Assembly: GCF_006542375.1 (NCBI RefSeq)
Contig: NZ_CP038143.1
Location: forward strand, 1,364,001-1,428,000
Direction: 5' to 3'
Length of the DNA stretch: 64,000 bases
Source: Oecophyllibacter saccharovorans
Lineage (GTDB): Bacteria; Pseudomonadota; Alphaproteobacteria; Acetobacterales; Acetobacteraceae
Shown here: in pieces, positions 1 to 64,000 of the stretch
How positions within the stretch are numbered: position 1 is the first letter of the stretch
Layout of the letters: every line of letters starts with the position of its first letter
Translations under genes and position numbers: made by a program
The notes under the pieces: generated by a model
Told to the model about the DNA's origin: nothing
What the model saw: the letters and a program-made list of their open reading frames with translations, nothing else
Databases searched by the model: none

Positions 1-185
1 ATCCCGGCTCTCCGCCCTTCGTGGCGGAAGGGGCGCATGTGGCGGCCGGGCAGACGCTCCTGCTGATCGAAGCCATGAAGACCTTCAACCAGATCAAGGC
101 GCCGCGTTCGGGAACGCTGGTGCGTTACCTGGTGTCGTCCGGTGAGCCGGTGGAATTCGGCGCGCCCCTGGCCATTATCGAGTGA
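1..185 (+). CDS. accB: Biotin carboxyl carrier protein of acetyl-CoA carboxylase, C-terminal part
   Basis: Carries the biotin that shuttles carboxyl groups from biotin carboxylase to the transcarboxylase in the first step of fatty acid synthesis. Only the last 60 codons are present; the frame opens at base 3 and ends at the TGA at 183-185. The biotinylation motif EAMK is at 69-80, the target lysine being codon 78-80, followed by a typical end of the biotinyl domain (GEPVEFGAPLAIIE). The next gene, accC, begins 6 bp after the stop, the usual accB-accC operon. The N-terminus lies upstream of the window. Confidence 0.95.
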   Translation, partial: PGSPPFVAEGAHVAAGQTLLLIEAMKTFNQIKAPRSGTLVRYLVSSGEPVEFGAPLAIIE

Positions 186-191
186 GGCTGC

Positions 192-1601
192 GTGACAGAT
201 CATACTGACGGCGAGAAGCCGGCTTTTTCCAAGATCCTGATTGCCAATCGCGGGGAAATCGCCCTGCGCATCCTGCGGGCCTGCCGGGAGATGGGGATCA
301 AGACCGTCGCCGTGCACTCCACTGCGGATGCCGACGCCATGCATGTCAGGCTGGCTGACGAAGCGGTCTGCATCGGTCCGCCGAGTGCGCGCGACTCCTA
401 TCTCAATGTGCCCGCCCTCATGTCGGCGGCCACCATGACAGGTGCCGAGGCCATTCACCCAGGCTATGGTTTCCTGTCGGAAAACGCTGATTTTGCCGAG
501 ACGGTCGAAGCGCACGGTATGACCTTCATCGGCCCGACGGCTGAGCATATCCGCACGATGGGCGACAAGATCAGCGCCAAGACCACGATGGAAGCCCTGG
601 GGGTGCCCCTGGTGCCCGGCTCGGACGGGGCGCTCCCGGACCTGGACACGGCACGTGAAGTGGCTGAGCGCGTGGGTTATCCGGTGCTCATCAAGGCGGC
701 AGCAGGCGGCGGCGGCCGGGGCATGAAGGTGGCCCGCACGGCTGATGAGCTGGAAGAAGCCTGGCAGGTGGCGCGGACAGAGGCGCGTGCGGCTTTCGGC
801 AATGACGAGGTTTATCTCGAGAAATATCTCGACCGCCCCCGCCATATCGAGCTGCAGATCATGGGCGACAATTTCGGCAATGTGGTGCATTTCGGCGAGC
901 GCGATTGCTCGCTTCAGCGCCGCCACCAGAAACTGCTGGAAGAGGCGGGCTCTCCGGTCATTACAGAGGCGCAGCGCAACGAGATCGGGGCGACCGTGAC
1001 CAAGGCCCTGTCGCAGATGGGCTACCGCAATGCCGGCACGCTGGAGTTTCTCTACCAGGACGGGCAGTTCTGCTTCATCGAGATGAACACGCGCCTGCAG
1101 GTTGAGCATCCGGTGACGGAAATGGTCTGCGGGGTCGACCTGGTGCGCGAGCAGATCCTGGTGGCGGCGGGGCGCAGGCTTTCCCACCGTCAGGAGGACA
1201 TCCGCATGACCGGCCATGCGATCGAGTGCCGCATCAATGCGGAAAACCCCCGCACCTTCATCCCCAATCCCGGCCAGGTGCGTGTCTATCACGCAGCGGG
1301 CGGTCCCGGCGTGCGGATGGACAGCGCGCTTTATGCGGGCTACCGGGTGCCTCCTTATTATGACAGTATGATCGCCAAGCTGATCGTTCATGCGCCGACG
1401 CGCGCCCAGGCGATTGCGCGCATGCAGCGGGCACTGGAGGAATGCGTGGTGGACGGCGTGGAAACCGTCATTCCCCTGCACCAGAAGATCCTGGCTGACC
1501 CGCAATTCCGCCAGGGCGATTACACCATTCACTGGCTGGAAGATTTCGTGGCCCGTGAAAACGCGGCTGATGCGCCGCCTGCCCCTGAACTGACGGCTTA
1601 A
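192..1601 (+). CDS. accC: Acetyl-CoA carboxylase biotin carboxylase subunit
   Basis: ATP-grasp enzyme that carboxylates the biotin of AccB with bicarbonate. The 469-residue length is near the family norm of about 450. The N-terminal biotin carboxylase domain starts with [14 protein letters not shown] near residue 14. The ATP-grasp glycine-rich loop [12 protein letters not shown] is at residues 168-179 and the active-site segment [14 protein letters not shown] at 297-310. The start is a GTG at 192, six bases after the accB stop, with no better start before the conserved region. The last 20 or so residues are Ala/Pro-rich and not part of the enzyme core. Confidence 0.97.
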
Positions 1602-1611
1602 GAAGGGCTGG

Positions 1612-1646
1612 CTTAAGAGAGATTCTCTAAGAACCGGACGTTTTTC
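1612..1646 (+). terminator. Weak terminator-like inverted repeat after accC
   Basis: An 8-bp stem with a one-base bulge (CTTAAGAGA at 1612-1620 against TCTCTAAG at 1624-1631) lies between the convergent accC and ccmB ends. A run of five T follows only about ten bases later, so this is not a canonical intrinsic terminator. Confidence 0.3.
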
Positions 1647-2343
1647 AGCGACAGGCTTCCCGCAGGCCGATCCCGGCCAGCAGGGGGCACAGCGGCAGGG
1701 CGGCGCAGAAGAAAGCGCCCAGGAATTCCAGCCCCGTCGTAGGGGAGAGACCCTGGAGCGGCGCGCTGCAGGCGATCGTTCCGAAAATCAGCAGTGGCGT
1801 GCACAGCGGCAGGACCAGCATCGGCAGGAGCACGCTGCTGAAACGCGCGCCCAGGGCGATGGCAGCGCCCATGCCGCCAAGCAGGGAAAACCCCATCGTT
1901 CCCAAGGCCAGGCTGCCCAGGAGCAGCGGCGCGCTTTTCAGCGGCAGGCCGAACATGAGCAGGAGCGGGAGGGCGGCTGCCAGCAGGGGCAGCGCGCTGC
2001 AGAGCCAGTGCGCGGTGATCTTGGCCAGAGCCAGGGCTGCAGGCGAAAGGCCGCTGAGCATCAGCTGGTCGAGCGCGCCGTCTTCCAGGTCAGGCTGAAA
2101 GATTTTCTCCAGAGAGAGCAGGGAAGCGAGCAGGGCGCAGACCCAGATCAGACCGGGCGCTGTCTTTGCCAGCAAAGCGGGTGAGGGGCCGAGGGCGAGC
2201 GGGAAGAGACTGGCGCAGAGCACGAAAAACAATACGCCAGCCAGCGTGTCGCCCCCGAAACGACGCGCCATGAGAAGATCGCGCCTCAGCACATGGCCGA
2301 AAAGCGCCAGTTCTCTGGGCTTGGACTGAGATCTGCCGGTCAT
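1645..2343 (-). CDS. ccmB: Heme exporter subunit CcmB
   Basis: Membrane subunit of the CcmABCD complex, which releases heme-loaded CcmE during System I cytochrome c maturation. The 232-residue protein is almost entirely hydrophobic, with about six membrane segments and a short polar N-terminus with the family-like RRDLLMARR. The start is placed at the ATG at 2343 because it gives a 4-bp ATGA overlap with the ccmA stop; an in-frame ATG at 2358 would overlap by 19 bp. Unlike many genomes, ccmC does not follow: the remaining ccm genes lie at 46-52 kb. Confidence 0.92.
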   Translation of the reverse strand: MTGRSQSKPRELALFGHVLRRDLLMARRFGGDTLAGVLFFVLCASLFPLALGPSPALLAKTAPGLIWVCALLASLLSLEKIFQPDLEDGALDQLMLSGLSPAALALAKITAHWLCSALPLLAAALPLLLMFGLPLKSAPLLLGSLALGTMGFSLLGGMGAAIALGARFSSVLLPMLVLPLCTPLLIFGTIACSAPLQGLSPTTGLEFLGAFFCAALPLCPLLAGIGLREACR

Positions 2344-3140
2344 GTGGGCGCATTCCATGCCGACCAGTCCGTGGCTTGTTTCAGTGTGCTTTCCCCTCTT
2401 GGGGCTTCGGGCCCCACAGGTTCTGTTGTAGCAGGCGCTGACAGTGTCAGCACCCTGCCCGGTGGCAGGGGAAGGGGGACGTGGCTGGTGGTCACAAGGG
2501 CGCCCCCTTGGGCCAGGTGAGCCTGCATCAATCTGCCCAGAAGGGCCACGCTCTGCGCATCCAGGCCGGTTGCGGGTTCGTCAAGCAGCCAGAGGGGCGC
2601 GCGCGTCAGCAGCAGCCCTGCCAGGGCTGCGCGCCGTTTCTGCCCTGCTGAAAGCAGGCGCACGGGCTGGCGCGCCATTCCCCCCAGCCCGACCTGCTGC
2701 AGGCTCTGCGCAATCGCGCTCAGTTCCTGGCCGCCAAGGGCGCAGGGAAAGCGGAGATTGTCCTCAACACTCAAAGCGGGCTTGAGGGCATTGGCATGGC
2801 CCAACCAGCCGACCTTCACCCGGCACCGGCGCAGGCCGCTATCGGGTGGGCACAGCCCGGCCACGCAACGCAGGAAGCTCGACTTGCCCACCCCGTTGGG
2901 TCCGAGAACGCGCAGAGAGTCACCGCCTGCCAGGGTGAGGGTGAGACCTGTAAGCAACCTGCGCCCGCCACGCCGGACTGAAACATCCTGCAGTTCCAGA
3001 AAGGGCTGGCCCTGTTCCGGTTGGGCGTGGTCCGACTGGTGAACTTCTGGCTGAAAAGCAGGCGGCAAAAAAACTCCGCCCCGGGAGGGCTGGAACGGTT
3101 TGCCTGACGTAAGGTTTTGGTTATGAGAAGTGTCTTGCAT
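2340..3140 (-). CDS. ccmA: Cytochrome c biogenesis ATP-binding protein CcmA
   Basis: ABC ATPase that powers release of holo-CcmE from the CcmCD complex. Walker A is GPNGVGKSS at residues 80-88, the signature is LLSAGQKRR, and Walker B is LWLLDEPATGLD. The start is taken at the ATG at 3140 (MQDTSHNQ); an upstream in-frame start at 3182 would push into the divergent ABC gene's leader. Even so there are about 45 residues before the conserved domain, longer than usual and unlike anything recognised. Translationally coupled to ccmB through an ATGA overlap. Confidence 0.92.
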   Translation of the reverse strand: MQDTSHNQNLTSGKPFQPSRGGVFLPPAFQPEVHQSDHAQPEQGQPFLELQDVSVRRGGRRLLTGLTLTLAGGDSLRVLGPNGVGKSSFLRCVAGLCPPDSGLRRCRVKVGWLGHANALKPALSVEDNLRFPCALGGQELSAIAQSLQQVGLGGMARQPVRLLSAGQKRRAALAGLLLTRAPLWLLDEPATGLDAQSVALLGRLMQAHLAQGGALVTTSHVPLPLPPGRVLTLSAPATTEPVGPEAPRGESTLKQATDWSAWNAPT

Positions 3141-3238
3141 TTTCCGCCAGGATAGAGGTGTTCGAGGAAAATGTCGCCTCACCTGCAGCCAGCCCTCATT
3201 TTCTGCTTTCCGCTTGGGAAAGCAGCGCGCCGGAAGGA

Positions 3239-4006
3239 ATGACCGAACTGTCTGATCTGGTTCTACAAGCAGAAAACATCCGCAAGAATCTGGGCGGCAA
3301 TGAAATCCTGCATGGCCTCTCCCTCGACGTCGAGCGCGGCGAGCTGGTGTCCATCATCGGCCCGTCAGGCTGCGGCAAGTCGACTTTTCTGCGTTGCCTG
3401 AATTTTCTCGAACATCCCGATTCGGGCAAGGTGCGCGTCGAGGATGTCTCCCTTGAAGGAACGGTGCACTGGCATGCGCGCCAGGAAGCGCAGGCGCACA
3501 AGCTGCGCGCGCATGTGGGCATGGTGTTTCAGGACTTCAACCTGTTTCCCCACCGCACCGTGCTGGAGAACGTCATGATGGCGCCGATGCACGTCAAGAA
3601 CATGCCGCGTGAACAGGCCCAGGAAATTGCGACGGAGTTCCTGAACAAGGTCGGGCTGGGTAAGGTGATGGACCGCCACCCCGATCGCCTGTCAGGCGGC
3701 CAGAAACAGCGTGCGGCCATTGCCCGCGCTCTGGCTATGAAACCTTCGGTCATGCTGTATGACGAGCCGACCTCAGCCCTTGATCCCGAGCTTTCCGAGG
3801 AGGTCCTGGAAGTCATGCGTGCTCTTGACCGGGAAGGCATGACCCAGATCGTCGTCACGCATGACATGCGTTTCGCGCGCGCCGCTTCAGACCGCGTCCT
3901 GTATCTTGAAGGCGGGGAAATTGTCGAAAGCGGATCGCCTGAAAAGATTTTCGCCTCTCCTGAAGACCCCCGTACCCGCCGTTTCCTCCGGACCTTGCTG
4001 GCATGA
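3239..4006 (+). CDS. Polar amino acid ABC transporter ATP-binding protein
   Basis: GlnQ/HisP-type ATPase energising uptake of a polar amino acid or related compound. It has 255 residues with Walker A GPSGCGKST at 41-49, the signature LSGGQKQR, Walker B LYDEPTSALD and the switch histidine in VVTHDM. I place the start at the ATG at 3239, where the family-like N-terminus TELSDLVLQAENI begins; an in-frame GTG at 3158 would add 27 residues not typical of the family. The stop overlaps the next start by 4 bp (ATGA), so the two products are probably made stoichiometrically. The substrate cannot be told from sequence. Confidence 0.92.
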   Translation: MTELSDLVLQAENIRKNLGGNEILHGLSLDVERGELVSIIGPSGCGKSTFLRCLNFLEHPDSGKVRVEDVSLEGTVHWHARQEAQAHKLRAHVGMVFQDFNLFPHRTVLENVMMAPMHVKNMPREQAQEIATEFLNKVGLGKVMDRHPDRLSGGQKQRAAIARALAMKPSVMLYDEPTSALDPELSEEVLEVMRALDREGMTQIVVTHDMRFARAASDRVLYLEGGEIVESGSPEKIFASPEDPRTRRFLRTLLA

Positions 4007-5661
4007 CCGTAATGACCCCTGATGATAGCCTTCCCCGCCCCTGCCCGGGCGGGGAAGCTGGAAAGCTGCGCCGTTTTTCTGCCCCTCAGCGTCCTGCCTT
4101 CAGCCGCGCCCTGAAGGGCGTGCTGGCGCTGGTGTTTCTGGTCCTGCTGGTCCCGCGTGTGCAGGCCGAAGAAGTGGCCGGGCTGGTGGTGCCGCAGGCA
4201 GCCGTGACCGGCGCGCGCTCGGCTGATGACCTGCCCTGGGCTTCCGACGGGGAGGCGAATGTTCCCTATGTCTTTCATGACCCGGCGCATGAAGCGCGCG
4301 TGACCGGGTTTGAATATGACATCATGAACGCCATCGGCCCGCTGCTGCACCGCAAGGCGCGCTTCGTGCAGAACGGCTGGGACGGGCTGATCCCTGGCCT
4401 GTCACGCGGGCTTTACGCCATGGTCGTTGACGGGATCGAGATGACGCCCGAGCACAAGGCGGCGGTGCTGTTCACCCGTCCCTATTACGTGACCTCCGAC
4501 CGGATCGTGGTACGCCGCAACGAGAAGGGTTTTGATACCCTGCAGTCGCTCAAGGGCCATACGGTCGGCACCATCAAAAGCACGGCGGCCGAACGCCTGC
4601 TGCTGGACCAGGACCCGGCCAGCCTGCGCGCCTATGAGGAAGAGACCGACATGTTCAGCGACCTGCAGAACGGTCGGCTGGACGCCATCCTGATCGATGA
4701 GCCCATCGCGCAGTATTACCTGACCTCCGACATGAAAATGACCGGTCCGCCGATCGGCACGGTGGCTTACGGTATCGCGTTCGCCAAGAACAACCCCCAG
4801 ATCCGCGATGCCGTCAACGCGGCGCTGACCACCCTGATCGAAAACGGCACGCTTCACCGCATTCTGGCGCGCTGGGACCTCTGGACGCCGCGCATGGCGG
4901 AATACACGGGGGATTACTCCACTCCCCACATTGTGCCGGTGGAATGGGACCAGTACCGCCGCACCATGGCCACCCTCAACGATGGCGGGCTGATGGCGCG
5001 CTTTCACCGCTACGTGTCTTTCCTGCCCCTTATCGGCCAGGGTGCGTTGATGACCATTGCCGTTTCGGCCCTGGCGATGGTGCTGGCGGTGGGGCTTGGG
5101 CTGCTGCTGGCTTTGGGGCGCCATTACGGCCACCGGGCAGTGCGCTGGGCTTCAGGGGCTTATATCGAGGTCGTCCGCGGCACGCCGCTGCTGATCCAGA
5201 TTCTCTTCATCTTCTACGGCTTGCCGTCTTTCGGGATCCAGCTGTCGCCTTTCCTGGCCGGCGTCGTGGCGCTGGGACTGAATTACGCCGCTTATGAGGC
5301 GGAGAATTACCGGGCCGGCCTCCTGTCAGTGCCGAGGGGGCAGATGGAAGGGGCGCTGGCGCTCAACATGACCCATCTCCAGGCACTGCGTCTGGTCGTG
5401 GTGCCGCAGGCCTTCCGCACGGTGGTGCCGGTCATGACCAATGACTTCATCTCGCTGCTCAAGGACAGCTCCCTTGTCTCTGTCATCACCCTGACCGAGC
5501 TCAGCCAGACCTATATCCGCCTGTCTTCCACCTATTATGACTATGTGGGTCCCGGCCTGATGGTCGGCGCGGCCTATATCCTCATCGGCCTGCCCTTTGT
5601 GCGCCTGGCCAGCATGGCTGAAAAACGGCTGGGCAAGGCCATCCGCCAGGGCCATCACTGA
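4003..5661 (+). CDS. Amino acid ABC transporter, fused substrate-binding protein and permease
   Basis: A 552-residue fusion. A hydrophobic signal/anchor segment (about 37-55) is followed by a solute-binding domain of the polar amino acid type (about 60-300, with FEYDIMNAIG, the DLQNGRLDAI stretch and IAFAKNN). A HisM/GlnP-type permease domain with roughly five membrane segments occupies about 340-545. The EAA loop that docks on the ATPase (ENYRAGLLSVPRGQMEGA) is intact. With the preceding ATPase this makes a complete two-gene importer with a tethered receptor. Fused binding-protein/permease polypeptides are known for GlnP-type systems, mostly in Gram-positives, so the arrangement is noteworthy here. 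Confidence 0.9.
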   Translation: MTVMTPDDSLPRPCPGGEAGKLRRFSAPQRPAFSRALKGVLALVFLVLLVPRVQAEEVAGLVVPQAAVTGARSADDLPWASDGEANVPYVFHDPAHEARVTGFEYDIMNAIGPLLHRKARFVQNGWDGLIPGLSRGLYAMVVDGIEMTPEHKAAVLFTRPYYVTSDRIVVRRNEKGFDTLQSLKGHTVGTIKSTAAERLLLDQDPASLRAYEEETDMFSDLQNGRLDAILIDEPIAQYYLTSDMKMTGPPIGTVAYGIAFAKNNPQIRDAVNAALTTLIENGTLHRILARWDLWTPRMAEYTGDYSTPHIVPVEWDQYRRTMATLNDGGLMARFHRYVSFLPLIGQGALMTIAVSALAMVLAVGLGLLLALGRHYGHRAVRWASGAYIEVVRGTPLLIQILFIFYGLPSFGIQLSPFLAGVVALGLNYAAYEAENYRAGLLSVPRGQMEGALALNMTHLQALRLVVVPQAFRTVVPVMTNDFISLLKDSSLVSVITLTELSQTYIRLSSTYYDYVGPGLMVGAAYILIGLPFVRLASMAEKRLGKAIRQGHH

Positions 5662-5666
5662 GCTGA

Positions 5667-5693
5667 ACGGCCCCCTTCCGGTTCAGGGGCCGT
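5667..5693. terminator. Hairpin between convergent genes
   Basis: ACGGCCCC (5667-5674) pairs perfectly with GGGGCCGT (5686-5693) across an 11-nt loop, lying between the ABC transporter stop and the minus-strand stop at 5683. It could end transcription from either side, but no T-run follows on either strand. Confidence 0.45.
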
Positions 5694-6621
5694 GAAAGGC
5701 CGGGTCGCGCGGGGTGGGTGAGGGTTCCAGCGCCGGGATGTGAAAGCCCTGGTTGAGGCGCGCGACCCATTGCCCCGTCCAGTTTTTCTGCGCCGTGACG
5801 TAGCTGCGCGCTGCCGCGACATGACCGATCTCCTGCCGGTCCCAGCCCTGCAGGGGAGCCAGCAGGTGGGTGGTGCCGGGCTTTGTGGGCGCCAGCAGCA
5901 GGTCCACGGTCATCACCTGAGCCGGGGGCAGGGAAGCGCTGGAAGCCCCAGCGCCATCTTCAGCGGTCTGGGGGCGGAACAGGCGCCAGCCTGACATGAT
6001 CATGAGGGGCGGCAGGGGCATGTCCAGGGCGTGGAGGCGGGCGATGGTTTCAGTGATGAGTGGATTGAAGCTGACCGTCTGCTGGCCCAGCAGGGTCGGG
6101 CTCAGAAAAGTGCACTGCGTTTCACGCGGAAGCTCCCTGAGCTGGGTCATGTAGTTCCGGTCATCATGGCAGGCTGCCATCATGGTATCGGCAATGGCAG
6201 GGGGAAGCGGCGTGGGACTCACCTGTACGACGAGCAGGCCGGTCACCTTTCCGCCTGTTCCGACCGGGCCGGTGAGGCGGACAAAGGCAAGATAGGAGAA
6301 GCTGGCTGGCGGCGGCGTCTGCGCGGCGAGCAGGGGGTGCCAGGTCCCTTCAGGCAGGGGAAGGACAAAAGCCCCCAGCGGGACGGAACCCTGAAGGCTC
6401 TCACGCAGGTCCGGATAGGTGAAGCGCGCCTGCGGGACGGCCGCAGCGGAATCTGCGGGGCCCGTCTTTTCAAGAGATTCGGCAGAGCCGGGCAGCCAGG
6501 GGCACTGGGCCTTGAGGAAAGGGGTGGGAAAGAACGCCGCCAACCCCAGCCCCGCAATCCCGACGAGCAGGGAGAGCCGCCAGAGAGGCGCCCGTTTCCA
6601 GAGCTGTCCGAAAGCGCTCAT
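5683..6621 (-). CDS. Membrane-anchored protein of unknown function, partner of the AAA-like gene
   Basis: I do not recognise a family. The 312-residue protein has one N-terminal membrane segment (about residues 15-35) and a large soluble remainder rich in Pro, Ala and Leu, probably periplasmic. Cysteines are few (FLKAQCPW, AACHDD, TQCTF). The start is fixed at the ATG at 6621 by a strong AAGGAGG Shine-Dalgarno six bases upstream; two earlier in-frame ATGs lie in or before that site. It follows the AAA-like gene by 56 bp on the same strand, suggesting one operon and a shared role. Confidence 0.7.
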   Translation of the reverse strand: MSAFGQLWKRAPLWRLSLLVGIAGLGLAAFFPTPFLKAQCPWLPGSAESLEKTGPADSAAAVPQARFTYPDLRESLQGSVPLGAFVLPLPEGTWHPLLAAQTPPPASFSYLAFVRLTGPVGTGGKVTGLLVVQVSPTPLPPAIADTMMAACHDDRNYMTQLRELPRETQCTFLSPTLLGQQTVSFNPLITETIARLHALDMPLPPLMIMSGWRLFRPQTAEDGAGASSASLPPAQVMTVDLLLAPTKPGTTHLLAPLQGWDRQEIGHVAAARSYVTAQKNWTGQWVARLNQGFHIPALEPSPTPRDPAFHGP

Positions 6622-6677
6622 GCGCTCCTCCTTCATGTTCTTCCCCACATTTCTGCCAGTCTTGAAGCCGGGGGCGG

Positions 6678-8096
6678 TTATACCCCTTTTGTGACCAGGC
6701 GACGGGCCTGCAGGCTGCTCGGAACGACCTGCAGGCGGAATGAGCGGTCATCATCAGACGGGCTTTGGGGCGGGGCTGCAATGAGCTCCACCCAGTCATA
6801 GCCCTGCTGGCGTGCCAGGATCAGGTCGTCGCCGATCAGGCTGTCCAGGTTGTTCAGCACCGTCTTGCCATCGGTCATGGTCCCCAGCTGTTCCATAAGG
6901 CGGTATATCAGCGCCGGGTCGACGCCGCCTGGGGGGAGATGCAGCCCGTAGCTTTCCACCAGGGCTTCGGCCTCGCGGGCCAGGCGTTGCGCCAGGTCAC
7001 GCCCCTGCAGGGGGTCAAAGAAATAAGCCCGATCGACAAGAGCCAGCAGCGCTGGGGCCAGCCCGCTCTTCTGCCAGACTTCTTCCTGCTGAAAAGCGGG
7101 CGTTCGGGAAGATCCAGCGGCTTCCGTTGCGTCCGGAGTGCCTGTTTCAGCTACCGGTTCAATTGTCGGCTGCCTGTCCACGATAGCGCTGAGGATGAAG
7201 ATGGCCTCGCCTGCAGGCAGCTCTTCACCTGTGCGGGGATCGGTGATCTGTCCGGTTTCACAGGCGCGTTGCAGGAAATGAAGGGCCGGGTTGCGCAGCG
7301 GGTCGCTTCCGGTCGGGGTGAGCCCGTCCAGCAGAAGGACACTGGCAGGATTGCGCCGCAGAGCATCAGCGATCTGCTGAAGAAAGGGGGTTTCATCGCT
7401 GCTGTCAGCAGGGTCAGGCGTGGCAGGGGCCTGGCGCAGGTCGAGCGTCAGCAGCGGGCGGTGCAGCAGGGTGGCCAGCTGGCGGGCAAACCAGCCCTTG
7501 CCGGTATGGGCAGGGCCACTGAAGAGAAACACGGCGACCGGATGGATATGCGCGTTGCTTTCCGTAGCGCCGGCCATAACGCTTCCCCGGGAAACCTGGG
7601 ACAACGGTGCCTGGCGTGCCAGGCGGTGGCGCAGAAAGCGGGCCACGTCTTCGCAGATTTCCCGGTGGCCGTCCACGCGGGCCTGCAGGGCGGCTGCCAG
7701 CTCGCCCGGTTGCAGGGTTTTCTCGTGCTGCCTGCGAAGCAGCTGCGCTTCGACATGGCGGCGACGGGTGAAACGCTCCAGAAGCCGGGTGAGAACAGTC
7801 CGCCTGCGCTGCAGGCCGCGCGCTGCCAGGCGGTCGCCCCGTTTTTCAAACACAAGCCCGGCCAGGGCCGCCCCCAGCCCGAGCAGCCCCAGCGGCAGAT
7901 ACCAGGGCCGTCCTTTGTCAATCAGGCCGAAAACCGCTTTTCTTCCTGAAGCCAGCAGCCCGCTTTTCCAGGAAGCGGGTGAAGAGACGGGATGGAGCCC
8001 ATGAAGCAGAAGCGCTACCTGGACGGCCGAAAGAATCAGGAAGGCCAGCACCATGTAAGGCATCGCCCGGTAAAGCAGGGGGTGAGGCTGTTTCAT
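6678..8096 (-). CDS. Membrane-anchored degenerate Clp/Hsp100-like AAA+ protein
   Basis: 472 residues. Two membrane segments (about 12-32 and 66-84) are followed by a basic linker and a module aligned by eye with the second AAA domain of ClpA/ClpB. The pre-domain helix ends in VDGHREICEDVARFLRHRL (about 141-159), in the place of the usual VxGQdeAv. Catalytic positions look lost. Walker A reads GPAHTGKGW (194-202) with Gly for the Thr/Ser. Walker B is VLLLDG (253-258) with Gly for Glu. The segment equivalent to the PEFLNRID arginine finger reads PALLALVD (348-355). The sensor-2 GAR is replaced by TDGK. It is probably a structural or nucleotide-sensing scaffold rather than an active unfoldase; function unknown. 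Confidence 0.75.
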   Translation of the reverse strand: MKQPHPLLYRAMPYMVLAFLILSAVQVALLLHGLHPVSSPASWKSGLLASGRKAVFGLIDKGRPWYLPLGLLGLGAALAGLVFEKRGDRLAARGLQRRRTVLTRLLERFTRRRHVEAQLLRRQHEKTLQPGELAAALQARVDGHREICEDVARFLRHRLARQAPLSQVSRGSVMAGATESNAHIHPVAVFLFSGPAHTGKGWFARQLATLLHRPLLTLDLRQAPATPDPADSSDETPFLQQIADALRRNPASVLLLDGLTPTGSDPLRNPALHFLQRACETGQITDPRTGEELPAGEAIFILSAIVDRQPTIEPVAETGTPDATEAAGSSRTPAFQQEEVWQKSGLAPALLALVDRAYFFDPLQGRDLAQRLAREAEALVESYGLHLPPGGVDPALIYRLMEQLGTMTDGKTVLNNLDSLIGDDLILARQQGYDWVELIAAPPQSPSDDDRSFRLQVVPSSLQARRLVTKGV

Positions 8097-8152
8097 GCAG
8101 GGCCCTTCAGTTGGACGAACTCAGTGGACACTGTCTGGTTTGCGCGCCAGCG

Positions 8153-8196
8153 GGGTTCTTCAGAGCTGTAACAGCTGGCGTGCGGGCTGAGAACCC
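8153..8196 (+). promoter_or_regulatory. Structured leader element upstream of rimP-nusA
   Basis: GGGTTCT-T-CAG (8153-8163) pairs with CTGAGAACCC (8187-8196): ten base pairs with one bulged T. They enclose a second hairpin, AGCTG-TAA-CAGCT (8164-8176). It sits between the divergent AAA-like gene and rimP, upstream of a terminator-like hairpin. It matches no riboswitch I recognise. A weak promoter-like pair (TTGCAT, 17 bp, TAGAGA) lies just downstream, near 8203-8231. Confidence 0.4.
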
Positions 8197-8269
8197 GAAC
8201 GCTTGCATTCCCCACCAGGAGCGCCTAGAGAAGACAGAGTTTCACTTTCATCTTCCATCAGTATTGGGG

Positions 8270-8300
8270 GGTGGCCCTGACGGGCCGCCTTTTTTGTTTT
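8270..8300 (+). terminator. Strong intrinsic terminator-like hairpin at the rimP start (possible attenuator)
   Basis: GGTGGCCC (8270-8277) pairs with GGGCCGCC (8282-8289), eight pairs including one wobble, with a TGAC loop, followed by seven T (8290-8295 plus downstream T-runs). No plus-strand gene lies upstream, so it must terminate a leader or small RNA transcript. The only usable rimP start codon (TTG at 8299) lies in its T-tract. Confidence 0.65.
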
Positions 8301-8967
8301 GGACCAGATTCCCACTGATACGCCTGCTGCCGGGGCTTCCCATGAAGTAGGACAGGCAGGTGCCGGCGCCTCAGAGCACGGTATCCTGCGGCTGACCGGG
8401 CTTGAATCCCGCATTGCCGACCGCATCGCTCCGACCCTGGCTGATATGGGGTTCGCGCTGGTGCGGCTGGCTGTTCTGGGGCGCGAGACGCCGACCGTGC
8501 AGATCATGGCCGACCGCAGCGATGGCGGGCAGATCTCCGTTGAGGATTGCGAGCAGATCAGCCACGCCGTCGGCGCCGTGCTGGACGTGGACGATCCCAT
8601 CCCCGGCGCCTGGACCCTGGAAGTCTCTTCAGCAGGCATTGACCGCCCCATGACACGTGTGGGCGACTGGGAACGTTTTGCAGGTCACCTGGTGAAGGTG
8701 GAGATGGACGTGCCGATTGACGGCCGCAAGCGTTTTGCCGGCACCATCACAGGCCTGCGCGGAGACAAGGGCCATGAAGCGGCGGTGCTGCGCATGGAGG
8801 GCGATGAGGAGGTCACCCTGCCCCTGCGCGAGATGCGCAAGGCGCGCCTGGTTCTGACCGACGCGCTGATCGAGGCCAGTGCGGCCCCGGGAAGCGCGGA
8901 CGGGCAAAACAACCCCCGCATCCCGAAACTGAACCCGCAGAAGCCGGGCAAGAGCAAGAAGAACTGA
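8299..8967 (+). CDS. rimP: Ribosome maturation factor RimP
   Basis: 30S subunit assembly factor and first gene of the nusA-infB block. The conserved core runs from about residue 34 ([24 protein letters not shown]) through [19 protein letters not shown] and [11 protein letters not shown]. The 222-residue length exceeds the usual 150-200 because of an N-terminal stretch and a basic tail ([14 protein letters not shown]). The start is problematic: the only ATG/GTG/TTG in frame ahead of the core is the TTG at 8299, with no Shine-Dalgarno and inside the T-run of a hairpin. The frame closes upstream at the stop at 8278-8280. Confidence 0.92.
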
Positions 8968-9006
8968 AGGCGCGCCCTGCGCGTCTCTGGCTGGAGGTCA
9001 GAACAG

Positions 9007-10656
9007 ATGGATACATCGGTAATGCGTCCCGAACTGCTGCTGGTTGCAGATGCGGTATCGCGGGAAAAGAACATTGATCGCGACCAGGTCCTGGAGGCCA
9101 TGGAACAGGCGATCCAGAAAGCCGGCCGGGCCAAGTACGGCCATGAGAAGGACATCCGCGCCTCCATTGACCGCAAAACCGGCGAAGTGCGGCTGAGCCG
9201 CTGGACGGAAGTGGTCGATGAGGTCGAAAACGAGGCCACCCAGATCGCCCTGAACATCGCCCGCAAGTTCCAACCTGAGATCACGGCGGGTGAATACCTG
9301 ATCGACCCCCTGCCGCCGATCGATTTCGGTCGTATCGCCGCCCAGACCGCCAAGCAGGTGATCGTGCAGCGCGTGCGCGAGTTCGAGCGCAAGCGGCAGT
9401 ATGACGAATTCAAGGATCGCGTCGGCGAGATCATCAACGGCACGGTCAAGCAGACTGAATACGGCAACCTCATGGTTGAGCTGGGAACGGCTGAGGGCCT
9501 GCTGCGGCGCGACGAGCTGATCCCGCGCGAGACCTTCCGCAATTCAGACCGGATTCGCGCCTATATCTACGATGTCCGTGACGAGCAGCGGGGCCCGCAG
9601 ATCTTCCTGTCGCGCACGCATCCGGGCTTCCTGGCGAAGCTTTTCGCCCAGGAGGTGCCCGAGATCTATGACGGCATCATCGAGATCAAGGGCGTGGCCC
9701 GGGATCCGGGTTCGCGTGCCAAGATGGCTGTGGTCTCCAATGACCCTTCCATCGATCCTGTGGGCGCCTGCGTCGGCATGCGCGGCTCCCGCGTTCAGGC
9801 GGTCGTTGCCGAGCTGCAGGGCGAAAAGATCGATATCATTCCCTGGAGCCCCCATCCTGCCACCTTCGTGGTGAATGCGCTGGCGCCGGCTGAAGTGACC
9901 AAGGTGGTCATGGATGAGGAAGCAGGACGCGTCGAGGCGGTGGTGCCAGACGACCAGCTTTCGCTGGCCATCGGCCGCCGCGGCCAGAACGTGCGCCTGG
10001 CCAGCCAGCTGACGCATTGGGACATTGACATCCTGACTGAAGCCGAGGAATCGGAGCGTCGCCAGGAGGAATTCCGCAAACGCAGCCAGCTCCTGATCGA
10101 CGCGCTGGATGTGGATGAGGTGATCGCGGGCCTGCTGGTGACGGAAGGCTATCATACCGTTGAGGACCTGGCTTATGCCGAGCCTGCGGACCTGCACGAT
10201 ATCGAAGGCTTTGACGAAGGTGTGGCCGAAGAACTGATGGCGCGCGCCAACGCCCATCTGCTCGAAATCGAACGCCAGCTTGACGAAAAGCGCAAGGCGC
10301 TTGGGGTGAGCGATGATCTGGTGGCACTGGAAGCCTTCACGCCGCGCATTCTGGTGGAGCTGGGCGAGAAGGGCATCAAGACCCTGGATGATCTGGCCGA
10401 TCTCGCCGGTGCGGAGCTGGTCGAGATGCTGGGCGCGGAGCTGCTGACGGAAGAGGAAGCCAACGAGATCGTCATGGCTGCGCGCGCCCACTGGTTTGAA
10501 GATGAAGAGGGAGCGCCCTCCGGCACTGAAGCTTCTGCGGCTTCTGATGGGGTGGAAAAAGCCGATTCGGAACCGGAAGCCGAACCGGGAAAGGTCAAGG
10601 TCAAGGCTGAAGCGCCGGCTGAGAACAGCGAAGCAGGAGGGTCGACCAACGGCTGA
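9007..10656 (+). CDS. nusA: Transcription termination/antitermination factor NusA
   Basis: RNA polymerase elongation factor that modulates pausing, termination and antitermination. 549 residues: N-terminal RNAP-binding domain (about 1-125), S1 domain (about 130-200), two KH domains (about 230-345, with [13 protein letters not shown] and [13 protein letters not shown]), then two C-terminal acidic repeats and a low-complexity acidic tail. Start ATG at 9007 with GGAGG about ten bases upstream. Its product may feed back on the hairpin ahead of rimP, as leader-termination autoregulation is known for nusA operons in other bacteria; that link is inference here. Confidence 0.97.
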
Positions 10657-11338
10657 CGAGAGAAGGGCTGCCGGACTGCCAAATGCTGCTGCAGAAACCG
10701 AAGCGCCTGAAATTGATGAGGGCCCTGGAAAGCTGAGGAAAGGGTCGCAGCGGCGCTGCATCGTCACCCGCCAGCAGGAGGCGCCCGAGCGCATGCTGCG
10801 CCTGGTGATCGGGCCGGGCGGTGAAGCTGTGGTTGATCTGGCCGCGCGCCTGCCTGGCCGCGGGATGTGGCTGGCGGCCCGGCGGGATGTGGTGGAAGCG
10901 CCGAAACTGGCGCAGTCCATGGCACGCGCGATGCGAAGGGAGGTGAAACTTCCTGAAGATTTCGCTAAACTTGTCTGCGAAGGGCTGGCAAGGCGCGTTC
11001 AGGATGGTATCAGTCTTGCCCGTCGTGCAGGAGAGGCGGTCAGCGGGTTTCAGAAATGCCGCGACATGATCACAGGCGGCAGGGCGGGTCTGCTGCTCTG
11101 CGCTGAGGGGGCAAGCCAGGATGAGTTGGCCCGGCTGCTGTCAGGTCATCGGGATTTGCCGGTGATGCGGGTGCCGGAACGATTTTTGGCCGTCGCTTTC
11201 GGGCGGGGGCGGGCGGTTTACGCTGTCGTGGCGCCAGGGGCGCTGGCGCGGCGGCTGAAGACCGAATGTGAAAGATTTTGGGGAGTGGCCGAAGGCGCGC
11301 TCCCGGACCCGGCGGTCAGGCCGGCACGGGTCAGCTAA
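10547..11338 (+). CDS. YlxR (DUF448) RNA-binding domain fused to an L7Ae-like domain
   Basis: RNA-binding protein between nusA and infB. The YlxR domain (QRRCIVTRQQ, then RMLRLVIGPGGEAVVDLAARLPGRGMWLAA) is followed by a YlxQ/L7Ae-like domain (GLARRAGEAVSGFQKCRDMI, AGLLLCAEGAS). In Firmicutes these are two separate genes. The start is uncertain: between the nusA stop and the YlxR domain there is no in-frame ATG, GTG or TTG. The nearest is the ATG at 10547, which overlaps nusA by 110 bp in another frame and adds an Arg/Lys-rich N-terminus; a CTG inside the spacer is an alternative. Confidence 0.85.
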   Translation: MGWKKPIRNRKPNRERSRSRLKRRLRTAKQEGRPTADERRAAGLPNAAAETEAPEIDEGPGKLRKGSQRRCIVTRQQEAPERMLRLVIGPGGEAVVDLAARLPGRGMWLAARRDVVEAPKLAQSMARAMRREVKLPEDFAKLVCEGLARRVQDGISLARRAGEAVSGFQKCRDMITGGRAGLLLCAEGASQDELARLLSGHRDLPVMRVPERFLAVAFGRGRAVYAVVAPGALARRLKTECERFWGVAEGALPDPAVRPARVS

Positions 11339-11353
11339 GGAACAGGCGAAACT

Positions 11354-14095
11354 ATGAGCGACGGCAACGAGCGCAACGAAGACGGCAAACAGGAAGGCAA
11401 GCAGACGGCTGCCGGCACTGCGGAAGGCGCGGCAAAACCGGGTCAGGCGCGGTCCGGCCGCCTGTCGCTGCGCCCGGGCGGACGCGCGGAAGGCGGGCGC
11501 ACCGTGGAGGCTGGTTCCGTGCGCCAGAGCTTCAGCCATGGGCGCTCCAAGGAAGTGCGGGTGGAAGTGCGCAAGCCCAAGCGCAGCAATCCCGGTGCCG
11601 GCGGTCGTGTCGGCCGCGGTCCTGTCGGTGCGCGTGGTCTCACGGCTTCCGAGCAGGAGAAGCGCCAGCGCGTCCTTATGGAGATGCAGCAGCGTCGCGC
11701 GGCTGAAGAGGCTGAGCAGAAAGAGGCCGAGCAGATCCGTATCCGTTCTGCAGCCGAGGAGGCAGCACGTCTCAAGGCAGAGGAAGCCGCTCGTCTTGAG
11801 GAAGCCCGCATCGCCAGGGAAAACGAAGCCCGTGAAAGCGCTGAACGGGCTCAGGAAGCGGCTGCGCAGCGCCCAGCTGCTGCAGCGGCGCCTGCCGAGC
11901 CGCCGCCGCTGAGCGGCGCTGAGCAGCTGGGCGGTGTTCAGCTGGCCGAGCCCGTCAAGCGCCTGCGCCCCTTGGCCGAACGCGCGATCATGCCCGAACG
12001 TCCGGTCAGCGCGCGTGCGGCAGGTGGCGGTGTTCCGGGTCGCAGCAGCGAGACCCTGCACCTCCGTGGGCGCAGTGCGCCAGCGGCTCCTGCAGGGCCC
12101 GGTGATGAGGAGCCGCGCCGTGGCGGCGGGGCTGCACGCCGCGGTGCTACGCCGCAGCGCCGTGCGGTTTCGCCGCGCAAGGGCGGGGGCAATGAGCGCC
12201 GCTCAGGCCGGATCGACGTGCGCGCGGCCATTGAGGGGGATGACGGCAAAACCCGCTCCCTGGCTTCGGTGCGCAGGCAGCGTGATCGCGAACGCCGCCA
12301 GGCCGAGCTGGAGCGCCTGCGTTCCGACCAGGTGCGCGTTGTCCGTGACGTGACGGTGCCGGAGACGATCACGGTCGGCGAGCTGGCCAACCGTATGGCG
12401 GCCCGTCAGGGCGAGGTTATCAAGGCCCTCATGAAGATGGGCGTCATGGCCACCGCAGCCCAGATCATTGATGCAGATACCGCTGAGCTGGTGGTCAATG
12501 AGTTCGGCCACCGCGTCAAGCGCGTTGCCGACAGCGATGTCGAGCTCGGTATTGAGGGCGTCGAGGATAGGCCTGAAGACCTGAAGGCGCGCCCGCCGGT
12601 CGTCACCGTGATGGGCCATGTCGATCATGGCAAGACCTCCCTGCTCGATGCCCTGCGCACGACAGATGTGACCAGCGGCGAGGCAGGCGGTATCACGCAG
12701 CATATCGGTGCCTATCAGGTCACCCTGCCCTCCAAGCAGAAGGTCACCTTCATCGACACGCCGGGCCATGAAGCCTTCACCTCCATGCGCGCCCGCGGTG
12801 CTTCAGTCACGGATGTGGTGGTGCTGGTGGTTGCCGCTGATGACGGCGTGATGCCGCAGACCATTGAGGCCATCAAGCACGCTCAGGCGGCTGAAGTGCC
12901 GATGATCGTCGCCATCAACAAGATGGACAAGCCCGGCGCCAATCCCGATCGCGTGCGCAGCGAACTGCTGACGCATGGCGTGGTGGTCGAGAGCATGGGT
13001 GGCGAGACCCAGGAAGTCGAGGTGTCTGCGCTCAAGAAGCAGGGGCTGGACAAGGTTCTTGAAGCCATTCTCCTGCAGGCGGAAATCCTTGACCTCAAGG
13101 CCAACCCGAATCGCCCGGCGGAAGGGGCGGTCATCGAGAGTCGCCTTGACCGCGGGCGTGGCGCTGTGGCGACGGTCCTGGACCAGAAAGGGACCCTGCG
13201 CCGTGGTGACATCGTCGTGGCCGGCACGGAATGGGGGCGGGTGCGCGCCCTGCTTGATGACCGCGGCAAGCAGATCAAGGAAGCTGCTCCTGCGACCCCG
13301 GTTGAAATCCTGGGCCTGACCGGCGTGCCTGAAGCCGGCGTGTCCTTCGTGGTCGTTGAGAACGATAACCGGGCGCGCGAGATCAGCGAGTTCCGCCAGC
13401 GCAAGCAGCGTGAGAAAGCCAATGCCCTGCAGGTGGCTGCACGCGGCACGCTGGACCAGATGCTGGCCCGCATCCAGGCCGGGGAGCAGAAGCAGGTTGC
13501 CCTTCTCATCAAGGCGGATGTGCAGGGTTCGGCCGAAGCCATTGCCGCGACCGTGGAGAAGCTGTCGCACGAAGAGGTGGCCGTGCGCGTTCTCAATGCC
13601 AGCGTGGGACAGATCACGGAAAGTGATGTTCAGCTGGCCAAGGCTTCGGATGCCCTCCTGATCGCGTTCAACGTGCGCGCCACCACCCAGGCCCGTCAGC
13701 TGGCGCAGCGTGAAGGGGTGGAGATCCGGTATTATTCCATCATCTACCAGGTGGCCGATGATGTGGAACAGCTGGTGCGCGGCAAGATCGCGCCCAAGCA
13801 TCGCGAGAAGTTCCTGGGTTATGCCGAGATCCGCCAGGTCTTCAACATCACGCGCGTCGGCAAGGTTGCCGGCAGCTACGTGACCGAAGGGGTGGTGAAG
13901 CGCGGTTGCGGTGTGCGTCTGCTGCGTGAGGGCGTGGTCATCCACGAAGGTGAGCTCAGCCAGCTCAAGCGCTTCAAGGACGATGTGCGCGAAGTCGCCC
14001 GCGGTTATGAATGCGGCCTGTCCTTTGCAGGCTACAACGACCTGCGTGAGGGCGACGTGGTGGAATGCTATGAGATGGAAGAGGTGCCGGCGTGA
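11354..14095 (+). CDS. infB: Translation initiation factor IF-2
   Basis: GTPase that delivers initiator tRNA to the 30S subunit. 913 residues. A long N-terminal region rich in Arg, Gly, Ala and Glu, with an EE/AR coiled-coil-like stretch (about 95-175), precedes the conserved IF2-N segment ([15 protein letters not shown]). The G domain follows with P-loop GHVDHGKT starting at residue 421, DTPGHEAF and NKMDK, then domains II, III and the fMet-tRNA binding C-terminus. Start ATG at 11354 after an AAGGA site. The stop overlaps the rbfA GTG by 4 bp. Confidence 0.97.
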
Positions 14096-14529
14096 GCAAG
14101 CCATCTGATTTTTCCTCTCACAGGGAAAGCGGGCCTACTGGCGCGCCCAGCACGCGCCAGCTGCGTATCGGCGAGGAGATCCGCCGTTCCCTGGCCGAGC
14201 TGTTCAGCCGGACGGAGTTCCGCGACCCGGAGCTGCATGATGTGCAGCTGACCGTGACGGAAGTGCGGGTTTCGCCCGATCTCAAGCACGCGACAGTGTT
14301 CGTGTCGCGCCTTGGTCTGGGCAGCAGCGACGTCACCCCGCTCCTGCCGGCTCTCAAGCGTGTCGCCCCCTGGCTGCGCACCCAGCTGGCCCACAAGCTG
14401 CGCCTGCGCAGCGTGCCTGATCTTCACTTTCAGTCTGATGAATCGCTTGACCACGCGATGGAGGTGGACACGCTGCTGCGCTCCCCGGAAGTCAGCAGGG
14501 ATCTGGGCAGCGCCGATCCCCAGTCCTGA
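14092..14529 (+). CDS. rbfA: Ribosome-binding factor A
   Basis: Cold-shock 30S assembly factor with a single KH-like fold. 145 residues, with the family stretch [14 protein letters not shown], the [25 protein letters not shown] core and the [21 protein letters not shown] end. The start is the GTG at 14092, forming a GTGA overlap with infB, so translation is likely coupled. The first 22 residues are not conserved. Confidence 0.95.
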
Positions 14530-14628
14530 AAGCGGCTGGCCCTGAAAGCCGGCAGACCTGGCAGGGCTACCCTGTACGGGCAGCTGAGCACGCTCGGGCC
14601 AGTGCCGGACAGCAAGGAGTAACCGAGG

Positions 14629-15600
14629 ATGGGCCGCAGGCGCGGACGTGATCTCGATGGCTGGCTGATACTCGATAAGCCTCTGGGCCCGACTTCGACA
14701 GACATGGTCAACCGCTTCCGCTGGGCGCTTGATGCGCGTAAGGCGGGGCACGGCGGCACACTCGACCCGCTGGCCTCAGGCGTGCTGCCCATCGCCTTTG
14801 GCAAGGCCACTGCGACCATTCCCTATATCATGGACGCCACCAAGCGTTACCGCTTCACCCTGCGCTTTGGTGAAAGCCGGACGACCGATGACCTTGAAGG
14901 GGAAATTCTTGCCCGCTCGGAACATCGGCCGTCCGATGAGGCCATTCAGGCCGTGCTGCCGCGCTTGAGCGGGGAGGTGATGCAGGTACCCCCAGTCTAC
15001 TCGGCCCTGCGCGTGGGCGGGCAGCGGGCCTATGACCTGGCGCGGGCTGGCCGTCCTCCTGACCTGCCCACGCGCCCCGCACGCATCGATTCGATCACTC
15101 TGGTGAGCCGGCCCGACCGCGATACGGCAGTGTTCGAGGTGCAGTCAGGCAAGGGGGTCTACATGCGCGCCCTGGCCCGCGATATCGCGCTGGCCTGCGG
15201 CACGGTCGGTCACGTCAGTGTGCTGCGGCGCCTGAAATGTGGGCCTTTTGAGATCTCACAGGCTTATGTTCCTGCCCTTGACGCTGAAGGTCAGTTAAAG
15301 CTGGACAAAATGGCTGAAAGTGGAGACAAGGCAGGGGTCCTTCCGGTTCCCCTCTGGCCGGTGGCGACCGCGCTGGACGACATCCCGGCGCTGGCCGTGA
15401 CACGCGAGGAGGGGAAGCGCCTGGTCTGCGGCAAGCGGCTTGAAACCCTGTCGCTGCTGGACCGGCCTGTCGAAACGCTGAACGATCAGCCTTTGTGGCG
15501 GGTGTGCCTGGAGGGGCACGTGCTGGGCCTTTGCCGTGTCGATCACGGTCAGGTGAAGGCGGTGCGTATGCTTGAAAACCATTTGTTTTTTGGAGATTGA
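14629..15600 (+). CDS. truB: tRNA pseudouridine(55) synthase TruB
   Basis: Makes pseudouridine 55 in the T-loop of tRNAs. 323 residues with the catalytic motif [10 protein letters not shown] (Asp46), [20 protein letters not shown], and a PUA-like C-terminus. It follows rbfA after a 99-bp spacer and ends 2 bp before the rpsO ATG, whose ribosome-binding GGAG lies within the truB end. The truB-rpsO-pnp order is a widely conserved arrangement. Confidence 0.96.
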
Positions 15601-15602
15601 CG

Positions 15603-15872
15603 ATGTCGATTACCCCCGAACGCCGCGCTGAGCTGATTTCGCAGTATCAGCAGACCCCTGGCGATACCGGTTCGCCGGAAGTGCAGGTGGCCCTGCTGAC
15701 TGAACGGATCAACAACCTGACCGAACACATGAAGACGCATGCGAAGGATTTCCATTCCCGCCGCGGCCTGCTGATCTTGGTCGGTCGCCGCCGCAGCCTG
15801 CTGGATTACCTGAAGGGCAAGAGCCAGACCCGCTATCAGGATCTGATCACCCGTCTCGGCCTGCGTCGCTGA
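15603..15872 (+). CDS. rpsO: 30S ribosomal protein S15
   Basis: Primary 16S rRNA-binding protein of the 30S platform. 89 residues, the standard length, with [19 protein letters not shown] and [15 protein letters not shown] start at the ATG at 15603, not the in-frame TTG at 15597, because MSITPERR is the family N-terminus and GGAG at 15592-15595 is well spaced for it. Confidence 0.97.
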
Positions 15873-15880
15873 GAAGGCCC

Positions 15881-15920
15881 GGACACTCCAGCCCTGTTGG
15901 CGGAGTGTCCCGTTCGCTTT
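15881..15920 (+). terminator. Hairpin terminator after rpsO
   Basis: A perfect 9-bp stem, GGACACTCC (15881-15889) with GGAGTGTCC (15902-15910), 12-nt loop, followed by a loosely T-rich stretch (CGTTCGCTTTTC). It begins nine bases after the S15 stop. The T-run is interrupted, so some read-through into pnp is plausible. Confidence 0.6.
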
Positions 15921-16219
15921 TCGGCCTTTGCGCTGAAAGCAGGGGCAGGAAAGCCGGATCGGGAGTTGCCCTTTCCGGCCTGCATCCCCAGATTGTGGAG
16001 CAGGGACCCAGCGGCGTTTCAGGCCACATGGTGTCGTGTCTGGCAATGCTGACTTCGAGCGCTTGATCTGCGGCACTGATGTTCATGCCTGTTGGCTCAT
16101 CATTACGCGGCGCCCGAGCCAGATGACAGCCATTTACCACCGCCATGCCGTCCGAAACGCTGACCTGTCTCCAGCCGCCCTGACCGGCATCCATATGAGA
16201 AGAGAAGACCTGACATTCC
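15921..16219 (+). other. Leader region of pnp
   Basis: About 300 bp without a supported gene between the rpsO hairpin and pnp. It holds an imperfect inverted repeat (GGAAAGCCGG near 15949 against CTTTCCGGCC near 15970), which could be the kind of leader stem-loop cut by RNase III in pnp autoregulation elsewhere. A short open frame here lacks any family resemblance and ends inside pnp. Confidence 0.4.
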
Positions 16220-18409
16220 ATGACGAAACAAGCACCCGTTCCTGCCGCTTCTGAAAACGGCAAAAACAAGATGTTCAATTACTATCGCAAGGAGATCGAG
16301 TGGGCCGGGCGTCCGCTGATCCTCGAGACCGGCAAGGTCGCCCGCCAGGCGGATGGCGCTGTTCTGGTGACCTATGGCGGCACCAGCGTGCTGTGCACCG
16401 CCGTCGGCGCCAAGAGCGTCAAGCCCGGCCAGGATTTCTTCCCCCTGACGGTCAATTACCAGGAAAAGGCCTATTCCGCCGGCAAGATCCCCGGTGGGTT
16501 CTTCAAGCGCGAAGGTCGTCCTTCTGAGAACGAGGTCCTGACCTCCCGGCTCATCGACCGACCCATCCGGCCGCTTTTTCCCGACAATTTCCGCAATGAA
16601 GTCCAGGTGACCGCCACTGTCGTCAGCCACGACATGGAGAACGATCCCGACATCGTGGCGCTGATCGGCTGCTCTGCTGCCCTGACCCTTTCGGGTATCC
16701 CCTTCTTCGGCCCGGTGGCTGCGGCGCGCGTAGGCAAGATTGACGGCCAGTTCGTCATCAACCCGACGCTGAGCCAGCTGCCGCAGAGCAAGCTTGACCT
16801 CGTGGTGGCCGGTACTTCCGAAGGCGTGCTGATGGTTGAATCCGAGGCGCAGGAACTGCCTGAAGACCAGATGCTGGAAGCGGTGATGATCGGCCATGCC
16901 GCCTATCAGCCGGTTATTGACGCGATCATCGCCCTGGCGGAAGTGGCTGCGCGCGAGCCGTGGGAGCTGCCTGAGATCTCCAAGGACGAAGTCGCGATGC
17001 GCAAGCGCGTCGACAAGATCGGCGCCAAGCCGATGGCTGAAGCCTACAAGGAGCAGAAGAAGCAGCTGCGCCATGACAAGGTGGACGCAGTGCGCAACCA
17101 GATCGTCGAGACGCTGACCGAGGAAGGGTTCGACCCCGAAAAGGCCAAGCCGATGATCAAGGATCTTGAAGCGCAGGTGGTGCGTGGCGCCATCCTCAAG
17201 ACCGGCACCCGGATCGACGGCCGTGACCTGACGACCGTGCGCCCGATCACCGCTGAAGTCGGCACCCTGCCGCGCACGCACGGCTCCTCGCTGTTTACGC
17301 GTGGCGAAACCCAGGCTCTGGTTGTCGCCACTCTGGGGACCGGGCAGGACGAGCAGATCGTTGACGCGCTTGAGGGTGAATACCGCTCCCGTTTCATGCT
17401 GCACTACAACTTCCCGCCCTATTCCGTGGGCGAAGTCGGGCGCATGGGCTCGCCGGGCCGCCGCGAGATCGGTCACGGCAAGCTGGCCTGGCGCGCGCTC
17501 AATCCGCTCCTGCCGGCCAAGGAGAGCTTCCCCTACACCATGCGCGTGGTGTCTGAGATCACCGAGAGCAACGGCTCTTCCTCCATGGCGACGGTGTGCG
17601 GCACCTCGCTTGCGCTGATGGATGCCGGTGTGCCGCTGCCGCGCCCGGTTGCGGGCATTGCCATGGGGCTGATCAAGGAAGACCGCGGTCACGCCATCCT
17701 GACCGACATCCTGGGTGATGAGGATCACCTGGGCGACATGGACTTCAAGGTGGCCGGCACCTCTGAAGGCGTGACTGCCCTGCAGATGGATATCAAGATC
17801 ACCTCCATCACGCCTGAAATCATGAAAGAGGCGCTGGAGCAGGCGCGTGACGGGCGCCTGCATATCCTGGGCGAGATGTCCAAGGCGCTGGCGCAGGGGC
17901 GTGAAGGCGTTTCCGGCAATGCGCCGAAGATCACGACCATGGCCGTGCCCAAGGAGAAGATCCGTGACATCATCGGCCAGGGCGGCAAGACGATCCGCGA
18001 GATCGTCGAGTATTCCGGCGCCAAGGTGGATATCGGCGAAGACGGCACCGTGACGATCGCCGCCACGAATGACGACCAGGCGCAGAAGGCCATCAACCGC
18101 ATCCAGGGCCTGGTGGCTGAGCCGGAAGTGGGCAAGATCTATGACGGCAAGGTCGTCAAGACGGCTGACTTCGGCGCCTTCGTGAATTTCCTCGGTCCCA
18201 AGGACGGGCTGGTGCACATTTCCGAGCTTGCGCCGGGCCGCGTCGGCCGCACCACGGACGTGGTGAAGGAAGGCGATCAGGTGAAGGTGAAGGTGCTGGG
18301 CTTCGATGACCGTGGCAAGGTCAAGCTGTCCATGCGCGTGGTCGACCAGGAAACGGGCGACGACATCACGGACAGCGTCGGCGAAAAGACGCCGCGTGCG
18401 CCTCGCTGA
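16220..18409 (+). CDS. pnp: Polyribonucleotide nucleotidyltransferase (PNPase)
   Basis: 3'-5' phosphorolytic exoribonuclease of the RNA degradosome. 729 residues: two RNase PH domains ([20 protein letters not shown] at the start; second domain with [13 protein letters not shown] and IAMGLIKED), an all-alpha linker, then a KH domain ([15 protein letters not shown]) and an S1 domain ([18 protein letters not shown]). Start ATG at 16220. The sequence is complete, with no missing catalytic residues seen. Confidence 0.97.
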
Positions 18410-18412
18410 CCT

Positions 18413-18447
18413 GGTGCCTGCCCCGTTGCGGGCAGGCGCCGTTTTCC
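18413..18447 (+). terminator. Intrinsic terminator after pnp
   Basis: GGTGCCTGCCC (18413-18423) pairs with GGGCAGGCGCC (18430-18440), 11 bp with one wobble and a six-base loop, followed by GTTTTCC. It ends the rimP-pnp block. Confidence 0.8.
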
Positions 18448-18551
18448 ATCCCGACGTTTCCCGCTCCGGGGAGGCGTTTGGGGAGGAGCTGAAACGTGTC
18501 TCGTCACCAACCGCTGGTTAGACTGGTAAGAAACGGGGATTTGCTGCCTCT

Positions 18552-19982
18552 ATGAAGCCGATCAAAGCCATCCGCATGTCCGGTCGGGACGTGCTGCCCC
18601 TGGTTGAAGGGGGCAAGGGTGTCTCCATTTCTACAGGTGTGTCAGCCGGTCACTGGGCGGCTGCAGGTGGAATTGGAACGGTCTCGCTCGTCAATGCCGA
18701 CAGTTACGATGCGGACGGCAACATCATTCCGCAGATCTACCACGGCCGCACGCGGCGCGAGCGCCAGCAGGAGCTGGTGCGCTACGCGATCGAGGGCGGC
18801 ATCGCCCAGGCCAGGATCGCCCATGACATCGCCGGAGGCCGTGGGCGTATCCATGCCAATTTCCTGTGGGAAATGGGGGCTGCCGAGGAAGTCGTCACGG
18901 GCATTCTGGCCGGCGCGCCCGGGCTGATTCACGGGCTGACCTGCGGGGCAGGGATGCCCTACCGTCTTTCAGACATCGCAGCGCGTTTCGGCGTGCATTA
19001 TTATCCGATCGTCTCCTCGGGCCGTGCCTTCAATGCGCTCTGGCGGCGTTCCTACAGCCGCACGGCCGATCTTCTGGGCGGCGTGGTCTATGAGGATCCC
19101 TGGCGCGCCGGCGGCCATAATGGTTTGTCCAACACGGAAAATCCTCTGGCGCCCGAGGCCCCTTACGCCCGCGTGCGCGAGCTGCGGAACGTCATGCGGA
19201 AATATGGTCTCGATGAGACGCCCATCATCATGGCGGGCGGCGTGTGGTGGCTGGAGGAATGGGAAGACTGGATCGACAATCCGGAGCTGGGGCCCATCGC
19301 CTTCCAGTTCGGCACGCGCCCGTTGCTGACCCGCGAAAGCCCCATTCCCGAGGCCTGGAAGCAGCGCCTGCTCCATCTCCAGAAAGGCGATGTCTATCTG
19401 AACCGCTTTTCGCCTACAGGCTTTTACTCCTCTGCGGTCAACAACACTTTCCTGCAGCGTCTGCGCCAGCGCTCAGACCGGCAGGTGGCGTATCGCAGCG
19501 CGCCTGAAGAGGGCCTGACGGCTCCGGTTGCGGTCGGCGCCCGGGGGCGCGAGGTTTTTGTGGCGCCTGATGACCTCGGCAAGATTGGGAACTGGCAGGC
19601 GGAAGGCTTTACGGAAGTTCTGCGGACCCCGGATCAGACACTGGTTTTTGTCACCCCTGAAGAAGGGCGGGAAGTGGTGCGCGACCAGGCGGCCTGCATG
19701 GGCTGTCTCTCCCAGTGCAACTTCTCCAACTGGTCGCAGAAAGGCCCGGCCTTCTCAACAGGCCAGCGGGCGGACCCGCGCTCCTTCTGCATCCAGAAGA
19801 CCTTGCAGGCCGTCTCCCATATTCCGCCTGAGGCCACGCCGGCTGAGGCGGACCGGGTCATGGATCACAACCTGATGTTCGGCGGGACGAATGCCTGGCG
19901 TTTCGGGACAGATCCTTTTTATGCCAACGGCCATGTTCCCACCGTCAAGGAACTCATCACGCGCATTCTTTCAGGCCGCTGA
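18552..19982 (+). CDS. Nitronate monooxygenase-family flavin oxidoreductase with C-terminal Cys cluster
   Basis: FMN-dependent TIM-barrel protein of the 2-nitropropane dioxygenase/nitronate monooxygenase family (HANFLWEMGAAEEVVTGILAGAPGLIHGLTCGAGMPY, GVHYYPIVSSGRAF, IIMAGGVWW, GPIAFQFGTRPLLT). At 476 residues it is about 120-150 longer than typical nitronate monooxygenases. The extra C-terminal part carries Cys382, Cys385, Cys389 and Cys413, a spacing that could bind an iron-sulfur cluster or zinc. Substrate unknown. It stands alone between the pnp terminator and a convergent gene; no clear Shine-Dalgarno precedes the ATG. Confidence 0.8.
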   Translation: MKPIKAIRMSGRDVLPLVEGGKGVSISTGVSAGHWAAAGGIGTVSLVNADSYDADGNIIPQIYHGRTRRERQQELVRYAIEGGIAQARIAHDIAGGRGRIHANFLWEMGAAEEVVTGILAGAPGLIHGLTCGAGMPYRLSDIAARFGVHYYPIVSSGRAFNALWRRSYSRTADLLGGVVYEDPWRAGGHNGLSNTENPLAPEAPYARVRELRNVMRKYGLDETPIIMAGGVWWLEEWEDWIDNPELGPIAFQFGTRPLLTRESPIPEAWKQRLLHLQKGDVYLNRFSPTGFYSSAVNNTFLQRLRQRSDRQVAYRSAPEEGLTAPVAVGARGREVFVAPDDLGKIGNWQAEGFTEVLRTPDQTLVFVTPEEGREVVRDQAACMGCLSQCNFSNWSQKGPAFSTGQRADPRSFCIQKTLQAVSHIPPEATPAEADRVMDHNLMFGGTNAWRFGTDPFYANGHVPTVKELITRILSGR

Positions 19983-19993
19983 CAGGCCGCTGA
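19972..19993 (+). repeat. 11-bp tandem duplication spanning a stop codon
   Basis: CAGGCCGCTGA occurs twice head to tail. The TGA of the first copy is the stop of the flavin oxidoreductase gene; the second copy and a following T6 run lie just outside it. Confidence 0.7.
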
Positions 19994-20014
19994 AGTTTTT
20001 TCCTGCGGGCCTTC

Positions 20015-20431
20015 TCAGAGAATGCCGAGCTCGGCCAGGCGGCGCTGCAGGTCAGGCGGCAGGCTGGCTGCTGCCTGTGCGTCTCCGGGTTGCAGGTCAG
20101 GCGGGGCGTCTTCAGGGCGCAGGTAGCGCCAACCCTGAAAGGCCTTGCGGGGCGTGGGCTGCACGGCGATGACCTCGCCTGTGACCAGAATCCGCGTTCC
20201 CTTCCGCCCGTCAGGACGCGTTACGGTCTCAAACCCGGTAATGGGCTGCCTGCCCAGGATAAGACCGTTGATGACCCTGTAGACCGAGCCGCCGAGCAGG
20301 TCTTCAGTGCGTTTGGGCATCAGCCAGGTCGGCACGTAGTTCAGCCCTTCAGCACGCTTCTGCTGGGCCAGCCACTGGCGCAGGTCCTGCAGACCCGTGC
20401 AGGTCACGGCGAGTTTGATCATGTGCAGCAT
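20015..20431 (-). CDS. DUF1489 family protein
   Basis: A conserved alphaproteobacterial protein of unknown function. 138 residues, with the family-like start MLHMIKLAVTCTGLQDLRQW, PTWLMPKRTEDLLGGSVYRVINGLILGRQPI in the middle and WRYLRPEDAPPDL near the end. A GAGG site six bases before the ATG at 20431 supports the start. It lies 49 bp downstream of hemW on the same strand, so co-transcription with hemW and kup is likely. No catalytic motif is apparent. Confidence 0.85.
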   Translation of the reverse strand: MLHMIKLAVTCTGLQDLRQWLAQQKRAEGLNYVPTWLMPKRTEDLLGGSVYRVINGLILGRQPITGFETVTRPDGRKGTRILVTGEVIAVQPTPRKAFQGWRYLRPEDAPPDLQPGDAQAAASLPPDLQRRLAELGIL

Positions 20432-20480
20432 TGAAGCCTCGGTCCTCGGGTGAGCGGTCCTGCCTGCCGCGGGTGCGGCT

Positions 20481-21719
20481 TCAGAGCACGAGCCGGCTCA
20501 GAAGCGCTTCTAGGCGCAACCGGCCTTCCGCCGTTGCCTTGAGCACGCTCGGGGTTCTCTGCAGATAGTTCTCTGCCAGGCAGGCTTCAAGAATGGTGTG
20601 GTCCACGCTTTCGTCAAGGGTCTGGCCTGTGCGCTGGCGGAAATGGGCGAGATCAAGGCCCGCTTTCAGGCGTAGTCCCATCAGGAGGGCTTCACGGGCG
20701 CGCTCCTGGGTGGAGAGGGGCATTTCCTGCCTCAGTCCTGTCCCGTCGCGTTCCACCAGGTCGGCCCAGGCTTCAGGGGCGCGGTGGCGGCGGCTGGCCA
20801 GCAGGGTATTGTTGAGGGTCAGGCGCCCATGGGCGCCGGGGCCGATGCCGAGATAGTCATCATAGCGCCAGTAGGCGAGGTTGTGGCGGCTCTCGCTGCC
20901 GGGAAGGGCGTAGTTGGAGACCTCATAGGCCTCCAGCCCATGGCGCGCGGCTTCCTGGGCTGTCAGCGTATACATCTCGGCAGCCTGCTCATCGGGGGGC
21001 AGGACCAGCTGTCCCTGCCGGTAACGGCTTTCAAAAGCGGTTCCGGGCTCGATGGTCAGCTGATAGAGCGAGAGATGGTCAGCTGCCAGCCCCAGCGCCT
21101 GGCGGAGTTCCTGCTGCCAGTCTGCTACTGTCTGGCCAGGGCGGGCATAGATGAGATCAAAGGAAATGCGGGGGAACAGTTTGCGCGCCAGCTCGAGCGC
21201 GCTTATCGCCTGCCTGGCCGTGTGCTGGCGCCCCAGCGCCCTGAGCGCTTCATCACGCAGGCTCTGGATGCCAAGCGAGACCCGGTTGATGCCTGCCTGG
21301 CGGAAGGCCTGGAACCTGCCTGCCTCCACGCTGGTCGGATTGGCCTCAAGCGTGATTTCCAGGTTTTCAGTCGGGGTGAAAAGCCGGCACGCCTCCTCGA
21401 TCAGGGCTGCAACCGCTTCCGGCGCCATGAGGGAAGGCGTGCCCCCGCCGAAAAAAATGGAGGTGAGCCGCCTGGCCCTGAGCCCGGTCCGGGGATCGGT
21501 CTGCGCATTGAGGCGCTGCGCTTCGGTGGCAAGCTCGCGCCGCAGGGCGTGGGCGAAACGCATTTGGGGCAAGGGCGTGCGGACATGCGAGTTGAAATCG
21601 CAATACGGGCATTTGGCCAGGCAGAAGGGCCAGTGAATGTAGAGAGCCAGGGGCGCGCCGCTCACGGGGAGGGTGTCTCCCTGCGTGAGCGGCGTGGCCG
21701 GCGCGCCGTCAGATCGCAA
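20481..21719 (-). CDS. hemW: Radical SAM family heme chaperone HemW
   Basis: Resembles coproporphyrinogen oxidase HemN but belongs to the HemW group, considered heme chaperones for respiratory enzymes. 412 residues. The radical SAM motif CLAKCPYC (Cys33, Cys37, Cys40) is intact and followed by FFGGGTPSLM, ITLEANPTSV and RVSLGIQS. The C-terminal HemN-like domain is present. The start used is a TTG at 21719 overlapping the kup stop by 11 bp; a GTG about 19 codons later (VSGAPLALYIHW) is an alternative. With hemA and the ccm genes it fits a heme/cytochrome-rich physiology. Confidence 0.93.
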   Translation of the reverse strand: MRSDGAPATPLTQGDTLPVSGAPLALYIHWPFCLAKCPYCDFNSHVRTPLPQMRFAHALRRELATEAQRLNAQTDPRTGLRARRLTSIFFGGGTPSLMAPEAVAALIEEACRLFTPTENLEITLEANPTSVEAGRFQAFRQAGINRVSLGIQSLRDEALRALGRQHTARQAISALELARKLFPRISFDLIYARPGQTVADWQQELRQALGLAADHLSLYQLTIEPGTAFESRYRQGQLVLPPDEQAAEMYTLTAQEAARHGLEAYEVSNYALPGSESRHNLAYWRYDDYLGIGPGAHGRLTLNNTLLASRRHRAPEAWADLVERDGTGLRQEMPLSTQERAREALLMGLRLKAGLDLAHFRQRTGQTLDESVDHTILEACLAENYLQRTPSVLKATAEGRLRLEALLSRLVL

Positions 21720-23679
21720 TTCTTACGCTGAATTCAACCACGCGCTCGGGCGGAATGCGGAAGAACTCCGTGATGGGCGTGGCGTTGTGGAGCAGGTAGA
21801 GGAAGATCCACATCCGCCACAGTGACATTTTCGGCACTTTCGAGCGGAAGACCAGGTCATGCGAGACGAAATAGGAGGCCTGGATGGGATCGAAGCAGAC
21901 GCCAAGCCGGCTCAGCTGCGTGAGGGCGACAGGCAGGTTGGGCATTTCCATGAAGCCGTAGCGCAGGATGACCCTGTGCATGTGCGGCCCGAGCTCCTGA
22001 ACGGTGAGACGCTGATCGGCGCTGACTTCCGGCTGCGGCAGGGTCTGGACCGTCACGAACAGGGTGTGGTCGTGCAGAACGCGGTTGTGGCGCAGGTTGT
22101 AGAGCAGGGCGTTGGGCACGTAATCGGGGTCTGCTGCCAGAAAGACAGCGATGCCCGGCACATGGGTGGTCTGCGACTGCGTCAGGCGCGCCAGGAAGGA
22201 GGCCATCGGCACCGCATCGGCGCGCTCACGCTGCTTCACCAGCAGGCGTCCCCGCTGCCAGGTGGTCATGATGACGGTGGCGACCAGCGCGATGCACAGC
22301 GGCACCCAGCCCCCTTCGGGGATCTTCATGACATTGGCTGAGAAGAACGTCCCGTCCAGCAGGAAGTAGAAGCCCCATACCAGTGCCACCAGCCACGGCG
22401 CCCAGTGGAAGATGCGCCTGAACACCACCATTGACAGCAGCGTGGTGCACAGGAAAGTGCCGGTGACCGCAATGCCGTAGGCGGCTGCCAGGGCGCCCGA
22501 GGAGCGGAAGGCCAGCACCAGGATCAGCGCGCCGACAGCCAGCATCCAGTTCAGCGAAGGCAGGTAGATCTGCGCCTCTTCATGGGGGTTGGTATGCACG
22601 ATCCGCGTGCGCGGCAGGTAGCCCAGCTGGATGAGCTGCCGGCAGAGCGAGAAACTGCCTGAGATGCCGGCCTGGCTGGCGATCACGGTTGCCATGGTGG
22701 CGAGCAGGAGCAGGGGGATCTGCATCCAGTGGGGGGCGAGCAGGTAGAAGGGGTTGGTCAGGGTGCGCGGATCGACGATCATCAGCGCGGCCTGGCCGAA
22801 ATAGTTGAGCGTGAGGGCCGGCAGCACGAAAACGAGCCAGACGATCCGGATGGGCGTGCGCCCGAAATGGCCCATATCGGCATAGAGGGCTTCCGCCCCG
22901 GTCACCGACAGCACGACGCAGCCCAGGGCCATGAAGGACAGGGCGCCGTGGGCTGCGATGAACTTGATGGCCATCCAGGGGGTGAGGGCCAGCAGGATCT
23001 TGGGATAGAGGCAGATGCCGTGAATGCCTAAAATGGCCAGGACCAGGAACCACACCAGCATGATGGGACCGAAGGCGCGCCCGATTCGTCCTGTGCCGAG
23101 CGCCTGGGCCGAAAACAGCCCGATCAGCACGATGATGGCCAGCGGGATGACGAAATGGCTGGCCTGGGGAAGCGAGACCTCGATGCCCTCAACAGCCGAG
23201 AGCACGGAGATGGCCGGGGTGATCACGCTGTCGCCGAAGAAGAGGCAGGTGCCCGCAATGCCGATCATGGCGATCAGCCACTTGAAACGCGGATTGGAAA
23301 CGACGCGCTGCGCCAGCGACATGAGGGCGATGATACCGCCCTCGCCATTGTGGTCGGCGCGCATGACCAGCATGACGTATTTGATCGTTACCACCAGCAT
23401 CAGCGCCCAGAATGTCAGGCTGGTCAGGCCCATGACCTCCCAGGGGGCGGCAGGATGGCTGACGGAGCCGACCGTGTGGACGGAAGCCTGCAGCGCGTAG
23501 AGCGGGCTGGTGCCGATATCGCCGTAGACAACGCCCAGCACCGCCAGGAACGCCCCCCATCCCCGCGGTTTGTCAGCCGGGTTCTCCGTTGTCGGATGAA
23601 CGGTCGGCTTGCCGAGCGAATTGGGGTAACTGGCGTCGGGTGAAGTGTCCGGTAAGGACATGCCATCCTGTTCAGACAT
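21709..23679 (-). CDS. kup: KUP-family potassium uptake transporter
   Basis: Proton-coupled K+ uptake. 656 residues: 12 membrane segments, the first containing VLGVVYGDIGTSPLYAL (about residues 48-64), then GEGGIIALMSLA, GDSVITPAISVLSAVEG and a cytoplasmic C-terminal domain of about 170 residues ending in RVVEFSVRIAI. The length is close to the family norm. The ATG at 23679 has an AGGAAG site. A 153-bp region upstream separates it from the YggS-like gene and presumably holds the promoter; no riboswitch was recognised there. Confidence 0.95.
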   Translation of the reverse strand: MSEQDGMSLPDTSPDASYPNSLGKPTVHPTTENPADKPRGWGAFLAVLGVVYGDIGTSPLYALQASVHTVGSVSHPAAPWEVMGLTSLTFWALMLVVTIKYVMLVMRADHNGEGGIIALMSLAQRVVSNPRFKWLIAMIGIAGTCLFFGDSVITPAISVLSAVEGIEVSLPQASHFVIPLAIIVLIGLFSAQALGTGRIGRAFGPIMLVWFLVLAILGIHGICLYPKILLALTPWMAIKFIAAHGALSFMALGCVVLSVTGAEALYADMGHFGRTPIRIVWLVFVLPALTLNYFGQAALMIVDPRTLTNPFYLLAPHWMQIPLLLLATMATVIASQAGISGSFSLCRQLIQLGYLPRTRIVHTNPHEEAQIYLPSLNWMLAVGALILVLAFRSSGALAAAYGIAVTGTFLCTTLLSMVVFRRIFHWAPWLVALVWGFYFLLDGTFFSANVMKIPEGGWVPLCIALVATVIMTTWQRGRLLVKQRERADAVPMASFLARLTQSQTTHVPGIAVFLAADPDYVPNALLYNLRHNRVLHDHTLFVTVQTLPQPEVSADQRLTVQELGPHMHRVILRYGFMEMPNLPVALTQLSRLGVCFDPIQASYFVSHDLVFRSKVPKMSLWRMWIFLYLLHNATPITEFFRIPPERVVEFSVRIAI

Positions 23680-23832
23680 GGGGGCTTCCTGTGTGAATGG
23701 CAGCCTGGAAGGCTGGGGGTACGTTCAGGGGCGGCGTTTCCACCAGTATAGGGTCATGGCAGAAATTGGGCGCAGGATGCAAGCCGCACGCCAATTCAGT
23801 CACGGTTCAGGCCCGGCAGTGCGCGCCTGGTT

Positions 23833-24558
23833 TCAGGAAGTGGGTGGCGGTCGCGCGCCGAAGATCGCACTGCCGACCCGCACCAGTGTCGCCCCTGCTG
23901 CAATGGCGGCAGGGTAGTCAGCCGACATGCCCATGGAGAGCGTGTCCAGCCCGTGCCGGCGCCCCAGTTCAGCCAGGCAGGTGAAATGCGGTGCCGGATC
24001 CTCATGAGCGGGCGGAATGGCCATGAGGCCCCGCAATCTGTCGCCGAAGCGCTGCTGGCACATATCGATGAAAGCATCCGCCTCTGAAAGGAGGACACCT
24101 GATTTCTGCGGCTCACTGCCGGTATTGATCTGCACCAGAAGGTCAGGTAGGCGGCCTGTCTTCTGGGCGGCTTTCTCAAGCGCATCGGCAAGAGCAGGGC
24201 GGTCCAGGCTTTCGATCATGTCGGCGATCCTGCAGGCTTCCACGGCCTTATTGGTCTGCAGGCTGCCGATCAGGTGAAGCTGCAGATCGGGCCAGGCCTG
24301 GCGGAGGGCCGGGAATTTCGCTGCGGCTTCCTGCACCCGGTTCTCGCCGAAAAGGCGCTGGCCTGCCTGCAGCGCAGCCTCGACGGATGTTGCAGGCTGA
24401 AACTTGCTGACAGCCACCAGCTCAACGCTTCCCGCCTTCCGGCCGGCATTCCGTACAGCGTCCCTGATCGTGTGGCGCACTGCCTGCAGGTTGGCGGCAA
24501 TGTCGGGACTGGCTGGCTGAGGGCTGGAAGAAGTCGGTGTCATCATGGGGGAGAGCAT
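23833..24558 (-). CDS. YggS/PLPBP family pyridoxal phosphate homeostasis protein
   Basis: A PLP-binding TIM-barrel protein related to alanine racemase N-domains, without known catalytic activity, involved in vitamin B6 and amino acid homeostasis in other bacteria. 241 residues with ELVAVSKFQP (PLP lysine), FGENRVQEA, LHLIGSLQTNKA, VQINTGSEPQKSG and LSMGMSADYPAAI...VRVGSAIFG. Start alternatives at 24546 and 24543 differ by 4-5 residues. Divergent from rsmB with almost no spacer. Confidence 0.93.
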   Translation of the reverse strand: MLSPMMTPTSSSPQPASPDIAANLQAVRHTIRDAVRNAGRKAGSVELVAVSKFQPATSVEAALQAGQRLFGENRVQEAAAKFPALRQAWPDLQLHLIGSLQTNKAVEACRIADMIESLDRPALADALEKAAQKTGRLPDLLVQINTGSEPQKSGVLLSEADAFIDMCQQRFGDRLRGLMAIPPAHEDPAPHFTCLAELGRRHGLDTLSMGMSADYPAAIAAGATLVRVGSAIFGARPPPTS

Positions 24559-24599
24559 GAAACCATTGCGCTTGTGCCGACAAGGTGCAATTTCAAATC

Positions 24600-25982
24600 A
24601 TGACCCATTCCAGACCAGAGGGTGCCCCGCAGTCGGGTACTTCATCCGCAGCTTCTTCCTCAGCTTTTTCTGGGGCCGCTTCCGGCAGGTCCTCTCCCGC
24701 CCGTTCGAGGCGCACGCGTTCAGGGGGGCGTCGACCGGCGCCGGATGTGGTGCGCGACCTGGCGTTTGATATTCTCTGCGGCGTGGTCGAAGACCGGCGC
24801 ATGCTTGAAACCACCCTGGAGCGCCACCCGGGCGGCGATGGGCGCGACCGCGCTGCGGCCCACAGGCTGGCAGCCACGGCCCTGCGCCACATGGGCACGA
24901 TTGGGGAAATCCTGCAGCCCTTCCTGAAACGCGAGCCGCCAGCGCCTGTACGCTGCGCGCTTATCCTGGGGGTTGCGCAGCTGCTCTACCTGGACACGCC
25001 GCCCCACGCTGCTGTCGGCACGATCGTGGACCTGCTGCGCCGCCGCGGCTTGGCCCCTTTCACCGGGCTTGCCAATGCGGTGCTGCGCCGGGTGGCGCGT
25101 GAAGGGGAAACCCTGCGGGAAGGGCTGGACGAGGCACGGCTGGATGTGCCGCCCTGGCTGTGGAGCGCGTGGGGTTCCCGCGCCCGCGCCATTACGCATG
25201 GCTTCTACCGTGAGGCCCCGCTGGACCTGACCCTGCGCCCCGGCGCTGAAGTGCCGCAGGAAGGCACGCTTCTGCCGACCGGCAGCGTGCGCCTGCCCCC
25301 TGGCACGCGCATGACGGGTCTGCCAGGTTATGAGGAAGGGCAGTTCTGGGCCCAGGACGCCGCAGCCGCCATGCCGGTGCGGCTGATGGGCGACCTGACC
25401 GGCCAGCGCGTGGCTGATCTGTGTGCGGCGCCTGGCGGCAAGACGGCTCAGCTGGCCCATGCCGGGGCTGCCCATGTGACGGCGGTGGAGCGCGAAGCGC
25501 CGCGTGCGGCGCGCCTGCGGGAAAATCTTGCCCGGCTGGGCCTTGGAAATGTTGAGGTGGTGGAAGGGGAGGCGCTGTCCTGGAAGCCGCAGCAGCCGCT
25601 TGATGCGGTCCTGCTTGACGCGCCGTGCTCGGCCACAGGCACGCTGCGCCGCCATCCCGACGTGCTGTGGAACAAGCGCCCCAGGGATGTGAAGGGCCTG
25701 GCTGAAACGCAGGACGCGTTCATTGATGCCGCCCATGAGATGCTCAAGCCCGGCGGGAAACTGCTCTATGCTGTCTGCTCGCTGCAGGATGAGGAAGGAC
25801 CGGACCGCATCGCCAAAGCGCTTGCCAGCGGGCGCTGGGCGCTGGCGCCCTTCACGCCTGAGGAACTGGCCTCTATGCCCGAAGCGCGGACGCAGGAAGG
25901 GTATTTCCGCACCCATCCGGGCCTCTGGGAGGACCGCGGCGGCATGGACGGCTTCTTTGCCGCCCGCCTGGTCAGGAAATGA
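24600..25982 (+). CDS. rsmB: 16S rRNA m5C methyltransferase, RsmB-like
   Basis: SAM-dependent rRNA cytosine-5 methyltransferase with an N-terminal NusB-like RNA-binding domain. 460 residues: a Ser/Arg-rich N-tail (1-45), the NusB-like domain (about 50-180), then the Rossmann methyltransferase with AQDAAAAMPVRLMG, VADLCAAPGGKTAQLA, the DAPCSATGTLRRHPDV motif IV cysteine and the catalytic motif VCSLQDEEG. I use the ATG at 24600; an in-frame GTG at 24585 would add five residues. Confidence 0.93.
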   Translation: MTHSRPEGAPQSGTSSAASSSAFSGAASGRSSPARSRRTRSGGRRPAPDVVRDLAFDILCGVVEDRRMLETTLERHPGGDGRDRAAAHRLAATALRHMGTIGEILQPFLKREPPAPVRCALILGVAQLLYLDTPPHAAVGTIVDLLRRRGLAPFTGLANAVLRRVAREGETLREGLDEARLDVPPWLWSAWGSRARAITHGFYREAPLDLTLRPGAEVPQEGTLLPTGSVRLPPGTRMTGLPGYEEGQFWAQDAAAAMPVRLMGDLTGQRVADLCAAPGGKTAQLAHAGAAHVTAVEREAPRAARLRENLARLGLGNVEVVEGEALSWKPQQPLDAVLLDAPCSATGTLRRHPDVLWNKRPRDVKGLAETQDAFIDAAHEMLKPGGKLLYAVCSLQDEEGPDRIAKALASGRWALAPFTPEELASMPEARTQEGYFRTHPGLWEDRGGMDGFFAARLVRK

Positions 25983-26034
25983 TCCTGCCTGGCATGGAGA
26001 GGCCTGAGGATATGGTTGAGGACATGAAAGCGAT

Positions 26035-26430
26035 ATGAGCGTGAAAGACATAACGGCCCGCGAGGCCTGGAAGATGCTTGAGCAGGATCCGACCGTGCGG
26101 CTGGTGGATGTGCGTCGCCCCCAGGAATGGGAGCGCGTTGGCATGCCTGATCTCACGGCATTGGGCGGCAAAACCCTCTTTCTAACCTGGCCGCAGGAAG
26201 GCAGCGCTGAGCAGAAGGCCGCTTTTGCCACGACGCTTGCCAATGCCGTGGCGGACCGGCAGACGCCGCTGCTGTTTCTCTGCCGCGGGGGCGTGCGCTC
26301 TCTGGCCGCCGCCCTGGAGTTGCAGAAACTGGGTTACGACCAGGTGTTCAACATCATTGACGGCTTTGAAGGCGCGCCTGGCAGGGGCGAGGGCTGGCGT
26401 GCCTCGCTTCCCTACAGGGCGGAGATCTGA
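26035..26430 (+). CDS. Rhodanese-like domain protein
   Basis: Single-domain sulfurtransferase-like protein of 131 residues. The active-site loop is LCRGGVRS with Cys83, and the earlier LVDVRRPQEWERVG motif is typical. It could transfer persulfide sulfur; the acceptor is unknown. It starts 52 bp after rsmB on the same strand and ends 3 bp before the convergent oxidoreductase stop. Confidence 0.92.
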   Translation: MSVKDITAREAWKMLEQDPTVRLVDVRRPQEWERVGMPDLTALGGKTLFLTWPQEGSAEQKAAFATTLANAVADRQTPLLFLCRGGVRSLAAALELQKLGYDQVFNIIDGFEGAPGRGEGWRASLPYRAEI

Positions 26431-26433
26431 AGC

Positions 26434-27543
26434 TCAGCGTTTCTTCCAGGCGGCGCGCTCGCCAGGTGTCAGCGTCAGGGGCAGGGCACGGCCTTCATGG
26501 GCTGAACGCAGGGCGGTCTCCAGCACGTCCATGACAGCCAGCGCCTCCAGAGGCGTCACAGGGGGCAGGGCCTGGGAGCCGGGGCGCAGGGCGGCTGCCA
26601 GCTGGGCGTAGAAGCGGCGCTGGTCCCCCTTGCAGACGGGCAGTTCACGGCTGGTAGCCGTGCCGTCGTGAAAGACCGGCGCGTCTGCGTCTTCGCCCCA
26701 TCCCGGGGCGCCGGGCGTCATACCGGCCAGCAGCTGGGCTTCCTGCTGGTCGGGTTTCTGCTTGACCAGGCTGCCTGCCGTGCCATGCACAACAAAGCGG
26801 GGCGAGCCGCCTGCAACGAGCATGCTGGCATGAAGCAGAACGCGCCTTTCGCCGTAGCTGAGCAGCACGTCGGCCCAGTCCTCGACCAGCCCTCCGGGGC
26901 GCTGGGTCGCCAGGCTGGCCTGCACGCGGTCAGGCAGGCCGAAGAGCTGCAGCGCCTGGTCGATGAGATGGGGGCCGAGGTCATACCAGATGCCGCCGCC
27001 CGGCACGTCGCGCTCCCGCCAGCGGTCGCGCACATGGGGGCGGAAGCGGTCAATGCGGGATTCAAAGGTCCTGACCTCGCCCAGCACGCCGCTTTCCAAC
27101 GCCTTGCGCACGCTCAGGTAATCGCTGTCCCAGCGCCGGTTATGGAAGACGCAGAGCAGCCGGTCCTCTTCCTCAGCCGTGCGGATCAGCGCGCGGCCTT
27201 CCTCCAGGTCGAGGGTGAAGGGCTTGTCGACCACCACATGCTTGCCGCTTCTAAGCGCCGCCTGGGCCAGGGGCGCATGGGTGTCGTTGGGGGTGGCGAT
27301 GACGATGAGATCAAGCGTCTCATCGCTGAACAGGTCCTCAGGCGTGGGCACCACGGGCACGTCAGGGAAATCAGCGGCAACCTTTTCGGGATGGCGCGAA
27401 GAGACAGCGGCCAGTTCCAGCCCGTCAGTAGCGGCGATCAGGGGCCCATGAAAGGTGCGGCCGGCAAACCCGTAGCCCGCCAGCCCCACCCGCAAGGGGC
27501 GTTCAGCAGGCAGGGCGGAGGACGTGTTCACCGGATCAGTCAT
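26434..27543 (-). CDS. Gfo/Idh/MocA family NAD(P)-dependent oxidoreductase
   Basis: Sugar or polyol dehydrogenase of the Gfo/Idh/MocA fold. 369 residues with the nucleotide-binding motif GLAGYGFAGRTFHGPLI and VVVDKPFTLDLEEG (the active-site lysine motif, here DKP). A C-terminal alpha/beta domain contains GGIWYDLGPHLIDQAL. It resembles the YdgJ group; substrate unknown. A GGAGA site precedes the ATG. It lies 44 bp downstream of the lipoprotein gene on the same strand. Confidence 0.9.
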   Translation of the reverse strand: MTDPVNTSSALPAERPLRVGLAGYGFAGRTFHGPLIAATDGLELAAVSSRHPEKVAADFPDVPVVPTPEDLFSDETLDLIVIATPNDTHAPLAQAALRSGKHVVVDKPFTLDLEEGRALIRTAEEEDRLLCVFHNRRWDSDYLSVRKALESGVLGEVRTFESRIDRFRPHVRDRWRERDVPGGGIWYDLGPHLIDQALQLFGLPDRVQASLATQRPGGLVEDWADVLLSYGERRVLLHASMLVAGGSPRFVVHGTAGSLVKQKPDQQEAQLLAGMTPGAPGWGEDADAPVFHDGTATSRELPVCKGDQRRFYAQLAAALRPGSQALPPVTPLEALAVMDVLETALRSAHEGRALPLTLTPGERAAWKKR

Positions 27544-27587
27544 GGCTTTCTCCGCTTTCTCCGCGAGCCTGTTGCGGCCGGGCGGGC

Positions 27588-28565
27588 TCAGTAGCCGCTG
27601 TCAGGTTCCTGGTCGGCCTCATAACCCGGGGTCAGGACGGTCAGCCAGGGATAGCGGCTGTCATAGCTTTGCCCGTTGGCATCGCTGACGCGCCCGGCGC
27701 CATCTGTGGGCACGTGGGTGAGGGCCACGGTGTCATCGACATTGCCGCCGACGATGCTCAGCTGGCGGCCGAAGGGCGGACCGTTTTCATTGACGGACAC
27801 CACGATGCCGCAATGGGCGGGAAAGCCGTAGGGCGTGGGCAGCATGGAATAGGTGATGTTGGCGCTGCGCCCGCGACCGACACAGAGCAGGTCACCCAGC
27901 CGCGGCGCATAGGTTGCGGGATTCTGCGCGCCCAGCCCCGGCACGCTGCCGCTGGCAGCCGCGTTGATGTAGGTTGCGTGGTTGGGGGAATAGGCAAAGC
28001 GGTCATTGGCGCCGGCCACGCGCATGACATAGGAGATGAACGCTGCCGACCAGGCGTAATTGCCGTCATGCGCGGCATCGAAAAGCTGCCCGTCCGCCGT
28101 GGTGCGGCCGGTGTAGCTGGCTTCATTCTCGTAAGGGTCCTGGCCGATCCACCAGTATTCACCCACACGCTGCCACAGCCCCGGCAGGCGCTCGGGCTTC
28201 ATGGCAGGCGTGCTGGGCTCGGGGCGGTTATGGGGGTCTTCATCAGCCACGGGCGTGCCGAACAGCCGCCATTCACGCAGGGCGATGGCCGCGGCGTCCT
28301 GGCGGTTGAAAGGCGTGAAGTTGCGCGTGGCGAAATCAGGCACGCGCTGGCTGTAGCCCACAGCCCCTGTCGCGCCGTTGCTGTACTGCGCCATGGGCGT
28401 ACGCGCTGGCGCAGCGGCGGGCTGCGGCTGGGGCGTGCAGCCGGGCAGCAGCACCAGGCCGGCCAGTCCGAGCCCAGCAAGTCCCAGCCCCGGCAGTCCT
28501 GCGCCCGGCAGGGTTGAGCGGTTGGTGGAAAGGCGGTGGGGCTTGGAAAGGCTGGGGGCCGTCAT
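27588..28565 (-). CDS. DUF2272 domain lipoprotein
   Basis: Predicted outer-membrane or periplasmic lipoprotein of 325 residues. The N-terminus has a GLAGLG-rich hydrophobic stretch ending in a lipobox LLPGC (Cys about 43). The DUF2272 domain holds NYAWSAAFISYVMRVAG, FAYSPNHATYI, APRLGDLLCVGR and HCGIVVSV, giving conserved Cys and His residues reminiscent of CHAP/NlpC-type hydrolases. I infer a cell-wall-associated role but no activity is established from the sequence. A GGAGA site supports the ATG at 28565. Confidence 0.85.
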   Translation of the reverse strand: MTAPSLSKPHRLSTNRSTLPGAGLPGLGLAGLGLAGLVLLPGCTPQPQPAAAPARTPMAQYSNGATGAVGYSQRVPDFATRNFTPFNRQDAAAIALREWRLFGTPVADEDPHNRPEPSTPAMKPERLPGLWQRVGEYWWIGQDPYENEASYTGRTTADGQLFDAAHDGNYAWSAAFISYVMRVAGANDRFAYSPNHATYINAAASGSVPGLGAQNPATYAPRLGDLLCVGRGRSANITYSMLPTPYGFPAHCGIVVSVNENGPPFGRQLSIVGGNVDDTVALTHVPTDGAGRVSDANGQSYDSRYPWLTVLTPGYEADQEPDSGY

Positions 28566-28863
28566 GCAGCGTTCTCCGGTTGGGCTGCTCTGAGGATACG
28601 GGCAGCGGGCTTGAAGTGAGACTTCATTGCAGTTTCTTTAAAGGGTGACTAAGGCGGGGAAAGAGCCCCTTCGTCAAGCCCTGCCTGCCAGCGGAAAGCG
28701 GCCTGACAAGCCGGAGCGGCCTCAGGCAGCTTTCTACGCAATACTTACATAGAGAACGGGCGGCTCCGCGGAACCGCACGTTTCAGGACCGGTATGGTCA
28801 GGACCCCACACCGGATTTTTATTTTCCCCTGCCTCGCTTCAGGCGACGGGTTGCTTTCAGCGT
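28566..28863. other. Intergenic region between aldo/keto reductase and the lipoprotein gene
   Basis: 298 bp with no supported gene. It contains an inverted repeat GCCTGA (28700-28705) / TCAGGC (28722-28727) enclosing a shorter GCC/GGC stem, which could end the minus-strand reductase transcript, and a self-complementary CGG-rich segment near 28764-28779. No tRNA or known RNA family was recognised. Confidence 0.35.
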
Positions 28864-29853
28864 TCAGCCCTGGCTGCGGTTCGGCGGGGCCATGAAGGTG
28901 GGCTCGATGTCGTTGGGGACGTATTTCCGGACGATCTCCTCGACAGCCTGGTTCTCCTGAGGGGTCATCGTCCAGTTGAAAACCTGCGCGACACCGTCGA
29001 TCTGCTCAGGCTTGCGTGCGCCCCAGAGAGCGATGTCAGGGCCCTGGTCGAGCACCCAGCGAATGGCGAAGGCCATGACCGAGACGCCCCGCTTGTCAGC
29101 CAGCGCCTTGATGGCGTCCACCGCGGCGAGATAATTCGCGAAAGCCGGCGCCTGGAACTTCGGGTCACCCGAGCGCAGGTCGGTATCGGGGAAGCGGCTG
29201 TCCTTGTTCATCTTGCCGGTCAGCAGGCCACGGCAGATCGGGCCATAGCACAGGACGTCCATGTCATGTTTTTCAGCGTAAGGGATGATCTCGCGCTTGG
29301 TGGCCTGCTCGAAGATGTTGAAAGGCGACTGAACGGTGGAAAGCGGCGCTGCCTGCCGGAAGATGTCCATCTGCTCGGGGGAGTAGTTGCTGACCCCCAG
29401 GGCGCGGATCTTGCCTTCCTCGTGGAGCTTCTGGAGCTCGCGGGCCGTCTCCTCGATGGGCGTGTTGGCATCAGGCCAGTGGACCTGCTCAAGATCAATG
29501 ACGTCAACGCGCAGGCGGCGCAGGGAATCCTCCACCTCCTGGCGGATGCGCGCCGGGCTTGAATCGCGCCAGACCTTGCCGTTGTCCCATTTCAGGCCGA
29601 GCTTGGTGGCGATATAGGGCTTGTCAGCCACATCGGCTAGCGCACGGCCCACGACTTCCTCCGAATGACCGAAGCCGTAGACAGGCGCGGTATCAATGAG
29701 GTTGATGCCTTCCTCAAGCGCGCGGTGGATGGTGCGGATGCCGGCCTCGTCATCGGGCCCGCCCCACATCCAGCCACCGATGGCCCAGGTGCCGAGGGCA
29801 ACGCGCGTGACGGGCTTGTCGAGCCCCCGGATCATGATCTTATTGGCGTCCAT
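28864..29853 (-). CDS. Aldo/keto reductase
   Basis: NAD(P)H-dependent oxidoreductase with the (beta/alpha)8 fold. 329 residues carrying the catalytic tetrad in LIDTAPVYGFGHSEE (Asp, Tyr), IATKLGL (Lys) and EQVHWPD (His). It resembles the AKR11-type general stress/polyol reductases, a group including acetic acid bacterial glycerol and ketoaldehyde reductases, but the substrate cannot be assigned. An AGGAAG site precedes the ATG at 29853. Its promoter shares a 281-bp divergent region with the COG0523 GTPase gene. Confidence 0.92.
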   Translation of the reverse strand: MDANKIMIRGLDKPVTRVALGTWAIGGWMWGGPDDEAGIRTIHRALEEGINLIDTAPVYGFGHSEEVVGRALADVADKPYIATKLGLKWDNGKVWRDSSPARIRQEVEDSLRRLRVDVIDLEQVHWPDANTPIEETARELQKLHEEGKIRALGVSNYSPEQMDIFRQAAPLSTVQSPFNIFEQATKREIIPYAEKHDMDVLCYGPICRGLLTGKMNKDSRFPDTDLRSGDPKFQAPAFANYLAAVDAIKALADKRGVSVMAFAIRWVLDQGPDIALWGARKPEQIDGVAQVFNWTMTPQENQAVEEIVRKYVPNDIEPTFMAPPNRSQG

Positions 29854-29990
29854 GGGATCTTCCTTTCTGGCTTTCTGGTCTGGCTTTCTGATGTGAGGTC
29901 GCCGTCTTGCAAGCGGGGCTTGTGGAGACGGTCAGGGTGGGAAAGCGATAACGTGGTGACCCTTTCGAGTTTGGACCGCCGCGTTCTGAA

Positions 29991-30030
29991 CGCAAGCGGG
30001 CGAAGAGATTTTTCTCCCCTCCCGCTTGCG
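29991..30030. repeat. 10-bp inverted repeat in the divergent promoter region
   Basis: CGCAAGCGGG (29991-30000) and CCCGCTTGCG (30021-30030) are perfect complements separated by 20 bp that contain a smaller GAG/CTC pair around a T-rich loop. It could be an operator or a leader hairpin of the downstream GTPase gene. The same spacer also has repeats of CTTTCTGG near 29868-29890. Confidence 0.55.
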
Positions 30031-30134
30031 CGACGGCTATGCAGCCGGGTTCAGGACGTGTGAGACTGTGACCTGTCCAGGCGCTTTCACAGAGGGGCTT
30101 TCAAGGGGCCCTTTCAAACAGGAGACGGTTTTTC

Positions 30135-31280
30135 ATGACTTCCCCCTCTGCTTCCCCTTCAGAAACTGTCTCTTCAGAAACCTCTGGTGAGAGCGGGGCC
30201 CTCGCTTCCGCGGAGGGCAAGGTGCCTGTCACCGTGCTGACGGGATTTCTGGGGGCGGGCAAGACCACGCTGCTCAACCACATCCTGACCGCCGAGCATG
30301 GACGGAAATACGCCGTGGTGGTCAATGAGTTCGGCGAGCTCGGGATCGACAATGACCTCGTTGTCGATGCGGATGAGGAAGTGTTCGAGATGAACAACGG
30401 TTGCATCTGCTGCACCGTGCGCGGCGATCTGATCCGTGTCATGGGGCGCCTGCTGCGCAAGAAAGACCGTTTTGACGGCATCATCGTCGAGACGACCGGC
30501 CTTGCAGACCCCGCCCCGGTGGCCCAGACCTTCTTCGTTGATGAAACGGTCCGCGACAAGGCGCGGCTGGATGCGGTGGTGACGGTCGTGGATGCCGTCA
30601 ACGGGCTGGAGACGCTCAAGCAGCAGCCTGAAGCGATCAACCAGATCGCCTTTGCCGATGTGATCATCCTCAACAAATGCGATCTCGCAAGTGAAGCGCA
30701 GCAGCAGGCGATGTTCCGCGCCATCCGGCAGCTCAACAGCGTGGCCCCTGTGCACAAGGCCGTGCGCGGCGATGTCCGGCTGACCGATGTGCTTGACCGC
30801 GGGGGCTTCGACCTCAACCGCGCGCTTGCCAACATGCCGGCCTTTCTCGAGGAGGGGGAAGGCGCGCATCACCACGCCCACGAGCCCCCGCATGATCATG
30901 AACACGACCATGACTGTCAGGCCCATGGCTGCACGCAGGACCATGATCACGCCCATGACCATATCAGCGACTCAGGCATCAGCAGCCATTCCTTCACGCT
31001 TACCGAGCCGCTGGATGAAAAGCGCTTTCAGGCCTGGATCGGCCTGCTGCTGCAGGAGAAGGGCGCTGACATCCTGCGTGCCAAGGGCATCCTCCATTTC
31101 AGGGGAGAGCCGCGACGCTTCGTTTTCCAGGCCGTGCACATGATGGCTGAAGGCGGTTTCCTGCCGCCTGCCAAGGGAGGCGGGAAGGGCGGGGATGAAA
31201 CGTCACGCCTGGTCTTCATCGGCCGCCATCTCAACGGGGCTGAGCTCCAGCGCGGTTTTGAGCGCTGCGTGGCAGCCTGA
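30135..31280 (+). CDS. COG0523 (CobW/ZNG1-type) metal-chaperone GTPase
   Basis: G3E-family GTPase thought to insert zinc or another metal into client enzymes. 381 residues: P-loop GFLGAGKTT at 37-45, metal-binding CICC at 90-93, the VETTGLADP switch, the NKCD base motif, a His/Asp-rich segment at about 228-262 (HHHAHEPPHDHEHDHD), then a CobW C-terminal domain. The His-rich loop and CXCC favour Zn2+. A WD40 gene follows after 47 bp and two CDF metal exporters lie just beyond. No Zur-like operator was evident upstream. Confidence 0.92.
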   Translation: MTSPSASPSETVSSETSGESGALASAEGKVPVTVLTGFLGAGKTTLLNHILTAEHGRKYAVVVNEFGELGIDNDLVVDADEEVFEMNNGCICCTVRGDLIRVMGRLLRKKDRFDGIIVETTGLADPAPVAQTFFVDETVRDKARLDAVVTVVDAVNGLETLKQQPEAINQIAFADVIILNKCDLASEAQQQAMFRAIRQLNSVAPVHKAVRGDVRLTDVLDRGGFDLNRALANMPAFLEEGEGAHHHAHEPPHDHEHDHDCQAHGCTQDHDHAHDHISDSGISSHSFTLTEPLDEKRFQAWIGLLLQEKGADILRAKGILHFRGEPRRFVFQAVHMMAEGGFLPPAKGGGKGGDETSRLVFIGRHLNGAELQRGFERCVAA

Positions 31281-31327
31281 AACAATAACAATAAAAGTTC
31301 CGCTGGACCGATCAGGACCCATAACCC

Positions 31328-32473
31328 ATGCCCGCCCCATCAATGCCCTCAATGCCTGACACGCCTTCTGCCCCGCCTTCCCTGCTGCAGCACAGAGGGG
31401 CGGAGCGGCGTTACGACAGCCCGATCGTTGCTACCGCTGCCAGCCGGGACGGCCAGAGCCTGTGCGCCCTGACCGCCGATGGTGAGGCGGTGCTGGTCAA
31501 CTGTGAAAAACTGCGCCAGTCTGAGGAATGGCAGGTGGTTGAGCTGCACGAGGGCGGGATCTGCCTGGCCACCGACAGCCAGCCAGGCAGCTTCCTCAGC
31601 GGTGGTGAAGACGGGCGGGTCATGCGCCTGCAGGCGGACGGACGCTCTGAAGAGCTGCACAAGGGGCGCGGCTGGGTGGATTGCGTGGCCAGCACGCCGG
31701 GCAACATCGCCTTCTCGGTCAAAAAGGACGTCCATCTGTGCAACGCCGCAGGGGATGAGACCCTCAAGGTGCTGCCCCATCCCTCCGCCCTGAGCGGGCT
31801 GGCCTTTGACGCCAAGGGGCGCAGGCTGGCGGCTTCCCACTACAATGGCGTCTCGCTCTGGTTCGTGAAATCGCGTGATGCCAAGCCCAGGCTGCTGGAG
31901 TGGAAGGGCAGCCATATCGGCCTGATCATCCATCCCAGGGATGAGGCGGTCGTGACCAGCATGCAGGAAAATGAACTGCATGGCTGGCGCTTGCCTGACG
32001 GGCACAACATGCGCATGAGCGGTTATCCGCGCCAGGTGCGTTCCATGAGCTTCACGCCCAGGGGGCGGTGGCTTGCGACCTCAGGGGCTGACAGTGCCAT
32101 CCTGTGGCCGTTCTTCGGCGGCGGCCCGATGGGCAAGCCCCCGGCGGAATTCGCCCGCCTGCCCGGGCTGTTCGTAACCTGCGTGGCCGCCCACCCGCGC
32201 GAGGAGATCCTGGCCATCGGCTATGAGGACGGCACGCTCGTCCTCGCTGAAACCGCCGGCCTGCCTGATGACGACACGCCCCGCCTATTGCCCCTGTGCC
32301 AGGGCGCGCGCAGTGGCGGGGTCGCGCGTGGCGCCATCTCTACGCTGGCTTTTTCAGCAGGCGGGGAAATGCTGATGTTCGGCACCGAAGAGGGATATGT
32401 GGGCGTGCTTGATCTGTCGGCAGGTGCGCAGGCTGCCCCTGCAAGTTCACCTTCTGGTTCAGCGCCGGTCTGA
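31328..32473 (+). CDS. WD40 repeat protein
   Basis: 381-residue protein of WD40-type beta-propeller repeats (blade ends such as SGGEDGRVMRL, LAASHYNGVSLW, LATSGADSAILW, LAIGYEDGTLVL, MFGTEEGYVGVL), probably seven blades, with a Pro/Ser-rich N-terminus and no signal peptide. Likely a cytoplasmic interaction scaffold. Its place after the COG0523 GTPase suggests a role linked to metal handling; this is inference from context. The last 15 bp overlap the convergent CDF gene. Confidence 0.85.
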   Translation: MPAPSMPSMPDTPSAPPSLLQHRGAERRYDSPIVATAASRDGQSLCALTADGEAVLVNCEKLRQSEEWQVVELHEGGICLATDSQPGSFLSGGEDGRVMRLQADGRSEELHKGRGWVDCVASTPGNIAFSVKKDVHLCNAAGDETLKVLPHPSALSGLAFDAKGRRLAASHYNGVSLWFVKSRDAKPRLLEWKGSHIGLIIHPRDEAVVTSMQENELHGWRLPDGHNMRMSGYPRQVRSMSFTPRGRWLATSGADSAILWPFFGGGPMGKPPAEFARLPGLFVTCVAAHPREEILAIGYEDGTLVLAETAGLPDDDTPRLLPLCQGARSGGVARGAISTLAFSAGGEMLMFGTEEGYVGVLDLSAGAQAAPASSPSGSAPV

Positions 32474-33436
32474 AGGCGCCTGGAGCTGGGGCGTGAGGAG
32501 GCGGTATTCCCGTCGCCATGACGGCCGGTCCGGCCGCGGAGGCGGGGGAAGATCGTGCTTGCTGCGGTGCGGGGGCTCAATGTGGATGGAGATGGTCGCC
32601 CGCCCCAGCTGCTGGCGCAGGGCGCGTTCGATCCGGTTGCAGATCTCATGCGCCTCGATGACCTGCATGTGTTCCGGCACGACGAGGTGGAAATCCAGAA
32701 AAGCTTCGCCGCCGACCTTGCGCATGCGCAGGTCATGGGCTTCGATCGCACCTGCGCCATGGGCCTCGATGGTCTGCCAGACGCGCTCCTTCTCCTGTGG
32801 GTCGGGCGCTGCGTCCAGCAGGCTGGGCATGGACTCGCGCACCATGCCGAAGCCGCTCCACAGCACGTTGAGCGCCACCGCGGTGGAAAGCAGCGGGTCA
32901 AGCCAGAGCCAGCCGGTCAGCGGGATGGCCGCAACGCCCACAACCAGCGCCACGCTGGCCCAGACATCGCTCATCACATGCGCGCCCGAGGTGATCAGGG
33001 CGCGTGAATTGTGCCGCCGCCCGCTCCGCAGCAGGATCTGCGCCCAGACCCAGTTGATGACGCCGGCCGCCCCGTTGAGCGCGACGCCCAGTGCCGCGGT
33101 GTGGAGGGGGTGGGGATGGCGCAGGTCATTTGCTGCGATGAACAGGATGACCAAAGCGGTCAGGATGACCAGCGTGCCTTCGATGATCGACCAGAGATAT
33201 TCCGCCTTGCCGTGGCCGTAGGGATGATCATCGTCAGCGGGGCGGCGCGCCCAGGCGACGGCCCAGAGGGTGCCGAAGGCCGCAATGACGTTCAGCAGGG
33301 TCTCCACTGCGTCAGACAGCAGCGCCCCTGAGCCCGTCACGGCATAGGCGCTGTATTTGACCGTCAGCACGACGAGGCTGACGAGAATGGACAGGCGGGC
33401 GATCCGGAGGCGCAGGTTCATGGCTCGTGATGTCAT
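32459..33436 (-). CDS. Cation diffusion facilitator, FieF-like
   Basis: Proton-coupled efflux of divalent metal (Zn, Fe, Mn or Cd). 325 residues with six membrane segments: SDAVETLLN in the second, DDDHPYGHGKAEY after it, and the second metal-site motif SGAHVMSDVWAS in the fifth. The C-terminal cytoplasmic domain (EAHDLRMRKVGGEAFLDFHLVVPEHM, then HIEP) is of the usual metal-sensing type. It lies 10 bp downstream of a second CDF gene on the same strand, so the two are probably one operon. Confidence 0.93.
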   Translation of the reverse strand: MTSRAMNLRLRIARLSILVSLVVLTVKYSAYAVTGSGALLSDAVETLLNVIAAFGTLWAVAWARRPADDDHPYGHGKAEYLWSIIEGTLVILTALVILFIAANDLRHPHPLHTAALGVALNGAAGVINWVWAQILLRSGRRHNSRALITSGAHVMSDVWASVALVVGVAAIPLTGWLWLDPLLSTAVALNVLWSGFGMVRESMPSLLDAAPDPQEKERVWQTIEAHGAGAIEAHDLRMRKVGGEAFLDFHLVVPEHMQVIEAHEICNRIERALRQQLGRATISIHIEPPHRSKHDLPPPPRPDRPSWRREYRLLTPQLQAPSDRR

Positions 33437-33446
33437 GGTTCAGGAC

Positions 33447-34556
<1,110 letters not shown>

Positions 34557-34688
34557 GGAGAACCGGCAGTGGTGGATGAAGGAGAGCGAGCATGAAACAG
34601 GGTCTTGGGCTCCCTGCTTATCACGGTTGGGTGAAGGGGGAGAAGCCATGGTGAAGCACATCCGTTGTCCTGAGATCCCCGGGGAACC

Positions 34689-34730
34689 AAGGCCCTTACT
34701 TTTGCTTGCTCCCTTCGGGGCGCGGGCCTT
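34689..34730. promoter_or_regulatory. Hairpin in the divergent leader of YqhA-like and CDF genes
   Basis: AAGGCCC (34689-34695) pairs with GGGCCTT (34724-34730), enclosing a smaller CCC-TTC-GGG hairpin. It ends 11 bp before the YqhA-like ATG. It does not match a metal riboswitch I recognise. Confidence 0.35.
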
Positions 34731-34741
34731 AAAGAAAAAGG

Positions 34742-35509
34742 ATGAACAAGTCTTCACACACGCCTTCCGACAGCCGGCCCGAGCGCCAGGCTGATGAAGC
34801 CGCTCTCAAGGCCGCTGCAGTGCCGCCGGATTTTCCGCGTCGCAAGCATCCTGTTTCACGGGCGAAACGCCTTGAAATCCTTTTTGAGCGCCTGTTTTTC
34901 AGCACCCGCTGGTTTGTCGCCCCCATTTATGTCGGGCTGATCGGCGCGCTGGTGATCGTGGTGGGCAAGTTCATGCAGATGCTGGTCCATCTGTTGTTCG
35001 GCTGCTGGTCGCAGAGCTTCGATGAGGTCTCGGTGCAGGTGCTGGACCTGATCGACCTGGCGCTGCTGGCCAATCTGGTGCTGATCGTCATGTTCGCCGG
35101 CTACGAGAATTACGTCTCGCGGCTCGACCTGCGCGAGCACACGGATTTCCCGCGCTGGATGGGCCATGTCACCTTCAGCGACATCAAGATCAAGCTCATG
35201 GCCTCCATCGTCGCCATGTCGGCCATTCATCTGCTCTCGGATTTCGTGCGCGTCGATGAGCTGAGCAACCGCGTGCTGGCCTGGAGCCTGGGCATTCACA
35301 TGGCCTTTGTGGTGTCGGCCGTTCTGATGGCCCTGATGGAGCGGCTGGCCGAATGCCCCGGCTCCAACGCCCAGGCGCAGGAAATCACGGCGCTTGAAGC
35401 GGTGGAGGAAGGCTGGATCGCCCCTGAGCGGGCAGAGCCCCGGCGCAGGGAGGGCCACAGGGAAGAGAGCTGGCGGGAAGAAGGCTGGCGTGAGGGAGAA
35501 GGCCGGTGA
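34742..35509 (+). CDS. YqhA/UPF0114 family membrane protein
   Basis: 255 residues with about four membrane segments and the family hallmark LFERLFFSTRWFVAPIYVGLIGALV near residue 47. The middle segment contains LDLIDLALLANLVLIVMFAGYENYVSR, and VTFSDIKIKLMASIVAMSAIHLL follows. Function in the family is unknown. The C-terminus is a charged, short-repeat tail (REESW/REEGW/REGEG), apparently made by a 15-bp duplication. Its stop overlaps the GTG of the FAD gene by 4 bp. Confidence 0.9.
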   Translation: MNKSSHTPSDSRPERQADEAALKAAAVPPDFPRRKHPVSRAKRLEILFERLFFSTRWFVAPIYVGLIGALVIVVGKFMQMLVHLLFGCWSQSFDEVSVQVLDLIDLALLANLVLIVMFAGYENYVSRLDLREHTDFPRWMGHVTFSDIKIKLMASIVAMSAIHLLSDFVRVDELSNRVLAWSLGIHMAFVVSAVLMALMERLAECPGSNAQAQEITALEAVEEGWIAPERAEPRRREGHREESWREEGWREGEGR

Positions 35510-37179
35510 TCCGCCTCACCAACATCACCCTGCCGCTCGAGCACGGGCCTGAAGCGCTCAAGGAGGCCGTGCTGAAAAAGCTGGGCGTGCTGCCTGATCA
35601 GCTGGTGAGCTGGACGGTTTTCAGGCGCGGCCATGACGCGCGCAAACGCGGCAATATCCAGCTTGTCTATACGGTGGACTGCACTGTCAGTGATGAAGCG
35701 GCCTGTCTGAAGGCTCATGAAAAAGACCCCCATATCCGCAAGGCGCCTGACATGCGCTGGCAGCCGCCCCAGGCCACGCTGCCTGCAGGGGGGCCGCGCC
35801 CTGTGGTGGTGGGGGCGGGGCCGTGCGGGCTGCTGGCAGCGCTGACTCTGGCCCAGGCGGGACTGAAGCCGATCGTGCTTGAGCGCGGACAGGATGTCAG
35901 GACGCGGACTGCTGATACTTTCGCATTGTGGCGCAAATCCGAGTTCACGCCTGAAAGCAATGTGCAGTTCGGCGAGGGAGGAGCAGGCACCTTCTCGGAC
36001 GGCAAGCTTCATTCGGGTGTGTCGGACCCGCGTTACCTGGGCCGCCACGTGCTGGAGGAATTCGTCAAGGCCGGCGCGCCCGAGGAGATCCTCTACCTCT
36101 CAAAGCCCCATATCGGCACTTTCAGGCTTGTCACGGTCGTTCAGTCCCTGCGCGCCCAGATCGAGGCGCTGGGAGGCGAATACCGTTTCGGCACGCGGCT
36201 GGACGGTATCTGCACCGAAGGCGAGGGCGCGGAACGCTGTATCACGGCATTGGAGCTCTCAACGCCCGAGGGGCCGGAACGCCTGCCTGCGCGCGACGTG
36301 ATCCTGGCTGTGGGCCATTCAGCGCGCGATACCTTTGCCATGCTGGACGGCCTGGGTGTCGAGATGAGCACCAAGCCCTTTTCCATCGGTGTGCGGATCG
36401 AGCACCCGCAATCGCTGATCGACGAGGCGCGCTTCGGCCCGCAGGCCGGTCATGAGCTGCTGGGGGCTGCCGATTACAAGCTCGTCCACCACGCGGCCAC
36501 GGGGCGGGGGGTGTATTCCTTCTGCATGTGCCCGGGCGGACAGGTGGTTGCCGCCACTTCGGAGGAAGGGCAGGTCGTCACCAACGGGATGAGCCAGTAT
36601 TCCCGCGCCGAGCGCAATGCCAACAGCGGCATCGTGGTGGAGGTGAAGCCGGGCGTGGATTTCCCCGACACGCCCATGGACGCCATCGCTTTCCAGCGCC
36701 GCTGGGAGCGCGCGGCCTACCAGGCTGGCGGGGGGAACTACCTGGCGCCGGCCCAGCGGGTGGGCGATTTCCTGGCTGGCCGGCCCAGTACAGCGCTGGG
36801 CAGTGTCAAGCCCTCCTACACGCCCGGGGTGACGCCAGCTGACCTGGCGACCTGCCTGCCGCCGGTCGTGGTGGAAAGCCTGCGCGAGGCCCTGCAGGTC
36901 TTTGCCCGCAAGCTCTCGCCCTTCGCCATGGAAGACGCCGTCATGACCGGGGTGGAGACGCGCACTTCCTCTCCCCTGCGCATCGCCCGTGACGGGGCCG
37001 GGCAATCGCCCAACCTGCGGGGGCTGTTTCCGGCCGGGGAAGGCGCCGGCTATGCCGGGGGTATCCTGTCAGCGGGCATTGACGGTATCCGCGCTGCCGA
37101 ATGGGTGGCGGCGTGCTACCAGCCTGAGGGCGCTGAAACTTCTTCTGAGCCGTCTTCCTCTGCCAGTGGCGGGCGGTAG
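35506..37179 (+). CDS. FAD-dependent oxidoreductase (COG2509 type)
   Basis: 557-residue NAD(P)/FAD-binding protein. A roughly 90-residue N-terminal domain (MIRLTNITLPLEHGPEAL) precedes the dinucleotide motif VVVGAGPCGLLAALTLAQAG near residue 98. NVQFGEGGAGTFSDGKLHSG and the C-terminal FPAGEGAGYAGGILSAGIDG are hallmarks of this uncharacterised dehydrogenase family. Start is the GTG at 35506 in a GTGA overlap with the preceding gene. The last 64 bp overlap the convergent MFS gene. Substrate unknown. Confidence 0.9.
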   Translation: MIRLTNITLPLEHGPEALKEAVLKKLGVLPDQLVSWTVFRRGHDARKRGNIQLVYTVDCTVSDEAACLKAHEKDPHIRKAPDMRWQPPQATLPAGGPRPVVVGAGPCGLLAALTLAQAGLKPIVLERGQDVRTRTADTFALWRKSEFTPESNVQFGEGGAGTFSDGKLHSGVSDPRYLGRHVLEEFVKAGAPEEILYLSKPHIGTFRLVTVVQSLRAQIEALGGEYRFGTRLDGICTEGEGAERCITALELSTPEGPERLPARDVILAVGHSARDTFAMLDGLGVEMSTKPFSIGVRIEHPQSLIDEARFGPQAGHELLGAADYKLVHHAATGRGVYSFCMCPGGQVVAATSEEGQVVTNGMSQYSRAERNANSGIVVEVKPGVDFPDTPMDAIAFQRRWERAAYQAGGGNYLAPAQRVGDFLAGRPSTALGSVKPSYTPGVTPADLATCLPPVVVESLREALQVFARKLSPFAMEDAVMTGVETRTSSPLRIARDGAGQSPNLRGLFPAGEGAGYAGGILSAGIDGIRAAEWVAACYQPEGAETSSEPSSSASGGR

Positions 37180-38438
37180 AGCAGCGTGACTGCAGCCGCC
37201 GCACTTGAGCTCAGAACCAGCCCGACGGCGACCAGCGGCAGCGTGGCGGGCGTGCGGCCCAGATAGGGGATGAGCTTGCTGGCCACACCCTGGCCCAGCG
37301 AGCCGATGGCATAGCTCAGCCCCATGCCGAAACTGCGCTGCGCTGCCGGGAAACGCTCGGCCAGCCAGTCAGGCACGAGGGCGAAGATGCCTGAAGCGGC
37401 CATGCCCATGACAAAGGCGCTGCCCAGCAGCAGCGGCCAGTCAGGCGCGCACAGGAAAGGCCAGATCATGGCTGCACTCAGCCCCAGCGCGCACAGCATG
37501 ACGCGCGTGTTGCCCAAGCGCGTCGCCACCACGCCGCAGAGCAGCTTGCCCAGGAAAGACCCCACGCAGTAGAGGCTGACCGGCCAGAAAACCTGCTGGG
37601 GATCGAGGTGGTGCGTGCCGCGCAGAACGGTGGGATAGAAGGTGTAGATGGCTGCCTTCTGGAATTCCAGAAAGGTCATGAAGAGCACGGCCTGCAGGGC
37701 GGATGGCGTCCAGCTCAGGGGGGTGCGGCGCGGTTTTCCTGTAGTTCCGGTCTTAGCCTTCCCCGCCTCAGACCGGTCCTGGCGGACATGGCGCCAGGCC
37801 GGGCTTTCGCTGACGCACAGGCGGATGAAGAAGGACAGCAGGGCCGGCAGCAGCCCGATGAAGAACAGCACCCGCCAGCCGTAATGGGGCAGGATGAGCG
37901 CCTGGGCTGCTGCGGCCACCAGGTAGCCGAGCTCATAGCCTGACATCATCAGCGCCGAGGCCATGGGGCGCAGGCGCTCGGGCACGGATTCCATCAGCAG
38001 GGTGGCTGAAGCCGTCCAGGTCCCGCCGAAGCCGATGCCGCCCATGAACTGCACGACCATGAGCATGAGCAGGGAATGGCTCAGCCCGGTCAGCGCGGTG
38101 AAGACGCTGAACCACAGCACGCCCAGCATGAAGGCAGGCTTGCGGCCGAAGCGGTCGGCAAGCCAGCCCCATCCCGCATTGCCCAGGGCGCGCCCGACCG
38201 CCTGGGCCATCAGCACGCTGCCCAAGGCTGCCAGCGAGCAGCCGAGGTCATGGGCGATGTCAGGCATCGTGAAAAGCAGGGTCGTCTGGTCGAAGGCGTC
38301 GAGGAACCAGCCCAGCAGAGCTGCAAGCGTGACGGGCCAGTAGGGCAGCAGCGCTGAAAAGCCCGGCACGCCAGGGGGGGTGCGGTCATGTGCAGTTCGA
38401 ACAGGCGCGGTTCGGGGTGAAGGCGGCTGGGGCGGCAT
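37116..38438 (-). CDS. MFS transporter, metabolite:H+ symporter type
   Basis: 440 residues with 12 membrane segments. The first loop motif between segments 2 and 3 reads [20 protein letters not shown]-like [12 protein letters not shown] in the first segment and [25 protein letters not shown] are typical of sugar acid/organic acid transporters of the SHS/AAHS kind. The specificity cannot be read. The 3' end overlaps the FAD gene by 64 bp tail to tail, so both C-termini are encoded by the same DNA. Confidence 0.9.
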
Positions 38439-38545
38439 AGGCTCTTGGGGGCTCTCGGGCTTTTCATACAGGACTGGAACAGTCTTTTCCTGTTTACAGG
38501 GTTTGCCCGCTCAGGAAATCCCCAAAGTTCGGTCCACCTTTTTTC

Positions 38546-38573
38546 TTGCACGCGCCACGAGGGTTTTTAAGAT
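38546..38573 (+). promoter_or_regulatory. Possible hemA promoter
   Basis: TTGCAC (38546-38551), 16-bp spacer, TAAGAT (38568-38573) lies 20 bp before the hemA ATG in the 154-bp space between the divergent MFS and hemA genes. The match to the sigma-70 consensus is only moderate. Confidence 0.3.
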
Positions 38574-38592
38574 TGAGACCGAGGAGATTTTG

Positions 38593-39867
38593 ATGATGAC
38601 TGGCTCAGCCCCTTCAGCCCCGCTTTCAGTTCCCCCTGGCAGCGCGCCGAACAATGCCACTTACGATCCGCTCTTTCAGGCCGCCCTTGACGGGCTGCAT
38701 GCTGATGGCAGCTACCGATACTTTGCCGAGCTGGAGCGCAAGGCCGGGAATTTCCCCCAGGCCTTCCACCACGGCGCGGGGCGTGACGTGACGGTCTGGT
38801 GCTCCAATGACTATCTGGGCATGGGCCAGCACCCCCTTGTGCAGGCGGCCATGCACAAGGCGCTGGATGAAACGGGGGCCGGTGCGGGCGGGACGCGCAA
38901 TATCTCGGGCACGCATCACTACCATGTCGAGCTGGAAAAGGAGCTTGCGGCCCTGCACGGCAAGGAAAGCGCGCTGCTGTTCAATTCAGGCTATCTCTCC
39001 AACTGGGTGACGCTGGGCACGATCGCCGGGCGCCTCAAGGATTGCGTGGTACTGTCAGACGCCCTCAACCATGCCTCCATGATCGAGGGCATCCGTCATT
39101 CGCGGGCTGAAAAGCGCATCTTCCGCCACAATGACCTGCAGGACCTTGAGCGCCATCTCAAGGAACTGCCGCCCGATGTGCCCAAGATCATCGCCTTTGA
39201 ATCGGTCTATTCCATGGATGGCGATATCGCTCCGATCGAGGAGATCTGCGACCTGGCCGATAAATACGGCGCCATGACCTATCTTGATGAGGTCCATGCG
39301 GTCGGCATGTATGGCGCCCAGGGCGGCGGCATCGCCCAAGAACGCGGGCTGGAGCACCGGCTGACGGTCATTGAAGGCACGCTGGGCAAGGGGTTCGGCG
39401 TGGTGGGGGGGTATATCGCCGCTTCCAGGGCACTGTGCGATTTCGTGCGTTCCTTCGGTTCGGGCTTCATCTTCTCCACCGCCTTGCCGCCCATGATCGC
39501 TGCGGGCGTGCTTGCCAGCGTCAGGCACCTGCGCGCCAGCGCAACAGAGCGGGAAGGGCAGAAAAGGGCGGTCGCCTATCTGCGGCGCAGGCTTGATGAA
39601 GCCGGGCTGCCCTATATCGACAGCCCCAGCCACATCGTGCCGGTCATGGTGGGGGATGCCAAAACCTGCCGGGCGCTGTCTGATGAACTGCTCACCCGTT
39701 TCGGTCACTACCTGCAGCCCATCAATTACCCCACCGTGCCGCGCGGCACCGAGCGGCTGCGCCTGACGCCGGGCCCGCTGCATACCGAGGCGCAGATTGA
39801 CGATCTGGTCGCAGCCCTGGCCACGCTGTGGCGCGAAAAGGGACTGGCCCTGCGCCCGGCAGCCTGA
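38593..39867 (+). CDS. hemA: 5-aminolevulinate synthase
   Basis: PLP enzyme condensing glycine and succinyl-CoA, the C4 route into heme and typical of Alphaproteobacteria. 424 residues with [49 protein letters not shown] and the PLP lysine in [11 protein letters not shown] (Lys266). GAGGAG six bases upstream supports the ATG at 38593; a second ATG follows immediately. The N-terminal 20 residues are Ser/Pro/Ala-rich and not conserved. It heads a group with a small unknown gene and cvpA. Confidence 0.97.
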
Positions 39868-40197
39868 ATGGCGCGCGCAGGAAACAGGCCTGAAGAAAGC
39901 GGGGCGCAGGCAGGAACCGGCACAGTGGAAACAGCGGTGCTGCGCGCAGCGACGCGGGCCTTGGGCAGCCAGACCATGGCCTGCCTGAATGCCTATCTTG
40001 CCGCTAATCCGGACCAGCTTGCCCATGCCAGCGCTGTCTTTCTCGAGAAGCTGGGCCGGCTGTGGCAGCTGGAGGAGGTGGAAAGTGCCGAGGTCTTCCA
40101 GGAGCTGACAGCGCGGGTGGAACTTTCCCACCAGCTCTTTGCACGCGGCATCCGGGCGCGTAAAGGAGAGGGATACCGCTCGACGAAACTGCCCTGA
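39868..40197 (+). CDS. Small hypothetical protein, hemA-linked
   Basis: 109 residues, no family recognised. The ATG follows the hemA stop with zero spacing, suggesting translational coupling. After a polar N-tail the protein looks alpha-helical and amphipathic (TRALGSQTMACLNAYLAANP, ASAVFLEKLGRLWQLEEVES, FQELTARVELSHQLFARGIR) and ends in a basic tail. It has no signal or membrane segment and one cysteine. It is a plausible gene because other frames here are poorer. Confidence 0.55.
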   Translation: MARAGNRPEESGAQAGTGTVETAVLRAATRALGSQTMACLNAYLAANPDQLAHASAVFLEKLGRLWQLEEVESAEVFQELTARVELSHQLFARGIRARKGEGYRSTKLP

Positions 40198-40280
40198 AGC
40201 GGTGTGCCGCGGCCGGCAAAGGGCGCATTCGGAAATTGCACGACTTACGGCTGCAGGCAGGGGCGGCAGGGAGAGCGGAC

Positions 40281-40862
40281 ATGTCGGACACGACTCAGCT
40301 GGGCGCAGGCGGACATCCGGGCGCTGGGTTTCTGGAACATCTTGGCGTGGTGGATATTTCCTTTCTGGTCATCCTGGCGCTTTCCGTGCTGTGGGGCATG
40401 GTGCGCGGGTTCTCCAGGGAAACAGGCGGTGTCCTGGTCTGGATCGGGGCGATCTGGGCCGCCTTCCGCATCGGCGACGTGGTCGTGGCCCTGGCCGACA
40501 GAACCGTTGCACCCATGTTGCGGGATTCGGCGTTTTTTCACGGCACCCTGCGCTTTGCCGTCTTCCTGGTCAGCCTGATGGTCCTGGGCATCTGCGCCCG
40601 GCTGGTTGCGCGCCAGCTGCGCGGCGTACTGTCAGGCGGGGTGGACGCCGTTCTGGGCGCGGTTTTCGGCCTGCTGCGCGGTTATGTGATCCTGGTGCTG
40701 GTGTTTCTCGTGCTGGCCTGGGCCGCGCCTGACTGGTTGGCCGATCTCGTCCGCGGCAGCGTGATCGGCCCGTGGATCCTGCGTGGCGTGGCGTTCGTTC
40801 AGGGCCATCTGCCCGCCAGCCTGACCCATCAGCTTCAGGCCGGACTGCCCCCTGGCGCCTGA
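40281..40862 (+). CDS. CvpA family membrane protein
   Basis: 193 residues with four membrane segments (VVDISFLVILALSVLWGMVRGFSRE; VLVWIGAIWAAF; LRFAVFLVSLMVLGICARLV; GLLRGYVILVLVFLVLAW). Related to colicin V production protein, often found beside purF as here. Start at the ATG at 40281 with GGGAGAG upstream; an earlier in-frame ATG at 40236 would add 15 unconserved residues. Exact role unknown. Confidence 0.9.
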   Translation: MSDTTQLGAGGHPGAGFLEHLGVVDISFLVILALSVLWGMVRGFSRETGGVLVWIGAIWAAFRIGDVVVALADRTVAPMLRDSAFFHGTLRFAVFLVSLMVLGICARLVARQLRGVLSGGVDAVLGAVFGLLRGYVILVLVFLVLAWAAPDWLADLVRGSVIGPWILRGVAFVQGHLPASLTHQLQAGLPPGA

Positions 40863-40972
40863 AGCTGAAAACACCCCGCATTTTTCAGAAGCCGGCCTTG
40901 AAACCGGATTGGCCAGGGCCCATATAGGCTTCCTGAAGTGACCTTCGTGGCGCGTGCCAAACAGGGTTGCGG

Positions 40973-41000
40973 TTTACTGTCATCACCCGTTCCTTATTTT
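40973..41000 (+). promoter_or_regulatory. Possible purF promoter
   Basis: TTTACT (40973-40978), 16-bp spacer, TATTTT (40995-41000), four of six matches in each element to the sigma-70 consensus, in an A/T-richer patch of the 290-bp space between cvpA and purF. Confidence 0.35.
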
Positions 41001-41068
41001 TCAATGACATTGGACCAGTGACACAGCGGCGGTGCCGGCTTTCCGGCCGGTATGATGAACGCGGCAGC

Positions 41069-41086
41069 CCCATGAGATCTCATGGG
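41069..41086. promoter_or_regulatory. 18-bp perfect palindrome upstream of purF
   Basis: CCCATGAGATCTCATGGG is fully self-complementary and lies about 67 bp before the purF ATG, downstream of the putative promoter. It could be a dimeric repressor operator or an RNA hairpin in the leader. Confidence 0.5.
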
Positions 41087-41152
41087 CTCACCCTGCCGGG
41101 GCGTTCATGACAACTGCCTTCGCCGGTCGTTTCCAGCAGGTCGTTTTTCATC

Positions 41153-42598
<1,446 letters not shown>

Positions 42599-42632
42599 CG
42601 GCCCTGTCATCCTTGTGCAAGCCGAACCGATC

Positions 42633-42667
42633 AACCGCTTCTCCCCACCGGAGAAGCGGTTTTTTAT
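42633..42667 (+). terminator. Strong intrinsic terminator between purF and fumC
   Basis: AACCGCTTCTCC (42633-42644) pairs with GGAGAAGCGGTT (42650-42661), 12 perfect pairs around a five-base loop, followed by a T-run to 42665. It ends purF transcription; the opposite strand lacks a matching long T-run. Confidence 0.92.
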
Positions 42668-42715
42668 TGCCCTATTACCTTGGTGCTTTGGCCTGTCGGT
42701 TCCGGGCAGGCCTTA

Positions 42716-44206
42716 TTATTTTCCCTGCCCCTTGGCAGGACGGGCTTTCAGGTTGGGGTGCAGCATCAGCCGGGGCTCAGCCACGCGGTCATAGGCTTCG
42801 CCTGTCATGAAGCCCAGCGCCTCCACGCTGTCGCGCGGGCTCATGTGGTGCGCCAGCGCATGATGGGCCACCTGTGCGGCTCGGTCATAGCCGATGACCG
42901 GTGAAAGCGCTGTGACCATGATGAGGGAATGGTCCAGCACTGTGCCCAGATGCCCCTCATCAGGCTGGGTGCCTTCCACCAGGAATTTGCGGAAATTCTC
43001 CATGCCGTCATGCAGCAGGGTGAGGGACTGCGTGATGTTGTGGATCATCAGCGGTTTATAGGCGTTCATGTCCAGCATGCCGGCGCTGTTGCCCATGCCC
43101 ACTGCGGTATCATTGGCCATGACCTGCAGGCAGAGCATGGTGAGCGCCTCGGCCTGGGTCGGGTTGACCTTGCCGGGCATGATGGAGGAGCCGGGCTCGT
43201 TTTCGGGCAGGTGCAGCTCGCCCAAGCCCGCACGCGGCCCGCAGGCAAGCAGGCGGATGTCGTTTGCAATCTTGTTGAGGCTGGCTGCTAGGCCGCGCAG
43301 GGCGGCTGAGAAAGCCACCAGCGTGTCGTGGGCGCCCATGAGGGCGAATTTATTGCCGGCATGGGTGAAGTTCCCGCCGCTCAGGCGGGCCAGCGCTGCG
43401 CAGGCCAGGCGGTCGAAACCGGGTGCGGTGTTGACGCCGGTGCCAAGGGCCGTGCCGCCGAGAGGCAGCGCCAGCAGCCCGTCGCGCGCAGCCTCGATCC
43501 TGGGAATGTGTTCAGCCAGCATGCCGGCGTAGCCCTCCCATTCCTGCCCCAGCGTGATGGGGACGGCATCCTGCAGATGCGTGCGCCCGACCTTGACGAT
43601 ATCGCGCCATTGGTCGGCCTTGCGCTGCAGGGAGGCCTGCAGGGCGCGCAGGGCCGGCAGCAGGTGGCGGTCGGCAGCCAGCACGGTTGCGACATGCATC
43701 GCCGCGGGAAAGGTGTCGTTGGTGGATTGCGACATGTTGACGTCGTCATTGGGGTGCAGCGGCTTCTTGCTGCCCAGGGGCTCGCCGCTCAGCTGGCTGG
43801 CCCGGTTGGCGATGACCTCATTGACATTCATGTTGAACTGCGTGCCCGAGCCCGTCATCCAGACATGGACGGGAAACATGTCGTTGAACTTTCCGCTTGC
43901 AAGCTCGCCGCAGACCCGGGCGATCAGGTCGCGCTTTGCGGCAGGCAGTCGGCCCTGGGCGGCATTGGCCTCGGCACAGGCCTGCTTGACCAGCGCGTAA
44001 GCCTCGATCATCTCGCGCGGCATGAGGTCATGGCCGATTGTGAAGAATTCAAGCGAGCGCTGCGTCTGCGCCCCCCACAGAGCGTCAGCGGGGACCTCCA
44101 CCGCCCCCATGCTGTCGGCTTCCCGTCGGGTCCGGGCGGCTGTGGCTTGCTGAGCTTCTGCGCTGCGGGCAGGGAAGGGGGCGGGAGCGTCGGTGGGGTC
44201 GGTCAT
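42716..44206 (-). CDS. fumC: Fumarate hydratase, class II
   Basis: Reversible hydration of fumarate to L-malate in the TCA cycle. 496 residues, with [73 protein letters not shown] and the signature loop [14 protein letters not shown] use the ATG at 44206; a GTG at 44257 would overlap the malic enzyme stop by 4 bp and add 17 residues. Either way the two genes form one transcription unit. Confidence 0.95.
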
Positions 44207-44253
44207 GGCAGGGCCTTGGGGCAGGAGAGGCGGGAACAGGGTCGCTTCAGGCG

Positions 44254-45927
44254 TCACGCAGCTTGGTAAGGGCGGTAGACCGGCGCCCAGTGCATCCGGG
44301 TCAGGCGGATCTCCAGCTCTTCAGCGGTGAAGGGCGGGCAGAGTTTTTCCTCCTGCGCCTGCATCGCCACAGCGCGGGCGACGGCCTGGGCGACCTGGGG
44401 CAGTTCGGTCACGGGCGGAAGCATGTTGAGCCCGCCCTGCAGAAGCGGGGCCTGGGCCGCCACGGCCCGGGCTGCCGCCTGCAGCATGCCGTCACTGACC
44501 GCCCGGGCCTGGCAGGCAAGCACGCCCAGGCCCAGGCCCGGGAAGATATAAGCGTTGTTGGTCTGGTCCACCGTCATGGTGAGATCGCCATGGGTGACGG
44601 GCGGGAAGGGGCTGCCGGTGCTGACCAGGGCGCGCCCGTCGGTCCAGCGGCAGAGATCGGCCGGGGTGGCTTCGGCAAGGTGGGTCGGGTTGGAGAGGGG
44701 GAAGACCATGGGGCGCTCGCAGTGGCGCGCCATGGTGCGGATGATCTCCTCGGTGAAAAGCCCCGCCTGGCCGGAGACACCGATGAGAATGGTGGGGTGA
44801 ATGCGCGCCACCACGCTCGCCAGGTCGCGCCCGGCGTCAGTGCGGGCCAGATCGGTGCGCGCCAGCCTGGCCTGGGCCGGGGTCAGGTTCTGCATGTCAG
44901 CGGTGAGCAGGCCCGGGCGGTCGATCAGGTAGAAGCGGTCACGCGCAGCCTCGGGGGTGAGGCCCTCATCCTCCATGACCTGCTCGAGCAGCAGGGCGAT
45001 CCCGCAGCCCGCAGACCCGCCGCCTGCGATGACGATGCGCTGCTGCGCCAGGGTCTCTCCCCGCGCCCTGACCCCTGCCAGAATGGCGGCCAGGGCGACG
45101 GAAGCTGTGCCCTGGATGTCGTCATTGAAGCTCGGCAGCCGGTCCCGGTAACGCTCCAGCAGAAAGGGTGCGGTGCGGTTGGCGAAGTCCTCCCAGTGCA
45201 GCAGTGCGCCGGGCCAGAGATCCTGCACGGCCCTGACGAATTCCTCCACAAACGCGTCATACGCTTCCCCGCGCAGCCGCTTGCGCCGCAGGCCGATATA
45301 GGCGGGCTCATCCAGCAGGGCCTGGTTGTCGGTGCCGACATCCAGCAGGACAGGCAGCAGCTGGGCCGGATCCAGATTGGCGCAGGCCGTGTAAAGCGCA
45401 AGCTTGCCGATGGGGATGCCCATGCCGTTGGCCCCGAGATCGCCAAGGCCCAGGATCCGCTCGCCGTCAGTGACGATGATCAGGCGGATATCAGCCCCCT
45501 TGCCAGCGACGGCCTCCAGCTGAGCGGCCAGCGCGCCCTTGTGCTCGGCACTGAGGAAAACACCGCGCGGCCTTTCCCAGAGCCTGGAGAAATTCAGGCA
45601 GCCCTCGCCCACGCCAGGGGTGTAGACGATCGGCAGGGCGGCAGGCAGATGGGCGCTCAGAACAGCGTAGAACAGCGTCTCATTGTCATCCTGCAGCTGG
45701 CGCAGGCGGACATGCCTGCCAAGGAGCGTCTCCTGCGCCTCCACCCCGGCCCAGGCCAGGGCCACCTGCTCTTCCAGGGTCCGTTCCCCGACCGGCAGCA
45801 GCCCGTTCAGTCCGAATGTGCGCCGCTCTTCCACCGGGAAGGCCAGGCCCTTGTTGAGACGGGGGTCTGCCAGCAGGGCCTGGCCGCGCAGGGAGACGGG
45901 AACAGGGGGGACGGCGGAAGCGGACAA
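44254..45927 (-). CDS. Malic enzyme, NAD-type (SfcA/MaeA-like)
   Basis: Oxidative decarboxylation of L-malate to pyruvate. 557 residues, the length of the large single-domain malic enzymes. Contains [72 protein letters not shown], and [17 protein letters not shown] as the dinucleotide motif. The start is a TTG at 45927, supported by a GGAGAG site four bases upstream. Coenzyme preference is inferred from family only. Confidence 0.93.
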
Positions 45928-46061
45928 GGCACTCTCCTGAAAACGGATCCTGTAAAAACGGCAGTTGCAGCTCCGGCGATACCCTAACAGGCTGCCGCGC
46001 TGACCGGAACCGGCCGCGTTATGTCCCCCACGTCACGCCCCTTGGGCGCTTCAGGTTGGCG

Positions 46062-46382
46062 TCAGGTCTTGAGCCAGCGCGCGCTGCTGAAGCGGAACAG
46101 GGCTGCCAGCACGCCCATCGCAGCGCCTGCCGCACAAGTGATTCCCAGCCAGAACCAGTGTGCGCCTCCCGTCACAGCCCAGACAGCCAGGGGCAAGGCC
46201 AGCGCGCCTGCCAGAGCGCAGAAAGCCGTCTCATACAGGGTGGGGCCGAAATGCTTCTCCGCCCCACAGGCAGGGCAACGCAGCGCGGTGTTGCGGATCT
46301 CTGCGCCGCAATGGGGGCAGGGCAGGAAGCTGATCTCGGCCCGGGGCTGCGGCGGGCCCGGATATTTGGCAGGCGGGCGCAT
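46062..46382 (-). CDS. Small zinc-ribbon membrane protein at the end of the ccm operon
   Basis: 106 residues. A zinc-ribbon with two CxxC pairs (CPHCGAEIRNTALRCPACGA, about residues 22-41) is followed by two hydrophobic segments (about 53-71 and 75-95). The ATG overlaps the ccmI stop by one base (TGATG), so it is co-translated with the cytochrome c maturation genes. I know no Ccm component of this shape; it may be a bystander or a metal- or thiol-sensing accessory. Confidence 0.7.
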   Translation of the reverse strand: MRPPAKYPGPPQPRAEISFLPCPHCGAEIRNTALRCPACGAEKHFGPTLYETAFCALAGALALPLAVWAVTGGAHWFWLGITCAAGAAMGVLAALFRFSSARWLKT

Positions 46383-47158
46383 CAGCGGGGGCTTTTGGTG
46401 ACCGGTGGCTCAGGGGCAGGCGGGTTGGGCGCAGCACCCCCCGCTTCATCAAGGGCGTGCTCGCCTGTGGCGATGCGGGCTTCAACGGCCAGTCGCCACG
46501 GCGCGTCAGCAGGGGCTGCGTCCAGCGCGCGGTGGTAGAGCGCCAGTGCTTCAGGCGTGACGGTGCCGGCATCGCGCGTCAGCAGCTCAGCGATCTGCAG
46601 CGCAAGCTCAGGCGTGAAGTGAAGTTCCAGGGCCTGCTGCCAGTCATGGATGGTCTGCCGGTCCAGCCCGCTCTGTTGCTCAAGCAGGCCCAGCCGCACC
46701 AGAACCCGCGCGCGCGCCGGGTCCTGCGGGGCAAGAGCGTCCAGTTCGCGCTGCAGCGCCTCAAACCGGGCCTGGGGCAGGCTGGCCAGGGCAGGCTGGG
46801 CGGGTTGGGGGCCGTAAAGCGGGCGGCCATTGAGGGCATAGAGGAAAAAGCCCAGGCAGGGGATGAGGAGCAGGCTGTAAACCCCGATTATCCAGGCCCA
46901 GCGCCGGCTCGGGGTTTCCTGAGGGGCCAGCGTCCCGCAGGCCGGGTCGTTTTCAATCCGGGCGCGCCGGTCGCGGTGGAAGGCGGCAACGGTCGTGTCG
47001 TCCTCAAAGCCGGATTCGGCGTGTCTGGGGGCGGCCGGCCCCAGCCCCGGCTTGAGGTCCTGTTGGGTAAGCCGCATATACCGCCGCCCCTGCCAGAGGC
47101 ACAGGAGCACGGGCAGGCCGGCCAGCAGGGCGAGGAGGAGAAAGGACAGCAGGATCAT
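46382..47158 (-). CDS. ccmI: Cytochrome c biogenesis protein CcmI (CycH)
   Basis: Apocytochrome c chaperone working with the CcmF/H heme ligation complex. 258 residues from the ATG at 47158: N-terminal membrane segment (LLSFLLLALLAGLPVLLCLW), a cytoplasmic loop, a second membrane segment (WAWIIGVYSLLLIPCLGFFLYAL, about 90-112), then a TPR-like helical periplasmic domain (QARFEALQREL, RVLVRLGLLEQQSG, ALALYHRALDAAPADAPWR). It is shorter than many CcmI proteins. An in-frame TTG at 47179 is a less likely start. Confidence 0.85.
   Translation of the reverse strand: MILLSFLLLALLAGLPVLLCLWQGRRYMRLTQQDLKPGLGPAAPRHAESGFEDDTTVAAFHRDRRARIENDPACGTLAPQETPSRRWAWIIGVYSLLLIPCLGFFLYALNGRPLYGPQPAQPALASLPQARFEALQRELDALAPQDPARARVLVRLGLLEQQSGLDRQTIHDWQQALELHFTPELALQIAELLTRDAGTVTPEALALYHRALDAAPADAPWRLAVEARIATGEHALDEAGGAAPNPPAPEPPVTKSPR
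47111..47152 (-). repeat. 42-nt direct repeat, copy in ccmI
   Basis: Matches 47627-47668 at 40 of 42 positions and in the same reading frame. It encodes LLSFLLLALLAGLP at the CcmI N-terminus. Confidence 0.95.
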
Positions 47159-47218
47159 CAAACAGGGGTGTTTCCGCAAACAGACCAGCCGGGACGGGCG
47201 CGTCTTGGGCGCAGGAGT

Positions 47219-47692
47219 TCAGTCGTCGTCACCCTGCTCCGCCAAGGGGTCGAGCGTAGGGGGTTCTGCCGGGCGGGTCCAGAAGCGCCGGGCCAGAAAG
47301 AGCCCGCCCATCAGCGCCAGCAGGGGGGTGGCCCACAGCAGGGCCGTCAGGCGCGAAAAGGGCGGGGTCAGGCGGATGAAGTCCCCGTAGCGCGCCTGCA
47401 TCCAGGCCATGATCTGCTTTTCACTGCGCCCCTCGCGCAGCTGCTCGCGCACGGCGCGGCGCAGGTCGCGCGCCAGGGGGGCCTCGCTCTCCTCGATGCT
47501 CTCATTCTGGCAGACCAGGCAGCGCAGCTGCGCGCCGATGCGCTCGGCCTCGCTCTCCAGCCGGGGGTCAGCCAGGAGCTCCTGCGGCTCGGTCACGGCC
47601 AGGGCGATTGGCGCGACGGGCCAGCAGGGCAGGCCGGCCAGCAGGGCGAGAAGGAAAAAGGACAGCAGTGCTGAAGACCGGAAGTTTTTCAT
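47219..47692 (-). CDS. ccmH: Cytochrome c maturation thiol oxidoreductase CcmH
   Basis: Reduces apocytochrome c heme-binding cysteines and takes part in heme ligation with CcmF. 157 residues from the ATG at 47692: signal/anchor (SFFLLALLAGLPCWPVAPIA), the family motif LRCLVCQN with Cys58 and Cys61, ARDLRRAVREQLREGRSEKQI, YGDFIRLTPPF, and a C-terminal membrane helix with an acidic tail. Overlaps or abuts ccmG (an in-frame GTG at 47704 is an alternative start). Confidence 0.93.
   Translation of the reverse strand: MKNFRSSALLSFFLLALLAGLPCWPVAPIALAVTEPQELLADPRLESEAERIGAQLRCLVCQNESIEESEAPLARDLRRAVREQLREGRSEKQIMAWMQARYGDFIRLTPPFSRLTALLWATPLLALMGGLFLARRFWTRPAEPPTLDPLAEQGDDD
47627..47668 (-). repeat. 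42-nt direct repeat, copy in ccmH
   Basis: Second copy of the repeat at 47111-47152, 516 bp away (a multiple of three), encoding LLSFFLLALLAGLP at the CcmH N-terminus. Confidence 0.95.
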
Positions 47693-47697
47693 GCGCT

Positions 47698-48321
47698 TCA
47701 CCACCGCCCTTCCTTCCGTGCCTGCATGAGCAGGGGCAGGATCTCACGCCTGAAGGTGGCTTCATCGAGCGCGGACGTGCCGTGCCACAGGATCTGCCCG
47801 CCCGGCATGACGAGAAAGCTTTCAGGCACGCCGGTCACGCCCCATTCGACCGCCGCGCGCCCGTCTGGGTCTGTGGCCAGCCGGGCATAAGGCTGGCCGT
47901 TGCGGCGTACGAAGGCGGCCACCCGCGGCACGCGGTCCTTGTAGGCGATGCCCCAGACCGGCAGCACCTGGCTGATCGCCTTCAGCTGGCTCATTTCCGC
48001 CACGCAGGGAATGCACCACGAAGCCATGAAATTGACTAGAACCGGTCCCGTCTGCCCCTGCAACGCCGCTGCATCAATGCCGGTATCAATGCCGGTGCCC
48101 GCGCCCTGAACCGTGGGCGTGCCTGAAAGGGGAATCCCGGCCAGGGCGGGAAAGGAGGGCACATCCTTGCCGAGCTGGGGCGTCATGACGGCATGGGGGT
48201 CGAACTGCCCGTTATGCAGGCCGTGCAGCATGCGCCAGAAGCCGCTGCCCAGCAGCAGAAATGCCAGAACGGGAAGCAGCGCCAGCAGGTGCCGCCGCCC
48301 CAGGGGACCGCGCATGCCCAT
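47698..48321 (-). CDS. ccmG: Thiol:disulfide interchange protein CcmG/DsbE
   Basis: Membrane-anchored periplasmic thioredoxin that reduces apocytochrome c or CcmH. 207 residues: one N-terminal membrane segment (about 11-28), then a thioredoxin fold with FMASWCIPC (Cys103, Cys106), WGIAYKD and the cis-proline loop WGVTGVPESF. A low-complexity insert (GTPTVQGAGTGIDTGIDAA) precedes the fold. The ATG overlaps the ccmF stop by one base. Confidence 0.94.
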   Translation of the reverse strand: MGMRGPLGRRHLLALLPVLAFLLLGSGFWRMLHGLHNGQFDPHAVMTPQLGKDVPSFPALAGIPLSGTPTVQGAGTGIDTGIDAAALQGQTGPVLVNFMASWCIPCVAEMSQLKAISQVLPVWGIAYKDRVPRVAAFVRRNGQPYARLATDPDGRAAVEWGVTGVPESFLVMPGGQILWHGTSALDEATFRREILPLLMQARKEGRW

Positions 48322-50363
48322 CAGCCTTCTCCCCTGGCAGCGACGGCAGGCCTGCGGCTGCGCCCAAGCAGGGCCACAACAGCCCCCAGCGCCATGAACA
48401 GCCCGCCCGCCCAGATCCAGACAGCCAGCGGATTGTCATGCAGGCGCAGCACCCAGACGAGCTGCTTGCCGTGCCGGGTGGCCAGAAGGCGCGAGGGGCC
48501 GAGGACGGCATAGAGGTCGCCAAGCGGAGTGATGTGCAGGGCGACCTGGGCGAGCGTCTGGTCCTGCAGGGGAAAGAAGCGTCGCTCAGGCGTGAGGCGC
48601 AGGAAGGGTTTTCCCGCGTTGGTGGGACAAGTCGGGCGGCTGACCTGCAGCATGGCGCGCTCGGCGCGGTAGTTCGGCCCCTGCACAGGGCTTACGGCCG
48701 CAAGCTTCCAGCAGCGCCCGGCAAAGGAGACGCTTCCGCCCACCGGAAGCTCGACGATGTCATGGCGGGCAGCGGACATGCCGCACATGCCCAGCACGCT
48801 GACAGCCACGCCCATATGTGCCAGCGCCATGGCCCACTGCGAAGCCGGCAGGGACCTGTGCGCCCTGCCTGCGCGGCGGTTGACCTGCCAGCGGCGCAGC
48901 AGCGCAAGCGCGGTGGCGCCCAATACCCAGACAGCCAGGGCCGCGCACAGGGCGGGTGGGAAGGCTGCAAGCCAGATCAGTGCCAGCGGAAAGGCAAGGC
49001 AGCCCAGCAGAGCCGGCAAGCGCAGCGCCCGTAGCACGGAGGCAGGCTTTGTGTAGCGCCAGCCCAGCGCGCAGACGATGCCGAGCAGCAGCAGGAGCAG
49101 CAGGAAAACGGGGATGGTGGTGCTGTCGAAGAACGGCTTGCCGACCGAAAGGGTGCGGCTGAACAGCAGCTGGACGAAGGGGGGATACAGCGTGCCCACC
49201 AGCACAATGGCGCACAGCGTGCACAGAAGGATGTTGTTGAGCACCAGCGCCCCTTCGCGCGTGAGCAAGGGAAAGCCCGGCTCAGCGGGAAACTGCGGCG
49301 CGCGCCAGGCAAAAAGCGCCAGGGCCCCGCCGCTGATCACACCCAGGATGAGCAGGAGAAACACCCCGCGCGCCGGATCGCTGGCAAAGGCGTGCACGGA
49401 GTTGAGAATGCCCGAGCGCACGAGAAAAGTGCCTGCCAGGGAGAAGGAGAAGCTGGCGATGGCAAGCAGCAGGCTCCAGCTTTTCAGCACGTCGCGTTTT
49501 TCAACTGCGATGGTGGAATGCACCAGGGCCGTGCTGCTGAGCCAGGGAATGAGGGAGGCGTTTTCAACCGGGTCCCAGAACCAGTAGCCGCCCCAACCCA
49601 GAACGTAATAAGACCACCAGGAGCCGAGCGTGATGCCGCAGGTCAGAAAGCCCCAGGAGGCCAGCACCCAGGGCTTCATCCAGCCGCCCCAGCGGGGAGT
49701 GACGCGCTTTTCCATCAGCCCGGCCACCGCAAAGGCGAAGGGGACGGCAAGCCCCACGTAACCCAGGTAGAGCAGGGGCGGATGGAAGGCCAGGCCGGGA
49801 TCCTGCAGCATGGGGTTCATGCCTGCGCCGTCTGCAGGGGGCGGCAGGAGACGGCCGAAAGGGCTTGAGGTCAGCAGGCAGAACAGGCCGAAAGCTGCCG
49901 AGATCCCGCCCAGAATGGCAAGCACGCGCGCCTGCAGGAAAAGCGGCAGCTGCGCGCGCCGCGCCGTGGTCGCCAGCAGGGCGGCGCACAGGGCCAGCAC
50001 AAGCAGCCAGAGCAGCAGCGAGCCCTCATGGTTTCCCCACAGGCCGGCGACTTTGTAGAGCAGCGGTTTGGCGCGCGCCGAGTTCTCAGCCACGCTGCGC
50101 ACGGAAAAATCATCCTGCACGGCTGCCGTGCCAAGGCACAGAAAGGCCATGACCAGGCACAGCGCCTGCGACCAGGCCAGCCCGCCTCCGAGCCTGGCCA
50201 GGCGCGGCTCACGCAGGCGGGCCCCCAGCGCGGGCAGCAGGCATTGCGCGCAGGCGAAAGCGCAGGCCAGGGCCAGGGCGAAATGGCCGTTTTCAGGGCT
50301 GAGGAACCATTGCCACGCCGCTGGCTGCAGCGCGCGCAGGTGCTGGGGGGCAATACCTTCCAT
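48321..50363 (-). CDS. ccmF: Heme lyase CcmF
   Basis: Large membrane subunit of the cytochrome c heme ligation complex. 680 residues and about 15 membrane segments. The WWD-type signature is intact (GWGGYWFWDPVENASLIPWL), preceded by LWGNHEGSLLLWLL and FHPPLLYLGYVGLAVPFAFA. The start at 50363 gives a one-base TGATG overlap with ccmE; upstream in-frame codons to 50474 would run antisense-like through ccmE and look unconserved. Confidence 0.95.
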   Translation of the reverse strand: MEGIAPQHLRALQPAAWQWFLSPENGHFALALACAFACAQCLLPALGARLREPRLARLGGGLAWSQALCLVMAFLCLGTAAVQDDFSVRSVAENSARAKPLLYKVAGLWGNHEGSLLLWLLVLALCAALLATTARRAQLPLFLQARVLAILGGISAAFGLFCLLTSSPFGRLLPPPADGAGMNPMLQDPGLAFHPPLLYLGYVGLAVPFAFAVAGLMEKRVTPRWGGWMKPWVLASWGFLTCGITLGSWWSYYVLGWGGYWFWDPVENASLIPWLSSTALVHSTIAVEKRDVLKSWSLLLAIASFSFSLAGTFLVRSGILNSVHAFASDPARGVFLLLILGVISGGALALFAWRAPQFPAEPGFPLLTREGALVLNNILLCTLCAIVLVGTLYPPFVQLLFSRTLSVGKPFFDSTTIPVFLLLLLLLGIVCALGWRYTKPASVLRALRLPALLGCLAFPLALIWLAAFPPALCAALAVWVLGATALALLRRWQVNRRAGRAHRSLPASQWAMALAHMGVAVSVLGMCGMSAARHDIVELPVGGSVSFAGRCWKLAAVSPVQGPNYRAERAMLQVSRPTCPTNAGKPFLRLTPERRFFPLQDQTLAQVALHITPLGDLYAVLGPSRLLATRHGKQLVWVLRLHDNPLAVWIWAGGLFMALGAVVALLGRSRRPAVAARGEG

Positions 50364-50965
50364 CAGCGCAGGGGCGCTGCGCCCGCGCCCGTCGGGTCGG
50401 GCGGGACAGGATGGGAAGCGGTCATGGCGCGCCATTGCGCAGGGCTGGGCGGCGGGCCGAAGCGGGGGTCCCACTTGCCGCTTTTCTTCAGCGCGTCTGC
50501 AACTTCCTTTGGCATGTAGGTCTCATCATGCTTGGCCAGCACTTCATCAGCGATGAAGACCTCCGGGGGCCTGGAAGACAGGTGGCCGAGCACGACGACG
50601 CTCTGCCCTTCGCGGAACAGGTCGGGCAGAATGCCGCGATAACGCACGGGCAGGGCGGCCTGGCCGTCAGTGACGGAGAAGCTGACGAAGGGACGGCCGT
50701 CACTTCCACCGTCGCTGCCATGGTGGACGCTGCCTGCAACCACCATGCCGCCCAGGCGCAGGTTGCGCCCGGCCGGAGGGGGATGGGCTGCTATCTGCGC
50801 AGGGGTTACGAAAAAGGCCACGTCATCTGAAAGCGCCTGGAGCATGAGCCCGGTTGCCAGACCCAGCGAGGCCAGGCACGCAATCAGGATCCACAACCGG
50901 CGGCGGGAGCGCCAGCCGGGTTTGCGGCGCGCAATCGGCTTCAGCTGCGGGGCGGGCTGGCTCAT
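50363..50965 (-). CDS. ccmE: Heme chaperone CcmE
   Basis: Periplasmic OB-fold chaperone that binds heme covalently through a histidine. 200 residues: N-tail, membrane anchor (about 24-42), domain with AFFVTPAQI, RLGGMVVAGSV, RYRGILPDLFREGQSVVVLG and the heme motif AKHDETYMP (His146). The first 12 codons (MSQPAPQLKPIA) are encoded by one arm of a perfect 35-bp inverted repeat whose other arm lies in ccmC, so this N-tail is antisense to a CcmC membrane segment. The start overlaps ccmD by 4 bp. Confidence 0.95.
   Translation of the reverse strand: MSQPAPQLKPIARRKPGWRSRRRLWILIACLASLGLATGLMLQALSDDVAFFVTPAQIAAHPPPAGRNLRLGGMVVAGSVHHGSDGGSDGRPFVSFSVTDGQAALPVRYRGILPDLFREGQSVVVLGHLSSRPPEVFIADEVLAKHDETYMPKEVADALKKSGKWDPRFGPPPSPAQWRAMTASHPVPPDPTGAGAAPLR
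50931..50965 (-). repeat. 35-bp inverted repeat arm at the ccmE start
   Basis: Exact reverse complement of 51292-51326, 35 of 35 bases. Similarity continues for eight more bases upstream of the ATG with two mismatches. Contains the ccmE start codon. Confidence 0.98.
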
Positions 50966-51144
50966 TCTGCCGCTCCCCCCTTCGCGGAACGGGTCGGGTT
51001 GCCTGCGGCTTCAAGACGCTCCAGCTGCGCGCGGGTGCGGCGGAAGGCCAGCACGCTTGCGGCCACCATGAGCCCCCAGCCCAGCGCCACAGCGGTGTAG
51101 GCGGCTGTGACATAGCCCCAGACGTGAAGCCAGTTGCCGCTCAT
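50962..51144 (-). CDS. ccmD: Heme exporter subunit CcmD
   Basis: Small single-span membrane protein of the CcmABCD complex that helps release holo-CcmE. 60 residues: MSGNWLHVWGYVTAAYTAVALGWGL is typical (short periplasmic N-terminus, one helix), followed by FRRTRAQLERLEA on the cytoplasmic side. The start at 51144 overlaps the ccmC stop by 4 bp (ATGA) and the stop overlaps ccmE by 4 bp. A longer open frame runs upstream but covers ccmC in another frame. Confidence 0.92.
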   Translation of the reverse strand: MSGNWLHVWGYVTAAYTAVALGWGLMVAASVLAFRRTRAQLERLEAAGNPTRSAKGGAAE

Positions 51145-51971
51145 GGCTTGCTCTTTCCGCCAGGGGCCTGTTCCCCATGGCGGGCAGGAAAAGCGGGCGA
51201 GGTTACGGCGTGGGCGGCAGGCGCGCTTGTGAAACGGGTGCTGAGCGCCTGGACCCGGCGGGCGAGCAGAGCGGTGCGCATGCGCAGCAGGATGAGCCAG
51301 CCCGCCCCGCAGCTGAAGCCGATTGCACACAGCAGCAACGGCCGCAGCATGGACCATGAGATCGTCGGCGCGCCTGTCAGGGTGAGGCTTGCGGGCTGGT
51401 GAAGCGTGTTCCACCAGGTCACGCTGAACTTGATGACCGGTAGGTCCACAGCGCCTGCCAGCACCAGCAATGCGGCTGCCCGGCGCCCGCGCGCCGGGTC
51501 GTCAAAGGCGCGCAGCAGGGTGATCTGACCCAGATAGAGAAAGAAAAGGATCAGCATGGAGGTCAGGCGCGCATCCCACACCCACCAGGTGCCCCAGCTC
51601 GGCCGCCCCCAGAGGGAGCCTGTAAGCAGGCACAGCCCGGCAGCCAGCGCGCCGACAGGGGCGATCTCGGTTGCGGCAAGGTCGGCAAGCGGATGCCGCC
51701 AGACCAGAAAGGCGGCGCTGCATCCGGCCAGGGCCACGTAACAGCTGGTGGCAAGCCAGGCCATGGGGACATGCACATACATGATGCGCGCATTCTCCCC
51801 CTGCTGCCAGTCAGGCGGGGCGATGAGCAGCCCGTCCACCAGCCCGGCCCCCAGCGCCAGCAGCGCTGCGACGCCCAGCACGACCCCGAGGCGGCGGGCA
51901 AGCTTCAGAAAGCCCACCGGCGTGCCGAGCCCGCCCAGGGTGTGGGTCAGCTCACGAAGGAAGCGGGTCAT
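51141..51971 (-). CDS. ccmC: Heme transporter/handler CcmC
   Basis: Loads heme onto CcmE. 276 residues, six membrane segments, the tryptophan-rich WWVWDARLTS at 129-138 and the heme-ligand histidines His67 (MYVHVPMAW) and His191 (TLHQPASL). The last membrane segment (AIGFSCGAGWLI, 216-227) is encoded by one arm of the 35-bp inverted repeat. An Ala/Pro-rich cytoplasmic tail of about 45 residues is longer than usual. First gene of the ccmCDEFGHI operon. Confidence 0.95.
   Translation of the reverse strand: MTRFLRELTHTLGGLGTPVGFLKLARRLGVVLGVAALLALGAGLVDGLLIAPPDWQQGENARIMYVHVPMAWLATSCYVALAGCSAAFLVWRHPLADLAATEIAPVGALAAGLCLLTGSLWGRPSWGTWWVWDARLTSMLILFFLYLGQITLLRAFDDPARGRRAAALLVLAGAVDLPVIKFSVTWWNTLHQPASLTLTGAPTISWSMLRPLLLCAIGFSCGAGWLILLRMRTALLARRVQALSTRFTSAPAAHAVTSPAFPARHGEQAPGGKSKP
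51292..51326 (+). repeat. 35-bp inverted repeat arm inside ccmC
   Basis: Reverse complement of 50931-50965. On the minus strand it encodes the last membrane segment of CcmC; on the plus strand it reads as the first codons of ccmE. Confidence 0.98.
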
Positions 51972-52261
51972 GAAGAAAGCGGGCTGGAAACAGGGGGATC
52001 ACCGTGATCGTCGTGCCTGGGAGTGACGTGCCGGGAAAAGGCGGGGCCGGGGAAAGGGAAAGCGGGGGTTTTTCTTAGCCCCAAGGGGGCGGAAGTGCAA
52101 AGATGAACTGCGCCGCCCTGCCCCGGTGCCGCGCATGTGATGGGTTGTGAGCCCGGGTCTGAGCGGGGCGCCTGCGCCTTGGGCGGCCGAGGTCGGGCTT
52201 GACCTCAGCCCCTGGTTTGGAGAACTCATGCAGGTAAAGACGGGGGAAGGCCAGCAAGGGA
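51972..52261. other. Divergent promoter region between ccmC and the EVE gene
   Basis: 290 bp with no supported gene. It includes a G/C-run segment GCCCC-AA-GGGGGC near 52078-52090 next to TTTTTCTT. No clear promoter or RNA element was identified. Confidence 0.35.
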
Positions 52262-52843
52262 GTGGGAAATTTGTCGGGACCTGGGAAGAACGCCCTGCAA
52301 AAGAATCACGCGCAAACGCGCGGCCGGCGCTTCTGGCTCATCAAGTCGGAGCCCGGATGCTTTTCATGGGCGGAGCAGTGCCGCAATGTCGTGGAGCCCT
52401 GGACAGGGGTCAGGAACTACCAGGCCCGCAACAACCTGCGCGCCATGGCGGCGGGGGACCTGGCGCTTTTCTATCATTCGGTGACGGAAAAGCGTATTAT
52501 GGGCGTGGTCGAAGTGGTGCGGACCGCCTATCCTGACCCGACCTTCAGCGCGGCTTCCCAAGGTGCAAAGCCGGCGCGCGCAGGCGCTGCGAATCCCTGG
52601 AGCTGCGTGGACGTCAAAGCGGCCGGGGGTTTCAGCCACCCCGTAACGCTAGCCCAGATCAAGCAGGACCCGGCCCTGGCGGAAATGGCCCTGCTGAAGC
52701 AGTCGCGTCTTTCAGTGGCGCCGCTGCGCGGGGAGGAGTTCAGCCACATTGTGCGCCTGGGCGACTGGAGCGGCCTGCAGGGAGAAGGACAAGGCGGGTC
52801 GGAAAAGTTGATTTCGGGAATTTCGGAAACAGGGGAGGAGTGA
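52262..52843 (+). CDS. EVE domain protein
   Basis: PUA-like fold thought to bind modified nucleotides (thymocyte nuclear protein 1 family). The conserved part runs RFWLIKSEPGCFSWAEQ, TGVRNYQARNNLRAMAAGDLALFYHS, IMGVVEVV and YPDPT, ending near RLSVAPLRGEEFSHIVRLG. The 193-residue length includes a non-conserved 22-residue N-tail and a Gly/Glu-rich C-tail. The GTG at 52262 is in an AAGGGAG run; a TTG at 52271 is better spaced from it and may be the true start. Confidence 0.87.
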   Translation: MGNLSGPGKNALQKNHAQTRGRRFWLIKSEPGCFSWAEQCRNVVEPWTGVRNYQARNNLRAMAAGDLALFYHSVTEKRIMGVVEVVRTAYPDPTFSAASQGAKPARAGAANPWSCVDVKAAGGFSHPVTLAQIKQDPALAEMALLKQSRLSVAPLRGEEFSHIVRLGDWSGLQGEGQGGSEKLISGISETGEE

Positions 52844-52844
52844 C

Positions 52845-53723
52845 ATGACGGCACGCAGGACAGCAGGCAGCGCTTCTGAAGCGGCGCAGGACCGTCAGGG
52901 TGCCCAGGTGCCCAGCATGACCTTCGCCTTCAGTGAAATGAACAGCGATTCCCTCGCCCAGCTGCACGCGGTGCTGGCGGAGGTCGAGAAGGGGCGCGGC
53001 ACGCTCGTGCGTCTGGCCGGGCTGATGGGTGGCGCTGTGGGGCAGGCCGTCAATCTCGGCCTCCAGGGGCTTTCCCTGGCCCCGGGCCTGCAGGAGAAGA
53101 TCCAGGCGGCGGCTGAGGAAGCGCTGCGCAGAACGTTCAACCTGGCCATTGTCGGCATGGGCGGGGCGCAGTCGGCGTCCCTGCTGCCCAGCCAGATCCG
53201 CGAGAACATGGTGCAGGCGGCTGTTGCGGTTTCCGGCGCTGTGGGCGGTTTCGGCGGCTTTCTGAGCATGGCGCCAGATATCGGCTTCACCACCCTGGCC
53301 ATCATGCGGGAAATCGCCGAGATCGCGCGTGAAAACGGCGAGGATCTCTCCACCGAGGATGCGCGCCGGGCCTGTCTTGAGGTCTTCGCGCTGCGCAGCT
53401 TTGCCACCAGCCGCGATTCCGAGGAGAAGGAGCTGGGCTTCTTTGCCGCCCGCTCCATGCTGCGCGGCCAGCCCCTGGTGCTGCTGATGGCCGAGGTTGC
53501 AGGCCATTACGGGCTCGGCCTGTCACGCAAGCTTGCTGCCCAGATGATCCCGGTTGCAGGTGCGCTGTGCGGCGCTTCGCTGAACGCGGCCTTCCTGACC
53601 CATTACCGGGCGGTGGCGCGCGCGCATTTCACGATCCGCCGGCTGGAGCGCCAGCATGGCGCTGCCGTGCGCGAAGCGGCTGAAGCCTACCGGGGCACCG
53701 CCGCTGAAGCCGTTTTCGAGTAA
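52845..53723 (+). CDS. EcsC family protein
   Basis: 292 residues of a family named after Bacillus EcsC; function unknown. Hallmarks are AAVAVSGAVGGFGGFLSMAPDIGFTTLAIMREIAEIA in the centre, CLEVFALRS, and GALCGASLNAAFLTHY near the end. The glycine-rich hydrophobic stretches suggest membrane association. GGGAGGAG precedes the ATG at 52845, one base after the EVE stop, so both genes are likely co-transcribed. Confidence 0.88.
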   Translation: MTARRTAGSASEAAQDRQGAQVPSMTFAFSEMNSDSLAQLHAVLAEVEKGRGTLVRLAGLMGGAVGQAVNLGLQGLSLAPGLQEKIQAAAEEALRRTFNLAIVGMGGAQSASLLPSQIRENMVQAAVAVSGAVGGFGGFLSMAPDIGFTTLAIMREIAEIARENGEDLSTEDARRACLEVFALRSFATSRDSEEKELGFFAARSMLRGQPLVLLMAEVAGHYGLGLSRKLAAQMIPVAGALCGASLNAAFLTHYRAVARAHFTIRRLERQHGAAVREAAEAYRGTAAEAVFE

Positions 53724-53766
53724 GTTCCTGCGCCTTGCGTTCCCGTTCTCCGACCGGCTTTGCCAT

Positions 53767-53952
53767 TCAGCGCGTCGGGGTGCGGTCCTTGCGCCGGGGG
53801 CGGGTGATATAGAGGATGATGAGGCCGGAGATGATAACGCCCCCAAGGCAGACTACATTGACGACTTCAAGCAGCGGCGTGAATTTCGGATCCCACCATC
53901 CCGTGAGCAGGCTGACCAAAAAACAGCCGAAATAGACGAAAGGCAGGTTCAT
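53767..53952 (-). CDS. Small two-span membrane protein
   Basis: 61 residues from the ATG at 53952 (MNLPFVYFGCFLVSLLTGW), with hydrophobic segments at about 3-20 and 28-50 and a basic Arg/Lys-rich C-terminus (TRPRRKDRTPTR). An in-frame TTG at 53982 would add ten polar residues; AAGGA about ten bases ahead of the ATG fits the shorter form. No family recognised. Confidence 0.55.
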   Translation of the reverse strand: MNLPFVYFGCFLVSLLTGWWDPKFTPLLEVVNVVCLGGVIISGLIILYITRPRRKDRTPTR

Positions 53953-54003
53953 GAGCGGCGCGTCCTTGGTTGGGTCTGGCAAAAAGAGGGCAGCCGGAAA
54001 ACA

Positions 54004-54035
54004 GTTACAGAAACGGTTACGGGACAGACTGTTAC
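54004..54035. repeat. Three direct GTTAC motifs upstream of aat
   Basis: GTTAC occurs at 54004, 54016 and 54031 (contexts CAGTTACAG, CGGTTACGG, CTGTTACAG) in the space between the small membrane protein and aat. Possibly transcription factor half-sites. Confidence 0.4.
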
Positions 54036-54086
54036 AGGATAGGGCCGCTGTGAAAAAGGTCCCTGTGCGGTCCGGAGCGGGGCGGG

Positions 54087-54806
54087 ATGCCTCCTGAAGC
54101 GCCCACTAAACCGCATGACCAGGCGCATGACGGAGGGGCAGACGGGGAGATTACCCCCGCCATGCTGCTGCAGGCCTACCGGGCGGGCATCTTCCCCATG
54201 GCGCCCCACCGCGACAGCGAGGCGCTGGAATGGTACTGCCCCCAGGAGCGCGGTCTGCTGCCCCTGCAGGCCCCCGGTTTTCCGCGTCGCCTGCTGCGCA
54301 CGGTGCTGGCGGGTGCTTACGAGGTCTGCGCTGACAGAGACTTCCCGGCCATGATGGCTGCCTGCGCCGCTCCGGCACCGGGGCGGGAGGAAAGCTGGAT
54401 CAGCCCCCGGATCCGCAGGCTTTACACGGAGCTTTTTGCCCTGGGCCATGCCCACAGCGTCGAGCTGCGCAGCAGGGAAGGCGAATTGCTGGGCGGGCTT
54501 TACGGCGTTGCGATCGGCGGGGCGTTTTTCGGCGAAAGCATGATGTCGCGCGTGCGGGACGCCTCGAAAATCGCGCTTGTGCACCTGGTGGCAGCCCTGC
54601 GGCAGGGGGGTTATACGCTGCTGGACACGCAGTATGTCACGCCCCATCTGGCGCGCATGGGCGGGGTGAGCGTGCCGTTCCCGCGCTATCGCGCCCTGCT
54701 GGAGACTGCGCTGAGGCAACCGGCTGTGTGGCCTGGGGATGTTTCGCTGCAGGCGCTTGGAGGAGAGATCAGGGCCATGAAGGCGCTCTGCCGCATGCCA
54801 GGTTGA
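54087..54806 (+). CDS. aat: Leucyl/phenylalanyl-tRNA--protein transferase
   Basis: N-end rule enzyme adding Leu or Phe to proteins with N-terminal Arg or Lys, marking them for ClpAP. 239 residues with LLQAYRAGIFPMA, WYCPQERGLLPL, SWISPRIRRLYTELFALGHAHSVELR, GGLYGVAIGGAFFGESMMSRVRDASKIALVHL and LLDTQYVTPHLARMGG. The first 20 residues are a His/Asp/Gly-rich extension. Stands alone. Confidence 0.95.
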   Translation: MPPEAPTKPHDQAHDGGADGEITPAMLLQAYRAGIFPMAPHRDSEALEWYCPQERGLLPLQAPGFPRRLLRTVLAGAYEVCADRDFPAMMAACAAPAPGREESWISPRIRRLYTELFALGHAHSVELRSREGELLGGLYGVAIGGAFFGESMMSRVRDASKIALVHLVAALRQGGYTLLDTQYVTPHLARMGGVSVPFPRYRALLETALRQPAVWPGDVSLQALGGEIRAMKALCRMPG

Positions 54807-55079
54807 GCCGGGGCAGCCGAAGGGGAAATTACCCGCATCGTCTGGCGGATTGTTTGCCGGGATGCGGCGGAATATGGAATATACCGACTCCAGAGTCTTA
54901 ACTCAGATCATTGCGGTGATTATTGATGATCATTTCAGTCTGGCTTCCGTCAGGGCTGAACGGCTATCAAGCAACTGTCAGAGGCTGATACCAGAAGCTG
55001 ACACAGGCTGGCCCATCCAGCGACACGGCCCGCAAGGGCCGTGAAGGCGGCGCAACGAACGTTCCGGGAGGAGACAGAG
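54807..55079 (+). other. A/T-richer intergenic region with hairpin
   Basis: 273 bp between aat and an exported-protein gene. Composition is visibly more A/T-rich than the rest (54870-54960), with the near-palindrome GACTC-CA-GAGTC. It ends with hairpin ACGGCCC-GCAA-GGGCCGT (55025-55042) in the leader of the next gene. A weak promoter-like TTGTTT, 17 bp, TATGGA lies near 54849-54878. A 64-codon open frame here looks random. Confidence 0.45.
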
Positions 55080-56006
55080 GTGAGTGTGAAGCACGGCACA
55101 GAGCCCCAGACAGGGGCGGACCACAAGGCGGCTGAATTCGGCCTCTCTCAGTTGCACCCGCAGGCCTCTCGGCAGGTGCGCCTCTCTCTTGGGGAGCTTG
55201 GAGGGCTTGCGCGTGCAGCTGGCCTGGCGGTCGTGCTGGGTGGGGGGGTGGCTGCAAGTGCCCAGCCAGTAAACGCCCAACCGGCAAAAACCCTGCAGCA
55301 GCTGGTCGCTTCCTCGCCTGCGCCGATGCCCACCGGGCCGGTTTCCACCGAGCATCCGCGCCTGACGCCTGAGCGGGACGTGAAGGTGGTTTACCGCTTC
55401 CGCACCTCCCCGCAGCCCGCAGGGCCGATGAAGGAGGTGACGGTCTGGTTCTCCGCTGACGGCGACAAGCTGCGCATCGAGCCTTCCAGCGGCGAGGCTG
55501 TCACCCTGCTTGACCGTCCGGCCCAGCGCGTGACGCTGATGAGCCTCAGGGAGAAGAGCTATATCCAGTTCCTGCCCCTGCACGGCCTGCGCAATCCCTT
55601 CCTGCTGGACCTGACGATGCACTACACCCGCGAGGGCATGGGCAACGTGGCCGGTCAGCCCTGCCGCAACTGGGCCATCACCAGCTCGCGCGGCCGGGCC
55701 GAGGCCTGCGTGACCGATGACGGCGTCATCCTGTCTGAAAAGGGCGTGGATGCTGACGGCATCACCGGGGAGCTTGAAGCCGTTCAGGTGACTTACGGGC
55801 CGATTCCGAGCGCTGAATTCGCCCCGCCTGCCGATTTCCGTCAGATCCAGCCCCATGCCCGCCCCGTCCCGATGGGTGCGCCTGGCACTGGCATGGGCGG
55901 TGGTGTCCAGGGCCAGATGCCTGCGCCGGTGGATACCAGCCAGCCGCCTGTCGCCAATGATTCGGCTGGGGACGGCACCGTTCAGCATGCCGACCAGCCC
56001 CGGTGA
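55080..56006 (+). CDS. Exported protein of unknown function
   Basis: 308 residues from the GTG at 55080, chosen because GGGAGGAG lies seven bases upstream; a GTG at 55041 lies within a leader hairpin. A long polar N-tail precedes a Sec signal-like stretch (GGLARAAGLAVVLGGGVAASA, cleavage near residue 61). The mature part is beta-rich (VKVVYRFRTSP, EVTVWFSADGDKLRIEP, LDRPAQRVTLMSLREKSYIQF, PCRNWAITSSRGRAEACVTDDG), recalling DUF4412-type periplasmic proteins, then a Pro/Gly/Met-rich tail. The stop overlaps the peroxiredoxin GTG by 4 bp. Confidence 0.75.
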   Translation: MSVKHGTEPQTGADHKAAEFGLSQLHPQASRQVRLSLGELGGLARAAGLAVVLGGGVAASAQPVNAQPAKTLQQLVASSPAPMPTGPVSTEHPRLTPERDVKVVYRFRTSPQPAGPMKEVTVWFSADGDKLRIEPSSGEAVTLLDRPAQRVTLMSLREKSYIQFLPLHGLRNPFLLDLTMHYTREGMGNVAGQPCRNWAITSSRGRAEACVTDDGVILSEKGVDADGITGELEAVQVTYGPIPSAEFAPPADFRQIQPHARPVPMGAPGTGMGGGVQGQMPAPVDTSQPPVANDSAGDGTVQHADQPR

Positions 56007-56581
56007 GCCAGGCCGCAGGATCGGTTCTGCAGCCGGGCATGGCTTTTCCGGCCTTTGACCTGCCGGCCCTTCTTCCGCCCCGGGAGGGACAGGAGGATTA
56101 CCATCCGGGCCGCCTGACACGCCAGGCCCTGCCCGAGGGTCGGCCCTGGCTGGTGTATTTCTACCCCCGTGCGCTGACCTCCGGTTGCACCACCCAGGCC
56201 TGCGCCCTGCGTGACGGGCTGGCCGCGCCGGAGTCTGTGGAGCGGGCGCATGGCCTGCTGGTGCTGGGCGTAAGCCCCGATCCCGTGTCGCGCCTGAAGC
56301 GCTTTGCCGAAAAAGAGCAGCTGAATTTCCCCCTGCTGTCTGATGAGGATCACCGCCTGGCTGAAGCCTGCGGGGTCTGGCAGGAGAAGAAACTCTACGG
56401 GCGCGTCTCGATGGGGATCGTCCGCAGCTCCTTCCTTATGGATGGCGCAGGCATCGTGCGCGCCGTCAATCCCAAGGTGCGCGCTGCAACCCACCACGAC
56501 TGGCTGCGCCAGACCCTGCAGGAAACCCCGCTGCCCCAGCCACCAGGCGGGCAGGCGGGGGTGAAGCTGCAGGCTTCATGA
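56003..56581 (+). CDS. Peroxiredoxin, Bcp type
   Basis: Thiol peroxidase reducing H2O2 and organic peroxides. 192 residues with YFYPRALTSGCTTQACALRDG: peroxidatic Cys62 and resolving Cys67 five residues later, as in Bcp/PrxQ. LLVLGVSPDPVSRLKRFAEKEQLNFPLLSDEDH and YGRVSMGIVRSSFLMDGAG follow. No signal peptide. Starts with GTG in a GTGA overlap and ends in an ATGA overlap with the AsmA-like gene, so three genes are tightly coupled. Confidence 0.92.
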   Translation: MSQAAGSVLQPGMAFPAFDLPALLPPREGQEDYHPGRLTRQALPEGRPWLVYFYPRALTSGCTTQACALRDGLAAPESVERAHGLLVLGVSPDPVSRLKRFAEKEQLNFPLLSDEDHRLAEACGVWQEKKLYGRVSMGIVRSSFLMDGAGIVRAVNPKVRAATHHDWLRQTLQETPLPQPPGGQAGVKLQAS

Positions 56582-59500
56582 CAGCTCCAGCCCCCACCCC
56601 CGACCGTGCTTCCCCTGCAGGGGAAAAGAGCCCGGCGCGCGCAAGGAAGTCCTGGCTCAAGCGCCTGCTGCTCCTGTTGCTCAGCCTGCCGCTGTCGCTT
56701 CTGGGGCTGGTTGTGGGGCTTCTGGCGGTGCTTTTCATCCGCCTGTCTCTGGGGCCGGTCGACCTGACCAGGCTGGCCCGGCGCTGGGAGCCGGTCCTGA
56801 TCTCGCACAGTGGCCTTGACGGCCCCCTGCCGGTCGGGGCGCTGGGTTGGCAGAAGGTCCTGCTCAGCTGGTCGTGGCACGCGCCGCTTGAAGTGTCCTT
56901 TCAGGTGGACGGGCTGGCGCTGGGGCAGCCGGCCATGCCGGCGGTGGATATGATCGAGAGCGTGCAGGTCACCCTGGGGCTTGAAGATATCCTGAGGCGC
57001 CAGATCGCCCTGCGCGCGGTGCAGGTCAGCGGCGTGAGACTGGGCCTGTTGCAGGCCGGCACCGGCCAGCTCGATCTCCTGCCGCCTGGGCTGACAGGCG
57101 CCACCCCGCCTGCCGGCGCAGCTTCACGCCATCCCGCCCATTCCTGGCTCACTCTGGCCGGATTGCGCCAGCTCAACCTGCACCGCATCAGGGTGGACGT
57201 GCAGGAAGCGGACGGCACTTATCCGGCAAGCCCCGTGCACCTGGCGGCCACGGATTTCAGCACGCGTTACCGGCCCGGCCGCGGCTGGGCCGGCCACGGC
57301 GTGATCAGCGTGACGCACGGCAACCAGAAAGTGCTGCTTACGGCCGAGCTCGCGCCGCAGGGCCACGGCCGGACGCTCTGGCATGTGGCCAGCACGCCGG
57401 TCGTTCCGGCGGATTTCACCTATGTCATTCCTTCCATGCAGGCGGGGCTGGCGCTGCCCTGGCACGTGCCGCTCTCGCTGCAGGCCTCAGGCGAGCTGGT
57501 CAGGACCCGCTATGGCTTCGACCGCCCTGTCACTGCACAGCTGAACGTCCATCTGGGCGAGGGCTACGTGACCCAGGTGGGGCCGATAGGGCCGGCTCCG
57601 CCTGAACGCCTCGCTTCGGGCGAGGCGACCGTCAACATGGTCTGGGGCACCAGCGCGCCTTACCGCAGCCTGCGCGTCTCGGTGCCGCAGCTGCGCCTGG
57701 TGCTGCTGGATGCCAAAGACCGCACCGTGCCGCTGGAAGTGGGCACGGAGGTCGCGCTGGATGACTGGCAGGCGCCCCGCAGGATGGATGTGGAGCTGAC
57801 TGCCGCATTGGGCACCTTTGATTTCAGCACGCTGGGTTCCATCTGGCCGCTGGGTTTCGTCAAGGGCGGGCGCAACTGGATGGTGCGCAACATGACGGCA
57901 GGGTGGGGGAAGGATTTCAGGATCCACACCCATCTCACCAGCGCAACCGGGCCGGGCGACCTGAAGGTTGCAGTGCTGAGCGGGCAGCTGAACGGCGAGG
58001 ACCTGACAGTCTGGTGGCTGCGGCCCATCCAGCCGGTGACAGGCCTGGCCGCCCAGGCGCGCTTTGCCACCAACGACCCCAATACGCTGGACATCAACCT
58101 GCAGCACGGCAAGCTTGCGGATGGCCACGGGGGCGCGGTGGATGTGGCTGACGGACGCGTCACCCTGACCAGCCTGCTCCATCAGGTGCAGTATGGCGAC
58201 ATCCGCCTGCATCTTAAGAGCTCATTTGCCTCCGTGCTGGACATCCTCTCCCATCCCAGGCTGCACATGCTGTCGCGCCATCCCCTGCCGCTGTCGCATC
58301 CGACGGGGCGGCAGGATGGCAGGCTGAACATCTTCCTGCCGCTCTACAGCTGGGTGACGATGGATTATATCGACGTCAGCGCCCTCATCAGGTGTGAAAA
58401 CCTCGGTGCGGACGTGCGCGGTGTGGGCCCTGTGCGGCACACTGATGGCCTGCTGAAGCTGACAAGCGATTACCTGGCCTTCAAGGGCAGCACGCTCATC
58501 CGCGATATTCCCATCACCCTGCAGACCTGGAGCAATCTCGACAGGCCGGAGCCTGGCGTGCCGCTCAACCGCGTTTCCGCAAGCGCCGTGCTGACCCCGC
58601 GTGACGTGGCGGGTTTCGGCCTCAAGCTGCCGAAGCATTTCTTCACCGGCCGCGCCCTGGTCCAGGGCAGGCTGTTCCAGCTTGCAGGCCTGCCGCACCG
58701 GGGCTACCTGGATGTGGCAGCGCATGCGGACCTGACGCCTGCCGGCATCACGACGCTGTTGTGGAAGAAGGCCCCTGGCCAGCCCGCCGAGATTTCAGCC
58801 CATGCGCGGTGGACCGGCGGCCAGCTGACCGCCCTTGATGACCTGCAGGCGCGCGGGCCCGGGCTGCAGCTGACAGGGCGCACCCTGCTGCGGGCAGGAG
58901 AGGTGGCAGGCGTTCAGTTTCCGCATTTCCAGCTGGGGCGCACGGAAGGCACGCTGCTGACGAAATGGCCTGTCAGCCGGGCGCCTGAGCTGCCTTACGT
59001 GGTGGCGCTGCAGGCCAATGTGCTGGATGCAAGCCCGCTTTTCGAGACGCGCGCTCCAAATAGCGGGGCACGCAAGCCGCCTGCCACTGGGGCGACCGGG
59101 CGCGCCCTGCTGCCCAAGGGGCGCTGGCAGCTCTCGATGGATGTGGGCAAAATCTACTACAAACCCCAGGCTGCCCTTGACGGGGTGCAGGTCAGGGCTT
59201 CATGGGACCGCCAGCAGCTGGCCCAGGGTCTGGTGAATATTGCAGGCCCTTACAGGGTGCATGCGGCGATCACGCCTGACCCCAGGCTGCCTGCGGTCAG
59301 GCAGCTCAAGGCGGATGGCGATGACCTGGGCGGGCTGTTTGCCACATTGGGCATGACCAGGCGTTTTTCAGGCGGAAAGCTTGAGCTCGACGGGCGTTTC
59401 GCGCCCGACCCGCAGGGGGGTGGTGCGGGGCTCGGCCTGGGGCTGCCGCCTTTCAAGGGGCGGCTTATCGTGCGCAACTTCGCGCTCAACAACCCGCCGG

Positions 59501-59901
59501 GCATCCTGCGCTTCCTGGCCCATCTTTCCTTCGCCCACAGCGACCTGCTGCGCGACAACCGCTTCGGCGGCCTGCAGCTCATAGTGGGGCTGGAGGACCG
59601 CGACCGTGTCCTGAAGCTGGCCAACGGCCTGCTGGCCAACCCGATCGTCGGCGGCACGGCGGCAGGGACCATCAACCTGCCCCGCAAATGGCTCGACATT
59701 GCCGGAACGATTTCGCCCTTCTACGCGCTCAACAGCCTGCCGGGCCATATTCCGGTCGTAGGCTGGGTTTTTGCCCCGCAGAAGGGCAGCGGGATCCTGG
59801 CTGCCACCTATTCGGTCAAGGGGCCGCTGGACAAGCCCAAGATATCGGTCGATCCGTTCACGCTGCTTCTGCCAGGCATTTTGCGCCTTTTGGTCCCGTA
59901 A
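56578..59901 (+). CDS. AsmA/YhdP-like large envelope protein
   Basis: 1107 residues. An N-terminal membrane anchor (KRLLLLLLSLPLSLLGLVVGLLAVLFI, about 29-55) is followed by a very long beta-rich domain and a YhdP/DUF3971-like C-terminus (FSGGKLELDGRF, FKGRLIVRNFALNNPPGILRFLAHLS, LLANPIVGGTAAGTINLPRKWLDIAGTI, LNSLPGHIPVVGWVF). In E. coli relatives are proposed to move phospholipids to the outer membrane. The same role is inferred here by family. Only a 77-bp spacer with a GCGCCC/GGGCGC hairpin (59920-59940) separates it from rarA. Confidence 0.85.
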   Translation: MTAPAPTPDRASPAGEKSPARARKSWLKRLLLLLLSLPLSLLGLVVGLLAVLFIRLSLGPVDLTRLARRWEPVLISHSGLDGPLPVGALGWQKVLLSWSWHAPLEVSFQVDGLALGQPAMPAVDMIESVQVTLGLEDILRRQIALRAVQVSGVRLGLLQAGTGQLDLLPPGLTGATPPAGAASRHPAHSWLTLAGLRQLNLHRIRVDVQEADGTYPASPVHLAATDFSTRYRPGRGWAGHGVISVTHGNQKVLLTAELAPQGHGRTLWHVASTPVVPADFTYVIPSMQAGLALPWHVPLSLQASGELVRTRYGFDRPVTAQLNVHLGEGYVTQVGPIGPAPPERLASGEATVNMVWGTSAPYRSLRVSVPQLRLVLLDAKDRTVPLEVGTEVALDDWQAPRRMDVELTAALGTFDFSTLGSIWPLGFVKGGRNWMVRNMTAGWGKDFRIHTHLTSATGPGDLKVAVLSGQLNGEDLTVWWLRPIQPVTGLAAQARFATNDPNTLDINLQHGKLADGHGGAVDVADGRVTLTSLLHQVQYGDIRLHLKSSFASVLDILSHPRLHMLSRHPLPLSHPTGRQDGRLNIFLPLYSWVTMDYIDVSALIRCENLGADVRGVGPVRHTDGLLKLTSDYLAFKGSTLIRDIPITLQTWSNLDRPEPGVPLNRVSASAVLTPRDVAGFGLKLPKHFFTGRALVQGRLFQLAGLPHRGYLDVAAHADLTPAGITTLLWKKAPGQPAEISAHARWTGGQLTALDDLQARGPGLQLTGRTLLRAGEVAGVQFPHFQLGRTEGTLLTKWPVSRAPELPYVVALQANVLDASPLFETRAPNSGARKPPATGATGRALLPKGRWQLSMDVGKIYYKPQAALDGVQVRASWDRQQLAQGLVNIAGPYRVHAAITPDPRLPAVRQLKADGDDLGGLFATLGMTRRFSGGKLELDGRFAPDPQGGGAGLGLGLPPFKGRLIVRNFALNNPPGILRFLAHLSFAHSDLLRDNRFGGLQLIVGLEDRDRVLKLANGLLANPIVGGTAAGTINLPRKWLDIAGTISPFYALNSLPGHIPVVGWVFAPQKGSGILAATYSVKGPLDKPKISVDPFTLLLPGILRLLVP

Positions 59902-59978
59902 TCCATCAGCTAACCTGAAGCGCCCGCAAAGCCGGGGCGCGGCCTGGGCGGCAGGCCAACACGCAACAGGGAGAAGAC

Positions 59979-61418
59979 ATGTCACCACCGGGTCCCGACC
60001 TGTTCGCGCCTTCAGCCGAGCCCGCTTCCGCGTCTTCAGGGGTAAAGGGGCGCACGGGGTCATCGCGCGCCGCAACCCAGCCCCTGGCGGACCGTCTGCG
60101 GCCCGCGCGGCTTGAGGATGTGCAGGGCCAGGAGCACCTGCTGGGCGGGGAGGGCACGATCCGCCTGATGCTGGCCCAGGGCCGGCTGCCGAGCCTGATC
60201 CTGTGGGGCGGGCCCGGCTGCGGCAAAACCACCATCGCCCGCCTGCTGGCTGCGGAAGCGGGGCTGAACTTCGCCCAGGTCTCGGCGGTTTTCTCGGGCG
60301 TGAGCGATCTGAGAAAAGTCTTTGAGGAAGCGGACCGCCGCCTGGAGGCAACGGGGCGGGGCACGTTGCTGTTCGTCGATGAGATCCACCGCTTCAACCG
60401 CGCCCAGCAGGACAGCTTCCTGCCTTACGTGGAGCGGGGCACGGTCGTGCTGGTTGGCGCCACCACGGAAAACCCTTCCTTCACCCTCAACTCCGCCCTG
60501 CTGTCGCGTTGTCAGGTGCTGGTGCTCAACCGGCTGGATGACGCAGCCCTTGAAGCCCTGCTGCAGCGCGCTGAGCACGAAGGCGGCGTGGCTTTGCCCG
60601 TAACCGATGCGGCGCGCGCCAGCCTGCGGGCCATGGCGGACGGGGACGGGCGCTACCTGCTCAACATGGTTGAGCAGATCCTGCTGTCGCGCCGCGGATC
60701 GGACGCGCCACCGCTGGACGACCAGCAGCTGGCCCGCCTGCTGACGCGCAGGCCCGTGCTTTATGACCGCGACCGCGAAGAGCATTACAACCTTATCTCC
60801 GCGCTGCACAAATCCCTGCGCGGCAGCGACCCGGATGCCGCCCTGTACTGGTTTGCGCGCATGCTTGAAGGCGGCGAAGACCCGCGCTATATCGCCCGCC
60901 GCCTGGTGCGCTTCGCTTCCGAGGATGTCGGGGAGGCGGACCCCACCTCGCTGCCGCTGGCCCAGGCGGCGGCCCAGGCCTATGAGCGGCTCGGCTCGCC
61001 TGAAGGGGAGCTTGCGCTGGCGCAGCTTGTCGTGCATCTGGCCGTCGCCTCGAAGTCGAACGCGGTCTATGCGGCCTACAAGGCGGCGCGCAAGCTGGCA
61101 CGCCAGACAGGCAGCCTCATCCCGCCTGCCCATATCCGCAATGCCACCACCGCGCTCATGCGCGACCTGGGTTACGGCAAGGGCTATGCCTATGACCATG
61201 ACCGCGAAGACGCCTTTTCAGGCCAGAATTACTTTCCTGACGGCATGCCGCGCGCAACCCTCTACCAGCCGACCGGGCGCGGCTTTGAGGAACGCATTGC
61301 CCGACGGCTCGAGATGCTGAACGCGCGGCGTGCCGAGCTGCAGCAGGCCGAGGCGTCCGCAAAAGAGTTAACCCCTGAAAATCCCACCCCTGCAAACCCA
61401 GAAGAACCCACAACATGA
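59979..61418 (+). CDS. rarA: Replication-associated recombination protein RarA (MgsA)
   Basis: AAA+ clamp-loader-like ATPase acting at stalled replication forks. 479 residues: PLADRLRPARLEDVQGQEHLLG, Walker A GGPGCGKTT at 77-85, Walker B LLFVDEIHRFNRAQQD, sensor GATTENPSFTLNSALLSRCQV, and a C-terminal tetramerisation region (YDRDREEHYNLISALHKSLRGSD, DPRYIARRLVRFASEDVG). GGGAGA precedes the ATG at 59979. The C-tail is a low-complexity TPENPTPANPEEP stretch. Confidence 0.96.
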   Translation: MSPPGPDLFAPSAEPASASSGVKGRTGSSRAATQPLADRLRPARLEDVQGQEHLLGGEGTIRLMLAQGRLPSLILWGGPGCGKTTIARLLAAEAGLNFAQVSAVFSGVSDLRKVFEEADRRLEATGRGTLLFVDEIHRFNRAQQDSFLPYVERGTVVLVGATTENPSFTLNSALLSRCQVLVLNRLDDAALEALLQRAEHEGGVALPVTDAARASLRAMADGDGRYLLNMVEQILLSRRGSDAPPLDDQQLARLLTRRPVLYDRDREEHYNLISALHKSLRGSDPDAALYWFARMLEGGEDPRYIARRLVRFASEDVGEADPTSLPLAQAAAQAYERLGSPEGELALAQLVVHLAVASKSNAVYAAYKAARKLARQTGSLIPPAHIRNATTALMRDLGYGKGYAYDHDREDAFSGQNYFPDGMPRATLYQPTGRGFEERIARRLEMLNARRAELQQAEASAKELTPENPTPANPEEPTT

Positions 61419-61428
61419 GTGCACAGGC

Positions 61429-62400
61429 ATGAGCGTAGAACATCGCGTCGTTACCGAGGATGAAGCGGACCTGCGGATCGACCGCTGGTTCAGGCGGCAT
61501 TATCCCAATCTGACGCAGGGCGCGCTGCAGAAGCTGTGCCGCACCGGCCAGGTGCGGGTGGATGGCGGGCGCGTGCAGACCAATGATCGGCTGATTCCCG
61601 GCCAGAGCATCCGCGTGCCGCCCCTGCCTGACCAGAGCCGCCCGCCCCCGCCTCCGCCGCCTGACCCGCTTATGGTCAAGAAGATCCAATCCATGATCCT
61701 GTACCAGGATGATGATCTGATCGTGCTCAACAAGCCTTCCGGCCTAGCAACCCAGGGCGGGCCCGGCATCACGGAGCATGTTGACATGATGCTGGAAGGC
61801 CTGCGCCCGCCAGGCGGCGACAAGCCGCGCCTGGTGCACCGGATCGACCGCGATACTTCAGGCCTGCTGCTGGTGGCGCGCACGCCTGGGGTTGCCGCCA
61901 AGCTTGCGGCGGGGTTCCGGGGGCGCGATATCGGCAAGACCTACTGGGCGATCGTGGTGGGGCGGCCGCAGCCTGCCGAGGGGATCATCGACCAGCCGCT
62001 CGCCAAGGTGGGGGCCGGCGGCGCCTCCATGATGGTTGCGGCCCAGCGCAATGACGAGGATGCCGTCTCGGCCAAGAGCTCTTACGAGACCGTGGATTCA
62101 GCGGCGCGCAAGTTCAGCTGGCTGTCCCTCTCGCCGCTGACCGGGCGCACCCACCAGCTGCGCGTGCATTGCGAAAGCCTGGGCACGCCGATTCTGGGCG
62201 ACCCGCGCTACGGCGGCAAGGCAGCCCATCCGGACGGCTTCACCGACCGGCTGCACCTCCACGCCCGTGAGCTGGACCTGCCGCATCCATCAGGCGGGCG
62301 GCTGAAAGTGACCGCGCCGCTGCCTGCGCATATGCAGGAGACATTCCGCCAGCTCGGTTTCGTGCCCGGCCCGACGCCCGAGCCCGTACGCACGCTCTGA
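61429..62400 (+). CDS. RluC/RluD-family 23S rRNA pseudouridine synthase
   Basis: 323 residues: N-terminal S4 RNA-binding domain (RIDRWFRRHYPNLTQGALQKL), a Pro-rich linker (about 67-79), and the catalytic domain with VLNKPSGLATQGG, HRIDRDTSGLLLVART (catalytic Asp140), GKTYWAIVVG and LTGRTHQLRVHCESLGTPILGD. RluC and RluD act at different 23S positions; the sequence does not decide between them. Ten bp after rarA. Confidence 0.92.
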   Translation: MSVEHRVVTEDEADLRIDRWFRRHYPNLTQGALQKLCRTGQVRVDGGRVQTNDRLIPGQSIRVPPLPDQSRPPPPPPPDPLMVKKIQSMILYQDDDLIVLNKPSGLATQGGPGITEHVDMMLEGLRPPGGDKPRLVHRIDRDTSGLLLVARTPGVAAKLAAGFRGRDIGKTYWAIVVGRPQPAEGIIDQPLAKVGAGGASMMVAAQRNDEDAVSAKSSYETVDSAARKFSWLSLSPLTGRTHQLRVHCESLGTPILGDPRYGGKAAHPDGFTDRLHLHARELDLPHPSGGRLKVTAPLPAHMQETFRQLGFVPGPTPEPVRTL

Positions 62401-62494
62401 GGGGGGCGGGTTGCCCAGGTGCCGGGTTGAACGCGGCGGCCTGAAATGCTGAAGCTGAAACTGACGCAAGTCGCAAGTGACGAGAGGAGGGGGC

Positions 62495-64000
62495 ATGAAG
62501 AAACTTCTTGGAGGGATGATCGTCCTCGTTCTGGGCGTGCTGGGGCTGGATATCGGCCTGCACGCGCTCATCAGCCCCGCGGCCCTGCAGCTGCGGGTGG
62601 CGCGCATTCTCCAGGCCCAGACCGGGCTGCAGATGAAGGTGGAGAAATCCGGCTTCCAGTTCCTGCCGTGGCCTGCCTTCCGCTTTGAGGGCGTCACGCT
62701 GGCGCGCCCGGGCTGCAGCCCGCTTGCCACGGCCCAGCGCATTCAGGGCGACATCGCCTTCATGCCCCTGCTGAAGCGCGAAATCAGCCTCCATGAGCTG
62801 AAGACCCATGAGGTCTGGATCAATGCCGCCCCCCAGGGACAGCCGGACCAGGCGCAGTGCGGGTGGGCCGCTCCCATGGTTGCTTCCGCCGCACCCGTTT
62901 CCGCGCAGGCTGCCGCCGGTCAGCCGGTCCAGGCCCCCGGTTCAGGCCCTGTGCTTTCCGTTCTCTCGAGTTCCGCGCCGCAACGCCTGCGCGCCTGGTG
63001 GAAATTCTCCCTCGACAGCCTGCGGATGAACGGGACGCGCGTGCAGTGGGGCGCTCAGCCCGGCAATAGCCCTGCCCCGGCGACCATGCAGGATTTCGGA
63101 GCGGCGCCTGCGACCCTGCTGCTGGACCATGTGCAGGTGACCTCCCTGCAAAGCGCCTCACCCTGGCTGGAAGCCTCTGGCAGGCATAGTGGTGTTCCCT
63201 TCAGCCTTAAGGGCCATGTCGGGCCGTGGGCCGCTTTCCTGCCGGGCAATGCCAGCAGTGCCGCGCCCTGGGCTTTCAGCCTGGACGGGCAGGCGGGCAA
63301 GAGCGCAGGGGAACGCGCAACGCTGGAGGGGCATTTTGCAGACGTTGCCGCCCTGGCAGGGCTGCACATGGCCCTGCAGGGCCAGGTGCAGTCCGGCGAG
63401 GAGCTGGGCCACCTGCTTGCAGCCCCGGCCCTGTCGCGTGGGCAGGTGGGGTTGCAGGGCCTCAAGGGCAGCCTGCTCCTGACCGAGCAGGAGGGCGCGC
63501 AGGGCGAAGGGACCGGTTTCCTGCAGCGCCTGCGCCAGCTGCCATCCCGCATGGCCCCGTCGAAAGTGAAGCTTTCCCTTGCCCGCCTGGTCCTCCAGGC
63601 CCCTTCAGGCGCAGGCGGGTTCTGGCCTGCCCATGAAGTGCTGACAGGCAACGGTCTGCAGCTTGACGCCCCCGCTGCCACCGCCCCGCTGACGCTTGAC
63701 GGCGCGGTACAGTTCCAGCCGGAGACCGCGCAGCAGACAGGCCCGGACCCCTGGGCGTTTCAGATGAAATTCGCCTCCCTCCAGCAGGCCGCAGCGGCCT
63801 GGCGCATTCTCACCGGTCAGCCGGACACGGTGGCCCAAGGGACTGTTGGGGTGAGCCTGAATGCCCATCAGGGAGACAAGGGGCGCCTGCAGCTTACAGG
63901 CAATGTCGGTTTGCCCACCGATGTGCGGGTTGCGCTGGTCGCGCCTCAGCTGGGGGAAATCGTTCATGACTTTGACGGACAGGGACAGGTGAAGCTCACC
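62495..64000 (+). CDS. AsmA family protein, truncated by the window end
   Basis: The first 502 codons of an open frame that runs off the window. It starts at the ATG at 62495 with GAGGAGG six bases upstream. N-terminal membrane anchor (LLGGMIVLVLGVLGLDIGLHAL), then the AsmA-like pattern LQLRVARILQAQTGLQMKVEKSGFQFLPWPAFRFEGVTLA and LLKREISLHELKTHEVWI. The remainder is Ala/Gln/Gly-rich beta-helix-like sequence. It is the second AsmA-superfamily gene within 6 kb. Confidence 0.85.
   Translation, partial: MKKLLGGMIVLVLGVLGLDIGLHALISPAALQLRVARILQAQTGLQMKVEKSGFQFLPWPAFRFEGVTLARPGCSPLATAQRIQGDIAFMPLLKREISLHELKTHEVWINAAPQGQPDQAQCGWAAPMVASAAPVSAQAAAGQPVQAPGSGPVLSVLSSSAPQRLRAWWKFSLDSLRMNGTRVQWGAQPGNSPAPATMQDFGAAPATLLLDHVQVTSLQSASPWLEASGRHSGVPFSLKGHVGPWAAFLPGNASSAAPWAFSLDGQAGKSAGERATLEGHFADVAALAGLHMALQGQVQSGEELGHLLAAPALSRGQVGLQGLKGSLLLTEQEGAQGEGTGFLQRLRQLPSRMAPSKVKLSLARLVLQAPSGAGGFWPAHEVLTGNGLQLDAPAATAPLTLDGAVQFQPETAQQTGPDPWAFQMKFASLQQAAAAWRILTGQPDTVAQGTVGVSLNAHQGDKGRLQLTGNVGLPTDVRVALVAPQLGEIVHDFDGQGQVKLT

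Follow-up and report, generated by a model that had tools for sequence, protein, structure and literature searches.

A membrane-anchored Clp/Hsp100 D2-like protein of Oecophyllibacter saccharovorans that lacks its motor site appears to be the remainder of a three-gene Acetobacteraceae operon

The window, a stretch of 64,000 nucleotides of the Oecophyllibacter saccharovorans genome, contains two adjacent genes that we call B and C. Gene B (6678..8096, minus strand), defined by its open reading frame and by alignment of orthologues, encodes a 472-residue membrane-anchored protein that resembles the second AAA+ domain (D2) of the Clp/Hsp100 proteins and is catalytically degenerate here. Hydropathy predicts two N-terminal transmembrane helices, at residues 7-25 (8022..8078, minus strand) and 65-83 (7848..7904, minus strand), which are followed by a single AAA+ domain with neither an N-domain nor a D1 ring. 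Gene C (5683..6621, minus strand) lies 56 bp downstream of B, begins with MSAF as most of its orthologues do, and encodes a 312-residue protein with one predicted membrane helix, an alpha/beta domain that probably lies on the periplasmic side, and a conserved cysteine pair (C151/C170). On the other side, an interval of 202 bases (8097..8298) separates B from the divergent gene rimP (8299..8967, plus strand), which anchors the synteny of the locus and is followed by nusA (9007-10656) and infB (11354-14095). The original prediction had described a 472-residue protein with the layout of a ClpA/ClpB second AAA domain, two N-terminal membrane helices and a 312-residue membrane-anchored protein 56 bp downstream; all of this was borne out by the positions of the reading frames, the hydropathy prediction and homology to D2-type orthologues.

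A complete ATPase site (Walker A Lys and Thr/Ser, Walker B Asp and Glu, sensor 1, arginine finger and sensor 2) is present in the orthologues and absent in window B. In alignments of 8 and of 107 rows, the former Walker A motif reads GPAHTGKG where orthologues have GPPGTGKT (7494..7517, minus strand), with Gly and Lys retained and Thr changed to Gly. The former Walker B reads VLLLDG for VVLLDE (7323..7340, minus strand), the arginine-finger stretch PALLALVDR for PEVLNRLDR with Leu at the finger (7029..7055, minus strand), and sensor 2 GTMTDGKT for GxxASARD, so that TDGK stands where orthologues have ASAR (6861..6884, minus strand). These four losses had been predicted and were confirmed by both alignments. 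Two more had been missed: sensor 1 is FILSAIVD against F-x-LTSNIA, with SAI for TSN and thus Asn changed to Ile (7176..7199, minus strand), and by orthologue alignment pore loop 1 of the orthologues (GYVGSD) is deleted between residues 237 and 238 (7384..7387, minus strand). Altogether, window B retains 2 of the eight motor positions in the 107-row alignment, the Walker A Lys and the Walker B Asp.

The AAA+ descent of window B is weak when judged from its own sequence: its best NCBIfam match is ClpA (E 1.8e-4), and all of its matches to the Pfam AAA models are below the cut-off. Judged by family, the descent looks firm. Window B aligns with intact AAA+ orthologues along its full length at 34-41% identity, and a profile built from only six dead copies of B matches Clp/Hsp100 D2 structures (ClpE, ClpC and ClpB) with E values down to 2.8e-31 over up to about 280 residues. 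These sequence matches point firmly to a D2 domain with a small C-terminal subdomain.

Searching 60 genomes, one of them the window's own, yielded seven full-length B orthologues in other genera (35-41% identity), and all seven have complete motor sites (GPPGTGKT, GYVG, LLDEIEKAHPD, TSN, NR(L/I)DR and ASARD). C is directly downstream of B at all seven loci. Directly upstream is a third gene encoding about 200 aa, which we call A and which overlaps the start of B in 5 of the 7. From 182 pattern matches in public genomes, 126 relatives were confirmed, and among the best 80 of these 126 loci A, B and C occur together in 79. The exception is locus L103 of Bombella sp. ESL0385, which has no A and a degenerate B; we take it and genome G357 of our survey as one genome, as their B motifs agree. 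The genera carrying the operon among the best 80 of the 126 loci include Acetobacter, Gluconobacter, Gluconacetobacter, Asaia, Bombella, Neokomagataea, Novacetimonas and others. In the window genome, A was found neither in the interval 8097..8298, its place in orthologues, nor anywhere else by a genome-wide profile search, and we saw no second, intact B. A search of viral contigs for close relatives of window B returned 3 pattern matches and 0 relatives. The window pair thus appears, from this comparison of loci, to be a decayed form of a conserved three-gene operon of Acetobacteraceae. A limited look at the open-licence literature, covering first results, turned up no published account of this operon or of a motor switch, and the passages searched by word in two Gluconobacter oxydans screens (PMC8602642, PMC12041372) do not mention the locus.

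We then surveyed 397 Acetobacteraceae genomes, an even draw from the larger family, calling B at E 1e-10 or better and scoring the eight motor positions in the window and 106 other loci. B is present in 107 of the 397 genomes, and 94 of these have all eight motor residues together with A and C. Five further genomes have a motor-type B: G072, which has A and C, carries Phe in place of the pore Tyr; in G188, G330 and G350, also with A and C, B is cut before sensor 2 and every upstream motif is present; and in G231 B has all eight residues, C is present, and the contig ends at the place of A. Motor-type B is therefore found in 99 of 107 genomes and A accompanies it in 98 of the 99, the other being G231. 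The remaining eight genomes have a degenerate B (G000, which is the window, G139, G357, G237, G085, G159, G181 and G224), and profile searches found A in none of the eight, genome-wide. C is retained in seven of them; G237 lacks C and its B also lacks the membrane helices. A survey of co-occurrence and residue conservation, as the original prediction had proposed, thus places C in 106 of 107 B genomes and a degenerate B in 8 of 107, all eight without A. The degenerate strings differ between lineages: in the order K, T, Y, D, E, N, R, R, the window reads KG-DGILK, G357 reads KTYNGSHH, and G181 and G224 read KKPEDTRR, while the B of G139 keeps five of the eight positions. This argues that the degenerate copies do not reflect one inherited state.

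Genome-wide profiles give the same picture. The A profile matches 99 of the 397 genomes, 98 of them among the 107 B genomes (a frameshifted A in G124 is counted) and the other a weak match in G262. The C profile matches 116 genomes. These are all B genomes apart from G237, together with nine genomes whose C-like domains are weak and distant and with G073, which has C at the end of a contig and yielded no match for B. One distant C-like protein, in G226, reaches 17 bits with DUF6611 (E 0.006), below the cut-off of 27. When 385 genomes sampled from the class as a whole were searched, the B N-terminal profile had two matches, both in Acetobacteraceae, and the operon was not seen outside that family.

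Neither C nor A has a match above any cut-off in Pfam or NCBIfam. The predicted structure of C, modelled from the window protein together with those 35 of the 80 loci that remained when filtered for length and redundancy, is a membrane helix with an alpha/beta domain (pLDDT 87, pTM 0.76). It has no Foldseek match at E 0.001 or better, and its top solved folds are Mog1 (1jhs, Z 8.3, rmsd 5.4, 159 aligned), TplEi (7.0), CyanoP (6.8) and DcrB (6.7), where a best Z of 7 to 8 is typical in the absence of a true relative. Mog1p, CyanoP, DcrB and TplEi, which presumably share one fold of the Mog1/PsbP-like type, thus head the list of folds for the C model with Z near background; their identity to C is only 6-11%, and the fold tells no function. 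The sequence of C is well kept: of 23 columns that at least 90% of 97 other C proteins share, window C retains 22, and the C proteins of the seven genomes with dead B retain 21-23. For A, a model from 44 of the 80 loci, after the same kinds of filter, predicts a beta-rich C-terminal domain (pLDDT 79) with no Foldseek match at E 0.001. The best solved match, vCBM60 (Z 6.0, rmsd 3.0, 83 aligned), is too weak to use as a fold assignment.

The motor losses can be placed on trees of RimP+NusA+InfB, built with FastTree for 92 genomes and with IQ-TREE for 43 of those 92 rows, the latter being used for tests. The stretch fetched for the other 15 of the 107 B genomes contains no rimP, nusA or infB, and these genomes are not included in the trees; the neighbours of the operon in these 15 include no helpful neighbour common to different genera, with gene calls that are rough. 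On both trees the dead-B lineages are scattered (INDEPENDENCE). G357 falls within Bombella beside two intact species, G139 beside the intact G029, and the pair G181/G224 beside G124. The further dead lineages are the window, the g86 pair and G237, the last of which is far off on a long branch. Parsimony counts 6 changes, 5 of them forced by strong branches. Grouping the six dead rows of the Bombella side as one clade is rejected (AU p 8e-7), as is grouping the window with G357 (p 5e-7). The window together with g86 is not rejected (AU p 0.395), so the loss in the window may be shared with g86; nor is the window together with the genus g125 (p 0.427), which contains intact B. An independent-pairs sign test of A loss against motor loss has five pairs, all in one direction, with p 0.0625, the floor for five pairs. 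The order of events is suggested by G124, the sister of the dead pair G181/G224, in which A is split over two frames by a frameshift and all motor residues of B are intact. If this frameshift is not a sequencing error, which is possible, this one genome suggests that A is lost first and the motor afterwards.

A gene that has lost its catalytic site may simply be on its way out. On that account, B and C have no use once A is missing and drift to loss, and the window shows an early stage. Several observations agree with it. Window B has kept least of its AAA large domain, where 27 of 86 conserved columns are retained against 44 of 85 elsewhere; in G181 and G224 the difference between the large domain and the rest is not significant. 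Both B and C change quickly after the loss of A: G357 and its nearest Bombella share 49% identity in B and 44-48% in C, compared with 96% in NusA, which fits relaxed or shifting selection. Additionally, the end point of the process can be loss of B, as G237 is without the B helices and C, and B was not seen in two further species of its genus.

The surviving dead copies nonetheless carry signs of constraint that speak against plain decay. Between G181 and G224, both dead, omega of B is 0.058 (bootstrap 0.03-0.09), with 0.072 for C and 0.035 for NusA; in five intact control pairs omega of B is 0 to 0.05 in four and 0.25 in one. We did not use dN/dS for G085/G159 or for dead-intact pairs as evidence, as these are at or near saturation. 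Window B differs from G032 by 10 indel events, and the reading frames are open and the indels in frame. A simple model that charges half of the differences to the dead branch predicts about 4 stop codons per dead copy, and 0 were seen in 6 copies. C, as noted, keeps nearly all of its conserved columns beside a dead B. The same columns of B are also retained in separate dead lineages. We counted columns in 95 intact B proteins, obtained from the 99 non-degenerate ones by dropping the broken or cut copies of G188, G231, G330 and G350; 171 columns are conserved in ≥97% of the 95, and 28 of them persist in each of the five membrane-anchored dead lineages. Shuffling yields a mean of 4.6 (6.8 within domain) and a maximum of 15. 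Of the 35 columns that the other four anchored dead lineages keep, window B retains 28; of the 65 kept in no more than one, it retains 9 (p 7e-11). The same test without g86 gives 39 of 53 against 32 of 118 (p 1.5e-8). Taken together, these comparisons suggest that dead B is not simply decaying, with purifying selection indicated directly for G181/G224 and suggested only indirectly, by comparison with the other lineages, for the window. We consider plain decay unlikely.

The columns themselves indicate what was given up. In G022 numbering, 16 columns are lost in all seven anchored dead copies, including the Gly and Val of GYVG, the GG of KLTGGL and a Met-Asp that follows the second helix. Another 28 columns are retained by every one of the seven, including P13, L22, Q26 and G63 in the membrane part, G158, P159, G163 and K164 in the P-loop, and a run behind the former arginine finger (D312, F317, L320, A330, E334, Y340-L342 and D350). 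Since the dead-copy profile still matches Clp D2 structures, this pattern of lost and kept columns indicates that the fold of dead B is apparently kept and that threading and hydrolysis have probably been given up. B here would then be a pseudoenzyme in the sense of a protein that descends from an enzyme with a complete site and has lost the catalytic residues. The original prediction of an undescribed envelope module built on a dead AAA ring stands in part. An envelope operon does combine a dead AAA+ protein, which shows signs of selection, with a partner anchored in the membrane, and the suggested role of scaffold or nucleotide sensor may apply to that protein; however, the dead ring is not the basis of the module, as B has every readable motor residue in 98 of 107 genomes and the normal operon contains the third gene A.

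The reading that we favor is that B has, or had, two jobs. The ancestral machine would be a three-protein inner-membrane system of Acetobacteraceae, of which the window pair is the remainder. In it, B would be a single-ring, membrane-anchored motor of the Hsp100 D2 type with a pore loop and a complete ATPase site, and A and C would be single-pass membrane proteins whose main domains probably face the periplasm. We infer the topology, the contacts among A, B and C, the threading of A and the scaffold role of B. The first job would be ATP-driven threading that serves A, with A either a substrate or an adaptor that brings substrates; the motor is suggested to act on or through A because the losses of A and of the motor coincide. 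The second would be an ATP-independent scaffold that holds or positions C, suggested because dead B and C persist under constraint. In the window genome and several other lineages A was lost, which would end the need for the first job only. With one or another of its motor elements (pore loop, Glu of Walker B, finger, sensors) then gone as well, B would remain open, apparently constrained and membrane-anchored beside C as a pseudo-ATPase, perhaps binding nucleotide through its Gly-Lys without hydrolysis. We would put the probability of this two-job reading at roughly 0.6. We hold more tentatively, at a little short of even odds, the wider claim that on at least five occasions, always alongside loss of A, an Hsp100-type membrane motor with two separable jobs has become a pseudo-ATPase, with A the threaded client and an ATP-independent job on C keeping the dead ring in place.

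The kept P-loop could also mean that dead B has acquired a new function as a nucleotide sensor, binding ATP or ADP and signaling over the membrane to C without hydrolysis. G158, P159, G163 and K164 are indeed kept in 7 of 7 anchored dead copies, and on the strength of the Gly-Lys dead B perhaps binds nucleotide. However, the retained P-loop may be structural, and Mg-ATP should bind poorly: of the 7 anchored copies, 6 lack the Thr that follows the Lys and binds Mg, and 6 lack the Walker B Asp. A sensor seems to us decidedly improbable. We give even less credit to the idea that dead B enters mixed rings and there supplies the missing part of another AAA+ protein's active site, as LAP1 and LULL1 activate Torsin according to the available text of PMC4358337. 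Such a role requires an arginine finger, and we reject it on the missing finger: the position is Leu in window B and non-Arg in 5 of 8 dead copies. The window genome shows no second intact B. Finally, the original prediction had taken orthologues with intact Walker motifs as a sign of sequence error here, and such orthologues exist, but a sequencing or assembly error is very unlikely to the point of being negligible because six of the eight motor positions are altered together in an open, in-frame reading frame, A is missing genome-wide, and the same pattern occurs in seven other genomes on separate lineages.

To our knowledge, dead AAA+ subunits have mostly been studied in single lineages, which makes the driver of catalytic loss hard to tell. 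Here the same loss occurs on separate branches and goes together with one partner gene; intact sister species serve as controls, and one genome appears to be an intermediate. The pattern would separate the motor from the non-motor job within one protein and points at A as the client or adaptor. If the recurrent switch is true, the states before, in between (G124) and after would make the role of a non-catalytic AAA+ ring directly testable.

Among known systems, the closest by descent is the second AAA+ domain of ClpB, ClpC and ClpE. B is homologous to this domain over about 290 residues, and intact B has all of the motor residues and the GYVG pore loop 1. Unlike these proteins, B forms one ring, carries two N-terminal membrane helices, and has no N-domain, no D1 and no ClpP-docking tripeptide; the window copy is also without the motor site. 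The loop between sensor 1 and the arginine finger, which we take to be the ClpP dock of ClpA, ClpC and ClpE, shows the tripeptide pattern in 0 of 94 readable intact copies of B (one more is unreadable), and on this ground we reject ClpP as a partner. The pore loop, the complete site, the membrane tether and the missing tripeptide suggest that intact B is a remodelling or extraction motor rather than a part of ClpP-linked degradation. Window B would thus belong by descent to the Hsp100/Clp D2 group and, by its defining features, would not be an Hsp100 ATPase. Skd3 is a single D2-type ring, and its solved chains match the B profile (E 9e-34 to 3e-31). The available text of PMC9934407 and PMC7343390 describes Skd3/CLPB of mitochondria as an intermembrane-space AAA+ disaggregase whose N-terminal part is not AAA; it has ankyrin repeats where B has membrane helices, and it is active. 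A parallel for a dead AAA+ fold at a membrane is Torsin, an AAA+ protein likened to the D2 of ClpB, with its activators LAP1 and LULL1, which are membrane-anchored AAA+ folds without nucleotide motifs (PMC4358337, text available in part). There, the dead fold of LAP1 keeps an arginine finger and activates a live partner, whereas in window B the motor itself appears to have died and the finger is gone.

A terminator-like hairpin followed by a T run lies at window positions 8270-8295, directly 5′ of the rimP ORF and ahead of rimP-nusA-infB, and reads GGTGGCCC-TGAC-GGGCCGCC-TTTTTT. Using a script scan of rimP leaders, we found a hairpin with a T run in 86 of 92 Acetobacteraceae genomes, at least one of these matches being a different hairpin, and several of the leaders shared an identical hairpin sequence. 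No Rfam family matched the rimP-leader hairpin at its gathering score. The hairpin is a candidate attenuator of the rimP-nusA-infB operon.

The 16S rRNA gene gave no match in the window genome assembly (1.94 Mb in two contigs, the second of only 2500 bases), in a search whose control also missed 5 of 14 genomes. PMC10645730 describes the sole rrn operon of Oecophyllibacter as plasmid-borne, a location that the missing 16S match would fit.

Distant domains resembling C, the membrane-anchored partner protein, are encoded by other Acetobacteraceae (L250-L262; for example L253:5729-7372, L255:1926-4093, and L254:5428-7419) and carry a 'PLPPGEW'-like motif and paired Cys. These proteins look exported, with some arranged in tandem and some fused to DUF2061, the only part that Pfam marked in the eight proteins scanned.

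The AAA+ protein B is further reduced in genome G237 (L238:6452-7456), where it has 334 aa without predicted membrane helices and C is gone; no B was seen in two other species of this genus. For window B as a lone query, the single best solved structure was the plant Clp-like protein SMAX1 (PDB 9kkx_D), a weak match (E 0.00096) that nevertheless outranks every bacterial Clp.
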